From positions 558,001 through 622,000 of the forward strand of contig NZ_AP027040.1 in assembly GCF_027924525.1 (NCBI RefSeq): a stretch of DNA of 64,000 bases. The letters run 5' to 3'. The position numbers were made by a program, and so were the translations under genes. This document shows positions 1 to 64,000 of the stretch, in pieces (within the stretch, counting starts at the first letter, position 1; each line of letters starts with the position of its first letter). The notes under the pieces were generated by a model. It was not told where the DNA came from, ran no database searches, and saw nothing but the letters and a program-made list of their open reading frames with translations. Source of the stretch: Aurantimicrobium sp. INA4 (GTDB lineage Bacteria > Actinomycetota > Actinomycetes > Actinomycetales > Microbacteriaceae).

Positions 1-1776
1 TCCAGTTCCCGTAAATTGCGCATCCAAGTGCTTGCTGTAACACAGGATTGCCTCATCGTCAGTGCGCTGAATGGTGATGTTTCGCAACTGTCCCAGAGCA
101 GGGTGTTCTGCGCGGATGGCGTTCAATTGAGTCAGGTAGGGAGCTAGTGAGGTCCCGGCCTTGTCGATGGCAGCCCAATCGCGGAATTTGTATTCGAACT
201 TTTCGTTGTCGATGTACTCCTCTGCGCCCGGGCGAGCTACAGATTCATAGAGTTCAAACCCTGTGTACACCCCCCACAGTGGTGCAGCTGTTGCCGCGAG
301 CGTGGCGCGAATAGTGAAGGCGGCAGGGCCGCCGAATTGCAAGTATTCGGTGAGAATATCTGGGGTGTTCACAAACAGGTTAGGCCGCATGAAATCTGCG
401 GTGTCATGCGAAATGGAACGGAAGAATTCTTCCAGTTCCCATTTCGTGTTACGCCATGTGAAATAGGAATATGACTGTTGGAATCCCACTTTGGCAAGTG
501 TTTGCATCATGGCTGGGCGAGTAAACGCTTCCGCTAAAAACACAACCTCAGGGTGTTTGGTGTTGACTTCAGAAATCAACCATTCCCAGAAATCGACAGG
601 TTTGGTGTGTGGGTTATCCACCCTGAACGTGGTGATCCCTTTGGAAATCCAGAACAAAACCACCCGCAGCACCTCAGCACGAATGCCTTCGGGATCGTTA
701 TCAAAATTGATGGGGTAGATGTCTTGATACTTCTTTGGTGGGTTTTCTGCGAAGGCAATGCTGCCATCGGGCAAGGTGGTAAACCATTCAGGGTTTGTTT
801 TCACCCACGGGTGATCAGGAGCAGCTTGTAGGGCAAGATCTAATGCAACCTCGAGCCCGTTCTTTTTCGCTTCTTTGAGAAAGAACGCAAAGTCAGAAAA
901 GTCGCCCAAGTCGGGATGGATTGCATCATGGCCGCCGTCTGCAGAACCAATGGCCCACGGAGAGCCTGGGTCACCTGGCTGTGTGACCAAGGTGTTGTTG
1001 GGGCCTTTACGGTTGATAGTGCCGATCGGGTGAATGGGGGGCATGTATAAAACGTTGAAGCCCATTTTGGCCACAGCCGGTAAACGTTTGGCAGCCGTGC
1101 GGAAGGTACCCGACGTCCAGGAGCCATCTGCATTGAGCTTGGCACCCTCGGAGCGAGGGAAGAATTCATACCAGTTAGCAAACCCGGCACGCACGCGCTC
1201 TACATGCAGCGGGTATTCAGCTGAGAAGGTTTCCAAGCTAGAAATGGGGGCGTGCAAAAGCAAAGCATCAACTTCTTCGCCACTAGCTTTTTCAAAACGA
1301 ACCAGAGGGTCAATGGCTGTATCTGCCAATGTGGCTGCAACAGCCGCCAGTTTCTTGCGGTGGGTTACCGTCCTCGAGGGTTCCTTGGAAGCTCGAGTGA
1401 ACAGCTCGGAACCGATGGTGAGCATCAACTCCACATCAATTCCTAGAGGAATCTTCACCTCAGCGTTGTGATGCCATGTTGCATAGTCATCCGAGTAGGC
1501 CTCAACGGTGAAAGTCCACGCACCAGGCTTATCTGGCTGTGCTTGAACAATCCACCTGTCGGTGCCAGGACCTGCAGAGTGCATCTGAATCCTCGAAGAC
1601 TTCCCTTCGGGGTTGCGTAAATGCAGTGCAACACCGATCAGGTCGTGACCTTCACGGAAACATGTTGCACTGAAGGGGACAACTTCCCCGACAAACGCTT
1701 TCGCAGAAAGCCCAGGCACCCCCAGATCAGGGCGAACGTCGAGAATGGGAATGCGGCCGATGGATGAGGGTTCCAT
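1..1776 (-). CDS. glgE: alpha-1,4-glucan:maltose-1-phosphate maltosyltransferase GlgE (3' end cut by window)
   Basis: The minus strand is open from an ATG at 1776 to the window edge, giving 592 residues without the C-terminus; full GlgE proteins are about 650-700 residues. GlgE extends alpha-1,4-glucan chains in the cytoplasm from maltose 1-phosphate. The GH13_3 catalytic triad is visible: nucleophile Asp387 in RVDNPHTKP, acid/base Glu416 in FLAEAFTRP, and Asp473 in VNTPDIL. The spacing of these residues (29 and 86) equals that of Streptomyces GlgE (Asp394, Glu423, Asp480). The N-terminal beta domain (about residues 1-190) precedes the barrel. It lies 36 bases downstream of glgX on the same strand, so co-transcription is possible, although a -10 hexamer six bases before the ATG suggests its own leaderless promoter. 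Confidence 0.95.
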   Translation of the reverse strand, partial: MEPSSIGRIPILDVRPDLGVPGLSAKAFVGEVVPFSATCFREGHDLIGVALHLRNPEGKSSRIQMHSAGPGTDRWIVQAQPDKPGAWTFTVEAYSDDYATWHHNAEVKIPLGIDVELMLTIGSELFTRASKEPSRTVTHRKKLAAVAATLADTAIDPLVRFEKASGEEVDALLLHAPISSLETFSAEYPLHVERVRAGFANWYEFFPRSEGAKLNADGSWTSGTFRTAAKRLPAVAKMGFNVLYMPPIHPIGTINRKGPNNTLVTQPGDPGSPWAIGSADGGHDAIHPDLGDFSDFAFFLKEAKKNGLEVALDLALQAAPDHPWVKTNPEWFTTLPDGSIAFAENPPKKYQDIYPINFDNDPEGIRAEVLRVVLFWISKGITTFRVDNPHTKPVDFWEWLISEVNTKHPEVVFLAEAFTRPAMMQTLAKVGFQQSYSYFTWRNTKWELEEFFRSISHDTADFMRPNLFVNTPDILTEYLQFGGPAAFTIRATLAATAAPLWGVYTGFELYESVARPGAEEYIDNEKFEYKFRDWAAIDKAGTSLAPYLTQLNAIRAEHPALGQLRNITIQRTDDEAILCYSKHLDAQFTGTG

Positions 1777-1782
1777 AATCGA

Positions 1783-1788
1783 AAACTA
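1783..1788 (-). promoter_or_regulatory. putative -10 hexamer of glgE (leaderless)
   Basis: TAGTTT on the minus strand ends six bases before the glgE ATG, which would place the transcription start at the start codon. No good Shine-Dalgarno is present in front of the ATG. Confidence 0.35.
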
Positions 1789-1812
1789 CTCTCTTGCAGT
1801 GTGTTCTGGAAA

Positions 1813-3885
1813 CTACGAGTTTGCAGCGTTAAACAACAAAATGGATGTTCCCGTGAGTTTGAACGTCTCACCGGGGCGCAGCACGCCAGGAACTTCCCGC
1901 GGGGTGTGGTGGGGACTAAACCACAGTGGTTCGTAGAAGAGAACCCCCTCATGTTTGGGGACCACCACAGAAGTGGGTTGTTCTGTTCCATGGATGATCA
2001 TCAAAATACGGTTGAAATCACCAGATTCTGGGGTGCTTGCGGCAACATATTGCAGCGTGCGGTTGTGAGGATCTTCCCAATCCTCCAACTCCATCATTTC
2101 GCCCTGCGTGTTGTACCAATCAACCTGGCTGGCACTGGGAATGCGCTCGCCGAAGACACCAAATTTGGTTGGACGCAGTGCCGGATGTTCCTGGCGCATC
2201 TTTGTCAGATGCTTGGTGGTCGCAAGCATGTCTTGCTGCCACTCTTGCAGTTCCCAGTTCACCCACGTCAAAGGGGAGTCGTGACAATAGGCGTTGTTGT
2301 TACCGTGTTGAGTGCGACCGAATTCGTCACCGGCGGTAATCATGGGGATACCCGCAGACAAAATCAGTGTTCCCATCAAATTACGCATGGTGCGCCGGCG
2401 TGCAGCAATAACATCTGGATTATCTGTGGGGCCTTCAACGCCATGGTTGAAAGAACGATTGTTATCCGTTCCATCACGGTTATCTTCACCGTTACCGATG
2501 TTGTGCTTGTAGTTGTACATCGTCAGATCGTTCAACGTAAAGCCATCATGTGCAGTGATGAAGTTCACCGAGGCGACAGGGCCGCGCCCAGCAGAGAATG
2601 TGTTGCTTGATCCTGCCAGACGGGTGGCGAAACCGCCCACACCGGTGGGAGCAATACCTGTCTCTCGAGCCTGTGCAATATCAGGAAGCCAGAAATTACG
2701 GATGCGATCGCGGTAGCGGTCGTTCCATTCGTGCCAGCCATCTGCAAAGTTTCCGGTCTGCCAGCCGCCTAAGCCAACATCCCACGGCTCCGCGATGAGC
2801 TTGGTCGTGGAGAGCACAGGATCAGTTCGTATTGCCTCGAGCAGTGGGTGGTCTTTTTCGTACTCAGCATCTTTATTGCGACCCAACGTCACAGCAAGGT
2901 CAAAACGGAACCCATCAACGTGAACCTCTTCGGCCCAGTAACGTAGCGAATCAAGAATGAGTTTTTGAACAACAGGCTCAGATGCATTCAACGAGTTTCC
3001 GCACCCTGTGGTGTCGATGTACTCACCATCTGGTGTTTGGCGGTAATAGCTTGCATTGTCTAAACCGCGAAAGCTCAAACGTGGGCCGAATTTACCTTCT
3101 TCTGCGGTGTGGTTGTAGACCACATCAAGAATGACTTCTAAACCAGCAGTGTGAAGGTCTTTGACCATCTGTTTGAATTCACGAAGTACCGCTGATGGTC
3201 CTTCCGTACGAGATTCATGGGTGGCATACGCCTCATGTGGGGTAAAGAAGTTGAGGGTGTTGTAACCCCAGTAGTTGGTCAGGCCCTGTCGAAGTAGGTG
3301 TTCTTCGGATAAAAAAGTGTGCACAGGAAGTAGCTCAACTGCCGTCACGCCAAGCTCGGTGAGGTAGGTCGTCATGGCTTCGTGACCAAGCCCAGCGTAG
3401 GTTCCGCGAAGTTCCAGTGGAACGCCAGGGTGCATCTTGGTCAAACCGCGTACATGGGCCTCATAAATGACTGATTGGTCAAGTGGGGTTTGTGGTTTGG
3501 CTGAATTTTCCCAATCAAAGCTGGTGTCCACCACGACATTGCGCCACTGATTACCAACCTTGCTCAAGCCCTTGGCGTAAGGGTCAATGAGGAGTTCTTC
3601 AACTGAGAAAGAATCTTGGGGGCCAGCAGGACCCCACGCTTGAAGTGAATACTCTGCACCAGAAATGAGCTTGGAGGACGTGGTGCTCCACACCCCGGCT
3701 TTACCCTTTTTCAAGGAGTGGCGTTCAGCAATGTGATTACTGCCGGGAGCCTCATAGATCAGCAGGTCAATTCCCTCAGCATGCGCACTAAAAACCTTGA
3801 GCTCGCCACCGTTTCCGGTTTGGCGCACGCCAAGGTTGTTCAGTGCAGGAGGGATAGTCACTCGAAATAGACTATCCAGATACAT
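1813..3885 (-). CDS. glgX: glycogen debranching enzyme GlgX (isoamylase type)
   Basis: A 690-residue GH13_11 protein that hydrolyses alpha-1,6 branches of glycogen or of limit dextrins. An N-terminal CBM48-like domain (about 1-130) is followed by the barrel: region I VVYNH at 255-259, nucleophile Asp329 in DGFRFDLA, acid/base Glu366 in IAEPWD, and Asp447 in TAHDG. Length fits the family (about 660-720). It is upstream of glgE on the same strand, so the pair joins a debranching step to GlgE-type glucan turnover. The start at 3885 faces the cysteine desulfurase gene across 74 bases. No convincing Shine-Dalgarno precedes it, so the exact start is less certain than the function. Confidence 0.95.
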   Translation of the reverse strand: MYLDSLFRVTIPPALNNLGVRQTGNGGELKVFSAHAEGIDLLIYEAPGSNHIAERHSLKKGKAGVWSTTSSKLISGAEYSLQAWGPAGPQDSFSVEELLIDPYAKGLSKVGNQWRNVVVDTSFDWENSAKPQTPLDQSVIYEAHVRGLTKMHPGVPLELRGTYAGLGHEAMTTYLTELGVTAVELLPVHTFLSEEHLLRQGLTNYWGYNTLNFFTPHEAYATHESRTEGPSAVLREFKQMVKDLHTAGLEVILDVVYNHTAEEGKFGPRLSFRGLDNASYYRQTPDGEYIDTTGCGNSLNASEPVVQKLILDSLRYWAEEVHVDGFRFDLAVTLGRNKDAEYEKDHPLLEAIRTDPVLSTTKLIAEPWDVGLGGWQTGNFADGWHEWNDRYRDRIRNFWLPDIAQARETGIAPTGVGGFATRLAGSSNTFSAGRGPVASVNFITAHDGFTLNDLTMYNYKHNIGNGEDNRDGTDNNRSFNHGVEGPTDNPDVIAARRRTMRNLMGTLILSAGIPMITAGDEFGRTQHGNNNAYCHDSPLTWVNWELQEWQQDMLATTKHLTKMRQEHPALRPTKFGVFGERIPSASQVDWYNTQGEMMELEDWEDPHNRTLQYVAASTPESGDFNRILMIIHGTEQPTSVVVPKHEGVLFYEPLWFSPHHTPREVPGVLRPGETFKLTGTSILLFNAANS

Positions 3886-3959
3886 TGCCAGTATGTTTCG
3901 AACGCGGTGGCCTGGCAGAAAATAGGTTCAACCACAGGTTTAAGGAGAGGAGAACACCC

Positions 3960-5156
3960 ATGGCTTATCTTGACCATGCTGCCTCCACTCCGGTTCGTCC
4001 TGAAGCAGCCAAAGCGTTCATTGATGCTCTTGAACTATCAGGAAACCCATCTTCCGTTCATCGCCACGGACAGGCTGCTCGAGCACTTGTTGAAGACGCC
4101 AGAGAATACTTAGCAACTGTGCTGGGGTGCGAACCTATCGAAATCATCTTCACCTCTGGTGGCACCGAATCCATCAACCTCGCCCTCGTCGGGCTCTTTC
4201 GGGCTTCTGTCGAGAAAGACGCTAAGCGCAACCGAATTATTGTTCCTGAAGCAGAGCACCATGCCACCTTGGACACTGTCTTGTGGCTGCAGGAGCACGA
4301 GAGTGCGGTACTCGAGTGGATTTCCGTTGACAGCTTGGGACGCATTGATGTCACTGAACTTGGAGAGACACTCGAGCGTGCCGGTAGTGCTGTAGCACTG
4401 ATGACCATGTTGTGGGCTAATAACGAGGTGGGCACCATCCAGCCTGCGGCGGATGTTGCCGCGCTCGCCGCACAACACAAGGTTCCTCTCCATATCGATG
4501 CGGTTTCTGCATTTGGTCATATCCCCATCAACTTTGCCCAGCTGCGCGAAGAAACAGGCGCTGAAGGATCAACAGGTCTTGTTGCGATGAGTCTTTCTGG
4601 TCACAAGTTCGGTTCCGTACCTGGTGTTGGTCTCCTCATTGCCAGCAGGCATGCCCAGTTGGAACCCCTCATTCATGGTGGGGGACAGCAGCGTGGTCTG
4701 CGCAGTGGAACTCTAGATGCTCCAGCCATCTCTTCTATGGCCATTGCCGCGTTGAAGACAGATACAGAGTTTCCGGAGCAAACCAAGCGATTGAGCGCAC
4801 TTCGTGATCTGGCTATCGCCAAAATTCAGGAGTTGGTTCCTGAGGCCGTTCTTAGCGGGGATCGAGTCAACCGCCTCGATAACAACGTCAACTTCACTTT
4901 CCCGGGTTGCCAGAGCGATTCTTTACTCTTCTTACTTGATGCCATGGGGGTCTCAGTCTCCACCGGCTCAGCATGCCAGGCGGGCGTAGCACAGCCTTCC
5001 CACGTATTACTAGCAATGGGCTATGACGAAAAGGGAGCTTCTTCTGCTATCCGAGTCTCGCTAGGACACAGCACAACTGAGGAAGAACTTGAAGAATTCT
5101 TCGCAGCACTGCCTGAGGCATATGAGCGTGCACGAAGGGCCGGCACAACTTCCTAG
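3960..5156 (+). CDS. cysteine desulfurase (NifS/IscS family)
   Basis: A 398-residue PLP-dependent class V aminotransferase-fold enzyme that removes sulfur from cysteine for Fe-S clusters and thio-modification of tRNA. Visible: N-terminal LDHAAST, His101 in AEHHAT, Asp180 in HIDAV, PLP lysine Lys216 in SLSGHKFG, and the persulfide cysteine Cys339 in STGSACQAG. The ATG at 3960 follows a strong AAGGAGAGGAG site; an upstream in-frame codon at 3885 would add 25 unrelated residues and is rejected. mnmA starts 44 bases downstream, and MnmA needs persulfide sulfur, so this enzyme is the likely donor. No iscU/sufU is adjacent in the window. Confidence 0.95.
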   Translation: MAYLDHAASTPVRPEAAKAFIDALELSGNPSSVHRHGQAARALVEDAREYLATVLGCEPIEIIFTSGGTESINLALVGLFRASVEKDAKRNRIIVPEAEHHATLDTVLWLQEHESAVLEWISVDSLGRIDVTELGETLERAGSAVALMTMLWANNEVGTIQPAADVAALAAQHKVPLHIDAVSAFGHIPINFAQLREETGAEGSTGLVAMSLSGHKFGSVPGVGLLIASRHAQLEPLIHGGGQQRGLRSGTLDAPAISSMAIAALKTDTEFPEQTKRLSALRDLAIAKIQELVPEAVLSGDRVNRLDNNVNFTFPGCQSDSLLFLLDAMGVSVSTGSACQAGVAQPSHVLLAMGYDEKGASSAIRVSLGHSTTEEELEEFFAALPEAYERARRAGTTS

Positions 5157-5188
5157 GCTTTGGTCAGCTGGGGCACCTGGTCACGGCT

Positions 5189-5194
5189 TAAACT
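5189..5194 (+). promoter_or_regulatory. putative -10 hexamer of mnmA (leaderless)
   Basis: TAAACT lies exactly six bases before the mnmA ATG, and the bases between are T-rich with no Shine-Dalgarno, which predicts transcription starting at the A of the ATG. Confidence 0.5.
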
Positions 5195-5200
5195 TGGTTT

Positions 5201-8457
<3,257 letters not shown>

Positions 8458-8506
8458 ATACTCAATCCCCCGAACTTTCAGGTTCGTTTGTAGTGCACGG
8501 AGAATC

Positions 8507-8806
8507 ATGTCTGACATTTCTGCCGAGCAGGTGCGCCACCTGGCGAACTTGGCTCGTATTGACCTTTCCGACGCGGAAATCGCGACGATGACAACTGAGT
8601 TGGGCCAGATCATGGAAGCTGTGGCTTCTGTGCAGGCTGTTGCCACTCCGGATGTGCCTGCAACCAGCCACCCCATTCCCCTCAAGAACGTCTACCGTCC
8701 CGATGTTGTCGCTGATGTGATTCCTACCGAGAAGGCATTGGCCTCTGCTCCTGAGCACGATGGTTCGCGCTTCAAAGTCTCTGCAATTCTGGGGGAGGAG
8801 CAGTAA
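8507..8806 (+). CDS. gatC: Asp-tRNA(Asn)/Glu-tRNA(Gln) amidotransferase subunit C
   Basis: A 99-residue GatC with the usual N-terminus [19 protein letters not shown] and the C-terminal segment with RPDVV. GatC clamps GatA and GatB together. ACGGAGAA precedes the ATG. gatA follows after two bases and gatB overlaps gatA, giving a complete gatCAB operon, so this organism makes Gln-tRNA(Gln) and/or Asn-tRNA(Asn) by the indirect route. Confidence 0.95.
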
Positions 8807-8808
8807 TA

Positions 8809-10317
8809 ATGTCTGACCTCATTCACAAGACCGCTGCTGAGCTTGCAGAAATGCTCGCAGCGGGAACTACAACTTCTGTTGAAATTACCCAGGCACACCT
8901 CGACCGTATTGCTGAAGTTGATGGCGACCTCAATGCTTTCTTGCACGTCAACGCCGAGGTTTCGTTAGAAGCAGCGAAAGCTTCAGATGCACGTCGTGCT
9001 GCTGGAGCACCGCTGAGTTCTCTCGATGGTGTTCCCATCGCCATCAAGGATGTTCTCGTAACTACCGATATGCCCTCAACCTCGGGTTCCAAGATTCTTG
9101 AAGGGTGGATGTCACCTTATGACGCCACCGTGGTGACCAAGGTCCGTGAAGCAGGGTTGGTGCCTCTGGGTAAGACCAACATGGACGAATTCGCTATGGG
9201 TTCTTCCACGGAGCACTCCGCTTATGGTCCAACACGCAACCCCTGGGATCTGGACCGTATTCCTGGCGGTTCCGGTGGTGGTTCTGCTGCTGCTGTGGCC
9301 GCTTATGAAGCTCCTCTTGCTTTAGGTTCTGACACGGGTGGTTCTATTCGCCAGCCTGCACACATCACGGGAACTGTGGGCGTGAAGCCAACCTACGGTG
9401 GTGTTTCTCGTTACGGTGCTATTGCTTTGGCATCAAGCCTTGATCAGATTGGTCCCGTTACCCGAACCGTAATGGACTCTGCCTTGCTGCACGATGTGAT
9501 CAAGGGTCACGATGTGCATGACAGCACCTCACTGAAGGACGAATGGCCTTCCTTTGTGGAGGCTGTCAAGAATGCCAACGTTGCAGGCCTCAAGATTGGT
9601 GTTATCGAACAGCTCGACGGTGAGGGCTTCCAGTCTGGTGTTCTTGCTCGTTTCCACGATGCTCTGGAACTTCTCAAAGAAAATGGTGCAGAAATTGTTC
9701 CAGTTTCTTTGCCCAGTCTGGAATATGCGGTTGCTGCGTATTACTTGATTCTTCCTGCAGAAGCATCCAGCAACTTGGCCAAGTTTGACTCCGTTCGCTT
9801 TGGTCTGCGTGTAACCCCAGAAGGCGGTGGAACCGTGGAGCAGGTGATGTCTGCAACCCGTGAAGCTGGTTTCGGTGCTGAAGTAAAGCGACGGATCATC
9901 TTGGGTACGTATGCACTTTCCGCTGGGTACTACGACGCCTACTATGGCTCTGCTCAGAAGGTGCGCACGCTCGTGCAACGTGACTTTGCTGATGCCTTCA
10001 GCAAGGTTGATGTCTTGGCTTCACCCACAGCACCCACCACGGCGTGGAAGCTTGGCGAACAGCTCGACGACCCCGTTGCAATGTGGCGCGGAGATGTTGC
10101 AACCATTCCTGCCAACATGGCTGGTATTCCTGGCATCAGTATTCCTGCTGGTCTCGCAGACGAAGACGGATTGCCAGTCGGCATCCAGTTCCTCGCCCCG
10201 GCTCGTGAAGATGCACGCCTCTACAACGTCGGTGCCGCACTCGAAGCTCTGCTGGAGCAGAAGTGGGGTCACACGTTGATCAGCCAAGCACCAGAACTCA
10301 AGGGAGGGGCGCTCTAA
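8809..10317 (+). CDS. gatA: Asp-tRNA(Asn)/Glu-tRNA(Gln) amidotransferase subunit A
   Basis: A 502-residue amidase-signature protein that releases ammonia from glutamine. The Ser-cisSer-Lys triad is at Lys80 (VPIAIKD), Ser155 (PGGSGGGSA) and Ser179 ([10 protein letters not shown]), the same numbering as in characterised GatA. GGAGGAG lies upstream, inside the gatC end. The stop TAA shares its last A with the gatB start (TAATG). Confidence 0.97.
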
Positions 10318-11816
10318 TGGCTCAGGCAAAGCTCATGGACTATGACAAGGCGCTCGAACTGTTCGAGCCCGTCCTCGGTTTTGAAGTTCACGTTGAACTC
10401 TCGACAAAGACCAAGATGTTCTCGGCAGCACCCAACAACTTTGGTAGCGAACCCAACACAAACATCACCCCTACCTGTTTAGGTTTGCCAGGTTCACTTC
10501 CTGTTGTTAACGAAGAAGCAGTTCGCTACTCCATTAGCTTGGGCCTTGCACTGGGCTGCGAGATTGCAGAATCTTCGTCCTTTGCTCGAAAGAACTACTT
10601 CTATCCTGACCTGGCGAAGAACTACCAGATTTCACAATATGACGAGCCGATTGCCTTGAACGGAAACGTGGAAGTTGAACTTCCCAACGGCCGCATAATC
10701 AATGTCGATATTGAACGTGCCCACATGGAAGAGGATGCTGGCAAGCTCACCCACGTTGGTGGCTCCACAGGCCGTATTCAAGGCGCTGAATATTCGTTGG
10801 TTGACTACAACCGTGCTGGTGTCCCCCTGGTGGAGATAGTGACCCGCATGATTGAGGGCGCAGAACATGACGCACCTGAATTAGCCAAGGCCTATGTTGC
10901 AACTATTCGTGACATTGTGATTGCTCTGGGAATTTCTGACGCCAAGATGGAACGCGGAAACCTGCGGTGTGATGCCAACGTTTCTTTGCGTCCTCGTGGT
11001 TCAAACAAGCTCGGTACTCGCACCGAAACCAAGAACGTCAACTCACTGCGTTCGGTAGAGCGTGCTGTGCGCTACGAAATTCAGCGCCAGGCGCAAATCT
11101 TGGCTGATGGTGGAACCATCATCCAAGAAACACGCCACTGGCACGAAGACACTGGTGCAACCAGCGCCGGTCGCCCCAAGTCAGATGCTGATGATTACCG
11201 TTATTTCCCCGAGCCAGATCTACTGCCGGTCGTGCCAGATCCTGCGTTGATTGAAGAATTGCGTGCAGCGCTTCCAGAGAAGCCAGCTGAACGTCGTCGT
11301 CGCCTCAAAGCAGAGTGGGGCTTTACTGACCTTGAATTCCAAGACGTGGTGAACTCTGGCCTCCTCAATGAGGTTTCTGAAACTGTTGCTGCAGGTGCGT
11401 CAGCTCAGGCGGCACGTAAGTGGTGGACCGGTGAAATTGCTCGCCTGTCTAACGCTGCCGGCGAAGAGGGAATCGACATCACACCTACACAGGTTGCCGA
11501 ACTGCAACAGCTCGTTGATGAAGGAACCCTCAACGACCGTTTGGCACGGCAAGTTCTTGAAGCTGTAGCAGCTGGTGAAGGCTCTCCTCGCGACATCGTG
11601 GAAGCTAAGGGTCTTGCTGTTGTGAGTGATGATGGCGCTTTGATCGCCGCTATCGACGAAGCACTTTCCGCTCAGCCGGATGTCCTTGAAAAGATCAAGG
11701 ATGGCAAGGTTCAAGCTGCCGGTGCGGTTATCGGTGCAGTGATGAAGGCGATGCAGGGTAAAGCAGACGCGGCTCGCGTTCGTGAACTCGTGCTTGAACG
11801 GGCCGAAGCGCTCTAA
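10317..11816 (+). CDS. gatB: Asp-tRNA(Asn)/Glu-tRNA(Gln) amidotransferase subunit B
   Basis: A 499-residue kinase/amidotransferase subunit that activates the misacylated tRNA with ATP and uses ammonia channelled from GatA. Visible: [16 protein letters not shown] near the N-terminus, [10 protein letters not shown], the [14 protein letters not shown] segment near residue 220, and a C-terminal YqeY-like tail domain. The ATG at 10317 overlaps the gatA stop by one base and follows GGGAGGGG; an earlier in-frame start at 10263 inside gatA is rejected. Confidence 0.97.
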
Positions 11817-11831
11817 ACTAAATGTGTGGTT

Positions 11832-11847
11832 GGCGTGAGCTCACGCC
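11832..11847. repeat. 16-bp perfect palindrome upstream of the small membrane gene and dinB
   Basis: GGCGTGAGCTCACGCC is identical to its own reverse complement, with no loop, which suits a dimeric regulator site better than a hairpin. It lies between gatB and the 54-aa gene. A TAAACT hexamer at 11814-11819, overlapping the gatB stop, could be the -10 of a promoter just upstream. Confidence 0.4.
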
Positions 11848-11866
11848 CTGATATGAAGGAGCTTCC

Positions 11867-12031
11867 ATGCGAGTTCTCTTGTTTATCGTCGTGATGGCAC
11901 TTTCTGTTGGCTCCTGCTGGACCATGGGACAGGCATTCGCATACCCCGAATACGGCGCTTGGATTTTCGCAGCTGGGGTTCTCGGTGCAACCCTTGCATT
12001 CGGTCTCGCTTCTAGGTGGAACCGCGCCTAA
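11867..12031 (+). CDS. 54-residue small membrane protein
   Basis: The ATG follows GAAGGAGC with good spacing. The translation begins MRVLLFIVVMALSVGS, contains a second hydrophobic stretch IFAAGVLGATLAFGLA, and ends in SRWNRA: two short membrane helices with a positive C-terminus. The competing dinB-frame reading of this stretch has no hydrophobic order and no Shine-Dalgarno. The 3' end overlaps the probable dinB start by about 47 bases. I do not recognise the family; a membrane role is inferred from hydrophobicity only. Confidence 0.6.
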   Translation: MRVLLFIVVMALSVGSCWTMGQAFAYPEYGAWIFAAGVLGATLAFGLASRWNRA

Positions 12032-13214
12032 CATTCTTCATATCGACATGGACGCGTTCTTCGCGTCCGTGGAGGTATTGGATCGACCTGAGGTTGCCGG
12101 CAAGCCGGCAGTTGTTGCACACGATTCACCACGATCAGTTGTCACGAGTGCAACCTATGAAGCTAGGGCTTTAGGTATCCGTTCAGCGATGCCGTTGGTC
12201 AGCGCCAAGAGGTTATGTCCTGATGTCATTGTTCTTGAACCCCATTTTGAGAAGTATCGGGCGTATTCCAAGAAAGTGATGTCTATCTTTCATGACTTCA
12301 CTCCCGTCGTTGAACAGCTTTCTATCGACGAAGCATTTTTGGATGTCTCTGGTGCACAGAAAATTTTTGGCACACCAGAACAGATTGCCCAGCAAATAAA
12401 GGATCGCGTTCGTGACGAGACGGGATTGCCCTGCTCTGTGGGAGTAGCAAGTACAAAGTTTGTCGCAAAGCTGGCCTCAACAAAGTCAAAACCTAACGGC
12501 TTGCTTGTTATTCCCGATGATGAAACGTTGGCATTTTTACACCCCCTTCCCATTGAAGCCATCTGGGGTGTGGGAAAGAAAACTGCTGAGGTGTTACACA
12601 AGCGTGGGTTGCACACGGTTGCAGATATTGCCCAGTCGCCACCAGCAAGTTTGATTTCAGCTCTAGGCCAGGCCGCGGGGACTCAGCTGTTTGAATTGTC
12701 TTGGGCGCGGGACCCGCGCCCTGTGACAACGCAACGGGCAGAGAAAAGCATTGGCAAAGAACACACCTTCAACGAGGACGTCACGGACGCTGAGAAGCTC
12801 AAAGCCACACTGTTGTTCCAAGCCGACCATGTTGGAGCCCAGCTTCGCAAAGCGCAGCTCGAGGCTCGAACAATCGGCTTGAAGGTCACGTTCTCAGACT
12901 TTGAATCGCTCACTCGCAGTCGCACACTCCCAGAAGCCACGAGTGTGGGACGCGAAATACACAAAGTGGTGTGTGAACTTCTCGACGAGCTCAAAACCGG
13001 CGGCAGAGCGATACGTCTCATCGGTGTTCGCGCCGAATCCTTGGTGGATGCAGGTACGCAACAACTCTCGTTGTGGGGCGACGAGGGGGACGCCTGGAAA
13101 GAAGCAGAGATTGTGATGGATCAGGTGGGAGAAAAGTTTGGTCCCGATAGTGTTCGTCCTGCCTCGTTCTTGCGTAAGATTGAACCAACACGGGAGTCCG
13201 GTACACCGGGCTGA
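11985..13214 (+). CDS. dinB: DNA polymerase IV (DinB, Y family)
   Basis: A lesion-bypass polymerase. Conserved order: HIDMDAFFASVE (metal-binding Asp), PAVVAHD, a YEARALGIRSAMP segment, YSIDEA-type motif as LSIDEAFLDVSG, SVGVASTKFVAKLAS, and the little-finger domain. The start is uncertain: homology begins near PNILHIDMD at about 12024. A GTG at 11985 with an upstream GGGG, or a TTG at 11994, are the nearest in-frame candidates; the ATG at 11907 is unlikely because it would overlap most of the small membrane gene. The stop TGA is inside the TPP riboswitch. No LexA box is seen nearby. Confidence 0.92.
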   Translation: MQPLHSVSLLGGTAPNILHIDMDAFFASVEVLDRPEVAGKPAVVAHDSPRSVVTSATYEARALGIRSAMPLVSAKRLCPDVIVLEPHFEKYRAYSKKVMSIFHDFTPVVEQLSIDEAFLDVSGAQKIFGTPEQIAQQIKDRVRDETGLPCSVGVASTKFVAKLASTKSKPNGLLVIPDDETLAFLHPLPIEAIWGVGKKTAEVLHKRGLHTVADIAQSPPASLISALGQAAGTQLFELSWARDPRPVTTQRAEKSIGKEHTFNEDVTDAEKLKATLLFQADHVGAQLRKAQLEARTIGLKVTFSDFESLTRSRTLPEATSVGREIHKVVCELLDELKTGGRAIRLIGVRAESLVDAGTQQLSLWGDEGDAWKEAEIVMDQVGEKFGPDSVRPASFLRKIEPTRESGTPG

Positions 13215-13276
13215 GAGGAAAGTTTCGTAACTTTCGACCGTCGAACCTGATCTGGATCATGCCAGCGCAGGGAGGC
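13188..13276 (+). promoter_or_regulatory. TPP riboswitch (THI element) aptamer
   Basis: The two invariant blocks are present: CTGAGAGG at 13211-13218 (pyrimidine-sensor side) and ACCTGATCTGGATCATGCCAGCGCAGGGA around 13246-13273. A variable arm (AAAGTTTCGTAACTTT) lies between. The aptamer binds thiamine pyrophosphate and controls the ykoEDC transporter downstream. Its 5' side covers the last codons and stop of dinB. Confidence 0.95.
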
Positions 13277-13294
13277 ATTCTCAACGAATAATCC

Positions 13295-13324
13295 CGTGCC
13301 CTCATTTCAACCGAAAGGGGCACG
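13295..13324 (+). promoter_or_regulatory. Shine-Dalgarno sequestering hairpin (riboswitch expression platform)
   Basis: CGTGCCCT (13295-13302) can pair with AGGGGCACG (13316-13324, one bulged G), burying the ykoE Shine-Dalgarno GAAAGGGG at 13313-13320. No U-tract follows, so control of translation initiation is more likely than attenuation. Confidence 0.6.
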
Positions 13325-13327
13325 CAA

Positions 13328-13912
13328 GTGCACGCAACAACTGTAAGTAAGTACCGCTGGCGCGTTGTCGATATCGTCGTCGCAAGTGTGATTGGTGTCG
13401 CATCCGGCATCATATTCTGGGCCTGGGGTTTGGCCTATGGGCCACTCTCGGCAGCACTGTCTGCAACACCAGGCTTCACTGCACTGCTTGGTGGTGGGTG
13501 GCTGTTTGCCGCTGTCCTGGGTGGTTTGATCATCCGCAAACCTGGCGCCGCAATTTATACCGAACTCATTGCAGCAACCGTCTCAGCATTGCTGGGTAGC
13601 CAGTGGGGATTTGGGACGCTCATCTCAGGTCTTGTTCAGGGCCTCGGGGCTGAGATTGTCTTTGCCCTATTCCTCTACGCCAACTGGTCTGTGTTTACAG
13701 CTGTGTTAGCTGGTGCTGGCGCAGGTGTCGCGATGAGTGTCAATGACTTAGTTGTTTGGTACCCCGGTGTCGACGCGGGATTCCAGATCACCTACGTCAT
13801 TTGTGGAGTTATCTCTGGTGCTCTCATCGGTGGATTGATGTCCTGGTTTATTGTTCGAGGCTTAGCCAGGGCTGGTGCGCTCAGTAGATTTGCCGCGGGG
13901 CGAACAAGCTAG
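13328..13912 (+). CDS. ykoE: ECF transporter S component YkoE (thiamine precursor/HMP)
   Basis: A 194-residue membrane protein with about five or six helices and the conserved opening RWRVVDIVVASVIGVASG. YkoE-type S components bind a thiamine precursor, by family assignment hydroxymethylpyrimidine. It starts with GTG after GAAAGGGG. ykoD follows immediately with no gap. The TPP riboswitch in front supports the substrate. Confidence 0.9.
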   Translation: MHATTVSKYRWRVVDIVVASVIGVASGIIFWAWGLAYGPLSAALSATPGFTALLGGGWLFAAVLGGLIIRKPGAAIYTELIAATVSALLGSQWGFGTLISGLVQGLGAEIVFALFLYANWSVFTAVLAGAGAGVAMSVNDLVVWYPGVDAGFQITYVICGVISGALIGGLMSWFIVRGLARAGALSRFAAGRTS

Positions 13913-15352
13913 GTGGCAACTCTTTCAGCGCAGGAGTGGGGCTGGCAGTATGCTGCCCGCTCTACCCCTGCGCTGAGCAATATCTCCTGTGAGATTGCGC
14001 AGGGGGAGCGAGTTCTACTTCTTGGCGCTTCCGGCGTTGGTAAAAGTACCCTACTCAGAGCTTTCGCGGGTGTGCTCGGTGAGGATGAAGGAACTGAACA
14101 GGGTTCCGTCTTGGTCAATGGGCTGCCCCCATTGAATTCCCGTGGTCGCATTGGTTTGGTATTACAAGATCCGGAGAACCAAGTCATTTTGGAGCGCGTC
14201 GGTGACGATGTTGCTTTCGGTTGTGAAAATCTCGGCATTCCCCGTGAGGAAATCTGGCAGAGAGTGGAGACTGCCTGTGATCTTGTCGGGCTGAATGTTC
14301 CACTCAACCACTCAACTTCCGCACTATCCGGAGGCCAAAAGCAGAGATTGGCTTTAGCTGGAGTGCTGGCAATGCAACCAGAAATCATTGCCCTGGATGA
14401 GCCCACGGCAAATCTTGATCCTGCAGGAGCTCTCGCATTGAAGAATGCGTTGACCAAGGTCGTTGATGCCACTGGTGCAACCATCGTGATGGTTGAGCAT
14501 CGTGTGGAGCTGTGGTGGGATTTTGCCACCCGCATTATTGTGCTGGGGCACAACGGTGTGCTGTGGGACGGTGCGCCGTCAGAGTTATCTCAGGAGAAAG
14601 CTATTGAGTTCGAGAAGGCTGGCGTTTGGCTCCCGCATGTAACTCAACCAACTCAGCATCCTGGAAAAGCAGGGGAAACACTCCTCGCTACGAAACAGCT
14701 CGAGGTCGGATATCCCTGTTCAACCTCAGCACTGCGCATTCCAAACCTTGAGGTTCATGCCGGTGAAGTTTTGGCGATTATGGGGCCCAATGGTGCAGGC
14801 AAAACAGCGCTTGCGCTGACTTTAGGTGGGCTTATTCCTGCGCAATCAGGAAAGGTTGTTGCCTCAGAACAACTGTGTGGAATATCTCGATCGGATGAAC
14901 CCATTCAATGGCGCTCACGCGAACTCTTAAGCCGTATCGGCAGTGTCTTCCAAGCGCCCGAACATCAATTCATTGCCGCTACCGTTCGGGAAGAGCTCTC
15001 GGTTGGGCCACGAGCTCTCAAGATGCCTGAGGATCACATTCACGCGCTCGTAGATTCGCTGATGCAACGTTTGCACCTTTCTGATCTTGCGGATGTGCAC
15101 CCGTTTACTCTCTCTGGTGGGCAACAGAGGCGTCTTTCTGTGGGAACTGCTCTAGCAGCACAACCTGCAGTGCTCATGTTGGATGAGCCAACATTTGGCC
15201 AAGATGCCTCCACCTGGACGCAAATGGTGGAGCTGCTGAGAGAGCTACGGGATGAGGGACATGCCATCGTGGCTATCACCCACGATGAGGCATTCGTGTC
15301 AGCTCTTGCAGATCGGGTTGTGAGAGTCGGAGGTGTACATGACCTCGATTAA
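13913..15352 (+). CDS. ykoD: ECF transporter double ATPase YkoD
   Basis: A 479-residue fusion of two ABC ATPases that power the YkoE/YkoC module. First half: Walker A GASGVGKST (about residue 40), signature LSGGQKQRLALAG, Walker B IIALDEPTANLD. Second half: Walker A GPNGAGKTA, signature LSGGQQRRLSVG, Walker B VLMLDEPTFGQD. A GTG start abuts the ykoE stop. The 3' end overlaps ykoC by 14 bases. Confidence 0.93.
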   Translation: MATLSAQEWGWQYAARSTPALSNISCEIAQGERVLLLGASGVGKSTLLRAFAGVLGEDEGTEQGSVLVNGLPPLNSRGRIGLVLQDPENQVILERVGDDVAFGCENLGIPREEIWQRVETACDLVGLNVPLNHSTSALSGGQKQRLALAGVLAMQPEIIALDEPTANLDPAGALALKNALTKVVDATGATIVMVEHRVELWWDFATRIIVLGHNGVLWDGAPSELSQEKAIEFEKAGVWLPHVTQPTQHPGKAGETLLATKQLEVGYPCSTSALRIPNLEVHAGEVLAIMGPNGAGKTALALTLGGLIPAQSGKVVASEQLCGISRSDEPIQWRSRELLSRIGSVFQAPEHQFIAATVREELSVGPRALKMPEDHIHALVDSLMQRLHLSDLADVHPFTLSGGQQRRLSVGTALAAQPAVLMLDEPTFGQDASTWTQMVELLRELRDEGHAIVAITHDEAFVSALADRVVRVGGVHDLD

Positions 15353-16097
15353 TCCGATTGCCAAACTGTGTGCTGCTGCCATTCTTGGTGTGGTTTTGCT
15401 GCTATCTCTTGATCCTGTTTCTGCTGTTGTTGCACTGATCTGTGAATGTGCATTGTTGCCTTTTGCCGGGGTTCCAGCAAGGAAACTTCTCAAGATTTTG
15501 ACTCCACTACTTATTGCTGCCCCGTTGGCAGGATTATCAGGTCTTTTGTACGGACGTGATGAAGGCAACACGGTTGTTGTTATTGGTCCATGGAACATTA
15601 CTCAGGGAGAGGTTGCGCTGGCAGTAACCATCTCGTTGCGCATTCTGGCAGTGGCACTTCCTGCGATAGTCCTCTTCGCAACAACAGACCCCACGGATTT
15701 AGCTGATTCGCTGGCTCAATTCTGGAAGCTTCCTGCTCGGTTTGTTCTCGGCGCACTCGCGGCCATTCGTATGCTGGGTTTGATGCGTCAGGACTGGAAC
15801 ATGCTTCGACTTGCCCGCCGTGCTCGTGGAGTTGCTGATGGCGGTGGGCCGATCAGAGCACTTACGCGATTGATGAGCTTGGCTATGGCGTTACTCACTC
15901 TGGCAATCCGACGAGGTAGTTTGTTGGCTACAGCAATGGAATCACGTGCATTTGATGCGCCAATTGTCAGGACCTGGGCTAGGCAATCTGTGTGGCGAGC
16001 GCAAGATGGCTGGTTTATTGGCGGAGCATTCGTTGTGGCAGGAATATCTGTCACTGTGGCTGTGATGACGGGAGCGTGGAATTTTGTTATCTCCTGA
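15339..16097 (+). CDS. ykoC: ECF transporter T component YkoC
   Basis: A 252-residue CbiQ-family transmembrane coupling protein that links the S component to the ATPases. Hydrophobic segments occupy the N-terminal half, and the coupling-helix type motif ARRARGVADGG lies around residues 160-170. The ATG at 15339 has GGAGG five bases upstream; an in-frame GTG at 15333 overlaps that site and is less likely. The next gene starts one base after the stop. Confidence 0.9.
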   Translation: MTSINPIAKLCAAAILGVVLLLSLDPVSAVVALICECALLPFAGVPARKLLKILTPLLIAAPLAGLSGLLYGRDEGNTVVVIGPWNITQGEVALAVTISLRILAVALPAIVLFATTDPTDLADSLAQFWKLPARFVLGALAAIRMLGLMRQDWNMLRLARRARGVADGGGPIRALTRLMSLAMALLTLAIRRGSLLATAMESRAFDAPIVRTWARQSVWRAQDGWFIGGAFVVAGISVTVAVMTGAWNFVIS

Positions 16098-16098
16098 T

Positions 16099-16668
16099 AT
16101 GGAGCACATTCTTGCTCACATCAATCAGCTCTCCACGGCCTATGAGAAGAATGTGAAACACACTCGTGATGCTCCGGCACCCACGTTCCTACTCGATGGT
16201 CCGAGCGGAGCCGGAAAGACCACTCTTTCCGCGCACATTGAGAAGAACTGGAATTCGGAAGTAACACTCCAGATAGTGCACATGGATGATCTGTATCCAG
16301 GCTGGGATGGACTTGTTGAAGGCTCTCGGATTGTCTCGCGCATGCTCGAGGAGCGCGCTGCAGGCCAGAACACCCAATGGCAGAAATATAGTTGGGCCAG
16401 GGCAAAACTCACAGATTGGCATTCGGTTGACGCACATGTGCCGCTGTTGATCGAAGGTTGTGGGGCATCGCCTCAGGGGTCCCAGAAACATTCACAAGTG
16501 CGTTTGTGGCTCGATTCAGACACAGAACTGCGTAGGGAGCGGGCACTTTCACGAACGGGTGAGAACTTTGCCGAACACTGGAGTGACTGGGATGCTCAAT
16601 TTACTGAATATGTTCGTATCCACAACCCACAGTCCATTGCGACACTTCAGGTGCGCTCAACCGAGTAG
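16099..16668 (+). CDS. P-loop kinase-like NTPase linked to the thiamine transporter
   Basis: A 189-residue uridine-kinase-like P-loop protein: Walker A GPSGAGKTT at about residues 34-42, an Asp-rich segment VHMDDLYPGWDG, a LLIEGCG strand, and an RRERALSR lid-like basic helix. It starts one base after ykoC, so it belongs to the TPP-controlled operon. The substrate cannot be read from sequence; a role in phosphorylating an imported thiamine precursor is inference from context. A TTG at 16084 is an alternative start overlapping ykoC. Confidence 0.7.
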   Translation: MEHILAHINQLSTAYEKNVKHTRDAPAPTFLLDGPSGAGKTTLSAHIEKNWNSEVTLQIVHMDDLYPGWDGLVEGSRIVSRMLEERAAGQNTQWQKYSWARAKLTDWHSVDAHVPLLIEGCGASPQGSQKHSQVRLWLDSDTELRRERALSRTGENFAEHWSDWDAQFTEYVRIHNPQSIATLQVRSTE

Positions 16669-16671
16669 CCT
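16666..16671 (+). promoter_or_regulatory. putative -10 hexamer of the 86-aa gene (leaderless)
   Basis: TAGCCT, which includes the stop codon of the P-loop gene, lies six bases before the ATG at 16678. No Shine-Dalgarno is present. Confidence 0.35.
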
Positions 16672-16677
16672 AGAAGT

Positions 16678-16938
16678 ATGACTACACCAGATCACACCGA
16701 CGTCTTCTTCACCGCCGAGTTCATTGACGGTCCACTCGCAGGTACCGCTGAGGAACGTGTCCTTGTTCGTGGAACTCACGACGAGAAGCTTAGCGAGGTC
16801 GCCCTCGTCGACGGTATTGAGTCGATCTTCCGCTACTTCGCAGTAGACACTCGAGAGGTTGCTGGCAAACTTCACGTTCGCTACACCTTCAACGAGCCAG
16901 CAAGCGACACTTACATCTCAGAGGACGAGAACGAGTAG
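16678..16938 (+). CDS. small conserved-looking cytoplasmic protein, function unknown
   Basis: An 86-residue acidic protein starting MTTPDHTDVFFTAEF and ending in an acidic tail SEDENE. No signal peptide, membrane helix or known motif is seen; it could be a small beta-rich fold. Codon use matches neighbouring genes, and a clear terminator follows at 16962, which supports expression. I do not recognise the family. Confidence 0.65.
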   Translation: MTTPDHTDVFFTAEFIDGPLAGTAEERVLVRGTHDEKLSEVALVDGIESIFRYFAVDTREVAGKLHVRYTFNEPASDTYISEDENE

Positions 16939-16961
16939 ACGTTCCATTAACGAGAAAAAGT

Positions 16962-16992
16962 AGCCCCGGAACAAAAAGTTCTGGGGCTTTTT
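16962..16992 (+). terminator. rho-independent terminator after the 86-aa gene
   Basis: An 11-bp stem (AGCCCCGGAAC / GTTCTGGGGCT, one G-U pair) with an AAAAA loop is followed by five T. It ends the ykoEDC-side transcription block. Confidence 0.85.
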
Positions 16993-17001
16993 CTTGTCTG
17001 G

Positions 17002-17508
17002 TTACTGCTCTTCGGTTTCGACTAAGGCCGAAGCAATCTCTCTGGTTGCTTTGGCCTGACGTGCAGTGACTGCTCGAACAATCCACAACGCAACAGCACA
17101 TAACACTATGACAATGCCCAGGAGGATTGCTTGTGCCATGGCAGCGAGAACAACAACACCGACAATCAGGACCGCTATCGCAGCGATACCGAAGAATGAG
17201 CTGAGTTGGTCCTTGGTTTGGGCAGATTTTGTGTAATTCTCGGAAAGCACTGCTAAGCCTTTAGTGCTGTCCGTATCGGTACTCACTGTCTCAGCGACCT
17301 CAACGAGAGTCTCTTTCACGTCAAGATCTTCGTTGACGGCAGAGGGATTGCGGAGCAGTCGGATGTATTTGTCCGAGATGGAGTCGGTGTTCATCGTCTC
17401 GAGAACATACTCAGGGCTAGTGCGGGCCTTGTTGCGATTCTTAAATTCGTTGAGGAGTTCATCAAATGCATCTTGTGGGTCAGACCCAGACAATGGCGAT
17501 GCGTTCAC
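17002..17508 (-). CDS. small membrane protein with two C-terminal helices, unknown function
   Basis: A 168-residue protein: a charged N-terminal part of about 105 residues without motif, two adjacent hydrophobic segments (FFGIAAIAVLIVGVVVLAAMAQ and ILLGIVIVLCAVALWIV), and a basic-acidic tail. It starts with GTG preceded by AGGGGAA. That Shine-Dalgarno is one arm of a 10-bp inverted repeat (17517-17551), so translation may be controlled. I do not recognise the family. Confidence 0.65.
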   Translation of the reverse strand: MNASPLSGSDPQDAFDELLNEFKNRNKARTSPEYVLETMNTDSISDKYIRLLRNPSAVNEDLDVKETLVEVAETVSTDTDSTKGLAVLSENYTKSAQTKDQLSSFFGIAAIAVLIVGVVVLAAMAQAILLGIVIVLCAVALWIVRAVTARQAKATREIASALVETEEQ

Positions 17509-17516
17509 AGTGTTTA

Positions 17517-17551
17517 TTCCCCTATATAAATCACTTCACAGTATAGGGGAA
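17517..17551 (-). promoter_or_regulatory. inverted repeat covering the ribosome binding site of the 168-aa gene
   Basis: TTCCCCTATA and TATAGGGGAA are perfect 10-bp arms separated by 15 bases. Read on the minus strand, the second arm holds the Shine-Dalgarno AGGGGAA and the first holds a possible -10 (TATACT). It may be an operator or a sequestering hairpin. Confidence 0.45.
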
Positions 17552-17606
17552 AACACCTTATCAATTAGGGGGATACTCCTAGCTTGAGAGGTCAAGGGTT
17601 AAATGA

Positions 17607-17637
17607 CGATGTCCCGGAAAGATTTTCCGGGACATCG
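17607..17637 (-). terminator. hairpin downstream of tRNA-His
   Basis: A perfect 14-bp inverted repeat (CGATGTCCCGGAAA / TTTCCGGGACATCG) with a three-base loop sits five bases after the tRNA 3' end. The U-tract on the minus strand is weak. Confidence 0.65.
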
Positions 17638-17641
17638 TTCT

Positions 17642-17718
17642 TGGGGTGAGTAACGGGGCTTGAACCCGCGACCCCCTGAACCACAATCAGGTGCTCTACC
17701 AACTGAGCTATACCCACC
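17642..17718 (-). tRNA. tRNA-His (GTG)
   Basis: Cloverleaf with acceptor GTGGGTA/TACTCAC, anticodon loop TTGTGGT (anticodon GTG), and T-loop TTCAAGC. The extra 5' G (position -1) sits opposite the discriminator C, as expected for tRNA-His. CCA is encoded. Confidence 0.95.
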
Positions 17719-17785
17719 AAGGGTGTTTCTGGCGAACCGTCAACTCAATAATCTTACACGTTAGACGCAGGGAGAAAAACTTGGT

Positions 17786-18397
17786 TTATGAGTGCTTGGC
17801 GACAACCTCGGCAGCGATTTTCCCTGCCTCTTCGCTGGAAGGCCCGGGGTTAGGAATCAAGAGTGCGTGGCGGTAGTAATCAAGTTCACGAATGGACTCT
17901 TGAATGTCCGCCAGAGCACGGTGGCCGCCATCTTTGGTGGGGGAGTTGAAGTAGACGCGAGGGAACCAGCGGCGTGCGAGCTCCTTCAATGAGGAAACAT
18001 CAATGTTGCGATAGTGCAGGCGAGCATCTACCTCAGGCATGTAGCGAACAATAAATGCCCGGTCCGTGCCAATGGAGTTGCCGCACATCGGGGGCTTCTG
18101 TCCCTCGGGCACATGCTCGTTGATATACGCAAGAACTTGAGCCTGTGCTTCAGCAAGGGAAACTCCGTTGGGAATTTCGTCAATAAGCCCCGAGGTGGTG
18201 TGCATGGTGGTGACAAACTCACCCATGTTTTCCAATGATGCCTGGCTTGGGTTGATGACAACATCAAAGCCCTCATGAACCGCGTTGAGTTCCGAGTCAG
18301 TAATGATGACGGCCACTTCAACCAATTCGTCAACATCGAGGTTGAGTCCGGTCATTTCACAGTCAATCCAGACCATGTACTCATTCGGTGTTCCCAT
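17786..18397 (-). CDS. orn: oligoribonuclease Orn
   Basis: A 203-residue DEDDh 3'-5' exonuclease that degrades di- to oligoribonucleotides, the last step of RNA decay. Motifs: WIDCEMTGL (Exo I), GNSIGTDRAFIVRYMP (Exo II) and the HRALADIQESI block (Exo III with catalytic His and Asp). The ATG at 18397 (MGTPNEYMVWIDCEMTG) is chosen because a -10 hexamer TAGAAT ends seven bases upstream; the earlier in-frame start at 18442 would add an unrelated N-terminus. Confidence 0.95.
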   Translation of the reverse strand: MGTPNEYMVWIDCEMTGLNLDVDELVEVAVIITDSELNAVHEGFDVVINPSQASLENMGEFVTTMHTTSGLIDEIPNGVSLAEAQAQVLAYINEHVPEGQKPPMCGNSIGTDRAFIVRYMPEVDARLHYRNIDVSSLKELARRWFPRVYFNSPTKDGGHRALADIQESIRELDYYRHALLIPNPGPSSEEAGKIAAEVVAKHS

Positions 18398-18404
18398 ACT
18401 CACA

Positions 18405-18410
18405 ATTCTA
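18405..18410 (-). promoter_or_regulatory. putative -10 hexamer of orn (leaderless)
   Basis: TAGAAT on the minus strand ends seven bases before the orn ATG, and no Shine-Dalgarno is present. Confidence 0.5.
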
Positions 18411-18427
18411 GGCGTGAGCACAGACAA

Positions 18428-18460
18428 AGATTCCCTGGCCATCAGCTGGCCAGGGAATCT
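18428..18460 (-). terminator. terminator downstream of the aldehyde dehydrogenase
   Basis: A perfect 14-bp stem (AGATTCCCTGGCCA / TGGCCAGGGAATCT) with a five-base loop, followed on the minus strand by TTTGTCT. Confidence 0.75.
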
Positions 18461-18477
18461 GTTGAGGTGAGGGTGCT

Positions 18478-19848
18478 CTACTTCAGAATGCGAATGAGTT
18501 TACGGTTGACAAACTCTTCGATTCCGTATCGTCCAAGTTCGCGACCGAAACCGGAGCGCTTGATGCCACCGAAGGGAAGCTCAGGGCTATCTAGGCCAAC
18601 ACCGTTGACGTAAACCATGCCGGCTTCAATCTGATCTGCTACACGAAGAACTTGTTCTTTATCGGTGGAGAAGAGGTAGGAGCCCAAACCGAATGGGGTG
18701 TCATTAGCTACAGCAATAGCTTCTGCTTCATCCTTGACGGAGTAGACAATGGCCACAGGTCCAAAGAACTCTTCGTGGTGAGCATCCATGCTTGGCTTCA
18801 CATCAGTGAGCACAACACCTGAGAAGTAGGTTCCGTTGCGGTCGCCACGTGCGTGAACGGTTGCACCTTGTTTCACTGCGCGAGAAATCTGTTCTTCGAG
18901 TCCGTCTGCAGCGCCTGCGGAGGACAAGGGTCCAAGGTAAGTGTCCTCATCCATAGGGTTGCTAGGAACCATCTCCATCATCTTGGCGGTGAACTTCTCC
19001 AAGAACTCTGGGTAGAGGCTTTCGATGACGACAAAACGCTTAGCTGCGTTACAGGCTTGAGCGTTGTTGTCGTTACGACCAGCGATTGCAGCCTCAACGG
19101 CATAGTCCATGTCGTCGGTGCTGAGCAGAATGAAGGGGTCGGATCCACCGAGCTCGAGAACAACCTTCTTGAGGTAGCGACCAGCGGTCTCGGCAACAGC
19201 AGCACCTGCACGCTCAGAACCGGTGAGAGAAACACCCTGCACGCGGTCATCAGCGATAACAGTTTCAATCTGCTTGCTGTCGGCATACAGGTTTTGGTAC
19301 GCCCCAGCAGGGAAGCCTGCGTCGAGGAACATCTTCTCCATTGCTGCAGCAGATTCGGGGCACTGTGATGCGTGCTTGAGCAAAATGGTGTTTCCCAGGA
19401 CGAGGTTTGGGCCTGCAAAACGTGCAACCTGGTAGTAAGGGAAGTTCCACGGCATGATGCCCAGCAGCACACCCAGCGCAGAACGGCGAATGAAGGCTTC
19501 GCCTTCACCCTCGAATTCCACGATGGGTTCGTCTGCTAAATACTTCTCTCCGTTTGCTGCATAGAAAGAGTAAATATCTGCAGTGAAGTCGACTTCGCCT
19601 AGAGCCTGGGCAAGTGGCTTGCCCATCTCGCGAACAATGATTTCTGCGAGCTCTTCACGGCGTTCGCGGTGAAGCATCGCAACCTTTTCAATCAGGGCCG
19701 CACGTTCGGCAATCGTGGTCTTCTTGGACCAGTTTTGGTAAGTGTTGTGGGCTGCTTCGATAGCAGCACTGATCTGTGCATCAGAGTCTTGCGCATAAGG
19801 TGCGCCGCTTTCTCCGGTAGCAGGGTTCGTAACGATGTACTTGCTCAT
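18478..19848 (-). CDS. NAD(P)-dependent succinate-semialdehyde dehydrogenase family protein
   Basis: A 456-residue aldehyde dehydrogenase. Visible: PWNFPYYQ, general-base Glu in VLELGGSDPF, catalytic Cys in NAQACNAAKRF, and the C-terminal LPFGGIKRSGFGRELG. The sequence resembles the GabD/YneI type that oxidises succinate semialdehyde to succinate. The ATG at 19848 has AGGAG upstream; a GTG two codons earlier overlaps that site. It stands alone between terminators and tRNA-Arg. Substrate is inferred from family resemblance, not certain. Confidence 0.85.
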   Translation of the reverse strand: MSKYIVTNPATGESGAPYAQDSDAQISAAIEAAHNTYQNWSKKTTIAERAALIEKVAMLHRERREELAEIIVREMGKPLAQALGEVDFTADIYSFYAANGEKYLADEPIVEFEGEGEAFIRRSALGVLLGIMPWNFPYYQVARFAGPNLVLGNTILLKHASQCPESAAAMEKMFLDAGFPAGAYQNLYADSKQIETVIADDRVQGVSLTGSERAGAAVAETAGRYLKKVVLELGGSDPFILLSTDDMDYAVEAAIAGRNDNNAQACNAAKRFVVIESLYPEFLEKFTAKMMEMVPSNPMDEDTYLGPLSSAGAADGLEEQISRAVKQGATVHARGDRNGTYFSGVVLTDVKPSMDAHHEEFFGPVAIVYSVKDEAEAIAVANDTPFGLGSYLFSTDKEQVLRVADQIEAGMVYVNGVGLDSPELPFGGIKRSGFGRELGRYGIEEFVNRKLIRILK

Positions 19849-19954
19849 ATCCACTCCTATGTGGCGTCAATGGTGATGCTTCGATACTAACTGTTTGGTT
19901 GCGAATAGAAACAGGGTTCACCGTTAGTTCACGGCGCATTCACGGGAAAAAAAG

Positions 19955-20027
19955 TCCCCCCGGCAGGAATCGAACCTGCGACCAAGAGATTAGAAGGCTC
20001 TTGCTCTATCCACTGAGCTACGGAGGG
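19955..20027 (-). tRNA. tRNA-Arg (TCT)
   Basis: Acceptor CCCTCCG/CGGGGGG, D arm GCTC/GAGC, anticodon loop CTTCTAA (anticodon TCT), T arm GCAGG/CCTGC with TTCGATT. The last base pair of the anticodon stem (31-39) reads C-U, a mismatch. CCA is not encoded (ACTT follows), unlike the other tRNAs here. Confidence 0.93.
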
Positions 20028-20077
20028 TTATCTCTTAAGTTTACGGGGTGTTTATGACGCGGTTTTTCAGTTCAGAG

Positions 20078-21034
20078 TTACTTCTTCGCCACGGGAATAG
20101 TTCCGGTTGTTGCTGCTAGGTCTAGATCCATAACTACCTTGCCCTGACGTGATGTTTGAGCCAGCACGATTCCTGCGGTCACAATCAGTGCACCAATGAT
20201 CTGGATGAGAGAGAGCGCCTCGCCTAGCCACAGCCACGCCACGATGAAGGCAAAGATCACCTCGGAGGACGCAATAATTCCTGCTGAGGTGGCCTTGAGC
20301 AGGCTCAAGGCCTTGAAGGAGAGATAGAACGCCACGAAGGAACCCATGGTGATGGCCCACAAGAAGGGAACCCAGAGCGGAACATAGATTGCTGCAAGGG
20401 ATCCTGAAAGGGAAATCTGGTGGGCAAAAACGGAGTAGTCCATGTTTTGCCAGCCGCTAAAGAATGCCCAAAATAGCGAGGCAAACAACATGGCCCAGAA
20501 CGTCATTCCTAAGACGTTCATTCCCTTGAGGGCGTGCTCACCGATGAGGAAGTAGACGGTGTACGCGGCGGCAGCGATGAGGGCAAAGATCATGCCCAAG
20601 CCATCTACAGAGCTATTCCATACCTCGGCAACGACGGCCAGGCCTACAAGGACAAGAGCAATAGCTGCCCACAAACGGGCACGCACTTTTTCTTTGAAAA
20701 CAAAACGTGCAATGACAGCAACAGCTAGAACAGCCAAGTATTCAAACAGCAGTGCAATACCTACGGGAATGCGTGCAATAGCGAGTGCATAGAACCACTG
20801 AAGCATCGCCACACCAAAGACACCCAATGCGGCCATTGTGAGTAGTTGCTTGAAGGTAATTTTGAAGGCACTGCGGTCGGTGAATAACAGCACAATGCCG
20901 GCAATGATCATTGTTGCTGTGGCGCGAAAGAAGGTCATTTGCGCGGCGGTAACGCCCTCGGAGAGTACGAGTTTGACCACGCTTCCGTTCGAGCCGAACA
21001 AGATCGCGGCTAGGAAGCCAATGATGTAACCCAT
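20078..21034 (-). CDS. EamA/DMT-family transporter
   Basis: A 318-residue protein with about ten hydrophobic segments and two EamA repeats; each repeat ends with the typical segment near FEYLAVLAVAVIARFVFKEKV and SSEVIFAFIVAWLWLGEAL. Such proteins export or import small metabolites in the cytoplasmic membrane; substrate unknown. It is divergent from msrA, with only 21 bases between the two start codons, so the promoters must overlap. Confidence 0.85.
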   Translation of the reverse strand: MGYIIGFLAAILFGSNGSVVKLVLSEGVTAAQMTFFRATATMIIAGIVLLFTDRSAFKITFKQLLTMAALGVFGVAMLQWFYALAIARIPVGIALLFEYLAVLAVAVIARFVFKEKVRARLWAAIALVLVGLAVVAEVWNSSVDGLGMIFALIAAAAYTVYFLIGEHALKGMNVLGMTFWAMLFASLFWAFFSGWQNMDYSVFAHQISLSGSLAAIYVPLWVPFLWAITMGSFVAFYLSFKALSLLKATSAGIIASSEVIFAFIVAWLWLGEALSLIQIIGALIVTAGIVLAQTSRQGKVVMDLDLAATTGTIPVAKK

Positions 21035-21043
21035 GTCAGTTAC

Positions 21044-21049
21044 TAATCT
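21044..21049 (+). promoter_or_regulatory. putative -10 hexamer of msrA (leaderless)
   Basis: TAATCT lies six bases before the msrA ATG. GAGGA touches the ATG and is too close to act as a normal Shine-Dalgarno. Confidence 0.4.
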
Positions 21050-21055
21050 AGAGGA

Positions 21056-21580
21056 ATGACAACTTTCGTAGTAGCTGGTGGATGTTTTTGGTGTTTAGAT
21101 GCGGTGTACCGCACCCTCAACGGAGTGACTGATGTCATTTCCGGTTATTCGGGTGGAAACACCGAGAACCCCAGCTATGAAGAAGTGTGCACGGGAACTA
21201 CAGGTCACGCTGAGGTAGTCAAGGTTGTCTTTGACGAGAAGATCATTCCTGCCGAAGTCATCTTGGATGTCTTCTTCACCTTGCACGACCCACGTCAGCT
21301 CAACCGCCAGGGCAACGACATTGGCACGCAGTATCGCTCCGCCATGTTCTATGACGGAGAAGCACAAAAAGAACTATTCCAAGCAGCTATTGACCGCGCG
21401 AATGAGTACTGGGGCGGTGGACTGGTTACCACGCTAGAGCCGCTGGGTGCTTTCTACGATGCTGAGGAGTATCACCAGAACTTCTTTGCCAGAAACCCTG
21501 GACAGGGTTACTGCCTAGCTGTTGCTGTTCCCAAAGTAAACAAGGTTCGCGCGTCTTTCTCCAGCTACATCAAGGACTAG
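21056..21580 (+). CDS. msrA: peptide-methionine (S)-S-oxide reductase MsrA
   Basis: A 174-residue repair enzyme for oxidised methionine. Catalytic Cys10 lies in GGCFWC (residues 8-13). GYSGG, the GTTGHAEVVKV segment and the GTQYRSA block all match the family. The C-terminus (NPGQGYC) carries a probable resolving cysteine. Thioredoxin is the usual reductant. Confidence 0.96.
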   Translation: MTTFVVAGGCFWCLDAVYRTLNGVTDVISGYSGGNTENPSYEEVCTGTTGHAEVVKVVFDEKIIPAEVILDVFFTLHDPRQLNRQGNDIGTQYRSAMFYDGEAQKELFQAAIDRANEYWGGGLVTTLEPLGAFYDAEEYHQNFFARNPGQGYCLAVAVPKVNKVRASFSSYIKD

Positions 21581-21695
21581 TCCTCCACAGGGGGTAGATC
21601 TCAGGTTCTTCCTCGAAAGCCGAATCAAGCACGTTCTTCGTCTCCATAACGGCGCATCCTTCCTACACGTGTTCACACTAAGGAAGGACGTCATC

Positions 21696-22169
21696 ATGAC
21701 TGACACGATTACCCTCAGCGGATTGGTTGCAACCACTCCTCGCCATCTCACCACCAGTGAAGGTTTAGCAATTACAAGTTTTCGTTTGGCATCGAGCCAG
21801 CGACGCTTTGACCGGGCATCCTCTCGCTGGGTAGACGGTGACACCAATTGGTACACCGTCTCTGCTTTTCGACAGCTTGCCGAAAACGCTGCAGTATCTG
21901 TCAATAAAGGAGATCGCGTCGTGGTCTCTGGCAAGCTGCTCATTCGCGATTGGGAAAACACCGACCGTTCGGGAACGACCGTGGAAGTTGAGGCAGATGT
22001 CCTCGGGCACGACCTCAGCTGGGGAATCTCTCACTACACCAGAAACACAACATCCGCTGATGTGACAACCATCTCCGAAGATGATTGGGGTGGCTTGCCG
22101 GACCGCGACAATGACGAGGAAGACGAACTCCCACTTGCAGCGAAAACTCGCAAAAAGGTTTCCGCCTAA
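21696..22169 (+). CDS. single-stranded DNA-binding protein, SsbB-like paralogue
   Basis: A 157-residue protein with one OB fold (TITLSGLVATTPRHLTTSEGLAITSFRLASS, WYTVSAFRQLAENAAVSVNKGDRVVVSGKL). The C-terminus is acidic at about 135-145 but then ends in LPLAAKTRKKVSA, without the usual DDxPF tip that recruits repair proteins. It is not in the rpsF-ssb-rpsR context of the housekeeping gene. The ATG follows AGGAAGGA; an earlier start at 21669 is rejected. Confidence 0.88.
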   Translation: MTDTITLSGLVATTPRHLTTSEGLAITSFRLASSQRRFDRASSRWVDGDTNWYTVSAFRQLAENAAVSVNKGDRVVVSGKLLIRDWENTDRSGTTVEVEADVLGHDLSWGISHYTRNTTSADVTTISEDDWGGLPDRDNDEEDELPLAAKTRKKVSA

Positions 22170-22189
22170 CGCCTGTCTCAGCTCCTACC

Positions 22190-22222
22190 CAGAACGCCCC
22201 CTTTAGACTTGGGGGCGTTCTG
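22190..22222 (+). terminator. hairpin after the ssb paralogue
   Basis: A perfect 12-bp stem CAGAACGCCCCC / GGGGGCGTTCTG with a nine-base loop, but only a weak T-run (TGTTG) after it. Confidence 0.6.
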
Positions 22223-22254
22223 TGTTGCGCAGAAGTAGGCTCAAGGGGATGACC

Positions 22255-22740
22255 GTGAAGAAAAGAATTGCACTTGCTGCGCTTGCGCTCGCCGCAGCCA
22301 GCTCTCTGTTCTTGAGCGGTTGTGAAGGTGGCGCCTCAGAATCCACCTCATCTTCAAAGCCCAGTTCTAGCCCAGTTGCAAGTGAAACGGCTAAGGCAAA
22401 GAAAGCACCGAAATTCCTCCCCGAAGGAAGTGCCAAAGACAATCTGTACTACTTCACGTGGGTGATGGAACAAGCTCTTGCAGCTGACCCTGCAACTGAT
22501 GCCACCACGATGGCCCAGAAGATTGCTGATTCAGGTTTTGGAGCGGCGGGCATTCAATTCACCTTGGACCGCACTGCTGTAGGGCTAGCCTCTGACTCTA
22601 TGTTCATTGGTGTTCCCTTTGCAGGAGAGTGTTTAGTAGGCCAGTTTGGCCCCAAGATTTCTGGCGTTAAGACAGATGTTGAACCTGCACTAGCCTCTGG
22701 TGGCTGCTTACTGGGGACGGGAATTCAAACCCTGGGCTAA
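22255..22740 (+). CDS. lipoprotein of unknown function
   Basis: A 161-residue secreted lipoprotein: signal peptide VKKRIALAALALAAASS and lipobox LSGC, then a Ser/Lys-rich linker, then a domain of about 100 residues with two later cysteines (CLVG and GGCLLG) that may form a disulfide. The GTG at 22255 is preferred since AAGGGG sits six bases upstream; the ATG at 22249 touches the site. The mature domain is not recognised. Confidence 0.8.
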   Translation: MKKRIALAALALAAASSLFLSGCEGGASESTSSSKPSSSPVASETAKAKKAPKFLPEGSAKDNLYYFTWVMEQALAADPATDATTMAQKIADSGFGAAGIQFTLDRTAVGLASDSMFIGVPFAGECLVGQFGPKISGVKTDVEPALASGGCLLGTGIQTLG

Positions 22741-22744
22741 CACC

Positions 22745-22750
22745 TAGAAT
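22745..22750 (+). promoter_or_regulatory. putative -10 hexamer of ettA (leaderless)
   Basis: TAGAAT lies exactly six bases before the ettA ATG, with no Shine-Dalgarno between. Confidence 0.5.
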
Positions 22751-22756
22751 TAAGCC

Positions 22757-24439
22757 ATGGCTGAGTTCATTTATTCCATGGTTCGTGCGCGCAAAGCAGT
22801 GGGCGACAAGCTCATTCTTGATGACGTCACAATGTCGTTCTTCCCTGGCGCAAAGATTGGTGTCGTTGGTCCCAACGGTGCTGGTAAGTCAACGATTCTC
22901 AAGATCATGGCAGGGCTAGACACTCCTTCAAACGGTGAAGCTAAGCTCAGCCCCGGCTACTCGGTCGGCATCCTCATGCAAGAGCCTGAACTCGACGAGA
23001 ACAAGACTGTCCTGGAAAACGTCCAAGAGGGTGTTGGCGAAATCATGGGCAAGATCAACCGTTTCAACGAGATTTCTGCTGCCATGGGTGAGCCAGACGC
23101 AGACTTTGACACCCTGCTTGCCGAGATGGGCACCCTGCAGGAAGAAATCGACGCTGCCAATGGCTGGGACTTGGACTCCCAGTTGGAGCAAGCCATGGAT
23201 GCCCTGCGTTGCCCACCTGGAGACTGGCCTGTAGACAAACTCTCTGGTGGTGAGAAGCGTCGTGTGGCATTGTGCAAACTCCTATTGCAGAAGCCCGACC
23301 TTCTGCTTCTCGATGAGCCCACTAACCACCTTGATGCTGAATCTGTGCTCTGGCTTGAACAGCACTTGGCGAAGTACCCTGGCGCTGTTCTCGCCGTGAC
23401 CCACGACCGTTACTTCCTGGACCACGTTGCTGAGTGGATTGCTGAAGTTGACCGCGGACACCTGTACCCCTACGAGGGCAACTACTCCACCTACCTCGAG
23501 AAGAAGCGTGAGCGTCTTGAGGTTCAGGGCAAGAAGGATGCCAAGCTTGCTCGCCGTCTCTCGGAAGAACTTGATTGGGTTCGCTCGAACGCCAAGGGCC
23601 GTCAGGCTAAGTCCAAGGCTCGTCTGGCTCGCTATGAAGAAATGGCTGCCGAGGCAGAGAAGGCACGCAAGCTGGACTTCGAAGAAATTGTTATTCCTGC
23701 AGGTCCTCGACTGGGACAGGTTGTTCTTGAGGTCAAAGACCTCAAGAAGGGCTTCGGTGATCGCACCCTCATTGACGGCCTGTCTTTCTCGTTGCCTCGT
23801 AACGGCATCGTTGGAATTATAGGTCCTAACGGTGCGGGTAAGTCCACTCTCTTTAAGACGATTGTCGGTCTCGAAGAGCCAGACAGTGGTGAAGTCAAGA
23901 TTGGTGAAACCGTCAAGATTTCCTATGTAGACCAGAGCCGAGGCGGCATTGACCCTAACCTGAACCTCTGGGAAGTTGTCTCTGACGGACTGGACTTCAT
24001 CCAGGTTGGAAACGTGGAAATCCCTAGTCGTGCCTATGTCTCCACCTTTGGTTTCAAGGGTCCCGACCAGCAGAAGAAGGCTGGAGTGCTCTCCGGTGGT
24101 GAGCGTAACCGCCTGAACTTAGCGTTGACACTCAAGCAGGGTGGAAATTTGTTGCTTCTCGATGAGCCCACCAACGACTTGGATGTGGAAACTCTTGGAA
24201 GTCTCGAGAACGCCTTGCTCGAGTTCCCTGGTTGTGCTGTGGTCATCACGCACGACCGGTGGTTCCTCGACCGTATTGCCACACACATCCTGGCTTACGA
24301 AGGCACCGACGAGAACCCTAGCTACTGGCACTGGTTCGAGGGCAACTTCGAATCCTACGAAGCTAACAAGATTGAGCGTCTTGGCCCAGATGCTGCCAAG
24401 CCACACAGCAGCACCTACCGCAAACTCACACGCGACTAG
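22757..24439 (+). CDS. ettA: energy-dependent translational throttle protein EttA (ABC-F)
   Basis: A 560-residue ABC-F protein with two ATPase domains and no membrane part. First Walker A GPNGAGKST near residue 38, signature LSGGEKRRVALC, Walker B LLLDEPTNHLD; second Walker A GPNGAGKST near 358, signature LSGGERNRLNLA, Walker B LLLDEPTNDLD. The arm and linker (EKKRERLEVQGKKDAKLARRL) are typical of EttA, which binds the ribosomal E site and gates elongation by energy state. Confidence 0.95.
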   Translation: MAEFIYSMVRARKAVGDKLILDDVTMSFFPGAKIGVVGPNGAGKSTILKIMAGLDTPSNGEAKLSPGYSVGILMQEPELDENKTVLENVQEGVGEIMGKINRFNEISAAMGEPDADFDTLLAEMGTLQEEIDAANGWDLDSQLEQAMDALRCPPGDWPVDKLSGGEKRRVALCKLLLQKPDLLLLDEPTNHLDAESVLWLEQHLAKYPGAVLAVTHDRYFLDHVAEWIAEVDRGHLYPYEGNYSTYLEKKRERLEVQGKKDAKLARRLSEELDWVRSNAKGRQAKSKARLARYEEMAAEAEKARKLDFEEIVIPAGPRLGQVVLEVKDLKKGFGDRTLIDGLSFSLPRNGIVGIIGPNGAGKSTLFKTIVGLEEPDSGEVKIGETVKISYVDQSRGGIDPNLNLWEVVSDGLDFIQVGNVEIPSRAYVSTFGFKGPDQQKKAGVLSGGERNRLNLALTLKQGGNLLLLDEPTNDLDVETLGSLENALLEFPGCAVVITHDRWFLDRIATHILAYEGTDENPSYWHWFEGNFESYEANKIERLGPDAAKPHSSTYRKLTRD

Positions 24440-24448
24440 GGCTTCATT

Positions 24449-24937
24449 ATGCGTTTACACATCCCCACGAACATCCGCTGGTCTGACCTGGATGCCTACG
24501 GGCATGTGAACAACGCAGCCATGTTTGGTTTGCTTGAAGAAGCTCGTATTCACGCTTTCTGGGCGGGGGATTCTGGTCATGGAAATGACCACATGGCCAC
24601 CAGAATTCTTGAGGGTGGCCCGGATGCCGATACCTTCACGCTCATTGCGCACCAAGAAATTGAATATTTAGCTCCCATTCCCTACATGCGTGAACCACTG
24701 GATTTACAAATGTGGTTAGGGCACGTTGGGGGAGCAAGCTTGGAAGTCTGTTACGAAATCTATTCCCCGCTACAAACTGCCACGGTAGAGAACCCACAAC
24801 AGCTGTTTGCGCGTGCAACAACAACCATCGTGTTGGTCGATGCGAAAACGACTAAACCCCGTCGTATGACTGAGGACGAGCGTGAAGCTATTGCTCCCTA
24901 TGTGGAGGAAGGCATCCAGTTCAAGCGTCGGAGCTAG
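24449..24937 (+). CDS. acyl-CoA thioesterase (4HBT/hotdog fold)
   Basis: A 162-residue single hotdog-domain protein with the YbgC-type N-terminus IRWSDLDAYGHVNNAAMFGLLEEARI, where the Asp of LDAYGHVNN is the catalytic residue of the family. Acyl chain preference is unknown. It follows ettA after nine bases and may be co-transcribed. Confidence 0.88.
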   Translation: MRLHIPTNIRWSDLDAYGHVNNAAMFGLLEEARIHAFWAGDSGHGNDHMATRILEGGPDADTFTLIAHQEIEYLAPIPYMREPLDLQMWLGHVGGASLEVCYEIYSPLQTATVENPQQLFARATTTIVLVDAKTTKPRRMTEDEREAIAPYVEEGIQFKRRS

Positions 24938-24953
24938 AACAGCTAGCTAGCAA

Positions 24954-25391
24954 CTAGGCGGTATAGATCACGCCGTCTTTGACTTCAATCGCATAGCTGG
25001 GCAGAGGCGAATTTGCAGGGCCGCTCATCGGATCGCCGTTGACCGGATTGAAAGTTGCCTCATGGCAGTCGCACTTGATGATTTTTTCGCGGCATCCCAC
25101 AACACATCCCTCGTGGGTGCAAATGGCGCTGAAAGCGTGAAACTCGTCGGCAACAGGTTGCGTGACGACAAGCTTGGTTCCCTCAACTTCGAAGTTTCGT
25201 CCTGCACCAACGGGAACATCGGATGTGGGTCCAATCTCAAGCCCCTTGGGGAGCATTCCGCTTCCACCGGCACTGGCGCTGACAGCATTGGAGCACCCTG
25301 TCAGGGCAACGGCAACACCGGCAGCGCCTATTGCTCCAAGCCCAAGAACTTCTCGGCGTGAAAGCTTAGGGGTGAGATTACGGGCAGCCAT
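24954..25391 (-). CDS. Tat-exported Rieske [2Fe-2S] lipoprotein
   Basis: A 145-residue protein with twin arginine SRREVLG at 11-17, a hydrophobic stretch, and a lipobox LTGC (Cys33), so probably exported folded and lipid-anchored. Rieske ligands: Cys91-x-His93 and Cys107-x2-His110; Cys96 and Cys109 are placed to form the usual disulfide. There is no cytochrome b partner, so it is not the qcrA subunit. The ATG overlaps the tesB stop by one base. The redox partner is unknown. Confidence 0.88.
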   Translation of the reverse strand: MAARNLTPKLSRREVLGLGAIGAAGVAVALTGCSNAVSASAGGSGMLPKGLEIGPTSDVPVGAGRNFEVEGTKLVVTQPVADEFHAFSAICTHEGCVVGCREKIIKCDCHEATFNPVNGDPMSGPANSPLPSYAIEVKDGVIYTA

Positions 25392-26281
25392 TAGGACTCC
25401 ATTCCAGGAATGCGGACCATGCCCTCTTGGGCAACGGAAGCAAGAAGTATTCCATCTCTAGAATAGATACGTCCTAAGGATAAACCACGTCCCCCTTGAG
25501 CACTGGGTGATTCTTGGACGTAGAGCATCCACTCGTCTACTCGACCGAAACGGTGGAACCACATGGCGTGGTCGAGACTTGCTGCCTTCAAGCCGGGTGT
25601 GGCCCAGGGGATGCCGTGCCGGCGGTAAATCGGTTCAAGGATTGTGTAGTCGCTGACATAAGCCAAAGCCGCACGGTGCAGCATCGGGTCATCCGGGAGT
25701 GCTGACAGAGATTTCATCCACACAGCTTGGTGTGCAACCTTTTCTCCTTCAACGCTCATATATATCGGAGATTCACAGTGGCGAAGATCAAAGGGACGCT
25801 GGGTGGCCCAATACTGTGCCACAGGGTGATCAATGGGCCCTAAGAGTTCACCTGCGGTGGGCAAGCTTTCAGGTTCAGGAAGTCCTGTGGGCATGTCCAT
25901 TTGATGATTCACGCCTGGATCTTCGTCTTGGAAAGAGGCAATCATCGAAAAGATGGGAAGTCCATCTTGATAGGCCTGGGTTCGACGGGTTGAAAAAGAG
26001 CGCCCATCGTGAATGCGGTCAACAGAAAACGTAATCGGTTTAGTTATATCCCCGGCACGCAAAAAGTAACCGTGCAAAGAATGAACCGGACGATCTGTCG
26101 GAATAGTTAACGAAGCGGCTGTGAGGGATTGAGCCAGAACCTGGCCGCCATAGACCCGGCCGTGTGGCATGAACTGGTTGGGGGCAGAGAACACGTCTTC
26201 ACCATTGACACTGGGTTCTGGGGTGAGGTGAAGAGTTTCGAGCAGTGCTTCGATGTTTTCGTGCATATGTTCTGGCTGCAT
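25391..26281 (-). CDS. tesB: acyl-CoA thioesterase II (TesB)
   Basis: A 296-residue double-hotdog thioesterase. Typical segments: the VYGGQVLAQSLTAA strand-helix near residue 40, HSLHGYFLRAGD, a DGRSFSTRRTQAYQDG block, and the second domain with SLDHAMWFHR and GRGLSLGRIY. It hydrolyses medium to long acyl-CoA in the cytoplasm. GGGGA precedes the start at 26281; an internal ATG at 26266 is an alternative. It overlaps the Rieske gene, an odd pairing. Confidence 0.93.
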   Translation of the reverse strand: MQPEHMHENIEALLETLHLTPEPSVNGEDVFSAPNQFMPHGRVYGGQVLAQSLTAASLTIPTDRPVHSLHGYFLRAGDITKPITFSVDRIHDGRSFSTRRTQAYQDGLPIFSMIASFQDEDPGVNHQMDMPTGLPEPESLPTAGELLGPIDHPVAQYWATQRPFDLRHCESPIYMSVEGEKVAHQAVWMKSLSALPDDPMLHRAALAYVSDYTILEPIYRRHGIPWATPGLKAASLDHAMWFHRFGRVDEWMLYVQESPSAQGGRGLSLGRIYSRDGILLASVAQEGMVRIPGMES

Positions 26282-26333
26282 ATCGTCCCCGGTGAGGTGA
26301 AGAAGTGATTCATTCGCTAGTTTAGGTTGCGAG

Positions 26334-26963
26334 ATGACGAATACGGTGACCTTGGCTAGCGAACATGACGCTGCTGATCTGAAGACCTATCTAGAACGTG
26401 CGGATCGGCTGGGATGTGAACATGTGTGGCTAGTTGGTGCCGGTGGCGCTCTAGCCGCTTATGTCGCTGTGCTGACACCGCATGGACTGCTCGATGTTGC
26501 TCCGACTGTTTTGGGCTTAAGAATCTTCGAACGGGTGGAAACAGACCACCTGGACTTGGTCGTTCATGTTCGTGCCATGCTCGATCGTTTAGCCCGCGAC
26601 GAACTTGCCATTGCACTCCCGGTCGGGCAAGCAGGTATTGCCTGGACAGGAGTAGCACCACCGCGAGGTAATTGGGCTCCGGAAGGAACTATGAGTGAAA
26701 TTGAACTTCAGCTCACCGCCAAATCTGGAATAGAAGAAGTGGCCAAGGCCAACGGCTTGGGAACAAACATTGTCACTGCAGTGCGCGAAGAGGTGTGGCA
26801 CAGGCCACTTAACGTTCTGGGCTCAGACGGAATGAGTGTCCCTGCTGGTGTTGCCTTTGCCGCCTTTGGCTTAGGTTTCCTGGGAACAGCTGAAGCTCAC
26901 GTCACCCGCTCTGCTGCGTGGAAGCGTATTTCGACCCAGCGCGGTCACATTCTGGTGAAGTAG
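26334..26963 (+). CDS. conserved-looking cytoplasmic protein, function unknown
   Basis: A 209-residue protein with no signal peptide or clear membrane span. Hydrophobic Gly/Ala-rich stretches (LVGAGGALAAYVAVLTPHGLLDVAP and GVAFAAFGLGFLGTAEAHV) suggest an alpha/beta fold. It is convergent with glbO, with stop codons directly abutting (26963/26964). I do not recognise the family. Confidence 0.65.
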   Translation: MTNTVTLASEHDAADLKTYLERADRLGCEHVWLVGAGGALAAYVAVLTPHGLLDVAPTVLGLRIFERVETDHLDLVVHVRAMLDRLARDELAIALPVGQAGIAWTGVAPPRGNWAPEGTMSEIELQLTAKSGIEEVAKANGLGTNIVTAVREEVWHRPLNVLGSDGMSVPAGVAFAAFGLGFLGTAEAHVTRSAAWKRISTQRGHILVK

Positions 26964-27353
26964 TTAATCCTCAAAAGTGTTTGTCATGGCATAGGCGGCG
27001 CGTTCGAGATACTCCAAAAGTGTTTCCCTTTGCAGTGGTGGAAGGTTCAGTTTGTCCACGGCATGTTCCATGTGGCCTAACCAACGATCTCTCGCGTCAG
27101 GGTTGATTTTGTAAGGCATGTGGCGCATTCGTAGCCGTGGATGTCCACGGGTATCACTGTAGGTCGTGGGGCCACCCCAGTACTGTTCCAGAAAAAGCTT
27201 GAGGCGCTCTTCAGCCGGCCCCAAATCCTCTTCGGGATACATGGGCTTGAGAACGGGGTCTTTGGCTACGCCTTTGTAAAACTCATGTGCCAGTTTGGCA
27301 AACACAGCTTCGCCACCAACCTCCTCATAAAAGGAGAGAAGTTCGTCGCTCAT
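26964..27353 (-). CDS. glbO: group II truncated hemoglobin (GlbO)
   Basis: A 129-residue 2-over-2 globin. Typical features: FYEEVGGEAVFAKLAHEFYKGV (helix A/B with Tyr), EQYWGGP, the GHPRLRMRHMPYKI block with proximal His, and Trp in DRWLGHM, the G8 Trp of group II. It binds O2 and probably aids oxygen or NO handling. The start overlaps the mscS stop by one base (TAATG). Confidence 0.94.
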   Translation of the reverse strand: MSDELLSFYEEVGGEAVFAKLAHEFYKGVAKDPVLKPMYPEEDLGPAEERLKLFLEQYWGGPTTYSDTRGHPRLRMRHMPYKINPDARDRWLGHMEHAVDKLNLPPLQRETLLEYLERAAYAMTNTFED

Positions 27354-28039
27354 TACTCAGAGGCCTGGATCGCTGAGGTGTCGCGAGCGGGCTTCTTGGC
27401 TGGCGCTTTCTTTGTAGCTGGTTTTTTGGCGGGCTTCACAAAAGCGGCAATAGGCTCGGCAGATTGGCCATAGGTCATGTTTCCGACGCGAGTAATTTCA
27501 CCGTTACGAACAAACCAGATGGTTCCGTCATCACCCTTGATGGTGGTGATGCGCACACCGACGGATTCGACAACGCCCACAGCTAGACCGACATCCACGC
27601 GGTCTCCCACGCCCAACTGATCTTCAAAGACCATGAACATTCCGTTGAGTACGTCTTTGACAATATTCTGAGCACCAAAACCTAAAGCTGCAGCTCCAAT
27701 ACCGGCAGATGCCACAATCGCTGTGACGGAGACTCCTAGCTCTTGAAGAACAACAATGGCAGCAACAGCAATAACCATCCAGGAAATGGAATTGCTGAAC
27801 ACGGTTCCCATGGTTTGGGTGCGCTGAACCTGACGCAACGCAGAAATGTTGGCGGGAACACCTGCAAGCTGGTGCTTTTGGTTCTTGTTATGAGCATCGG
27901 AGACCATGCGGCGAATCACACGGCGACTCAAAGCTAATAGAGTCCAGCGAATGATCGCTGCGGTGATGATGGTTATCGCAATGTTGATGGGGATTGAAGC
28001 GGAGTTATAGATCGCTTCTAGTGTTTCTGCGAGGTTCAT
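27353..28039 (-). CDS. MscS-family mechanosensitive channel with Lys/Ala/Pro tail
   Basis: A 228-residue protein with an N-terminal helix, a hydrophobic span (WMVIAVAAIVVLQELGVSVTAIVAS) and the TM3/beta-domain signature ASAGIGAAALGFGAQNIVKDVLNGMF. It is short for MscS (286), and most of the large C-terminal vestibule is missing. It ends instead with a lysine/proline/alanine-rich tail of about 25 residues (KKPATKKAPAKKPAR). The start overlaps the pepN stop by four bases. Confidence 0.9.
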   Translation of the reverse strand: MNLAETLEAIYNSASIPINIAITIITAAIIRWTLLALSRRVIRRMVSDAHNKNQKHQLAGVPANISALRQVQRTQTMGTVFSNSISWMVIAVAAIVVLQELGVSVTAIVASAGIGAAALGFGAQNIVKDVLNGMFMVFEDQLGVGDRVDVGLAVGVVESVGVRITTIKGDDGTIWFVRNGEITRVGNMTYGQSAEPIAAFVKPAKKPATKKAPAKKPARDTSAIQASE

Positions 28040-30588
28040 GCAGATTCCTTTGTGTCACGAGCTTGCGCAGCAAGCGTGCGTTCTGTTCCAGCCAAGTTTT
28101 CAACAATCAAACGGCGCAATGGAGCCGGTGGGTTGTTGTTGTTCAAGTAGTTACGTGTTGCCTCAGCCAGCGCTTCGTTAGCCAGCGGAGCAGGGTAGTA
28201 ACTTTCCACCAGCTCTTCGGCAATTGCATAGCTGCGGCTTGCCCAGACCTTTTCGATTGAGTCAAAGTATTGCTTGACGAATGGTTCTAAGACTTCCAGA
28301 TTGTGTGCTTTGTTGAAACCTAAACCGGTAGCGCGCACAATCAAGTTGGGCTTGTCATCTGCAACCCAGACCGAGTCCCACGCTGCTTGTTTTTGTTCCA
28401 AGCTCGGCAGGGCAGCCTTGGCGTGAGCGGCAGACTGGGCTCCGGTCGCGGTGTTGTCCTCAGCGAGGTAGGCATCAATATCTGCTTCGGTTGCCTGACC
28501 GCCAGCAGCAAGTGAAATAAGCAGCTCCCAGCCAAGATCAGTATCGATATCAAGCTCACCGAGAGAAATCTTTCCCTCACGCAATGCCTTGACGTTATTG
28601 AGGTGTTCTTTCGTGGTCGCGATCGCGGCAAAGTTACGTAAGAACTGGAACTGGTTGTCGCTACCTGGTTCTGCCTGGTTGGCGAGCTCCCAGAGAGCAT
28701 CGGCGACACGGACTGTTTGTGCCTCACGTGTTTCAGGATCGACATAGCTGGAGGTAACAAGCAGGAGCTGCCCCAGAACGGTGCGCACAACTGTGGACTC
28801 TGTTTCGGTTGCAATATTGCCTAAGACGAGATCAATGAAGTCGCGACCAGCAGTTTCTGCATCGCGCGTGGAATCCCACACAGATCCCCAAACCAGTGAG
28901 CGAGCCAGAGGATCCTCAATGTCTTTCAAGTTGGCAATTGCCACCCGCAGAGAAGCATCATCAAGACGAATCTTGGCGTAGGCAAGATCATCATCGTTGA
29001 TGAGGATCAGATCCGGCCGCTGAAGGCCAACGAGTTCGGCTACTCCTGTGCTCACTCCATCAACATCGAGCTCAACGCGGTGATCGCGAACGAGCTTGCC
29101 AGCCTTGAGGTTGTAGAAACCAATCGCCATGCGGTGTGGGCGGATGGTGGGCCAGTCAGTCGGAGCAGACTGTTCAATTGAGAAAGCAGTGATGGTGCCA
29201 TCTGCATCGGTGGTTAGGGCGGGGCGCAGCGTGTTTACGCCTGCCGTTTCCAGCCACAGTTTGGACCACGTGGTGAGGTCACGACCAGAGGTGGCTTCCA
29301 ACTCGGCCAAGAGATCTTTCAGCTCAGTATTTCCGTAGGCGTGCTTCTTGAAATACTGACCAACACCTGCGAGGAACTGTTCCTGACCGACCCAGGCACC
29401 AAGTTGCTTAAGCACGGAGCCACCCTTTGCGTAGGTGATGCCATCAAAGTTCACGCGCACGGCATCAAGGTCGGGGATATCCGCCACGATGGGGTGTGTG
29501 GAGGGGAGTTGGTCCTGGCGATAGGCCCAGCTTTTTTCCATGACAGCAAAGGTTGTCCAGGCTTCATGCCATTCGGTTGCCTCTGCAGTGGCCAAGGTGG
29601 AGGCATACTCTGCGAAGCTTTCGTTGAGCCACAGGTCATTCCACCAGCGCATAGTGACAAGGTCACCAAACCACATGTGGGCAAGCTCGTGCAGGATGGT
29701 CACTACGCGACGCTCACGGATGGCGTCAGTTACTTTGGAGCGGAAAACGTAAGCCTCGGTGAAAGTGACACATCCCGCATTTTCCATGGCACCGGCGTTG
29801 AATTCGGGCACGAAAAGCTGGTCGTATTTGTCGAAAGGGTAGGGGTAGTCGAACTTGCTTTCGAAGTAGGCAAAACCTTGGCGGGTTTTTTCAAACACGT
29901 AGTCAGCATCCATGTATTCCGATAGCGACTTGCGGCAGAACACACCCAAAGGAATCACGCGACCATCAGTACTCGTGAGCTCGCTGCGCACCACGTCATA
30001 GGGTCCGGCAACGAGCGCAGTGATGTAGCTGGAGATGCGGGGAGTAGGGTCAAAAATCCAGGTAGCTGAGCCATTGCTGTGCTGTACCGGGGCTGGAGTG
30101 GGTTGGTTGCTGGTGACCACCCAGTAGTCAGGAGCTGTCACGGTGAACTGGAAAGTTGCTTTGAGGTCTGGCTGTTCAAAAACAGCAAACATGCGCCTCG
30201 AGTCAGGAACCTCAAATTGTGTGTAGAGATATACCTCGTTATCGACAGGGTCAACAAATCGGTGCAAACCTTCACCAGTGTTGGTGTATTTCGCATCAGC
30301 AACAACCGTCAACGTGTTGTGTGCTTGCAAGTTTTCTAGCTGGATGCGAACACCGTTACTGACTTGTGCCGGATCAAGATCAACACCGTTGAGCGTGACC
30401 GAGTGAACCTTCTCAGTAATGGCGTCGATAAAGCTGGAATAACCTTCCGTCGCAGAAAACTCGACAGTTGTGGTGGTGCCAAAAACCTGCTCACCGCGCA
30501 ACAGATCAAGATCTACCTTGTAGCTGTGCACGGCAATGTGCTGTGCTCGTTCAATGGCTTCGTGGCGAGTGAGATTTTCTCCGGACAC
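28036..30588 (-). CDS. pepN: aminopeptidase N (M1 family)
   Basis: An 850-residue zinc aminopeptidase. GAMEN at 266-270 (substrate N-terminus recognition), HELAH at 300-304 with the third zinc ligand Glu323 (LNESFAEY). An ERAP1-like C-terminal helical domain follows. Length matches actinobacterial PepN. GTG start with AAGGAAAAG upstream. First gene of the overlapping pepN-mscS-glbO operon. Confidence 0.96.
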   Translation of the reverse strand: MSGENLTRHEAIERAQHIAVHSYKVDLDLLRGEQVFGTTTTVEFSATEGYSSFIDAITEKVHSVTLNGVDLDPAQVSNGVRIQLENLQAHNTLTVVADAKYTNTGEGLHRFVDPVDNEVYLYTQFEVPDSRRMFAVFEQPDLKATFQFTVTAPDYWVVTSNQPTPAPVQHSNGSATWIFDPTPRISSYITALVAGPYDVVRSELTSTDGRVIPLGVFCRKSLSEYMDADYVFEKTRQGFAYFESKFDYPYPFDKYDQLFVPEFNAGAMENAGCVTFTEAYVFRSKVTDAIRERRVVTILHELAHMWFGDLVTMRWWNDLWLNESFAEYASTLATAEATEWHEAWTTFAVMEKSWAYRQDQLPSTHPIVADIPDLDAVRVNFDGITYAKGGSVLKQLGAWVGQEQFLAGVGQYFKKHAYGNTELKDLLAELEATSGRDLTTWSKLWLETAGVNTLRPALTTDADGTITAFSIEQSAPTDWPTIRPHRMAIGFYNLKAGKLVRDHRVELDVDGVSTGVAELVGLQRPDLILINDDDLAYAKIRLDDASLRVAIANLKDIEDPLARSLVWGSVWDSTRDAETAGRDFIDLVLGNIATETESTVVRTVLGQLLLVTSSYVDPETREAQTVRVADALWELANQAEPGSDNQFQFLRNFAAIATTKEHLNNVKALREGKISLGELDIDTDLGWELLISLAAGGQATEADIDAYLAEDNTATGAQSAAHAKAALPSLEQKQAAWDSVWVADDKPNLIVRATGLGFNKAHNLEVLEPFVKQYFDSIEKVWASRSYAIAEELVESYYPAPLANEALAEATRNYLNNNNPPAPLRRLIVENLAGTERTLAAQARDTKESA

Positions 30589-30640
30589 TACTTTTCCTTC
30601 CAGCGGTTTGGTTAAGAGCCTAACCCGGACCGCGTCCCCC

Positions 30641-30646
30641 TAAAAT
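30641..30646 (+). promoter_or_regulatory. putative -10 hexamer of rpiB (leaderless)
   Basis: TAAAAT lies exactly six bases before the rpiB ATG. Confidence 0.5.
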
Positions 30647-30652
30647 CGAGGA

Positions 30653-31144
30653 ATGCGCATACATATCGCCACAGACCACGCTGGCCTGGAATTTAGCCAG
30701 TTCTTGCAAAATCACCTCACTGAGGCAGGCCACGAGGTTATCGATCACGGCCCCACCGAATATGACGCATTAGATGACTATCCCGCTTTCTGCATTAACG
30801 CAGCTGCGGCTGTTGCTGCGGATCAGGCCGCGGGTGTTGAGGCACTCGGTGTTGTCTTTGGTGGTTCTGGAAATGGTGAACAGATTGCCGCAAACAAGGT
30901 CAAAGGTATTCGCGCCGCCCTGGTGTGGAGTTTGGCTACCTCAAAGCTCGCTCGTGAACACAACAATGCGAATGTGATCTCCATTGGTGCACGTCAGCAC
31001 AGCTTGGAAGAAGCAGTGAGCTTTATTGACACCTTTATTGCGGAACCTTTCCCCGGTGATGAACGTCACGTTCGTCGTATTGCCCAACTGGCTGAATACG
31101 AACAGACCGGCGACATTCTGGGCAAAGGCGTAGACAAGTACTAG
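30653..31144 (+). CDS. rpiB: ribose-5-phosphate isomerase B
   Basis: A 163-residue RpiB/LacAB-family isomerase of the pentose phosphate pathway. HIATDHAGLEF opens the protein; GVVFGGSGNGEQIAANKVKGIRAAL holds the active-site loop, with Ser in place of the Cys found in E. coli RpiB, as is common in actinobacteria; REHNNANVISIGARQ is typical. It is divergent from pepN and is followed by a glycosylase gene after 17 bases. Confidence 0.95.
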   Translation: MRIHIATDHAGLEFSQFLQNHLTEAGHEVIDHGPTEYDALDDYPAFCINAAAAVAADQAAGVEALGVVFGGSGNGEQIAANKVKGIRAALVWSLATSKLAREHNNANVISIGARQHSLEEAVSFIDTFIAEPFPGDERHVRRIAQLAEYEQTGDILGKGVDKY

Positions 31145-31161
31145 CGACGAATTAGTGCGCC

Positions 31162-32142
31162 ATGCCTGAGGGACATTCTGTTCACCGTATTGCCCGGCAG
31201 TTTGAGCGAAACTTTGTCGGGCAGCGCGTTGCTGTTACCTCCCCTCAGGGACGATTTGCTGACGGTGCGGCATTACTGAACAACCTCGAGTTGGAAGAAG
31301 CCTGGGCGGTCGGCAAACAGCTCTTCATGCGTTTTTCAGATGATCACTGGTTGCGTGTTCACCTGGGGATTTATGGCGCATGGGATTTTTCTGGCACCAT
31401 CCACGCTGATGCCACGATCGCCTCTGCAAATGGCCGGATGGGGCAAACCAATCAGCGCGGCACTGTTTTTGATACTGCAGGAGAAAACTCTCTCAGTTCT
31501 ATCGGTGCACCCCGCAAAACGCGCATGCGCATGGCCGAGGAACAGCACGAACGCGAACTCGAGCAGACAACCCAGTTTCCACCCGAGCCCATCGGAGCTG
31601 TCCGCGTTCGACTGCTGACCGAGACGGTCTGTGCAGATCTTCGCGGACCAACCGCGTGTGAAGTATTGACCTCGGAACAAGTTGATTCCGTTCTAGATCG
31701 GTTAGGCCCTGATCCGCAGCGTGACTCCAGCGATGAGGCAGGCCAGAAGTTTGTCGACGCTGTTGTGAAAAAGAACACACCTATAGGGTTGCTCCTCATG
31801 GATCAATCTGTGGTTGCCGGAATTGGCAATGTGTACCGGGCAGAAATGCTATTTCGGGCACACATAGACCCCTATCGCCCCGGTAAGAACGTCACCTCTG
31901 ATGAAGTCTGGGGATTGTGGCGAGACTGGGTGTACCTTCTCGAAATTGGTGTTCAGACCGGACAAATGATGACCATCGACGGTCTTGAAGGTGAAGCGTG
32001 GCGTAAAGCAATGGCTAACCGAGCCGATCGGCACTGGGTTTACAAACGTGAAGGTTTGCCCTGTCTGAAATGCGGAACGCATATTCGCCTCGATGAGATG
32101 GCTAATCGCAAGCTCTATTGGTGTCCTTCGTGCCAAACTTGA
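31162..32142 (+). CDS. Fpg/Nei-family DNA glycosylase
   Basis: A 326-residue bifunctional glycosylase/AP lyase for oxidised bases. The N-terminal PEGH with catalytic Pro2 and Glu3 indicates the Nei side of the family. H2TH region: GIGNVYRAEMLFRAHIDPYRPG. C-terminal zinc finger CLKCG ... CPSC. A stretch at about 95-135 (TNQRGTVFDTAGENSLSSIG) seems to be an insertion relative to short family members. Whether it is Nei1- or Nei2-like cannot be settled by eye. Confidence 0.93.
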   Translation: MPEGHSVHRIARQFERNFVGQRVAVTSPQGRFADGAALLNNLELEEAWAVGKQLFMRFSDDHWLRVHLGIYGAWDFSGTIHADATIASANGRMGQTNQRGTVFDTAGENSLSSIGAPRKTRMRMAEEQHERELEQTTQFPPEPIGAVRVRLLTETVCADLRGPTACEVLTSEQVDSVLDRLGPDPQRDSSDEAGQKFVDAVVKKNTPIGLLLMDQSVVAGIGNVYRAEMLFRAHIDPYRPGKNVTSDEVWGLWRDWVYLLEIGVQTGQMMTIDGLEGEAWRKAMANRADRHWVYKREGLPCLKCGTHIRLDEMANRKLYWCPSCQT

Positions 32143-32145
32143 GCC

Positions 32146-33630
32146 ATGCAGCTCACTCTCACTAACGCACGTATCCCCGGTGAACGCGGCCTGATGGGCA
32201 GCCTCATCAATGTGGTCATCACTGATGGGGTGATTAGCGACATTGAATTTGTGGGCGCCACCGGTGCGATAGATCTGACACAGGTTCTCGACGGCGAGAG
32301 TATCGATGTTGGTGGGCGCTACGTCATCCCGGGAATGTGGGACACACACACCCACTTCACCTCGTGGTCTTTGATGTTGCAGCGACTGAATTTAGAAGGT
32401 GTTGAATCTGCCCGTGAGGTAGGCGAACAAGTGAAGAAACGTCACCAAACCCACCCTGGAACCATGGTGGGTTTCGGCTGGCGTGGCAGCCTGTGGGAAG
32501 AAGCGCCACACTTCAGCATCCTGGATGAAGCTTGTGCTGATGAAGAGGTGTATCTCTTCAGTGGCGATGGTCACAGTGTGTGGCTCAACTCGAAAGCTCT
32601 CGAGGTTCGTGGCCATGCGGGGCACCCCACAGGGCTTCTCGTTGAAGACGATTGTTTTGCTATCTGGGGTTCACTCTCTGATCAAACTCCTGAACAGCTC
32701 GATAAGGCAGTCCTTGATGCCTCACGTGCAGCTGCTGCACGAGGAGTTGTCGGCATTGTTGATTTCGAAATGGGATGGATTCTGCCGGACTGGCGCCGTC
32801 GTATCAGCAACGGAAATGATCTCCTGCAGGTTGAATTCAGTGTGTACACCGAGTACTTGGACCGTGCCATTGAGACTGGTTTGCGCACTGGCGATGTCAT
32901 CGCCTCCACAGATGGCCTGCTTCGTATGGGAAATTACAAAGTCATCTCTGATGGTTCACTCAACACCCGCACAGCCTTCTGTCATGACCCCTATCCAGGT
33001 CTAACGGGAAAGAATGCCCGCGGCATTCTCAATGTTCCTTATGACGAACTGGTTTCCTTGATGACCAAGGCAAGTTCTGCCGGCATCAACCCATCCATTC
33101 ACGCCATTGGTGATGACGCCAACACCTTTGCCCTCAATGCTTTCGAAGAAGTGGGCTGTGAAGGAACCATTGAACACGCCCAGCTGTTGGCATGGGAAGA
33201 CATTGAGCGATTTGCTCAGCTAGGTGTGATCGCATCAGTCCAACCCGAACATGCCATGGATGACCGAGATGTTGCTGACGTGCTGTGGGAGGGGCGCACC
33301 GACCGCTGTTTCCCCTTTGCCTCCATGCTCAAAGCAGGTGTGAAGCTCTCCATGGGTTCTGATGCTCCCGTTGCGCCTTTAGATCCGTGGCTCGCTATTG
33401 CTTCTGCTGTAGAGCGCACACGCGATACCCGTGAGCCTTGGCATCCCGAGCAACGCATCGAGCCTCAGGCGGCACTTGATGCCTCGGCTCGCACGCGTAT
33501 TGCTGTGGGGCAGCCTGCGGACTTGTGCTTGGTTGATATCGATCCGCTGTATGCGTCAGTTGACCAATTGCGCACAATGCCTGTCGCACTCACCCTCAAT
33601 GGTGGGCGAATTACTCATAACACGCTCTAG
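32146..33630 (+). CDS. YtcJ-like metal-dependent amidohydrolase
   Basis: A 494-residue amidohydrolase-3 family protein. Metal motif DTHTHF near residue 67, a SDGSLNTRTAF segment (substrate lobe), IHAIGDDAN with metal His, and SMGSDAPVAPLDPW with the conserved Asp. Family members hydrolyse amides or related bonds; substrate unknown. It starts three bases after the glycosylase and ends two bases before the ABC permease, so it may act on what those permeases import. Confidence 0.87.
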   Translation: MQLTLTNARIPGERGLMGSLINVVITDGVISDIEFVGATGAIDLTQVLDGESIDVGGRYVIPGMWDTHTHFTSWSLMLQRLNLEGVESAREVGEQVKKRHQTHPGTMVGFGWRGSLWEEAPHFSILDEACADEEVYLFSGDGHSVWLNSKALEVRGHAGHPTGLLVEDDCFAIWGSLSDQTPEQLDKAVLDASRAAAARGVVGIVDFEMGWILPDWRRRISNGNDLLQVEFSVYTEYLDRAIETGLRTGDVIASTDGLLRMGNYKVISDGSLNTRTAFCHDPYPGLTGKNARGILNVPYDELVSLMTKASSAGINPSIHAIGDDANTFALNAFEEVGCEGTIEHAQLLAWEDIERFAQLGVIASVQPEHAMDDRDVADVLWEGRTDRCFPFASMLKAGVKLSMGSDAPVAPLDPWLAIASAVERTRDTREPWHPEQRIEPQAALDASARTRIAVGQPADLCLVDIDPLYASVDQLRTMPVALTLNGGRITHNTL

Positions 33631-33632
33631 AT

Positions 33633-34553
33633 ATGGAAGCACGAACAAGCGTCGCAAGGCGGCAGAAGGGCTATGGGTGGTTTCTCTACCCCGGCCTTGG
33701 CGTGCTCGTGGTGTTCTTTTTCGGCATGTTTTTGTGGAACGTCGGGATCAGCTTTCTCAAGTGGCCAGGATATGGGCCCGCAAAATGGGTGGGCTTAGAT
33801 AACTTCCGCAACATTCTGGATAATCAAGACTTCTGGGAATCATGGATTCATGGTGCGTTTTATGTGATTCCGTATGCACTTATTCCCACAATTCTTGGGT
33901 TAGTACTTGCGGTGGCAACCTATGACGCTTTCGTCGGCAAATTCGGTTCCAAGCTTGTTTCCGTTGCCCGAACTGGTTTCTTTCTGCCACAGATTGTTCC
34001 TATTGCAGTATCGGGAATGATCTGGATGTGGATGCTAGATGGTTCTGGGGGAGCGCTTAATTCGTTCCTTGAGCAACTCGGCATGGGGACGGTGACAAAA
34101 GAATGGCTTCGTGAACCAGATACTGCCCTGTTGGCGGTTGCATTCTTCATGCTGTGGCTACAAACCGGGTTCGCTTACGTTGTGTTCCTAGCCGGGCTTT
34201 CTCGACTGGACCCCTCCGTGTTAGAAGCATCCCAACTTGATGGAGCTAACTGGTGGCAGCGGCTGCGCTGGGTCACTGGCCCTTCTCTGCGCCCAGAAAG
34301 TTTTGTCATTCTGTTGTTTTTGATTGTGGGCGCATTGAAGGTCTTTGCCCCTGTCTTTTATCTCACGGGTGGCGGTCCCAACGGGGCGACGATGTCTCCC
34401 GCAACGTTCGCCATTGATAGTTTCTTTGGCGGCGCCTCGGTGGGTATTGGTTCTGCTTTGGTCACCACTCTGGCGCTCATTATTGGTGGACTCCTCGGCG
34501 TCACATTCTTGATTGTTCGACTGCGTGCTCCGGCGGTGAACCGCGATGCGTAG
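33633..34553 (+). CDS. sugar-type ABC transporter permease (MalF/UgpA family)
   Basis: A 306-residue inner-membrane protein with six predicted helices. The EAA coupling loop reads EASQLDGANWWQRLRWVTGPSLRP at about residues 195-218. This family (CUT1) usually imports oligosaccharides or glycerol phosphates. It overlaps the second permease by eight bases. No substrate-binding protein or ATPase gene is next to it in this window, which is unusual. Confidence 0.93.
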   Translation: MEARTSVARRQKGYGWFLYPGLGVLVVFFFGMFLWNVGISFLKWPGYGPAKWVGLDNFRNILDNQDFWESWIHGAFYVIPYALIPTILGLVLAVATYDAFVGKFGSKLVSVARTGFFLPQIVPIAVSGMIWMWMLDGSGGALNSFLEQLGMGTVTKEWLREPDTALLAVAFFMLWLQTGFAYVVFLAGLSRLDPSVLEASQLDGANWWQRLRWVTGPSLRPESFVILLFLIVGALKVFAPVFYLTGGGPNGATMSPATFAIDSFFGGASVGIGSALVTTLALIIGGLLGVTFLIVRLRAPAVNRDA

Positions 34554-35382
34554 AGCACTTTCTCGCCTGCCCAGATCTTTGGTTATTGCATTGGTCATTG
34601 CTGTGGCAGTGCTCTGGCTCTTGCCGGTGATTATGGTCGTGCTGGCTTCGGTGAAATCCAATCAAGACTTTGCCTCTAGTGGGTTCCTGGATCTGCCCAA
34701 AGAAATTGCCTGGAACAACTTCGAGATGTTCTTTGGTGGCATCAATATTGGTCAGAAGATTCTCAACTCGTTCACCATCAGTATTGGTGCGGTTCTGATC
34801 AGTTTGTTCTTAGCGTTCCCTGTTGCCTATGCCGTGAGCGTGGGCAAACACCGCTTACGTCCCGTCGTGATCACGTTGAGCGTGCTGATCTTCTTGCTCC
34901 CTGTTGAATCAGTGGCATTCCCCATCTACTTGCTCTCGAAGATGACCGGGCAATACGGCAGCATCGGATTCTTGATCATGCCGCTGGGCATTATCGGCAG
35001 CGCCTTTGCCATCTTCCTGCTGGCGAATGTGATGAATCACATTCCTGCCTCGCTGGCAGAAGCTGCCGAGATAGATGGAGCCAACAAGTGGCAGGTGATG
35101 TGGAAGGTTGTTCTTCCGCTGATGACGCCGACAGTGTTGACTGTTGCGTTGTTGTTGTTTGTCAACAACTGGAACGAGTATTTGCTCACCTTGTTGCTCC
35201 TGCCTGACACAGCAAGCCAAACGGTGCCCTTGGCCATTTCTATGGTCAACTATGGCCAATTTGGTGGTGCGCCTGGAGAGCTTGTTGCTGCTGCAAGTGT
35301 CTTAGCAGCATTACCGTCCCTGCTTGTTTTCCTGTTCTTTCAGCGCACACTCGTGCGAGGAATTACTGCAGGAACGCAGTAG
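34546..35382 (+). CDS. sugar-type ABC transporter permease (MalG/UgpE family)
   Basis: A 278-residue six-helix permease. EAA loop: EAAEIDGANKWQVMWKVVLPLMTP near residue 170. It forms the heterodimer with the preceding MalF-type subunit. The N-terminus (PRSLVIALVIAVAVLWLLPVIMVV) is the first helix. The ATPase must come from elsewhere, for example a shared MsmK-like protein; this is inference. Confidence 0.93.
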   Translation: MRRALSRLPRSLVIALVIAVAVLWLLPVIMVVLASVKSNQDFASSGFLDLPKEIAWNNFEMFFGGINIGQKILNSFTISIGAVLISLFLAFPVAYAVSVGKHRLRPVVITLSVLIFLLPVESVAFPIYLLSKMTGQYGSIGFLIMPLGIIGSAFAIFLLANVMNHIPASLAEAAEIDGANKWQVMWKVVLPLMTPTVLTVALLLFVNNWNEYLLTLLLLPDTASQTVPLAISMVNYGQFGGAPGELVAAASVLAALPSLLVFLFFQRTLVRGITAGTQ

Positions 35383-35407
35383 TTAGAGAATAATTCAAGG
35401 GGGGATT

Positions 35408-35545
35408 ATGAAAAAGAACGAAGATCTTGATGATGATCTGAACATTGAAGATGCCATGGATGATGACGGCGCTTCGTCTAGCCCTGGAATCATTGGCACC
35501 ATCGTTGCGGGCATTGTGAACTTCTTCGGTTACTTCTTCCGCTAA
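35408..35545 (+). CDS. 45-residue acidic/hydrophobic small protein
   Basis: The ATG follows AAGGGGGG at good spacing, 26 bases after the MalG-type permease. The product has a very acidic N-half ([20 protein letters not shown]) and a hydrophobic C-half ([20 protein letters not shown]), which could be one amphipathic or membrane helix. The stop overlaps the convergent umuC end by four bases. Family unknown; it may be a small transporter subunit. Confidence 0.6.
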
Positions 35546-36831
35546 CGCGCATAAACCGTTGCCAGTTCGTCCCACCTGGTGGTGGCACGAAGAGAGAGCA
35601 TTTCTCGCTTCATTTCCCACTCGCGTGCACTCTTGAAACCTGCCGCACCCAACCCGATGCTGAATGCACCGTGCTTTTCCATCACTTTGTCTAAGGTTTC
35701 CCCTAATCGCCTGCGTTCATGAACAGGGGTGAACAGATCTAAGTATTGGTGGGACTCCTTAGGGCTGACATCATGCAGCAGGATTCCCGCGCGGACGTAT
35801 TTGCGGCCTTCTTCAATCCGGTTTAGCAGCACTGAACTGGAGGCTTTGAGAATTTCCACCGGATCGTTGGTGGGGATAGAAAAGACAGCGTTGACATAGG
35901 GGGAGTGGAATGGTTCATTGGCAAAGCGTGAGGTGCCAGCAAAACAGGTCAATGCCCCTGCCACAGAGCCTTGTTTGCGCAGACGTTTACTGACCCGCTG
36001 GGCATAGACAGCCAAGACTTCTTCCATCTGTTTGCGGGTGGTCACCGGGGTGGCGAAACTACGTGAATACATCACCTGGTTCTTGACTAGGCGTTCACCC
36101 TCGAGTTTGATGCAGTCAATTCCACGCAGTTCGTAAACAGAGCGTTGCACCACCACGCCAAACTTTTTCTTGATGCGAACCGGGTCCGCATCTCTCAGGT
36201 CTTTGATGGTGTGAATTCCTTGTGCCGCCAGCCGTTTACTCAAACGCCTGGCAATGCCCCACAGATTGTCTACGGGCAGCGCGGCCATGATGAAATCCAA
36301 TTTTTCTGCAGAGAACATATCTAGATTGCAGACCCCGTTCATTCCCGCAGATTTCTTGGCGCCGGCATTAGCCAGCTTTGCTTGCGTCTTCGAGCGGCCA
36401 ATGCCGACGCAGACGGGCAACCCTAACCGGGTCTGGATAGCTTCTTTGATGCGGTGACCTGTTGCAAGTAGCTCTTCTGGTGTTCCGGTGAGCTCCAAGA
36501 ACGCCTCATCGATGCTGTACACCTCCACGGCGGCGGAGAACTCCTGCAAAATACTCATCACCCGGGCAGAAAGATCACCATAAAGCTCATAGTTGGATGA
36601 GCGCGCTACTAAGCCCACACTCGGCGCCCACGCAGAAATCTTGAACCAGGGAACACCCATCGCAACACCTAAAGCTTTCGCTTCACTACTGCGGGCAACA
36701 ACACAACCGTCATTGTTTGAGAGCACTACAACGGGCTTACCCATCAGTTTCGGATCAAAGACGCGCTCGCAGGAGGCGAAGAAACTATTGACGTCCACGA
36801 GTGCGATGCGGCGCTGTGACGAATCAGACAT
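35542..36831 (-). CDS. umuC: UmuC-like Y-family DNA polymerase (Pol V catalytic subunit type)
   Basis: A 429-residue lesion-bypass polymerase. Motifs: [50 protein letters not shown], and the C-terminal domain DUF4113 with the [20 protein letters not shown] block. This UmuC subtype differs clearly from the DinB at 11985. Its ATG lies inside the umuD end (eight-base overlap), forming a umuDC operon with a LexA box upstream. Confidence 0.93.
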
Positions 36832-37261
36832 GATGCAAACACCTGGTCACAACACCCCAGATAATCAGTTCACTCAAGGACGCCACGGAAATATCTGGAT
36901 ACTTGGGATTCTCTGCTTTGAGCAGCACATTCTCAGAACGAATGTGCAGGCGCTTGAGGGTCAGCTCACCATCGAGCACTGCCACCACGACGTCACCGTC
37001 GCGAGGTGTCAGGGCTCGATCTACGATGACCTCATCGCCGTCACTAATGCCTGCATTTTTCATGCTGTCACCAGAGACGCGAACAATAAACGTGGAGTTC
37101 ACGTCTTTGATCAGGTGAGTGTTCAGATCTACGCGACCGTCAAAATAATCTTGGGCAGGGGAGGGCCACCCCGCTGAAACGGCGGTTGATGCGGCCAAAA
37201 TAGCCGGAATGGATTCCCCGCGCAGTGGTCTGACCGCTGCAGATGGTGCAGTTTGTGCCAT
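36824..37261 (-). CDS. umuD: UmuD-like S24 autoprotease
   Basis: A 145-residue LexA-fold peptidase. The probable self-cleavage bond is Ala30-Gly31 ([12 protein letters not shown]). Catalytic Ser66 is in GDSM and Lys103 in TLKRL; the 37-residue spacing equals that of the LexA in this window. Cleavage would yield UmuD', the partner of UmuC. ATG preceded by AGAGGGG. Confidence 0.93.
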
Positions 37262-37279
37262 GGTGAGCCCCTCTGTTTA

Positions 37280-37297
37280 TTCGAATATATCTTCGAA
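37280..37297 (-). promoter_or_regulatory. LexA (SOS) box of umuDC
   Basis: TTCGAATATATCTTCGAA, an inverted repeat of CGAA-N6-TTCG, lies 19 bases before the umuD ATG. From position 3 on it is the same word found upstream of the LysM gene next to lexA (45041-45058). Confidence 0.85.
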
Positions 37298-37363
37298 TAG
37301 TTGAGCATATCCCACGGACACTGGGTGTTGTCTAGTCCTGAAGTGAGGTAGGAGCAAAACAAG

Positions 37364-37389
37364 AAATCCCCCGGAATTCCGGGGGATTT
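37364..37389 (-). terminator. terminator of tRNA-Gly
   Basis: A perfect 11-bp stem (AAATCCCCCGG / CCGGGGGATTT) with AATT loop, followed on the minus strand by TTCTTGTTTTG. It separates tRNA-Gly from umuDC. Confidence 0.85.
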
Positions 37390-37397
37390 TCTCTATG

Positions 37398-37471
37398 TGG
37401 AGGGGATGACGGGAATCGAACCCGCGTAATCAGTTTGGAAGACTGAGGCTCTACCATTGAGCTACATCCCC
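37398..37471 (-). tRNA. tRNA-Gly (TCC)
   Basis: Acceptor GGGGATG/CATCCCC, anticodon stem TCAGT/ACTGA, loop CTTCCAA (anticodon TCC), T arm CGGG/CCCG with TTCGATT. CCA is encoded after discriminator T. Confidence 0.95.
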
Positions 37472-37562
37472 AGAAGGGTTGGCACCAGTTTAGCGTGGGC
37501 CAGCCATCTCATCTTATACGTTAGAGTAGTACTCGGTCATTTCGCCTCGGCGAATGCCGGAC

Positions 37563-37590
37563 TTGCTTGAAGTTACCTTCTGTGTAACGT
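37563..37590 (+). promoter_or_regulatory. putative promoter of tRNA-Pro (and tig)
   Basis: TTGCTT and TAACGT with a 16-base spacer end 11 bases before the tRNA 5' end. Assigned on spacing and hexamer likeness only. Confidence 0.4.
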
Positions 37591-37601
37591 GAGGGCAGGA
37601 C

Positions 37602-37679
37602 CGGGGCGTAGCTCAGCTTGGCTAGAGCGCCCGCTTTGGGAGCGGGAGGTCGCAGGTTCGAATCCTGTCGCCCCGACCA
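37602..37679 (+). tRNA. tRNA-Pro (TGG)
   Basis: Acceptor CGGGGCG/CGCCCCG, anticodon stem CCCGC/GCGGG, loop TTTGGGA (anticodon TGG), T arm with TTCGAAT. CCA is encoded. The tig start codon follows after 39 bases, so processing from a shared transcript is possible. Confidence 0.96.
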
Positions 37680-37718
37680 CATCCAGATCCACACCATCAC
37701 AAGCAGGAGTACCCCTTC

Positions 37719-39095
37719 GTGAAGACTACGGTCGAAAAAGTAAGCAACACCCGTGCCAAGCTCACCATCACGGTGACCCCAGAAGAGCTCAAGCCAGCTA
37801 TCAAGCACGCGTATGAGCACATCTCTGAGTCGCTCAACGTTCCTGGTTTCCGCAAGGGCAAGGCACCGGCAGCTTTGATCGACCAGCGCGTAGGTCGTAT
37901 GGCTGTGCTCGAGCACGCCGTCAATGAAGGCCTCGAAGGCTACTACCGCAAGGCCGTCGTTGACGAGAAGGTGCGCCCCATGGGGCGCCCCGAAGCAGAC
38001 ATTGTTACCTGGCCAGCTGAGAAGGACTTCTCTGGCGACCTGGTTGTCACCATTGAGGTTGACGTTCGTCCCGAGATCAAGCTTCCTAAGCTTGACGGTC
38101 TCTCCGTAGAGGTTGAGGCAGCAGCAGTATCCAAGGAAGACGTTCAGAAGGAACTTGACGACCTGCGTAGCCGTTTCGGCACCCTCGTCACCGTTGACCG
38201 TCCAGCTAAGAAGGGTGACTTCGCTCAGCTCGACCTGGTTGCCACCATTGGTGGTCAGGAAGTAGACACCGCACAGTCCATCTCCTACGAGGTTGGTTCT
38301 GGCGAGCTCATCGAAGGTATCGACGAGGCTATTGAATCTCTCACCGCTGGTGAGTCCACCACCTTCGAATCCAAACTGCTCGGCGGGGACCACGAGGGTG
38401 AGAAGGCACAGATTGCTGTGACTGTTACCGCTGTTAAGGAGCGCGAGCTTCCTAAGGCAGATGACGACTTTGCTCAGATTGCGTCTGAATTCGACACCAT
38501 TGCTGAACTGACCGAGAGCCTCAAGGCTCAGGCAGAGCAGCGCAAGGTTGCCGTTCAGGCTCGCGAAGCTCGCGAGAAGCTTGTTGACAAGCTCGTCTCC
38601 GAAGCGAAGATTGAAGTTCCTCAGGCACTGATTGATGACGAAGTACACCGTCACCTCGAGGGTGAGGGTCGTCTTGAAGATGACAAGCACCGTGCTGAAG
38701 TTATCGAAGAGACTCAGAAGCTTTTCGCAACCCAGATTCTTCTGGACACCATTGCCGAAGCTGAAGATGTTCAGGTGAGCCAGGATGAGCTCACGCAGTA
38801 CATCATTCAGGGTGCCATGCAGTACCAGATGGATCCTTCAGAGTTTGCCAAGATCCTCACCGACAACAACCAGATTCCTTCCATGGTTGCTGAGGTTGCC
38901 CGTAATAAGGCAGTCAGCATTATCTTGGGCAAGGCCAAGGTTGTTGACACCAAGGGTAAAGCCGTCGATATGAGTGCATTTGCTCTCGTTGAAGACAAGA
39001 AGGCTGACAAGCCCGCAAAGACAGAGAAGACTGACGCAGCTGAGAAGCCTGCGAAGAAGCCTGCTGCGAAGAAGCCCGCAGCGAAGAAGGACTAG
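37719..39095 (+). CDS. tig: trigger factor (ribosome-bound chaperone) with Lys/Ala/Pro tail
   Basis: A 458-residue chaperone. N-terminal ribosome-binding domain with the signature [11 protein letters not shown] near residue 40; central FKBP-type PPIase domain (about 155-240); C-terminal helical domain. The last 35 or so residues are low complexity, alternating Lys, Ala and Pro, and are not part of the chaperone fold. GTG start with AGGAG eight bases upstream. A GAAA-loop terminator follows. Confidence 0.96.
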
Positions 39096-39114
39096 TTCTT
39101 CGAACGAATTAATC

Positions 39115-39144
39115 ACCCCCGCAGGAAACTGCGGGGGTTTTCGT
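39115..39144 (+). terminator. terminator of tig
   Basis: A perfect 10-bp stem ACCCCCGCAG / CTGCGGGGGT closed by a GAAA tetraloop and followed by TTTTCGTTTT. Confidence 0.9.
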
Positions 39145-39149
39145 TTTCG

Positions 39150-39794
39150 CTAAGCGCCGAAGCTCGCCATGAGGTGCTGAACAAAGCTCACTAACAGGCT
39201 CGTTCCCAAGGCGAACATCACAAGAGCAATAATGGCATCGAGTACGCGCCATGAGGTGGGCTTCTTGAATACCGGATCAAGCACGCGTGCGCCAAAGCCC
39301 AGAGTGCTAAACCAGATAATGCTGCCAAGCATTGCTCCTGTGGCAAACCACCACCGGTTTTCTTCGTAGGTGCCGGCAACAGAGCCTATGAGAAGAACTG
39401 TGTCGAGATACACGTGGGGGTTCAGGTAGGTCAGTGCGAGTGCTGTTCCCACAGCAACTTTGAGGCTGACTCTTTTTCCACCGGTGTCTGTGTTGAGAAC
39501 TTCGGGCTTCCAGGCGCGCTTGGCCGCCATCACGCCATAAGTACACAAGAAAACACCACCGACAAGCTCAATGAGTAGGAGCAGCCATTCCAGCTGTTGA
39601 ATAATGGCGCCCAGCCCGGCAACACCTACGGCGATGAGGAGTGCGTCTGAGAGTGCGCATATGGCGACAATGGCAAAAACGTGTTCTTTGCGTAAACCCT
39701 GACGCAGAACATACGCGTTTTGTGCACCAATAGCCACGATGAGGGAGAGTCCAAACCCGAGGCCGGCTAATGCGGCAGCAAGAGTGGGAGTCAT
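39150..39794 (-). CDS. LysE/ArgO-family amino acid exporter
   Basis: A 214-residue membrane protein with about six helices, the conserved opening GFGLSLIVAIGAQNAYVLRQGL and central LTYLNPHVYLDTVLLIGS, both typical of LysE/ArgO exporters of basic amino acids. The ATG at 39794 (MTPTLAAALAG) is chosen because a TACACT -10 ends six bases upstream; an earlier in-frame codon at 39824 gives a non-homologous N-terminus. Confidence 0.93.
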   Translation of the reverse strand: MTPTLAAALAGLGFGLSLIVAIGAQNAYVLRQGLRKEHVFAIVAICALSDALLIAVGVAGLGAIIQQLEWLLLLIELVGGVFLCTYGVMAAKRAWKPEVLNTDTGGKRVSLKVAVGTALALTYLNPHVYLDTVLLIGSVAGTYEENRWWFATGAMLGSIIWFSTLGFGARVLDPVFKKPTSWRVLDAIIALVMFALGTSLLVSFVQHLMASFGA

Positions 39795-39800
39795 TATTTC

Positions 39801-39806
39801 AGTGTA
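39801..39806 (-). promoter_or_regulatory. putative -10 hexamer of the LysE-family gene (leaderless)
   Basis: TACACT on the minus strand ends six bases before the ATG. Confidence 0.45.
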
Positions 39807-39896
39807 CTTCTCAGCACACCTCAAACATTCTCTAAGTCTTTTCTCAGGCAGAACAGATTGACTATGACCAATCCCACCGAACTCTTGGAGTGTGCA

Positions 39897-40154
39897 ATGA
39901 AGTGTCCAACTGACGGAGCAACACTGGTTATGTCCGATCGCTCAGGAGTTGAGATCGACTACTGCCCTGAATGCAGAGGTGTTTGGCTCGACCGTGGTGA
40001 GCTAGACAAGATTCTTGAACGCTCAGTTTCGGCTCCTGCCCCCGCTGCAGCTGCTGCACCACCTCAATACAACGCTCCACCTCAGTACAATTCGTATCCG
40101 CAAAATGGCTACAAGAAAAAGCCGCACAACTGGCTGACAGAAATTTTTGATTAG
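39897..40154 (+). CDS. zinc-ribbon (zf-TFIIB) small protein
   Basis: An 85-residue protein: MKCPTDG ... YCPECRGVWLDRGELDKI is the zf-TFIIB zinc ribbon with four cysteines in two CxxC/CPxx pairs; the rest is Ala/Pro/Tyr-rich (APPQYNAPPQYNSYPQNGY) and ends basic. Function of the family is unknown. The ATG at 39897 has TTGGAG six bases upstream; starts at 39858 (TTG) or 39864 are alternatives that would add 11-13 residues. Confidence 0.8.
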   Translation: MKCPTDGATLVMSDRSGVEIDYCPECRGVWLDRGELDKILERSVSAPAPAAAAAPPQYNAPPQYNSYPQNGYKKKPHNWLTEIFD

Positions 40155-40174
40155 ACCCCACTCCTCATTGGGTA

Positions 40175-40212
40175 GTCGGGCCTCCTTCGTCTCGGGAGGC
40201 CCGACATTTTTT
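40175..40212 (+). terminator. terminator after the zinc-ribbon gene
   Basis: An 11-bp stem GTCGGGCCTCC / GGAGGCCCGAC, nine-base loop, then six T. Confidence 0.9.
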
Positions 40213-40220
40213 AATTCGTG

Positions 40221-40255
40221 CGCCTGGGGCGAACGGCACTCCGCCTGAGGCGAAC
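40221..40255 (+). promoter_or_regulatory. two ClgR-like boxes upstream of clpP1
   Basis: CGCCTGGGGCGAAC (40221-40234) and CGCCTGAGGCGAAC (40242-40255) differ at one base and are offset by 21 bp, two helical turns. On the reverse strand they read GTTCGC-N5-GCG, close to the described ClgR operator that activates clpP1P2 in actinobacteria. No clgR gene is in the window. Confidence 0.55.
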
Positions 40256-40338
40256 ACTGCCGTGTTGAGAGTGTTTGCTCCAGTAGATTGAAAAACATCG
40301 CAAGCGAAATCTCTTGCGGTTGTTGAAATGGAGTTGAC

Positions 40339-40926
40339 ATGGCCGACTTGGTAATGCCGAACAACGTCTTTGAGCGTCTGTTAAAGGACCGCATCATTTG
40401 GTTGGGTTCGGATGTGCGTGACGATAACGCGAATGAGATTTGCGCCAAGATGCTTCTGCTGGCCGCTGAGGATGCAGAGAAAGACATCTACCTTTACATC
40501 AACTCTCCCGGTGGTTCGATCACTGCAGGTATGGCAATCTACGACACCATGCAGTTTGTTCCCAATGACATCGTGACCGTGGGTATTGGTATGGCTGCCT
40601 CGATGGGACAGCTGCTACTGACCTCGGGCACCAAGGGCAAGCGTTACATCACTCCTAACGCTCGTGTTCTACTGCACCAGCCACACGGTGGCTTCGGTGG
40701 TACTGCTTCTGACATCCAGACCCAAGCACAGCTGATCAACTCCATGAAGCAGAGCTTGGCCGAGATCACCGCAGCTCAGACGGGTAAGACTGTTGAGCAG
40801 ATCAACGCAGATGGTGACCGTGACCGTTGGTTCACCGCTCAGGAAGCTCTCGAGTATGGCTTTGTTGACCATGTTCGTGCCTCAGCAAGCGATGTCACCG
40901 GTGGTGGCGGAACCAAGACTGCGTAA
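40339..40926 (+). CDS. clpP1: ATP-dependent Clp protease subunit ClpP1
   Basis: A 195-residue serine protease. Triad: Ser88 in GMAASMG, His113 in LLHQPHGG, Asp162 in GDRDRW. It pairs with ClpP2 in mixed heptameric rings in actinobacteria. GGAGTTGAC precedes the ATG. clpP2 follows after 28 bases. Confidence 0.96.
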
Positions 40927-40954
40927 GCGCCAGAGACAGATTCGAGGACTACAC

Positions 40955-41620
40955 ATGACTATCCCAAACTTTGGCGGAACCGCATTCAATGGAAAGGAAG
41001 CTCCTTCCAGCCGCTATGTTCTTCCTACCTTTGAAGAGCGCACCGCATACGGCTACAAGCGTCAAGACCCCTACGCGAAACTTTTTGAAGACCGCATTAT
41101 CTTCCTGGGTGTCCAGGTTGACGATGCTTCGGCAGATGACGTGATGGCTCAACTTCTGGTACTTGAAAGTCAGGACCCAGACCGTGACATCGTGATGTAC
41201 ATCAACTCTCCCGGTGGATCTTTCACCGCGATGACGGCAATCTACGACACCATGCAGTACATCCGCCCCCAGGTCCAGACAGTGTGCCTCGGCCAAGCAG
41301 CATCAGCTGCGGCTGTGCTGTTGGCAGCAGGTGCTCCCGGTAAGCGTCTTGCTCTGCCTAACGCACGTGTTCTCATTCACCAGCCTGCAACCGGTGATGC
41401 AGGTCGTGGTCAGGCATCAGATATCGAAATCCAGGCCAAGGAAATCATGCGTATGCGTGAATGGCTGGAAGAGACTCTGTCCAAGCACTCGAACCGTTCT
41501 GTTGAACAAGTCAACAAGGACATCGACCGCGACAAGATCCTCTCGGCTGCAGAAGCACTCGAGTATGGACTGATTGACCAGGTTCTTACCTCGCGTAAGA
41601 ACGCTGCTATCGGCGCCTAA
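40955..41620 (+). CDS. clpP2: ATP-dependent Clp protease subunit ClpP2
   Basis: A 221-residue paralogue. Triad: Ser117 in GQAASAAA, His142 in LIHQPATG, Asp193 in DIDRDK. The N-terminal extension of about 25 residues compared with ClpP1 is usual for ClpP2. The ATG at 40955 with CGAGGAC upstream is preferred to an in-frame start inside clpP1 at 40793. Confidence 0.96.
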
Positions 41621-41636
41621 GTTCAGTACATTTCAC

Positions 41637-41672
41637 GAAAACCCCGGCTTCGGTCGGGGGTTTTCGCTTTTT
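41637..41672 (+). terminator. terminator of clpP1P2
   Basis: A stem GAAAACCCC / GGGGTTTTC around a short G/C-T-rich loop, followed by GCTTTTT. Confidence 0.8.
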
Positions 41673-41769
41673 CGGCACGCCGACGCCACGCATTCGCAGG
41701 TGAACAGCAACGTCTGTGGTTCGGGTTAGGCTCGAATGTCTCGTATTTCCAGATGAGAAGGAGTTGACC

Positions 41770-43062
41770 ATGGCACGTATCGGCGAAAGCGCTGACCTGC
41801 TCAAGTGTTCCTTCTGTGGAAAAAGCCAGAAGCAGGTAGCCCAGCTCATTGCGGGCCCTGGCGTTTACATCTGCGATGAGTGCGTTGAACTGTGCAACGA
41901 GATTATTGAAGAACGTCTGGCAGAAGCCAACGAAGAGGGCGTTATTGCAGACTTCGATCTGCCCAAGCCTCGTGAAATTTTTGCATTCCTTGAGGAATAC
42001 GTCATTGGTCAAGAACCAGCCAAGAAAGCCCTCTCCGTTGCGGTTTACAACCACTACAAGCGCGTGCGCGCTGGTGAGGGTGTTAAGACAGCAGAAGAAA
42101 AAGCAAACGAAGTTGAGATTGCCAAGAGCAACATCCTCCTGATCGGTCCCACCGGATGTGGAAAGACCTATCTTGCACAAACTCTTGCTCGCCGTCTGAA
42201 TGTTCCGTTCGCTGTTGCTGACGCAACATCGCTGACGGAAGCCGGCTATGTCGGTGAAGACGTCGAGAACATTTTGCTCAAGCTCCTGCAGGCTGCCGAC
42301 TTTGATGTGAAGCGTGCAGAGCAGGGCATCATTTACATCGATGAAATCGACAAGATCTCACGCAAGGCAGAGAACCCCTCGATTACACGTGACGTATCTG
42401 GTGAAGGTGTTCAGCAGGCCCTGCTGAAGATTTTGGAAGGCACTGTTGCCTCCGTTCCGCCACAGGGTGGTCGTAAGCACCCCAACCAGGAATTCATTCA
42501 ACTCGACACCACCAACGTGCTCTTCATCGTTGCCGGTGCATTCGCGGGGCTGGAAGACATCATTCAGTCTCGTGCAGGAAAGACCGGTATCGGTTTTGGT
42601 GCTCCACTGCAGAGCAAGGATGAAGCACGTGACTTCTTTGCAGAGGTACTGCCGGAAGACCTCCACAAGTTCGGTCTAATCCCTGAATTCATTGGCCGTC
42701 TTCCCGTTATTGCGACAGTGTCGCCACTAGATCGCAGTGCCCTCATCGACATTCTGACGGAACCCAAGAACGCTCTGGTCAAGCAATACCAGCGCATGTT
42801 TGCTCTGGATGATGTTGAGTTGGAATTTGAACCTGCAGCACTGGATGCCATCGCTGACTTGGCCGTCCTGCGCCAGACCGGTGCACGTGGTTTGCGGGCC
42901 ATCTTGGAGAACGTCCTCGGGCCCATCATGTTCGAAGTTCCATCAACAGACCAGATTCATAAGGTCATCATCACGGCAGAGTGCGTCACCGAAAATGCTG
43001 CCCCGACCGTTGTTCCCCGCTTGAGCTCAGCTGTGATTGAGCCAGAAGAACGCACAGCCTGA
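41770..43062 (+). CDS. clpX: ATP-dependent protease ATPase subunit ClpX
   Basis: A 430-residue AAA+ unfoldase that feeds ClpP1P2. N-terminal zinc-binding domain with Cys13, Cys16, Cys35 and Cys38; Walker A GPTGCGKT at 126-133; Walker [11 protein letters not shown]; pore loop GYVGED; ClpP-binding loop around [13 protein letters not shown], where the usual IGF is present. AGAAGGAG precedes the ATG. The upstream in-frame start at 41716 is rejected. It is separated from clpP2 by a terminator. Confidence 0.97.
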
Positions 43063-43171
43063 TAACATTCTTCTAACCTAATTTATTTAGGTGTAAGCGA
43101 CTGCCGAGCCCGGCCCACGCTTCGCGGACAACTAGGTGTTGTCTATTTCGCGAAAGTGTCCCGAGGGAAAT

Positions 43172-44122
43172 ATGAGCAACGCATCACCGTCTAGTTCTCT
43201 TGAACTGAGTATTGGCGTGCCCTTTTCCTTTGAGGTTTACCCACCACGCAACCCTGAACTCCGAGATGCACTGCACGCAACCATCTTGGAACTTGCTGCA
43301 TCCGGTCCAGATTTCATCTCCGTTACATATGGAGCAGGTGGTTCCTCTCGTGATGCCACCTTGGAGTGCGTGAAATTCATTCTGGAAAACACTGATGTTG
43401 AGCCGATGGCGCATCTCACCTGTGTTGCTGAGTCCTATCAGGGCGCAAATGAGCTCGTGCGGACATTTCTTGACTCTGGTGTCCGTTCTTTCCTCGCCTT
43501 GCGTGGAGACCCACCACAGGGAACGCAGGAAGGCGAGGACTTCCTCGGAGACTTAGGTAGCGCAGCGGAACTTACCCAGCTCATTCACCGTGTTCAAGCA
43601 GAACGTGAACCATTCGTGTTCGTGGAAGAACCCAGATGGCATGCCGGTGCAACACGTCTGAGCCAAAAGCGTGAGTTTGTTCGTATTGGTGTTGCTGCAT
43701 TCCCAAATGGGCATCCTCAGTCACGCTCGAAGACCCAAGACATTGATGTTTTGCTGGCCAAAGAAGCTGCGGGAGCAAACCTGGCAATCACCCAGTTGTT
43801 CTTCCACGCAGATGACTACCTTTCCTTCGCCCAGAAGGCGAAGGAGGCAGGTCTGAGAATGCCCATCATTCCGGGCATCATGCCGGTGATTAGCCCCGGA
43901 CGTTTGCGTCGCATGATCGAGATCTCTGGGGAAGATATGCCCAGTGATTTGGAGATTGCTCTTGAAATTGAGCCCACAGTTGAAGGTCAGCGTGAGATTG
44001 GTGTTGAGCACGCAGTTAACTTAGCTCGTGAGCTCATGGCTGGGGGAGCGCCCGGTATTCACTTGTATGCCTTCAACCAAAGCGGACCGGTATTAGATGT
44101 TCTGCGTAGGCTTGAAGCCTAA
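43172..44122 (+). CDS. metF: methylenetetrahydrofolate reductase MetF
   Basis: A 316-residue FAD-dependent barrel enzyme that makes 5-methyl-THF for methionine synthesis. FSFEVYPPRN near the N-terminus holds the catalytic Glu; SVTYGAGGSSRDAT, HLTCV and LALRGDPP line the flavin site; AGANLAITQLFF is typical. GAGGGAAAT precedes the ATG at 43172. The 109 bases upstream contain only a weak TAA-rich hairpin and no recognised riboswitch. Confidence 0.95.
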   Translation: MSNASPSSSLELSIGVPFSFEVYPPRNPELRDALHATILELAASGPDFISVTYGAGGSSRDATLECVKFILENTDVEPMAHLTCVAESYQGANELVRTFLDSGVRSFLALRGDPPQGTQEGEDFLGDLGSAAELTQLIHRVQAEREPFVFVEEPRWHAGATRLSQKREFVRIGVAAFPNGHPQSRSKTQDIDVLLAKEAAGANLAITQLFFHADDYLSFAQKAKEAGLRMPIIPGIMPVISPGRLRRMIEISGEDMPSDLEIALEIEPTVEGQREIGVEHAVNLARELMAGGAPGIHLYAFNQSGPVLDVLRRLEA

Positions 44123-44137
44123 AGTTTGAGATAAATA

Positions 44138-44173
44138 AAAGGCCCGCACGCTGTATTCAGCATGCGGGCCTTT
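44138..44173. terminator. bidirectional terminator between metF and lexA
   Basis: Outer 11-bp stem AAAGGCCCGCA / TGCGGGCCTTT plus inner GCTG/CAGC stem. Flanking A- and T-runs allow function on both strands for the convergent genes. Confidence 0.85.
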
Positions 44174-44186
44174 AGTTTGTGGAGGT

Positions 44187-44861
44187 TTAGACCGAACGAA
44201 GAACCGTGACGACCTTGCCCATGATGGTGGCGTGGTCTCCCAGGATTGGTTCGTAGTTGCTGTTGCGAGGAAGCAACCAGGTGTGGCCATCACGTTGCCG
44301 GAAAACTTTGACCGTTGCTTCATCATCAAGAAGAGCAGCAACAATGTCACCGTTTTCTGCTGTCTGTTGACGACGCACGACGACGAAGTCACCATCGCAG
44401 ATTGCTGCGTCAATCATCGACTCACCTTTGACCTTGAGCATGAAGAGTTCACCGTCGCCAACAAGCTGCCGAGGCAGCGCCATCGTGTCTTCAGTGTTCT
44501 GCTCAGCAGTGATGGGACCACCTGCGGCAATTTGGCCTACAAGTGGAACCTGAACCGCTTCACCTAGGGGGATGATGTTGTCTGCCACGGGAGCGACTTG
44601 ACGAGGAGTTGATCCCTGGCCGAGAACCTCAAGGGCGCGAGGAAGTTTGGGGTCACGGCGAATGTAACCACCGAGTTCTAGCTGTTGGAGCTGATAGGTC
44701 ACACTCGCCAATGAGGACAGACCAACTGCATCCCCGATTTCTTGCATGGAAGGGGGGTAGCTGTTTTGGTCAATGTACGCGGTGATGACGTCGAGGATAA
44801 GTTGCTGCTTTGCGCTCAGCCCTTTGCGACGTTTGCTTGTGCCAGCTGCTGTCTCAGTCAT
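44187..44861 (-). CDS. lexA: SOS repressor LexA
   Basis: A 224-residue repressor. Winged helix-turn-helix at about 14-75 ([38 protein letters not shown]). Cleavage bond Ala113-Gly114 (GQIAAGGP), catalytic Ser148 in GESM and Lys185 in TVKVF. The ATG at 44861 fits homologues; the codon at 44900 adds unrelated residues. It is divergent from the LysM gene, the arrangement known from lexA-chiZ/divS in other actinobacteria. Confidence 0.97.
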
Positions 44862-45025
44862 GGCTTTTTCCGATCTGTCTGGGAGTGTTCCAATCCACAA
44901 ACCGGAATGTCCGTGGCTGGTGATGAACTATCTCCATTACCGAAAGAGTATTCGAAATATGCGAAGAAAACAAACACATATTCGAAAATTCCGCAAGTAA
45001 TGTCCAAAAAACCTTCAATATCTAC

Positions 45026-45071
45026 TTGACATTGAGGAAATACGAATATATCTTCGAAATATATCTTCGAA
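45026..45071 (+). promoter_or_regulatory. promoter of the LysM gene with overlapping LexA boxes
   Basis: TTGACA (45026-45031) and TATCTT (45049-45054) are spaced by 17 bases. The word TACGAATATATCTTCGAA (45041-45058) covers the -10. Its right arm TTCGAA is shared with a second inverted repeat, CGAA-N7-TTCG, ending at 45069. LexA binding here would block transcription of the LysM gene; the lexA start is 180 bases away on the other side. Confidence 0.85.
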
Positions 45072-45127
45072 TCGGGTTCTCCCGGCCGAGAGCCCGATTC
45101 GAGATAAAACAGGAAAAGGAGAATCTC

Positions 45128-45580
45128 ATGAGCGCAGTACTCGCATTCACCGCACCAATTCACCGCCCCGTCGAACCTGACTACATTGACGAGCCATGCA
45201 GCGAAGCTGGCAGTGTCCGTGGCTCCGGTCACACTAACAATGTGACTTACGTAAACTTTCTTCCTGCAGCTACCCCCACTACTCGTCTTCGCATCACTAA
45301 GCGTGGTCGTCGGGTTCTCACAGCACTCGTCGCGCTTCCTCTTGTGATCGGCGCCCTTGTCGCTGCACTCAACAGCGGTGGTGCTGTGGCGACTGCTGAA
45401 GGAGCATCACAAGATTTCACATACGTGACCTTGTCCTCTGGTGAGACCCTGTGGCACCTGGCTGCTGAAATCGCACCCAACGCTGACCCACGTGACGTTG
45501 TGGCAGAGATTGTCTCGCTGAACAACCTAGAAGGTCCAGTTCAGGCAGGACAAAAGATCGCTCTACCCGCAGGTTACTAA
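45128..45580 (+). CDS. LysM-domain membrane protein, SOS-controlled division inhibitor candidate
   Basis: A 150-residue protein: cytoplasmic N-terminal part of about 60 residues, one membrane helix (VLTALVALPLVIGALVAALNSGG, about 64-86), then an external LysM domain (TYVTLSSGETLWHLAAEIAP ... GQKIALPAGY). Divergence from lexA and the LexA box on its promoter match the ChiZ (Rv2719c), DivS and YneA group of SOS division inhibitors. No separate hydrolase domain is visible. AAAGGAG precedes the ATG. Confidence 0.85.
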   Translation: MSAVLAFTAPIHRPVEPDYIDEPCSEAGSVRGSGHTNNVTYVNFLPAATPTTRLRITKRGRRVLTALVALPLVIGALVAALNSGGAVATAEGASQDFTYVTLSSGETLWHLAAEIAPNADPRDVVAEIVSLNNLEGPVQAGQKIALPAGY

Positions 45581-45607
45581 GTCACATATTCCTGCATTCT
45601 TCTTTTC

Positions 45608-45639
45608 GAACGCCGGCTCCTAGAAGGGGGTCGGCGTTC
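45608..45639 (+). terminator. terminator of the LysM gene
   Basis: An 8-bp stem GAACGCCG / CGGCGTTC with a 16-base loop, then TTCCTTTCTTT. Confidence 0.7.
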
Positions 45640-45657
45640 TTCCTTTCTTTCACGGCT

Positions 45658-45663
45658 TAAACT
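45658..45663 (+). promoter_or_regulatory. putative -10 hexamer of hisC (leaderless)
   Basis: TAAACT lies exactly six bases before the hisC GTG start. Confidence 0.5.
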
Positions 45664-45669
45664 GAAGAG

Positions 45670-46764
45670 GTGACTTCTCTTGACGACCTCCCCATTCGCG
45701 ACGACCTTCGGGGCCTCAAGCCTTATGGCGCTCCTCAAGAGCACGTGCGCGTGGAGCTCAACGTCAACGAAAACACACACCCAGTACCACCGCAGGTTGT
45801 TGAAGACATCATGGGGCGAATTCATATAGCTCTGGGGCGAATCAACCGATACCCAGATCGTGAATTCACCGAACTGCGCAAGGCACTAGCCACCTATTTG
45901 GGTCACGGGCTGACAGCTGAGAACATCTGGGCGGCAAACGGATCGAATGAGGTCATTCAGCAGCTACTCCAGGCATTTGGCGGCCCTGGCCGTTCGTTGC
46001 TGGCATTTCCTCCTACCTACTCCATGCACTCCATCATTGCCTCTGGGACAGGCACGCAGTGGATTCCTGCTCAGCGTGATGCTGACTTTGAGATTTCCCC
46101 TTCAACGGCGGTTGCAGCCATCAAGGAACACAAGCCTGACATCGTGTTCTTCTGCACCCCCAACAACCCCACAGGAACCCCAGTCTCGCTAGAAACTATT
46201 GCTGCGGCCTATGACGCGACCGATGGCATTGTTTTCGTTGATGAGGCTTATGCCGAGTTTGCGCCTGAAGGTGAGCCCAGTGCGTTGACATTGTTGTCTG
46301 GTCGTCCACGCCTGGTCATCTCTCGCACCATGAGTAAAGCTTTTGCCTTTGCTGGTGCTCGCTTGGGGTATCTAGCTGCTGATCCTGCAGTGACCGATGC
46401 TCTTCGCTTGGTTCGTTTGCCCTACCACCTCTCTGCACTGACGCAGGCAGCTGCGGAAGGCGCACTGGCGCACACTCCAGCAATGCTGGCGATGGTCGAT
46501 GACATTCGTTCTCAACGAGACCGCCTCGTCACTGATCTCACTGCCCTCGGATACACGCCATATCCCTCAAGTGCGAACTTCGTTCTCTTTGGTGGGGTTC
46601 GTGATCCTCAGGATGTGTTTGAGAAACTCCTAGCTCAAGGAATCATCATCCGTGACATCGGTATGCCCCATCACTTACGTGTAACGGCTGGTACGGAAGC
46701 AGAAACCACCGAATTCTTGGACGCACTAGCAGCCATTGATGGCTCGATTAATGGCGCTCTTTAA
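45670..46764 (+). CDS. hisC: histidinol-phosphate aminotransferase HisC
   Basis: A 364-residue PLP class I/II aminotransferase. LNVNENTHPVPP, the AANGSNEVIQQLLQAFGGPG cofactor loop, CTPNNPTGTP, VDEAYAEFAP, and SRTMSKAFAFAGARLGY with the PLP lysine are all present. GTG start. First gene of the his cluster in the window; hisD is not seen upstream, only the LysM gene. Confidence 0.95.
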   Translation: MTSLDDLPIRDDLRGLKPYGAPQEHVRVELNVNENTHPVPPQVVEDIMGRIHIALGRINRYPDREFTELRKALATYLGHGLTAENIWAANGSNEVIQQLLQAFGGPGRSLLAFPPTYSMHSIIASGTGTQWIPAQRDADFEISPSTAVAAIKEHKPDIVFFCTPNNPTGTPVSLETIAAAYDATDGIVFVDEAYAEFAPEGEPSALTLLSGRPRLVISRTMSKAFAFAGARLGYLAADPAVTDALRLVRLPYHLSALTQAAAEGALAHTPAMLAMVDDIRSQRDRLVTDLTALGYTPYPSSANFVLFGGVRDPQDVFEKLLAQGIIIRDIGMPHHLRVTAGTEAETTEFLDALAAIDGSINGAL

Positions 46765-46771
46765 GCTCCAC

Positions 46772-46777
46772 TAAACT
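46772..46777 (+). promoter_or_regulatory. putative -10 hexamer of hisB (leaderless, internal promoter)
   Basis: TAAACT lies exactly six bases before the hisB ATG, in the 19-base gap after hisC. A GGAG directly before the ATG is too close for a usual Shine-Dalgarno. Confidence 0.45.
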
Positions 46778-46783
46778 GGAGCT

Positions 46784-47392
46784 ATGACACAGGCACCACG
46801 CATTGCGAGCATTTCTCGCACCACGAGCGAGTCAAGCATTGAACTCACCATCAATCTTGATGGAACTGGTGTGAGCAACATCGAGACCACTGTTCCATTC
46901 TTCGATCACATGCTCACCGCGTTTGCTAAGCACTCTCTCTCGGATCTCACCGTCAAGGCTTCGGGAGACACTCACATTGATGTTCACCACACCGTTGAAG
47001 ACATCGGTATTTCTCTGGGTCTGGCGATTCGTGAAGCGCTGGGGGATAAAGCCGGTATTTCTCGCTTTGGTGACGCACTCGTTTCTCTGGATGAAGCCCT
47101 CGTTCAGGCGGTTGTGGACATCTCTGGACGCCCATTCCTGGTGCACTCTGGTGAGCCTGCAGGTTTTGAATTCCACCTCATTGGTGGTCACTTCACCGGA
47201 TCCATGGTTCGTCACGTCTTTGAAGCAATAACTTTCAACGCTGGACTAACCACCCACATCACCGTATTGAACGGTCGTGACCCTCACCACATTGCTGAGG
47301 CAGAGTTTAAGGCGTTTGCTCGAGCATTCCGCCAGGCCAAAGCGCTTGACCCACTCGTGCAGGGAATACCCAGCACGAAGGGTGCTCTGTGA
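46784..47392 (+). CDS. hisB: imidazoleglycerol-phosphate dehydratase HisB
   Basis: A 202-residue monofunctional dehydratase with the Mn-binding motifs [22 protein letters not shown] and the later [14 protein letters not shown]. The phosphatase domain of enterobacterial HisB is absent, as usual here. The stop overlaps the hisH GTG by four bases. Confidence 0.96.
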
Positions 47393-48021
47393 CCCCAAAA
47401 TCCGTCGTTGTTTTCGACTACGGCACGGGTAACATTCACTCCGCAATCAAAGCGGTAGAGCTTGCAGGCGCAAAGGTCGAACTCACGCGGGACAAAACAA
47501 AGTGCGCTGAAGCTGATGGCCTGCTTGTTCCTGGTGTGGGCGCCTTTGCGGCAGTGATGGAAGCACTCAACGCAGTTGACGGCGGTGAAATCATTGAACG
47601 TCGTCTTGCCGGTGGCCGTCCAGTGATGGGGATCTGTGTAGGCATGCAGATTATGTTTGCCAATGGTCTTGAAGGTGGCGTAGATACGCCTGGCCTCGGT
47701 GAATGGGATGAGACAGTCCACAAGCTTGATGCGCCGATTCTTCCCCACATGGGGTGGAACACGGTTGAGGTGGGCGAAAACTCGAAACTCTTTAAGGGCA
47801 TTGAGAACGAGCGCTTCTACTTTGTGCACTCCTACGGTGTCACGGAATGGAACCTGGACGTCATTCCGCCTTTCCCAAAACCATCGGTCACCTGGGCTGA
47901 GCATGGCCAACGCTTTATTGCTGCGGTTGAAAATGGTCCACTCGTTGCAACCCAATTCCATCCAGAAAAGTCCGGCGAAGCAGGTATTCAGCTCTTGCGC
48001 AACTGGCTCGAAACTCTCTAA
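47389..48021 (+). CDS. hisH: imidazole glycerol phosphate synthase subunit HisH
   Basis: A 210-residue class I glutamine amidotransferase. [13 protein letters not shown] at the N-terminus, nucleophilic Cys in [10 protein letters not shown], and C-terminal His/Glu in TQFHPEKSG. It supplies ammonia to HisF, which is not in this window. GTG start within the hisB end. Confidence 0.96.
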
Positions 48022-48042
48022 CACTGACATAAGGAACATCTC

Positions 48043-48777
48043 ATGACCGCGCCAATTCTTGAACTTCTGCCTGCTGTTGATGTTGCCGAAGGCAAAGCTG
48101 TCAGACTCACTCAGGGTGCACTGGGAACCGAAACTGACTTTGGTGACCCCGTTGATGCTGCCTCCGATTGGGCTCAGCAGGGAGCTGAATGGATTCACCT
48201 CGTTGATCTCGACGCAGCGTTTGGACGCGGTGAAAACCGTGCCTTGCTCCGTCGCGTGATCGTCGAAGTCCCCGGAGTGAAGATTGAACTCTCTGGTGGC
48301 ATTCGCGATGATGCATCTTTGGAATCTGCTCTTGAAAGTGGAGCGACCCGTGTCAACCTCGGAACTGCAGCACTGGAAAACCCAGATTGGGCCGCTTCAG
48401 CAATTGCGCGCTATGGTGACCAGATCGCAGTGGGTTTGGATGTTCGCGGTGAGACGCTAGCAGCCCGTGGCTGGACTCAAGAAGGTGGAAACCTCTGGGA
48501 TGTTCTTGCCCGCTTAGAAGACGCCGGATGTGCTCGCTACGTTGTTACCGATGTCACACGCGATGGCATGCTCAACGGCCCCAACCTCGAGTTGCTCACT
48601 GCCATCACGCAGAAAACGGGTAAGCCCGTTGTGGCCTCTGGTGGAATTGCCAGCCTTGATGATCTTGTTGCTCTGCGTTCACTGGTTCCACTGGGCGTTG
48701 AAGGTGCGATTGTAGGTAAAGCGCTTTATGCTCACAAGTTCACTCTCAAACAGGCCATTTCGGTCGCGTACAATTAG
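48043..48777 (+). CDS. priA: ProFAR isomerase HisA, PriA type (possible HisA/TrpF dual activity)
   Basis: A 244-residue (beta-alpha)8 isomerase. [17 protein letters not shown] has the base Asp, VVTDVTRDG the acid Asp170. Arg142 and Trp144 in RGWTQEGG match residues that mark PriA, the actinobacterial enzyme that also performs the TrpF reaction of tryptophan synthesis. Dual activity is inferred; a trpF gene elsewhere would argue against it. AGGAAC precedes the ATG. Confidence 0.9.
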
Positions 48778-48785
48778 GACACTCC

Positions 48786-49598
48786 ATGGCACACTCACAC
48801 GACGGTCACATGTTTGGATCCTCTGACCACGCGGATTCTGCGGGACAGCCATGGGAAGGGCGCGAGTTCGAAGAGAATCCCTTCGCCGCAGATGATGGAA
48901 CAACCCCAGAGCATCTCAAACTTGCTCTGGATGCTTTCCACTCGTTGCCTTTAGATTCAGACGAACGAGCAGGGCGTCATATGAACGTTGTGGATGCTCT
49001 TCGCATCTCTCGTTTCCTTGTTCCACTTCTTGCTGAAGCAGGAGACGTGGGCGTCAACGCTGCGGGCCTTGTTGTTGATAAAACTCAAGAGTTAGCCATC
49101 GTGACAGTTGCGGGACCCAGCGGACAAAAAGTGTTGCCAGTCTTTACCTCTGTTGTAGCAATGCAAACCTGGAATAAGGCTGCTCGCCCAGTACCTGTTG
49201 AAGCCAGGCGTGCTGCTCTAGCTGCAGTTTCGGATGGAGCTCAATGGATGGTTGTCGATCCACAGAGTTCAACGGAAATCGTTCTGCGCCGTCCGGTCGT
49301 TGAAGCCATTGCGCAGGGTAATCCCTGGATTCCTAACCACATAGATCCCATGCTTCAAAGTGTTTTCGACAAGTCCATATCTGACGAGCCCTTTGTGAAG
49401 GCAATTCGATTAGCATCAGGTGATCCCGATGCTCGAGGCCGAGATGAAGAACTCGTGGTTCAGATTGTTCTGCCCCCGAGTCTGGAACAAAACGAGGTGG
49501 AGCGAGTAATTCGCTCGTTGTCTAACAAGTGGGCGCAAGAGGAAATATTCTCAGAGCGTGTTGACTCAATGAGATTGCAACTCATTCCTGCTGTCTAA
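48786..49598 (+). CDS. SseB-family protein
   Basis: A 270-residue protein with an acidic His-rich N-terminus (HSHDGHMFGSSDH), then an SseB-type domain (ALRISRFLVPLLAE, LPVFTSVVAMQTWN, WMVVDPQ). Function is unknown. It follows hisA after eight bases, a common actinobacterial position. A strong terminator follows. Confidence 0.85.
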   Translation: MAHSHDGHMFGSSDHADSAGQPWEGREFEENPFAADDGTTPEHLKLALDAFHSLPLDSDERAGRHMNVVDALRISRFLVPLLAEAGDVGVNAAGLVVDKTQELAIVTVAGPSGQKVLPVFTSVVAMQTWNKAARPVPVEARRAALAAVSDGAQWMVVDPQSSTEIVLRRPVVEAIAQGNPWIPNHIDPMLQSVFDKSISDEPFVKAIRLASGDPDARGRDEELVVQIVLPPSLEQNEVERVIRSLSNKWAQEEIFSERVDSMRLQLIPAV

Positions 49599-49609
49599 TT
49601 CCAATTCTG

Positions 49610-49638
49610 GAAACCCAGCCCTATACGGGCTGGGTTTC
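49610..49638. terminator. bidirectional terminator between sseB and yhgE
   Basis: A perfect 12-bp stem GAAACCCAGCCC / GGGCTGGGTTTC with TATAC loop. The last codons and stop of the minus-strand yhgE gene lie within the stem. Confidence 0.85.
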
Positions 49639-51405
49639 TCTAGTGAGTGTGGTGATGGAAACGTGGCGCTTCCGCGAGATAGAAACAGCCGTTACCGCAA
49701 TTGCTCCGAGTGTCCACAACACCATTGCAGTGATGGCACCTGCGAATCCAGACACCTGCCCATCACTGATGATGGCCTGCAACGCAGTTACCGCTCCTGT
49801 AGCTGGTGTATAGCCCAGGATGCTATCGAGTATCTGTGGCACCGTTGAGATTACGCCGGTGACGAGGATAAGAATTCCAACCGCAAGTGAGACCAGGCGG
49901 CCAAAACCGCCCAATACGGCAACTAGAGCTTGGTTGGTTGCTGTGAATGCCAGGCTGATGAGCGCTGATACCAGTGTGATCGAGACCCATTCCGCAACGT
50001 CGTAGCCTTGCGCGAAAGCAATCACGGTTGCTACCGCAACCGCTTGCGAAATCGCTGCCACGGCAGGGATTCCGTAGGCACGGGTTGCCAGTGAGAGTGA
50101 GGATCGGGTTGATTCAAGAACACGCAGCGGAATAGCCCTAAGCACAATGAAGATGGCAAGTGCGCCCAGCCACAGTGATAACACCACATACAGGGGAGTG
50201 CTGTTAGCGCCGAAGGTGAGCCCGCCACCGTTCTTGATTTCTACCGGGGCAGTAACAAGATCAGCCAGAGTGCTGACTTGATCCTCGGTGTAGGTGGGGA
50301 TATTGGCTACAGCTTCGTCGAGCCCGTCTCCAAGCTTCTGAGAACCATCGCCCAGCGCACTCGCACCAGAAGCGATGCCGCTCACTCCGGTAGCGATACC
50401 TGAGCTACCTGCAGCAAGGTCGCGAATTCCTGTTGAAAGCGCAGGCATACCACCAGCTAGTGCCGAGGTTCCCGTTGCGAGGCCCGAAGTTCCTTGAGCA
50501 ACGCCCGCAGCTAGAGGAACTAGCTGTTGTGACAGAGTTCCACTAATCGTGTCTAGTCCGCCACAATATTGCTGATTGTTACTGGTAACAGCAAGACAGG
50601 TGTTCCCTGAAAGTGTAGCCAGACCCCCGGCGGTTTGACCTAGTGCTCCAGACAACTGCTGCGCATAGCCATCTGTTGTTGCTGCTCCGTTGGCAAGCTG
50701 TTGCGTTTGTGAAGGAAGCTGAGAGGTCTGAGCGTTCAGTGCCCACATTCCTGATGAGAAAGTGGAGGCTCCGGTTGCTAACTGATTTGCACCATCTGCG
50801 AGGGCATAAATTCCCTTGGTCAGTTCATCTGAACCATTTGCTGCTTCAGATAAGCCAGTGCTCAAGTCACTAAAACCAAGTAATACACGCTCCAAATAGA
50901 GTGAGGTGAGTTGCTGGTTCATGAGGTTCACAGCCGTTGAGGTAATTGCTGTAGTGATTGCGTCATCTACGAGTCGGCTCTTGTTGCTGGTTGTCACCTC
51001 AATCAGTGCCTGAGAGGCATCTGTAGCATTGCCCATCGCCGAGGTGGCAACCTTGGAGAAGTTCTCGGGGATGGTTACCGCAGCAACATAGGTTCCGTTC
51101 TCAAGGCCTTTCTTAGCGCCTGATTCATTGGTGATGACCCAGTCATAGTTGGTGTCGGAGCCATCTCCTTCAACCAAGCCCGCAGTCAAGAGGCGTCCCA
51201 ATGGTGTGATCTGGCCGTTGACGGTGACGGGCTCATCGTTGTTGACGATGGCTGCTTTGACGCGGTCGAGTCGTTCTGTGGGGTTCCACAGTCCCCACAT
51301 CAACCCACCTACAACAATCAAGGGAACAAAGATCAACCCGATGACGACGAGAAGTTTGGGCTTGCTTTCGGTTTGACCGCTGAGTCTGGTGAATAACGAA
51401 GCCAT
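49621..51405 (-). CDS. YhgE/Pip-domain ABC-2-type membrane protein
   Basis: A 594-residue protein: first membrane helix (LLVVIGLIFVPLIVVGGLMWGLW), a large external region including an Ala/Gly/Ser-rich repeat zone (about 195-380, recurring GxxxLxxG units), and five or so C-terminal helices (LWLGALAIFIVLRAIPL onward). YhgE/Pip proteins have the ABC-2 exporter fold and are linked to phage receptors and type VII secretion neighbours. It starts two bases after the MMPL gene, so both are one operon under the divergent TetR protein. Confidence 0.9.
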   Translation of the reverse strand: MASLFTRLSGQTESKPKLLVVIGLIFVPLIVVGGLMWGLWNPTERLDRVKAAIVNNDEPVTVNGQITPLGRLLTAGLVEGDGSDTNYDWVITNESGAKKGLENGTYVAAVTIPENFSKVATSAMGNATDASQALIEVTTSNKSRLVDDAITTAITSTAVNLMNQQLTSLYLERVLLGFSDLSTGLSEAANGSDELTKGIYALADGANQLATGASTFSSGMWALNAQTSQLPSQTQQLANGAATTDGYAQQLSGALGQTAGGLATLSGNTCLAVTSNNQQYCGGLDTISGTLSQQLVPLAAGVAQGTSGLATGTSALAGGMPALSTGIRDLAAGSSGIATGVSGIASGASALGDGSQKLGDGLDEAVANIPTYTEDQVSTLADLVTAPVEIKNGGGLTFGANSTPLYVVLSLWLGALAIFIVLRAIPLRVLESTRSSLSLATRAYGIPAVAAISQAVAVATVIAFAQGYDVAEWVSITLVSALISLAFTATNQALVAVLGGFGRLVSLAVGILILVTGVISTVPQILDSILGYTPATGAVTALQAIISDGQVSGFAGAITAMVLWTLGAIAVTAVSISRKRHVSITTLTRETQPV

Positions 51406-51407
51406 GA

Positions 51408-54164
51408 TTATGCCTGCACTTTCTTGCGTGAGGACGACGCATTGTCGAGATCAAGTACCCGAGCATCTACGCGAGCACTGAGGAAGCTACCCCAAGTTTC
51501 AACGGGCATGTCATCGGTGGTTCCAACCAAGAGTGTGAGGGGCTGGCCCGACTGTGATGCAGTTTCGCGAGCGGCAGCGAGAGCATCTGCCACCGCGTAA
51601 CGTTCGCTTTCAGAGGTGAGGAAGTCGATGTTGTCCAGGATGATGATCTGTGGTTTTTCCGAAGAGGCATCTTCGATGGCTTCAACGGTGTTGCGGTTGG
51701 CGTGAGTGGATACATCAATCAGTGCCACGCGCGAACGCACTGCTCCAGAACGAACTGGCAGGACCATGTTGGCAACTTTGAGCTTTCCGGTTTCGATATC
51801 TAAACGACCACTGAGTGCCAATAGAAGTGCCGAGGTGGCAATCTTGTCACTTCCGGTCACAAACAAAGTTGTTCCTGCAGGAAGAGTAAATGTGAGATTA
51901 CGGAAGTAGGAGCGGGTACCTTCTGCATTGGTGAGGCTAATATCCTCTGCAGCAATCGCAAGGTTCTTTTCTTTTGGCCAGTCAGCTAGCTCGAGTTCAT
52001 GCTGCACGCCTTCACCCTCCACATCAAAGTGGGGAAGTATTCGATCAAGCCACTTGGGCATGTACCAGGCTTTATCACCGAGTAATTGCAACACTGCAGG
52101 GACAAATGTCATGCGCACAATAAATGCGTCGACGAAAATTCCGACTGCCAGCGCAAGCGAGATACTCTTCATGTTCACGTCGCCCTCAGGCACAAAGGCA
52201 GCAAAAACTGCAAACATAATGACGGCAGCTGCAGTGACAACCTTCGCTGACCCGACAAATCCAGTCACAATCGACTTTCGAGCTTTACCAGAGTGGACAT
52301 AGTCCTCGCGCATGCGAGCGACCAAGAACACTTCGTAGTCCATGGCTAAGCCGAACAAAATACCCATCACAATAATTGGCATGAAGCTCAGAACTGGACC
52401 AGGCCGGTCAACGTGAATCAGTTCAGATCCGAATCCTTCCTGCATAACAAGAGTGACGACGCCAAAAGCCGCAGCAACACTGAACAAATAACCAACCGCA
52501 GCTTTGATGGGTACCCAGATGGAGCGGAACACCATGGTGAGCAAAATCAGCGACAGGCCTACCACCACGATTCCGAAAGGCAACAGGGCATTACCGAGAC
52601 GTTCAGACACGTCAATACCACTGGCGGTAAAGCCTGTCACAGCCAGGTCAACACCATATTTGTCCTGGAAGTAGTCCTGCTTGTCTCGAATGGCCTGAAC
52701 GAGCGCTTTCGTCTCTTCAGAGGCAGGGGCGCCCTCGGGGATGACTTGAATGATGCCGGTGTCGGCGGTCATGTTGGGGGTTGCCAGAGGAACAGCAGCA
52801 ACACCAGGAATCTTTTCCAGTTCTGTCTTGAGATCATCCATTAATCCCAGTGGGTCAGTGCTGGTAACGATGGTTCCGGTGACGAGTAGGGGTCCGTTGT
52901 ATCCTTCCCCAAAGTTTTCGGCAACAAGGTCGTAGGTAATACGAGAGCGGTCAGTGGGGGCATTTGATCCCGCATCTGGCAAAGCTAGGCGAAGATTCAG
53001 GGCAGGGAGTGCGACCACGGTAATCACGGCAACTACGGCCAGAATTGTCACAACAGGGAAACGTGTGACGGCAGTAACCCAGCCGAGGAAGAAGCGGTTG
53101 GGCTTGTGGGCCTGTGATTCAGCTTTTTGGGTTTTCTTTGGCTTGGGACGTAAGCGCTCGCCAGCGAAGCCCAACAGTGCAGGAATGAGTGTGATGGAAA
53201 TCACAACGGCCACACCGACCCCGACGGCTGCGGCCACACCCATCGTGGTGAGGAATGGAATGCCTGCAATGCCCAGACCGACAAGGGCAATCATCACAGT
53301 CAAACCGGCAAAGATGACGGCCGAGCCAGCCGTTCCAGTGGCCCGCGCCGCGGCTTGCTCGGGAGTATCACCCTTACGCAGTTCGTCTTGATGGCGAGAA
53401 ATAATGAACAAGGCGTAGTCGATACCTACAGCCAGTCCCAACATGAGAGCAAGCATGGGGGTTGTCGAGGTGACCTTAGCGAAGGCAGTTGCTAAGAAGA
53501 TCAAGGCAATAGAAATGCCCACACCCAACAGTGCAGTGATGAGGGGCATTCCAGCGGCTAAGAATGAACCAAAAGTGAAGACTAAGACAACCAGGGCGAC
53601 GCCCACACCAATAAGTTCGGTGGCAGTCACGGTGGGCATGCTTTGGCTATATATCTGACCACCGAGAGAAACGGTGCTTCCCTCGGGCAGATCGGCTTGG
53701 AGTTGCTCAGTAGCTTTCTCAAGTTCTGCTAGGGAGGAAGCCTTAATTTGCGCAGTTGGACCAGAGAACTGAATGCTGATCAAACCTGCTTTGTCGTTCT
53801 TGCTTATTGCACCGTTAATGCGTTCATTGAATGGCGAAGTGGCGTTATCGATCTGGGGAAGTTTTGCCATGTTGTCTGCAGCAGCATTGAGAGCATCTTC
53901 ATAGGTTGGGTCAGTGATGAACTGCCCGTCAGCTGCCACAACAATAATTTGTGCTGAGGCACCGCTGACTTGGGGGAATGTGGTGCTCAAGGAATCCAAA
54001 GCAGCCTGTGACTCTGTTCCGGGGATGCTGATGCTGTTATCGAGGCCTTTGTTGAAGACCGCAGCGGCACCACCAATAGCGACAAGGATGACCAGCCAGG
54101 AAACGAGAACGAGCCGGCGAGAACGGTAAGCCCAACGTCCCAACGAATACAGCAAAGATGACAT
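51408..54164 (-). CDS. MMPL/RND-family exporter with C-terminal ABC-ATPase-like domain
   Basis: A 918-residue protein. Residues 1-720: MMPL architecture with a first helix (VLVSWLVILVAIGGAAAVF), two periplasmic loops and two bundles of five to six helices (AVGIDYALFIISRHQDEL and LAMDYEVFLVARMREDY are the paired TM4 motifs). Residues about 735-918: a soluble domain resembling an ABC nucleotide-binding domain, with AIAAEDISLTNAEG, a P-loop place reading VTGSDKIATSALLLALSG (769-786; GxxGxGKS lost) and a Walker B place PQIIILDNID (838-847; catalytic Glu replaced). No LSGGQ is seen. AAGGGCA precedes the ATG. Confidence 0.92.
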   Translation of the reverse strand: MSSLLYSLGRWAYRSRRLVLVSWLVILVAIGGAAAVFNKGLDNSISIPGTESQAALDSLSTTFPQVSGASAQIIVVAADGQFITDPTYEDALNAAADNMAKLPQIDNATSPFNERINGAISKNDKAGLISIQFSGPTAQIKASSLAELEKATEQLQADLPEGSTVSLGGQIYSQSMPTVTATELIGVGVALVVLVFTFGSFLAAGMPLITALLGVGISIALIFLATAFAKVTSTTPMLALMLGLAVGIDYALFIISRHQDELRKGDTPEQAAARATGTAGSAVIFAGLTVMIALVGLGIAGIPFLTTMGVAAAVGVGVAVVISITLIPALLGFAGERLRPKPKKTQKAESQAHKPNRFFLGWVTAVTRFPVVTILAVVAVITVVALPALNLRLALPDAGSNAPTDRSRITYDLVAENFGEGYNGPLLVTGTIVTSTDPLGLMDDLKTELEKIPGVAAVPLATPNMTADTGIIQVIPEGAPASEETKALVQAIRDKQDYFQDKYGVDLAVTGFTASGIDVSERLGNALLPFGIVVVGLSLILLTMVFRSIWVPIKAAVGYLFSVAAAFGVVTLVMQEGFGSELIHVDRPGPVLSFMPIIVMGILFGLAMDYEVFLVARMREDYVHSGKARKSIVTGFVGSAKVVTAAAVIMFAVFAAFVPEGDVNMKSISLALAVGIFVDAFIVRMTFVPAVLQLLGDKAWYMPKWLDRILPHFDVEGEGVQHELELADWPKEKNLAIAAEDISLTNAEGTRSYFRNLTFTLPAGTTLFVTGSDKIATSALLLALSGRLDIETGKLKVANMVLPVRSGAVRSRVALIDVSTHANRNTVEAIEDASSEKPQIIILDNIDFLTSESERYAVADALAAARETASQSGQPLTLLVGTTDDMPVETWGSFLSARVDARVLDLDNASSSRKKVQA

Positions 54165-54228
54165 GACTGCCCTTGTTGTCAGGCGACTGCCGGTGATGAG
54201 CCGGTGCCGCGCGGAAGAAATACACTTC

Positions 54229-54261
54229 GATACACCGGTGTATCCGATACATCAGTGTATC
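54229..54261. promoter_or_regulatory. tandem palindromic operator of the TetR regulator
   Basis: GATACACCGGTGTATC (54229-54244) is a perfect 16-bp palindrome; GATACATCAGTGTATC (54246-54261) is a near copy, with centres 17 bp apart. They lie between the divergent MMPL and tetR genes. TATCCT at 54258-54263, overlapping the second site, ends seven bases before the tetR ATG and is a likely leaderless -10. Confidence 0.85.
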
Positions 54262-54270
54262 CTTAATTTC

Positions 54271-54945
54271 ATGGGAAGCACAACCGAAGCAGAGAACAAA
54301 CCTGCAGAGTCCGCGCGACGTCAAAAAACGCGTGAACGCCTCATGGATGCTGCTTTTGAAGTCTTCTCAGAAGTGGGCATTCACGCCGCTACGGTCGAAA
54401 TGATTACCGAACGAGCAGATTTCACCCGCGGAGCTTTTTACTCCAATTTCGACACGAAGGAAGAATTGTTCCTCGCGCTCGCCGAACGCGGATACAACGA
54501 GCGGCTTGAACTGCTTCGAGCAAGCGTGGCAAACATCGACGTCATCATGCCTACCCTGCTTGAAGAAAATCCCGGAACGCTCTCGGCAACCGAGCTCGGT
54601 CCCATCGTGGCAAGCTTCCTGGAACAGCAGGGGGATAACCGGTTATGGTTCCTCTTCCAGTCCGAGTTGAGATTGCTCGCAATGCGAGATCCAGAGGTGG
54701 GGAAGCTTTTTCTCGAGCAAAAGCATGCTGCTGATCAAGAATTTGGAAACATCATCGCTGCAGCATTCACCGCGGTAGGTATCACGCCTGCCATTGCGTC
54801 TGAAGAACTTGCCATCGTGCTGATGAACACCTATGAGGCGTCATTGCAAGAGGCCATCATGGCAGGCGGAGACAAGGTTCAAGTACGTGCGCATGAGCTT
54901 TTCATGCAGCGCATGCTTGGCCTGATCAGCCAACTAGCTAGTTAG
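54271..54945 (+). CDS. TetR-family transcriptional repressor
   Basis: A 224-residue regulator. N-terminal HTH at about 15-65 (RERLMDAAFEVFSEVGIHAATVEMITERADFTRGAFYSNFDTKEELF), then a helical ligand domain. The ATG at 54271 is preferred to an in-frame codon at 54163 inside the MMPL start region. The tandem operator directly upstream implies autorepression and control of the MMPL-yhgE operon. The ligand is unknown. The stop overlaps the DUF1844 gene by four bases. Confidence 0.93.
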   Translation: MGSTTEAENKPAESARRQKTRERLMDAAFEVFSEVGIHAATVEMITERADFTRGAFYSNFDTKEELFLALAERGYNERLELLRASVANIDVIMPTLLEENPGTLSATELGPIVASFLEQQGDNRLWFLFQSELRLLAMRDPEVGKLFLEQKHAADQEFGNIIAAAFTAVGITPAIASEELAIVLMNTYEASLQEAIMAGGDKVQVRAHELFMQRMLGLISQLAS

Positions 54946-55298
54946 TTAACTGGCCCGGTCCACTTTTCCCCAGGGCCTTTGCCAATTTCATCAGGGATGG
55001 GAGAAGCCTCACGGAAGGCAAGCTGCAACGAACGCAGACCATCGCGAAGCGGACGAGCGTGAGAATCACTGATGTCAGGTGCCGCTGCGGTAACTAGACC
55101 GGCGAGAGCATTGATGAGTTTGCGAGCCTCATCTAAATCTTTGAGGGAATCTGCGTCAGGGCCTTCGGCAAGGCCACATTTGATGGCAGCTGCACTCATC
55201 AGGTTGACGGCAACCTCCACAATCACCTCGATTGCGGGGACTTCGGCAATATCAAGAACGGCCTTGTGAAGGGCGTCGTTCTGGTCGCTTTCGCTCAC
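54942..55298 (-). CDS. DUF1844-domain protein
   Basis: A 118-residue mostly helical protein with the DUF1844 pattern (EVIVEVAVNLMSAAAIKCGL, DLDEARKLINALAGLV, RPLRDGLRSLQLAFREAS). Function unknown. GTG start with AGAGGA upstream. It is divergent from infC, a conserved actinobacterial arrangement. Confidence 0.85.
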   Translation of the reverse strand: MSESDQNDALHKAVLDIAEVPAIEVIVEVAVNLMSAAAIKCGLAEGPDADSLKDLDEARKLINALAGLVTAAAPDISDSHARPLRDGLRSLQLAFREASPIPDEIGKGPGEKWTGPVN

Positions 55299-55313
55299 AA
55301 TGTATTCCTCTGC

Positions 55314-55558
55314 TAGGCTTGTGCAGGTTTCTTAGCTCACGCCAAGAAATTGAAAGAGGAGAAATCTCCCACCCGTATCCCGCAACATCAGGTTACTGGG
55401 TTCTTGCACTCCGCTTCGCTCAGCTCGCTGAGCAAGTAGGTTAGGGTGCCGCAAGGAACATTCCTTGCGTCGTGTATATGTGGATTAAAGTCTGCGTTGC
55501 GCGTAAGACTCCTCTTTCTCCCCGAATAAGGGTTTCGAGAAATAACAAGGAGCACCGC
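55314..55558 (+). promoter_or_regulatory. infC promoter and structured leader
   Basis: TGCTAGGCT (extended -10, hexamer 55314-55319) would start a leader of about 230 bases before infC. It contains a GCTCAG-CTCG-CTGAGC hairpin (55418-55433), a stronger CGCAAGGAA/TTCCTTGCG hairpin (55450-55469), and a pyrimidine-rich stretch CTCCTCTTTCTCCCC at about 55509 that could pair with the infC AAGGAG site. Leaders before infC-rpmI-rplT often mediate L20 autoregulation; this one is not matched to a known family. Confidence 0.5.
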
Positions 55559-56293
55559 ATTAGCGATCCACGTACAAACGACCGTATCCGCGTCCCAGAA
55601 GTTCGCCTCGTTGGTCCCAACGGCGAGCAGGTAGGTGTCGTGGCGATCGATGTTGCCCTTCGACTTGCACAGGAGGCTGACCTCGATCTCGTTGAGGTAG
55701 CTCCCGAAGCTAAGCCGCCAGTGGCCAAGATCATGGACTACGGAAAGTTCAAGTACGAAGCTGCGCAGAAGCTCAAAGAAGCTCGTCGTAACCAAGCCAA
55801 CACGGTCCTCAAAGAGGTCCGTTTCCGCCTAAAAATCGACGTTCATGACTATGAAACCAAGAAGAAGCGCGCAATTGGCTTCCTCAACGATGGTGACAAA
55901 GTCAAAGCAATGATTCTTTTCCGCGGTCGTGAGCAATCACGTCCAGAGCAGGGTGTTCGTTTGCTTCAGAAGTTCGCTGAAGAAGTTGCCGAATACGGAA
56001 CTGTAGAATCAAGCCCCACCATTGATGGCCGCAACATGGTCATGGTGATTGGCCCACTTCGAAGCAAATCAGAAGCCAAAGCAGAGCAGAACGCTAAGCG
56101 TGATGCAAACAAGCGTGCTGACAAGCGTTCAGAAGCAAAATCTGGAGAATCTGTTCTCGCTGTTGAAGAGGACAAGGCAAACGCCGTCAAAGTCGTTGAG
56201 GCTGAGGTTCTTGCCCCAGTCAAGAAGGCCCCCGCTGCGAAGGCAGCCCCCAAGAAGTCCACCAAGTCGGTCTCAGACGAGCTCGACGACTAA
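55559..56293 (+). CDS. infC: translation initiation factor IF-3
   Basis: A 244-residue factor that keeps subunits apart and checks start codons. The start is read as ATT at 55559: AAGGAG is six bases upstream and homology begins at once ([22 protein letters not shown]). IF3 genes classically use AUU for self-regulation. An in-frame ATG at 55472 would add 29 unrelated residues. N-domain to about 75, linker, C-domain to about 170, then a Lys/Ala-rich tail of about 65 residues. Confidence 0.93.
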
Positions 56294-56343
56294 TAGACCC
56301 GCTTTCCCACAACTGGGATAAGTGAAACCCCCAAGGAGATCCA

Positions 56344-56538
56344 ATGCCAAAGATGAAGACCCACTCCGGGTCCAAGAAGCGCTTCAAGGTAACCGGTACC
56401 GGCAAGCTCAAGAAGCAGCAGGCCGGCATGCGTCACAACCTCGAAGTTAAGTCCGGAAAGCGTAAGCGCAGCCTCAACCACGACGAGGTTCTGTCTCCAG
56501 CTGACTCCAAGGTAATCAAGAAGCTTCTCGGTCTGTAA
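56344..56538 (+). CDS. rpmI: 50S ribosomal protein L35
   Basis: A 64-residue basic protein with the L35 signature [21 protein letters not shown] and KKLLGL end. AAGGAG precedes the ATG. Second gene of infC-rpmI-rplT. Confidence 0.97.
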
Positions 56539-56569
56539 TCGGCTGAGCGAAAACTAAAAGGATAAGAAC

Positions 56570-56956
56570 ATGGCAAGAGTAAAAAGAGCCGTCAACGCTC
56601 ACAAGAAGCGTCGCGTCATCCTCGAGCGCGCCTCCGGTTACCGTGGACAGCGTTCACGCCTCTACCGCAAGGCTAAAGAGCAGGTCATTCACTCGCTCGT
56701 CTACAGCTACCGTGACCGTCGTGCCCGCAAGGGTGACTTCCGTCGCCTCTGGATTCAGCGCATCAACGCAGCAAGCCGTGCCAACGGCCTGACCTACAAC
56801 CGTTTCATCCAGGGACTCGCTCTGGCAGACATCCAGGTTGACCGTCGCATGCTTGCAGAGATCGCTGTATCCGATCCTGCAACCTTCACCAAGCTGGTTG
56901 AAGCAGCACGCAAGGCACTTCCTGCAGATACTTCTGCACCCAAGGTCAAGGCCTAA
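56570..56956 (+). CDS. rplT: 50S ribosomal protein L20
   Basis: A 128-residue basic protein with [14 protein letters not shown] and [23 protein letters not shown]. It binds 23S rRNA in assembly and in many bacteria represses its own operon. AAAGGAT precedes the ATG. Confidence 0.97.
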
Positions 56957-56964
56957 GGAACATC

Positions 56965-57768
56965 ATGCTCGACAACCCCCGCGCTCCTCGCGTGAAGGCG
57001 GTTGCGAAGCTAGCCACGAGGGGAGCCCGGTCCGAGACCGGGCTCTTCCTCTTGGAAGGCCCGCAAGCCGTCGCCGAGGCGTTGGCATACCGCCCGCAAC
57101 TGATTGTGGAGCTTTATGCCACGCCCACCGCGTTAGAGCGTTACCAAGACATCGCAGCAACTGCTGTCGATGCCGGGGTAGATGTCGAGTTCGTCTCTGA
57201 AGAAGTCCTCTCCGCCATGGCAGACACGGTCACCCCGCAGGGTTTCATTGCGGTTGTGCACCAGTTCCCTACAGCACTGAAAGACATCTTTGCTGAAGAC
57301 CCCAAGCTGATTGTCATTCTTGAAGAAGTCCGTGATCCAGGTAACCTGGGCACCATTATTCGAGTGGCAGATGCTGCCGGTGCTGACGGAGTGATTTTGA
57401 CTGGCCGTTCAGTAGATCTGTACAACCCCAAAGTTGTGCGTTCCACCACGGGTTCTCTCTTCCACCTGCCCATCACGGTGGACGTGGAGCTCGAGAACGT
57501 GCTTCCATATGTTCGTGAAGCTGGCCTGCAACTTCTTGCTGCCGACATCAAGGGTGAGGATCTCGTTCTTGCTCGCACCAATGGTGTCCTCGATGCTCCA
57601 ACTGCGTGGTTGTTTGGCAATGAGGCCCGTGGTTTGAGTGACGAACACTTTGCCTTGGCAGAAAAAGCCATCACCGTTCCTATCTACGGTGATGCTGAAT
57701 CCATGAATTTAGCTACAGCAGCTGCTGTGCTGATCTACGAGAGCGCGTTTGCTCACAACAAGGCCTAG
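56965..57768 (+). CDS. TrmH/SpoU-family rRNA 2'-O-methyltransferase
   Basis: A 267-residue SPOUT methyltransferase with N-terminal substrate-binding domain (GLFLLEGPQAVAEALAY) and trefoil-knot domain: VRDPGNLGTIIRVADAAGADGVIL (motif 1), LFGNEARGLS (motif 2), VPIYGDAESMNLATAAAVLIYE (motif 3). It starts eight bases after rplT, the usual place. The target nucleotide is unknown. Confidence 0.92.
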   Translation: MLDNPRAPRVKAVAKLATRGARSETGLFLLEGPQAVAEALAYRPQLIVELYATPTALERYQDIAATAVDAGVDVEFVSEEVLSAMADTVTPQGFIAVVHQFPTALKDIFAEDPKLIVILEEVRDPGNLGTIIRVADAAGADGVILTGRSVDLYNPKVVRSTTGSLFHLPITVDVELENVLPYVREAGLQLLAADIKGEDLVLARTNGVLDAPTAWLFGNEARGLSDEHFALAEKAITVPIYGDAESMNLATAAAVLIYESAFAHNKA

Positions 57769-57801
57769 GCCTGTCGCGTGAGTGAGAGCTCGCTCCCAAC
57801 A

Positions 57802-57807
57802 TAAAAT
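57802..57807 (+). promoter_or_regulatory. putative -10 hexamer of pheS
   Basis: TAAAAT ends eight bases before the GTG start of pheS and no Shine-Dalgarno is present, suggesting a leaderless or nearly leaderless mRNA. Confidence 0.4.
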
Positions 57808-57815
57808 TGAGAACT

Positions 57816-58856
57816 GTGTCTGCACCTACTGAAATCACTGAAGCCGCTGTCGCGGCTGCGGTCAACGACGCCCTGACAGCTATCAGCGCTGCGGTCGATT
57901 CCGCAGCCCTCAAAGCTGTCCGCACTGCACATCTGGGGGAGTCCTCAACGCTTGCTCAACTCAATGCGCTGATGAAGGACGTTCCTGGAGACCAGAAGGC
58001 TGCTGCCGGCAAGCTCGTTGGTCAGGCGCGTGCCGAGGTTAACCAGGCATTTGCTGCCCGTGAAGAAGCCATTGTGCGGGAAGAGCAGACTGCCCAGCTT
58101 GCTGCTGAAAAGGTCGATGTCACCGCTGGCGCATCACGATGGAGCGCTGGTGGGCGGCACCCACTCATGCTGTTGCAGGAAAGCATCTGTGACGCATTCG
58201 TGGGCATGGGTTGGGAAATTGCCGAAGGACCAGAACTCGAAGGAGAATGGTTCAACTTCGATGCTCTCAACTTCGATGCTGACCATCCTGCACGCGCGAT
58301 GCAGGACACCTTCTTCGTTGAGCCAGTTGATTCTAACCTAGTTCTGCGAACCCATACTTCTCCAGTACAGGTGCGCTCGATGCTCGAGCGCGAAGTTCCC
58401 ATCTATGTCTTGGCTCCAGGACGGGTCTACCGCACCGATGAACTCGATGCCACCCACACTCCTGTTTTTACCCAGGTGGAAGGTCTGGCCGTGGATAAGG
58501 GCCTGACTATGGCTCACCTGCGCGGAACCTTGGAGCACGCAGCTCGGATCATGTTCGGTGAAGGTGCCAAGATTCGCCTGCGCCCGAACTATTTCCCCTT
58601 TACGGAGCCCTCTGCTGAGCTTGATGTTTGGCACCCCACTTTCGCCGGTGGTGCCCGCTGGATCGAGTGGGGTGGCTGTGGCATGGTCAACCCCAACGTG
58701 TTGCGCTCTGCCGGCATTGACCCTGAGGTGTATTCCGGTTTTGCTTTCGGCGTTGGTGTTGAGCGCACGCTCATGTTCCGTAACGACGTCAGCGATATGC
58801 ACGACATGGTCGAAGGCGATGTTCGCTTCAGTCAGCAGTTTGGAATGGTGGTCTGA
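57816..58856 (+). CDS. pheS: phenylalanyl-tRNA synthetase alpha subunit
   Basis: A 346-residue class II synthetase subunit. N-terminal coiled coil (about 1-100), then motif 2/3 core: GRHPLMLLQESI, FDALNFDADHPARAMQDTF, RTHTSPVQ, GRVYRTDELDATHTPVF, and GFAFGVGVERTLMFRNDVSDM. The GTG at 57816 (VSAPTEITEAAV) is preferred to a TTG three codons earlier. The stop shares bases with the pheT ATG (TGATG). Confidence 0.95.
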   Translation: MSAPTEITEAAVAAAVNDALTAISAAVDSAALKAVRTAHLGESSTLAQLNALMKDVPGDQKAAAGKLVGQARAEVNQAFAAREEAIVREEQTAQLAAEKVDVTAGASRWSAGGRHPLMLLQESICDAFVGMGWEIAEGPELEGEWFNFDALNFDADHPARAMQDTFFVEPVDSNLVLRTHTSPVQVRSMLEREVPIYVLAPGRVYRTDELDATHTPVFTQVEGLAVDKGLTMAHLRGTLEHAARIMFGEGAKIRLRPNYFPFTEPSAELDVWHPTFAGGARWIEWGGCGMVNPNVLRSAGIDPEVYSGFAFGVGVERTLMFRNDVSDMHDMVEGDVRFSQQFGMVV

Positions 58857-61396
58857 TGCGCGTCCCACTCAGTTGGTTAGCTGAATACGTTGATCTCGCC
58901 ACTGACATCACTCCTGAGCAGGTTCAAGCAGATCTGGTCAAGGTTGGTTTCGAAGAAGAAGACATTCACGGCGGAGACATTTCTGGTCCCATCGTTGTCG
59001 GTGAAGTTCTTGAATTCACTCCCGAAGAACAAAACAACGGCAAGACAATTCGCTGGTGCCAGGTTCGTGTTGCACCGGACGGGCAGCTTGCAGCCGATGG
59101 CGGCGATGCCATCCACGGCATTGTTTGTGGAGCAAGCAATTTCTTTGTTGGAGACAAGGTTGTTGTGACCCTGCCAGGTGCTGTTCTCCCTGGGCCGTTC
59201 CCCATTGCCGCGCGAAAGACCTACGGTCACGTCTCTGACGGCATGATGGCCTCGGCTAAGGAGCTGGGCCTCGGCGAGGGTCACGATGGCATTATCCGTT
59301 TATCCGAGATGGGTCTCGACCCCGAGGTGGGCACCGATGCTTTTGAGCTTTTGGGTCTGTCAGAAGCTGCCGTAGAGATCAATGTCACTCCAGACCGCGG
59401 ATATGCTTTCTCGATTCGTGGTGTTGCTCGCGAATATGCACACTCAACCGGTGCTTCTTTCCGCGATCCTGCAACTGAGGTCATCACTGCTCGCGGTGTG
59501 ACCGAGGTCAAGACTTTTGCGACCGAATTCCCCTTATCAGTCGATGACACCGCACCGATTCGCAGTCGCGTGGGCTGCAATGTCTTCGCTACCCGTATTG
59601 TGCGTGGAATCGATGCCACAGCTCCTACCCCATCGTGGATGGTTTCTCGCCTGAAGCTTGCCGGAATTCGTTCCATCTCTCTCCCAGTCGATATCTCGAA
59701 CTACGTCATGATCGAGACTGGTCAGCCCAACCACGCATATGACTTGGACAAGCTTTCTGGCGACATCGTTGTTCGCCGTGCAGCTCCGGGAGAGAAAATC
59801 GTCACCCTCGATGAGGTAGAGCGCACTCTTGATGTTGAAGACCTCCTGATTACCTCCGGAGGTAAACCTGTTGGTCTTGCTGGCGTGATGGGTGGCGCAA
59901 ACACCGAAATCTCGGATGAAACCACCAACGTCCTGATTGAGGCAGCAAACTTCGACCCCGTTTCTATCGCCCGTTCCGCACGTCGACACAAGCTATCTTC
60001 AGAGGCATCTAAGCGTTTCGAACGCGGTGTTGACCCGGAGATTGCTGCCGTGGCTGCTGGACGAGTTGCTCAACTGCTCGTGGAGTTTGCCGGTGGCGAG
60101 ATTGTGGATGAAGGTTCCTACTTCAACCACTTTGCAGCACCAGAAGCTATAGAACTTCCCGCAGGTTTCGTCACCAACCTCATCGGGTTGGAATACAGCG
60201 ATAACCAGATTGAATCCTCGTTGATAGAAATCGGGTGTGAGGTTGTCAAGGCAGGTAGCGGTTTCATTGTTACCCCGCCAACCTGGCGCCCTGATCTAAC
60301 CGATAAGTGGACTCTGGCAGAAGAAGTTGCACGCATAATCGGATACCACCTTATTCCTGCTGAACTTCCTGTTGCTCCTCCAGGCCGCGGATACACCGTT
60401 GCCCAGGATGTTCGTCGTCGCGTCTCCAACACCCTGGCGGCAACTGGTCACACTGAAGTGTTGAGCTACCCGTTCTTCGGCGAAGAAACAAATAACCTCT
60501 TTGGTTCTGCTGTGGAGGCGAGTGTTCCTCAGGTTCGCTTAGCTAACGCTTTGGATGCTACTCAGGGGTGGATGCGCACCTCATTACTCCCAGGACTCAT
60601 CGCGACTGCAGCACGCAATCGCTCTCGTGGACTCAACGATCTAGCGCTGTTTGAAACAGGCTTGGTGTTCCTGCCCGAAGAGGGTAAGACATATGGCCAA
60701 GAGGTTGTTGCCGGAGGCGTACGACCTGCTCCGGAAGTTGAAGCTGCTCTCTACGCAGGGATTCCACCACAACCTCGCTACATCTCTGGCCTCTATGTAG
60801 GAGATGCGTTGACCAAGCAAGTTGGACAAAAAGCTGTTGCCTACAGTTGGCAAGATGCTCTCACTGCAGTTCAACAAATTGCTCTAGGTGCAGGTGTTCA
60901 AATCTCCGTCCGCCAAGGAAGTCACAAGGCCTTCCATCCTGGCCGCACTGCTGAACTCCTCCTCGGCGGCGAGGTTATTGGGTATGCCGGTGAACTCCTG
61001 CCCTCAATCGCTGAAGATGCACATCTTCCTCGGACGGTGGCAGCGTTCGAACTGAACCTGGATGCAGTTTCTGCGGCAGCAGGTGTGCCACACACCGCTG
61101 TTGACGTGAAGACTATGCCTGCTGCTACTCAAGACCTCTCGCTCGTCGTAGACGAGAGTATTCCAGCTGCAGATGTTCGTGCTGCCGTTATCGAGGGTGC
61201 GGGAGAACTTCTTGAGAGCGCCACACTTGTGGATGTCTACCAGGGCGCAGGAATTCCTGAAGGGCAGCGTTCCTTGACCTTTGCTTTGAGATTTAGGGCT
61301 CCTGATCGCACACTCACTGCTGCTGAGGCCACTGCATCAAAAGAAGCCGGTGTCGCGCTCGCGGCCTCGCGTTTCGGTGCAACTATTCGCGAATAA
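58856..61396 (+). CDS. pheT: phenylalanyl-tRNA synthetase beta subunit
   Basis: An 846-residue editing and structural subunit: N-terminal tRNA-binding/OB-like domain (about 40-155), B3/B4 editing domain (near 210-400, SNYVMIETGQPNHAYDLDKL), B5 domain, class II-like core, and C-terminal anticodon-binding FDX domain (TMPAATQDLSLVVDE). Length is usual. The ATG overlaps the pheS stop by one base. Confidence 0.96.
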   Translation: MRVPLSWLAEYVDLATDITPEQVQADLVKVGFEEEDIHGGDISGPIVVGEVLEFTPEEQNNGKTIRWCQVRVAPDGQLAADGGDAIHGIVCGASNFFVGDKVVVTLPGAVLPGPFPIAARKTYGHVSDGMMASAKELGLGEGHDGIIRLSEMGLDPEVGTDAFELLGLSEAAVEINVTPDRGYAFSIRGVAREYAHSTGASFRDPATEVITARGVTEVKTFATEFPLSVDDTAPIRSRVGCNVFATRIVRGIDATAPTPSWMVSRLKLAGIRSISLPVDISNYVMIETGQPNHAYDLDKLSGDIVVRRAAPGEKIVTLDEVERTLDVEDLLITSGGKPVGLAGVMGGANTEISDETTNVLIEAANFDPVSIARSARRHKLSSEASKRFERGVDPEIAAVAAGRVAQLLVEFAGGEIVDEGSYFNHFAAPEAIELPAGFVTNLIGLEYSDNQIESSLIEIGCEVVKAGSGFIVTPPTWRPDLTDKWTLAEEVARIIGYHLIPAELPVAPPGRGYTVAQDVRRRVSNTLAATGHTEVLSYPFFGEETNNLFGSAVEASVPQVRLANALDATQGWMRTSLLPGLIATAARNRSRGLNDLALFETGLVFLPEEGKTYGQEVVAGGVRPAPEVEAALYAGIPPQPRYISGLYVGDALTKQVGQKAVAYSWQDALTAVQQIALGAGVQISVRQGSHKAFHPGRTAELLLGGEVIGYAGELLPSIAEDAHLPRTVAAFELNLDAVSAAAGVPHTAVDVKTMPAATQDLSLVVDESIPAADVRAAVIEGAGELLESATLVDVYQGAGIPEGQRSLTFALRFRAPDRTLTAAEATASKEAGVALAASRFGATIRE

Positions 61397-61411
61397 GCAA
61401 CTTCACTTCGA

Positions 61412-61786
61412 ATGAATTTGTTATTTGGAGCTTCGCCACGGAGAATAACTCTTCTTCTGGCTCTGATCTCTGGAATAACTTTAGGTTTGTTTGCCTTATT
61501 GCTACAGAACTCTCTGCAGTGGAACTCAATAGTGACCGCAATCCTTGCAGTAGATATTGGAGCGGGATTAGTCAGCAACGCTTCCACGTCTACCAATGAG
61601 GCATGGAAAGCACAGAGCCATGCGCGTCAATGGGTATTTGTAGTGTTCCATCTCACCATTTACCCACTGGCTATCTTGCTGCTTTCCAGCTCAAATGTTG
61701 TAACAGTTACTCTCATTACGGTGCTTCTAGTAAAAACAGGTTTGTTCTTTATCAGAGTGCTGTATCCATCATTACGTGGGAGGTGA
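61412..61786 (+). CDS. small four-helix membrane protein, unknown function
   Basis: A 124-residue protein with four hydrophobic segments (ITLLLALISGITLGLFALLL, IVTAILAVDIGAGLVS, WVFVVFHLTIYPLAILLL, VTLITVLLVKTGLFFIRVL). No clear Shine-Dalgarno. The coding sequence looks richer in A/T than its neighbours. A larger frame on the same strand (from 61603) overlaps the 3' half but only becomes a real gene at 61795. Family not recognised. Confidence 0.65.
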   Translation: MNLLFGASPRRITLLLALISGITLGLFALLLQNSLQWNSIVTAILAVDIGAGLVSNASTSTNEAWKAQSHARQWVFVVFHLTIYPLAILLLSSSNVVTVTLITVLLVKTGLFFIRVLYPSLRGR

Positions 61787-61794
61787 TTTGTGGG

Positions 61795-62223
61795 ATGACG
61801 GAGAACAAAACAGTCCCAACCACAGCCTCAGTAGCTGATTTCATGAATTCAATTGATCATCCGGGCAGGAAAGCAGATGCTCTACTCCTTCTTGACATGA
61901 TGAAGAGTGCTTCTGGTGTCGAACCAGTGATGTGGGGTCCCAATATTGTAGGTTTCGGATCCTTTCATTACCGGTATGCCTCTGGGCACGAAGGGGATAT
62001 GCCTGTCATCTCTTTTTCGCCCCGAAAAGCTGCGATGTCGGTTTATGGCGTTTACTACCCAGGCTTTGAAGCTCAGATAGCAGAAATTGGCTCTTACAAA
62101 ACCGGTAAATGGTGTTTGTACCTTGGGAGTTTTAAGTCACTCAATCTTGAAAAACTTCAGTCAGCTCTCAACTGGGCTTGGAACGGCGGTATTCCCGTCA
62201 TGTCATCCGAATTGAGCCATTAG
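61795..62223 (+). CDS. DUF1801-domain protein
   Basis: A 142-residue protein with the DUF1801 pattern: VADFMNSIDHPGRKADALLLLDMM, GVEPVMWGPNIVGFGSFHYRYASGHEGDMPVISFSPRKAAMSVYGVYYPG. Small cytoplasmic YdhG-like fold of unknown role. The ATG at 61795 matches homology; upstream in-frame residues overlap the membrane-protein gene. GGGAGG lies 10-14 bases upstream. Confidence 0.85.
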   Translation: MTENKTVPTTASVADFMNSIDHPGRKADALLLLDMMKSASGVEPVMWGPNIVGFGSFHYRYASGHEGDMPVISFSPRKAAMSVYGVYYPGFEAQIAEIGSYKTGKWCLYLGSFKSLNLEKLQSALNWAWNGGIPVMSSELSH

Positions 62224-62253
62224 ATATAGACATGTTGCACCAACCGGGCAAAG

Positions 62254-62285
62254 TTCAATAACTGGTTGAAGGTTTTAGATAGAGT
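62254..62285 (+). promoter_or_regulatory. argC promoter region with inverted repeat
   Basis: TTCAA-N7-TTGAA (62254-62270) is an inverted repeat just upstream of TAGAGT (62280-62285), which ends six bases before the argC ATG. The repeat may be an operator, with ArgR a natural candidate, but it does not closely match a known ARG box. Confidence 0.4.
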
Positions 62286-62291
62286 TATCTA

Positions 62292-63335
62292 ATGACATAC
62301 TCGGTTGCCATTGCTGGAGCCAGCGGTTATGCCGGTGGCGAGGTACTTCGTCTGCTCGCAGACCACCACGAGTTTGAGGTGCGCACGGTTACAGCTCACT
62401 CCAATGCTGGCCAGCGTCTGGTTGATGTGCAGCCTCATCTACGCAGCTATGGCAATCTCGTTTTGCAGGACACCACCGCGGAAATTCTTTCCGGCCACGA
62501 TGTCGTTTTTCTTGCACTGCCTCACGGCTCCTCTGGTGCCCTGGCCGCACAGCTCAACGCTGAGACTCTGGTCATTGACTGTGGTGCTGATCACCGTCTT
62601 GAAGACAAAGAAGACTGGGATGCGTTCTACGGGGGAGAGTTCAACTCTGCCTGGACCTATGGCATTCCTGAGCTACCACTGTCTTCTGGATCACAACGTG
62701 ACTATTTGGTGGGAACCAAGCGCATTGCTGCGCCAGGGTGTAATGCGTCGGCCATTTCTTTGGCTATCGCCCCCGGTGTGAAGGCAGATCTCATTGAAGC
62801 AGTAGACATTGTCTCCGTCTTGTCCGTGGGGCCCTCTGGTGCAGGTAAATCTGTGAAAGTGAACTTGCTTGCCAGCGAAATTATGGGATCGGCGTCGGCA
62901 TATTCCGTCGGCGGCACCCACCGTCACACCCCTGAAATTGAACAAAATCTGCGCAAGGCAGGTGCTGTTGAAGCATCCGTGTCCATGACACCCGTGCTCG
63001 TTCCAATGGCTCGCGGCATTTTGGCCACAACAACCGCGCGTGTGAAACCAGGCGTCACTTTGGAGAAGTTGCATGCAGCATGGAGTGCAGCGTATGCCAC
63101 TGAGCCATTTGTCCAGGTTCTCCCTCTCGGCGAATTCCCTCGCACCGCAGACACTCTGGGCGCCAACACCTGTTTGATGGGCCTGGCCTTGGATGAAAAC
63201 GCAGGCCGTGTCGTCGTCATTAGTGCCTTGGATAACCTCACCAAGGGAACAGCCGGAGCAGCCATCCAGTCGGCAAATATTGCTTTAGGTATTGAAGAAA
63301 CCACTGGTTTGACCACGAATGGAGTAGCCCCGTGA
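62292..63335 (+). CDS. argC: N-acetyl-gamma-glutamyl-phosphate reductase ArgC
   Basis: A 347-residue NADPH-dependent reductase of arginine synthesis. Rossmann start [18 protein letters not shown]; catalytic Cys in [40 protein letters not shown] with conserved His. The stop overlaps the argJ GTG by four bases. Confidence 0.96.
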
Positions 63336-64000
63336 GCGTAACCGCTGCAGCAGGCTTTAGCGCCGCAGGTGTGGTGTGTGGGTTGAAGTCCACCGGTAAG
63401 AAAGATTTCGCCATGGTGCGCAATCTTGGACCACTGAAATCTGCAGCTGCTGTGTTTACCTCCAACCGCTGCAAAGCTAACCCCATTTTGTGGAGCCAGC
63501 AGGTCATGGCTGATCCTGTAGTGGAAGCGATTGTCTTGAACTCTGGCGGGGCAAACTGCTACACCGGTGCGCGCGGCTTCCAGACTACTCATGAGACCGC
63601 AGAGGCTGTCGCTGAACGGCTGGAAGTTTCCGCAGGAGATGTTCTCGTGTGTTCTACCGGTCTCATCGGAGAACAGCTTGACCTTGACAAGCTCAAGACC
63701 GGGGTCTGGGATGCTGGGCTCGTTGTTCTCTCAGATGCCGGAACAACCGAGCAGGCCGGAATCGATGCTGCCGAAGCCATCATGACCACTGATTCTGTTC
63801 CAAAGCTCTCGGTTTCAATCGGTGCGGGTTACACCATCGGCGGTATGGCCAAAGGTGCCGGCATGTTGGCCCCGGGCTTGGCCACCATGCTGGTCGTCAT
63901 CACGACAGACGCGGTCTTGACCAGTGAACAACTCGACACTGCACTGCGTGCATCAACACGTGTCACCTTTGACCGTCTGGACTCAGACGGATGTATGTCC
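63332..64000 (+). CDS. argJ: glutamate N-acetyltransferase/amino-acid acetyltransferase ArgJ (3' end cut by window)
   Basis: 223 residues are present; full proteins are about 385-400. GTG start within the argC end. The autocleavage region reads [15 protein letters not shown] (the Thr of ATML becomes the nucleophilic N-terminus of the beta chain). STGLIGEQ and [14 protein letters not shown] are typical. It recycles the acetyl group from N-acetylornithine to glutamate, and argC-argJ is the usual start of the arginine operon. Confidence 0.95.

Follow-up and report, generated by a model that had tools for sequence, protein, structure and literature searches.

Why would a pump of the MMPL family, members of which to our knowledge normally have no nucleotide-binding domain (NBD), end in what resembles the NBD of an ABC transporter with its catalytic motifs gone, and why is a gene for a YhgE/Pip protein its immediate neighbour? 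The question is raised by a locus of Aurantimicrobium sp. INA4, of a genus of Microbacteriaceae, whose genome is a 1.58-Mb single contig; what is here called the window is the whole stretch that was analysed, 64,000 nucleotides at 558001–622000 of that contig. In all genome and locus counts that follow, the family is Microbacteriaceae and the class is Actinomycetia. The literature matches listed, going by title and the start of the abstract and with subscription papers mostly outside them, include none on an MMPL-NBD fusion with YhgE.

A pump gene and its neighbour

As the original prediction, made from the letters of the window, had it, yhgE lies directly 3′ of the gene for the fused protein with a gap of two bases (Table 1). 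A divergent TetR-type gene on the other side probably controls the pair. Pfam PF03176 matches the MMPL protein with 295 bits (cut-off 20.5) in two stretches, which are its two halves, and the MmpL3 NCBIfam equivalog model gives 204.5 bits, below its cut-off of 1400. With MMPL/RND lipid exporters of the MmpL3 type the protein shares this core domain and both Asp-Tyr pairs, which from the MmpL3 work we take to be the proton-relay pairs and which are invariant in all 41 aligned family proteins; with both intact, the core appears to remain proton-competent. The NBD tail is what sets the window protein apart from them, as none of six core relatives in Clostridium, Paenibacillus, Rossellomorea and a Thermoleophilaceae bacterium has the tail or an adjacent yhgE proper. 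In Clostridium oryzae a 1049-amino acid MMPL-like protein (L229:70-3219) is encoded just upstream of the tail-less core relative, and its weak similarity to the YhgE profile is probably from heptad repeats.

Table 1. Features of the locus, in window coordinates
Feature	Position	Strand	Basis or remark
MMPL-tail gene, product 918 aa	51408..54164	-	
MMPL/RND exporter core, residues 1-727	51984..54164	-	PF03176
Asp249-Tyr250, presumed first proton-relay pair of the core	53415..53420	-	alignment of 41 Microbacteriaceae proteins
Asp609-Tyr610, presumed second proton-relay pair of the core	52335..52340	-	alignment of 41 Microbacteriaceae proteins
MMPL C-terminal tail, residues 728-918, ABC NBD fold without helical/signature part	51411..51983	-	
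Decayed Walker A place GSDKIATS, residues 771-778	51831..51854	-	alignment and profile comparison
Best conserved tail segment, residues 786-812 (GR, G.LKV, LP.R, VR.R)	51729..51809	-	
Walker B-like strand IIILDNID, residues 840-847	51624..51647	-	Asn in place of catalytic Glu
H-loop equivalent, residues 878-884, Thr in place of His	51513..51533	-	hhalign
YhgE/Pip protein, 594 aa, predicted ABC-2 membrane domain and long heptad-repeat helical part	49621..51405	-	
Divergent TetR-type regulator	54271..54945	+	PF00440, 2.4e-15

The nearest named relatives of the MMPL protein, in Aurantimicrobium, have best-segment identities of 80–89%. Compared with the nearest genome (L031), 48701–53900 of the window is a mosaic with a break near the boundary of MMPL core and tail: DNA identity per 200 bases is 78–96% in the core (dS 0.59) and 93–98.5% in the tail and yhgE (dS 0.12–0.17), and the gene at 48786–49598, with 51.5–78% identity, is much more divergent from L031 than is the core.

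What of YhgE itself? Proteins of the YhgE/Pip kind serve as phage receptors and are related to a component of type VII secretion. The window protein scores 111.2 bits with the N-terminal domain model TIGR03061 (cut-off 96.15) and 77.9 bits, E 7.8e-22, with the C-terminal model TIGR03062 (cut-off 102.2); sharing the former and xxxLxxG heptad repeats with YhgE/Pip (phage infection protein; EsaA/YueB, type VIIb secretion) and differing in the latter, it appears to be a divergent member. Foldseek alone gave weak matches to its structure model, all with E-values above 0.001, and VIA-align, which is a re-examination of Foldseek's own match list, matched it to the membrane domains of ABCG and CcmB. 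PF12698 is over its cut-off on the window protein and matches 40/40 relatives. On this Pfam result and VIA-align of the predicted model, YhgE is predicted to have an ABC-2 type membrane domain, in agreement with the exporter fold that had been proposed for it. Relative to Type V (ABC-2) exporters, ABCG/CcmAB, the heptad-repeat part is a feature of the window YhgE, and the window system is without a competent NBD and has its NBD half tethered to an MMPL pump. The parts available of three papers touch on these proteins: PMC4999554 says that the YhgE/PIP domain lacks known function, and there names no NBD or MMPL partner for it; in PMC3701619 YueB is required for YukE secretion in Bacillus and is also a phage receptor, and work on its fibre-forming ectodomain is cited; PMC12584985 there deals with YhgE and MMPL separately.

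The fold of the tail and its lost motifs

Is the tail an NBD at all? Structure prediction and structure search placed it with ABC NBDs and not with an unrelated fold, and, with profile comparison, they identify it as an inactive-looking ABC NBD; even from the window sequence the prediction of the fold has high confidence, except for the short end of the tail, where confidence is low. Pfam ABC_tran gives the window tail 14.6 bits, under its gathering score of 25, and among 39 family tails it matches 11 with an E-value of at most 0.01. An AAA domain was considered, as the Pfam AAA model gives the tail alone a marginal 21.8 bits against a cut-off of 21.2 (and the whole protein 18.3, below it), and was rejected, since ABC is what the structure model and the profile comparison point to, as do those relatives in which the helical part is complete.

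The apparently inactive ABC-ATPase-like domain of the original prediction is there, and the details noted for it, a Walker B ending in LDNID and a missing LSGGQ, hold too. The Walker A GxxxxGKS/T is absent; Walker B has D-N for D-E, with Asn845 at the place of the catalytic Glu; in the profile comparison the stretch from the Q-loop up to the signature is deleted and the helical part absent; and the H-loop His is replaced by Thr883 in the one hhalign comparison used (another, covering 6 rows, was set aside), where the segment aligns with ..VTHD of ordinary NBDs. Such losses would argue against ATP hydrolysis by the tail. From CcmA-like ABC NBDs (TIGR01189; PF00005) it differs by these lost motifs, by the Q-loop-to-signature deletion and by its fusion to an RND pump. 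Two family tails, L069:5168-5920 and L070:5009-5740, have a longer insert where the helical part would be and may be intermediates between full and reduced NBD.

There are well-known heterodimeric ABC exporters in which one of the sites is degenerate. Could the tail be the degenerate half of such a motor, with the active NBD encoded elsewhere and YhgE driven by ATP? Possible partners are to hand, the genome having 30 NBD matches over the Pfam cut-off. However, the window tail has lost the helical part, which the NBD sandwich requires, and in the scanned loci no ordinary NBD gene is directly beside yhgE, the few in the same stretches being at least 1.8 kb away; we regard this reading as quite improbable.

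How old is the decay? A motif census covered 85 YhgE-linked NBD-like sequences, with L190, judged by eye and not by HMM, left out. The Walker A lysine pattern is kept in 13 (5/41 Microbacteriaceae tails, 1/5 other fused tails, 5/5 fused full-length NBDs and 2/34 standalones), arginine replaces the lysine in 25 and neither is present in 47, and some of those that retain it may still bind ATP. LSGGQ is in place in 0/85, including 0/34 standalones, and a strict SGGQ-type pattern was found in none of the 85; a loose signature pattern is in eight, never at the proper place (it lies around the P-loop, immediately ahead of the helical part or close to the chain ends). As a control, the ordinary NBDs of the same genome have the lysine pattern in 29/29 and the signature pattern in 25/29. 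Five fused copies (L104–L108) are complete in the helical part and retain the Walker A lysine, but are without LSGGQ. As the standalone YhgE-linked NBDs are already without LSGGQ, and mostly without the Walker A lysine, it was not the fusion to MMPL that started the decay, which, judging from these sequences, would predate it. Among the standalones, L189, L190, L192–L196 and L199 have mostly lost the P-loop and retain GR(M/I/V) after the former Walker A helix, and they appear to be a branch with even further decay.

A tree made by a quick method has 85 rows, namely 58 YhgE-linked sequences and 27 ordinary NBDs of the one, own, genome; it omits the ordinary NBDs L148, L149 and L150 and the near-copies L031, L036 and L039, and its row ff_L120 is labelled fused though L120 is a standalone gene. 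One branch with SH-aLRT 99 splits the YhgE-linked sequences from the ordinary ones, one change is needed for fused versus standalone, and six for the Walker A lysine state. Nearest to the tail are standalone genes for NBD-like proteins that lie immediately upstream of yhgE, and the tail appears to belong to a YhgE-linked NBD-like clade apart from ordinary NBDs. The simplest course of events would be that YhgE systems of the class have a dedicated NBD-like subunit which lost first its signature and then, mostly, ATP binding, that a fusion in one lineage attached it to the MMPL C-terminus, on the cytoplasmic side, and that most fused members later lost the helical part.

The company of YhgE

The 41 family loci, which are the window and 40 hand-picked from the tail match list, all have MMPL and tail in one ORF with yhgE directly downstream, and 35 have a relative of the TetR gene. 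A frameshift or mis-called gene end was rejected in view of the identical fusion in 41/41 of them, and a chance fusion in one genus in view of its presence also in Promicromonospora, Cellulomonas, Oerskovia, Rathayibacter and Microbacterium. Overlong ORFs that would be natural single-chain tail-YhgE or MMPL-YhgE fusions were rejected as well, being different frames of GC-rich DNA.

What happens beyond the family? The tail profile, run over 296 class genomes, found fused proteins in further families and many standalone ORFs of ~230–380 amino acids, with ordinary ABC proteins forming a background among the matches. At 20 hand-picked class loci, 9 MMPL-fused (L101–L109) and 11 standalone (L110–L120, with the coordinates of the NBD-like gene of L120 in a shadow frame), yhgE is in all 20 the immediate neighbour of the NBD-like gene, in the same orientation, a count which, like the 41/41 above, depends on a good tail match as the loci were hand-picked by tail similarity. 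Because this class sample was drawn by tail, a YhgE-centred one was drawn as a counter-check, in which 118 class genomes, searched with the N-terminal YhgE model, gave 28 genes above cut-off. An NBD-like gene of the YhgE-linked group is beside all 28, 27 by HMM and 1 by eye. Eight of these loci had already been read, and among the 20 new ones the gene is directly upstream by HMM in 19 and by eye in the 20th; none of the 20 newly fetched NBD-like genes has LSGGQ or the Walker A lysine. MMPL is beside yhgE in 6/28 and in 6/6 of these the tail is fused to it. Of 13 rows under cut-off, two are within the fused locus L066 and 11 were fetched; these 11 loci of short YhgE-like proteins, four without a match to the YhgE profile, have no NBD-like neighbour. 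L215, where the contig breaks off, is excluded from the locus counts.

At standalone NBD-like loci there is no MMPL beside YhgE, and so YhgE does not need MMPL everywhere. Outside the class an NBD-like gene is directly upstream of yhgE in 5/16 loci, one with the Walker A lysine (L243) and two (L255 and L256) of unsure group membership due to near-equal scores on ordinary and YhgE-linked NBD profiles. Tandem yhgE pairs also occur there (L246–L250, L252 and L254), with no NBD-like gene adjacent, as if their products had a heterodimer-like arrangement. YhgE can then work without an NBD-like gene, given that such a gene is present in only five of 16 non-class loci and absent from the tandem pairs.

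In the family, tail prevalence was scored with the profile at E 1e-18 over 150 genomes, since single-tail searches also draw ordinary-looking ABC proteins (extra matches in ~550–615-amino acid frames at E 1e-3 to 1e-6). At least 49 of the 150 have the tail, 48 of them as part of a long frame of MMPL size and one in a frame of 313 amino acids, a lower bound because more diverged fused tails are missed at that threshold; HMM search finds the fusion in other Microbacteriaceae too, and linked to YhgE. YhgE was found in 119 of the 150, that is 49/49 tail genomes versus 70/101 tail-less ones, with a Fisher p of 7.7e-7 that is too small since related genomes are not independent. Tail and YhgE occur in Aurantimicrobium, Promicromonospora, Microbacterium, Rathayibacter, Oerskovia and Cellulomonas, at 16 of 16 informative loci among 17. 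A homologue with an intact P-loop and no link to YhgE was not found in the census, its 13 lysine-bearing relatives all adjoining a yhgE.

That these 13 retain the lysine pattern is what might be expected if the tail were a nucleotide sensor or regulatory domain of MMPL that does not bind YhgE, with the gene order due to common descent. However, the lysine is absent from most members, that of the window included, every family genome with a tail has YhgE, and relatives of the tail adjoin yhgE even where there is no MMPL; we consider such a sensor very improbable.

Conservation of the tail and its likely role

Might the tail instead be doing nothing, a decaying YhgE-linked NBD gene having run into the MMPL gene upstream of it, with MMPL and YhgE merely sharing a promoter? 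The motifs are gone from most members, the tree has six changes of the Walker A lysine, and conservation is lower in the tail than in the core: within the family the commonest residue has a mean frequency of 0.49 versus 0.74, and dN/dS of the core, at 0.03–0.06, is lower than the 0.08–0.23 of the tail. However, the tail is under purifying selection, its dN/dS being 0.15–0.23 versus the nearest relative and 0.08–0.11 in two more distant comparisons with synonymous sites near saturation. The confidently predicted fold is also hard to reconcile with a functionless remnant, as is the invariance of R787, G793 and V797 (R810 is at 98%) among 41 Microbacteriaceae proteins from many genera; D844 and D847 are at 90% in the family tails. 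The tail is also on all six MMPL proteins of the YhgE-centred loci, though six is a small number and the remaining loci had been selected for their tail. A remnant is on balance unlikely.

Where might the selection act? R787, G793, V797 and R810 follow the Walker A helix and precede the place of the lost Q-loop, within a segment that is recognisable in standalone relatives too. In working ABC transporters this region faces the membrane domain, and from this we infer contact of the conserved segment with YhgE. A mirror-tree partial correlation, for the 27 of 41 loci with usable YhgE and TetR rows, is 0.58 for tail and YhgE versus 0.49 for the tail-TetR control, and the signal is not specific as the control is nearly as high.

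With the neighbouring gene encoding the membrane half that matches this 'dead' motor half, MMPL and YhgE may be physically joined into one hybrid export machine, a proposal of the original prediction that is supported in part. Our preferred explanation, which we think probable, is that a pseudo-ATPase subunit belonging to the YhgE/Pip system was joined, as the tail, to the C-terminus of a proton-driven MMPL, and that it tethers YhgE to MMPL; the remnant, heterodimer-half and sensor readings are less likely. In such a tethered pair the pseudo-NBD would dock on the YhgE membrane domain from the cytoplasm, at the site of a working NBD, and since, though docked, it would no longer give YhgE power, its role would be that of a tether. 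MMPL would take energy from the proton gradient and move a substrate, perhaps lipid-like or amphiphilic, across the membrane, and YhgE, with its long heptad-repeat part, would carry or guide it outward through the cell wall. A bolder possibility, which we put forward tentatively, is a hybrid RND-ABC machine in which the proton cycle of MMPL moves the covalently attached dead NBD and so mechanically opens and closes an ABC-2 YhgE gate.

In the tail of the window protein and its relatives, two transporter superfamilies, RND and ABC, are united in one polypeptide, and the gradation from full-length NBDs with a Walker A down to a decayed mini-NBD is open to biochemical testing. A dedicated and widespread pseudo-ATPase partner, together with its fusion to a pump, leads to the hypothesis of an ABC exporter no longer powered by ATP, with YhgE as its membrane half. 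If the hybrid RND-ABC machine were to prove true, YhgE/Pip proteins of Actinomycetia in general would be ABC-2 exporters that work without ATP, by way of a dedicated pseudo-NBD.
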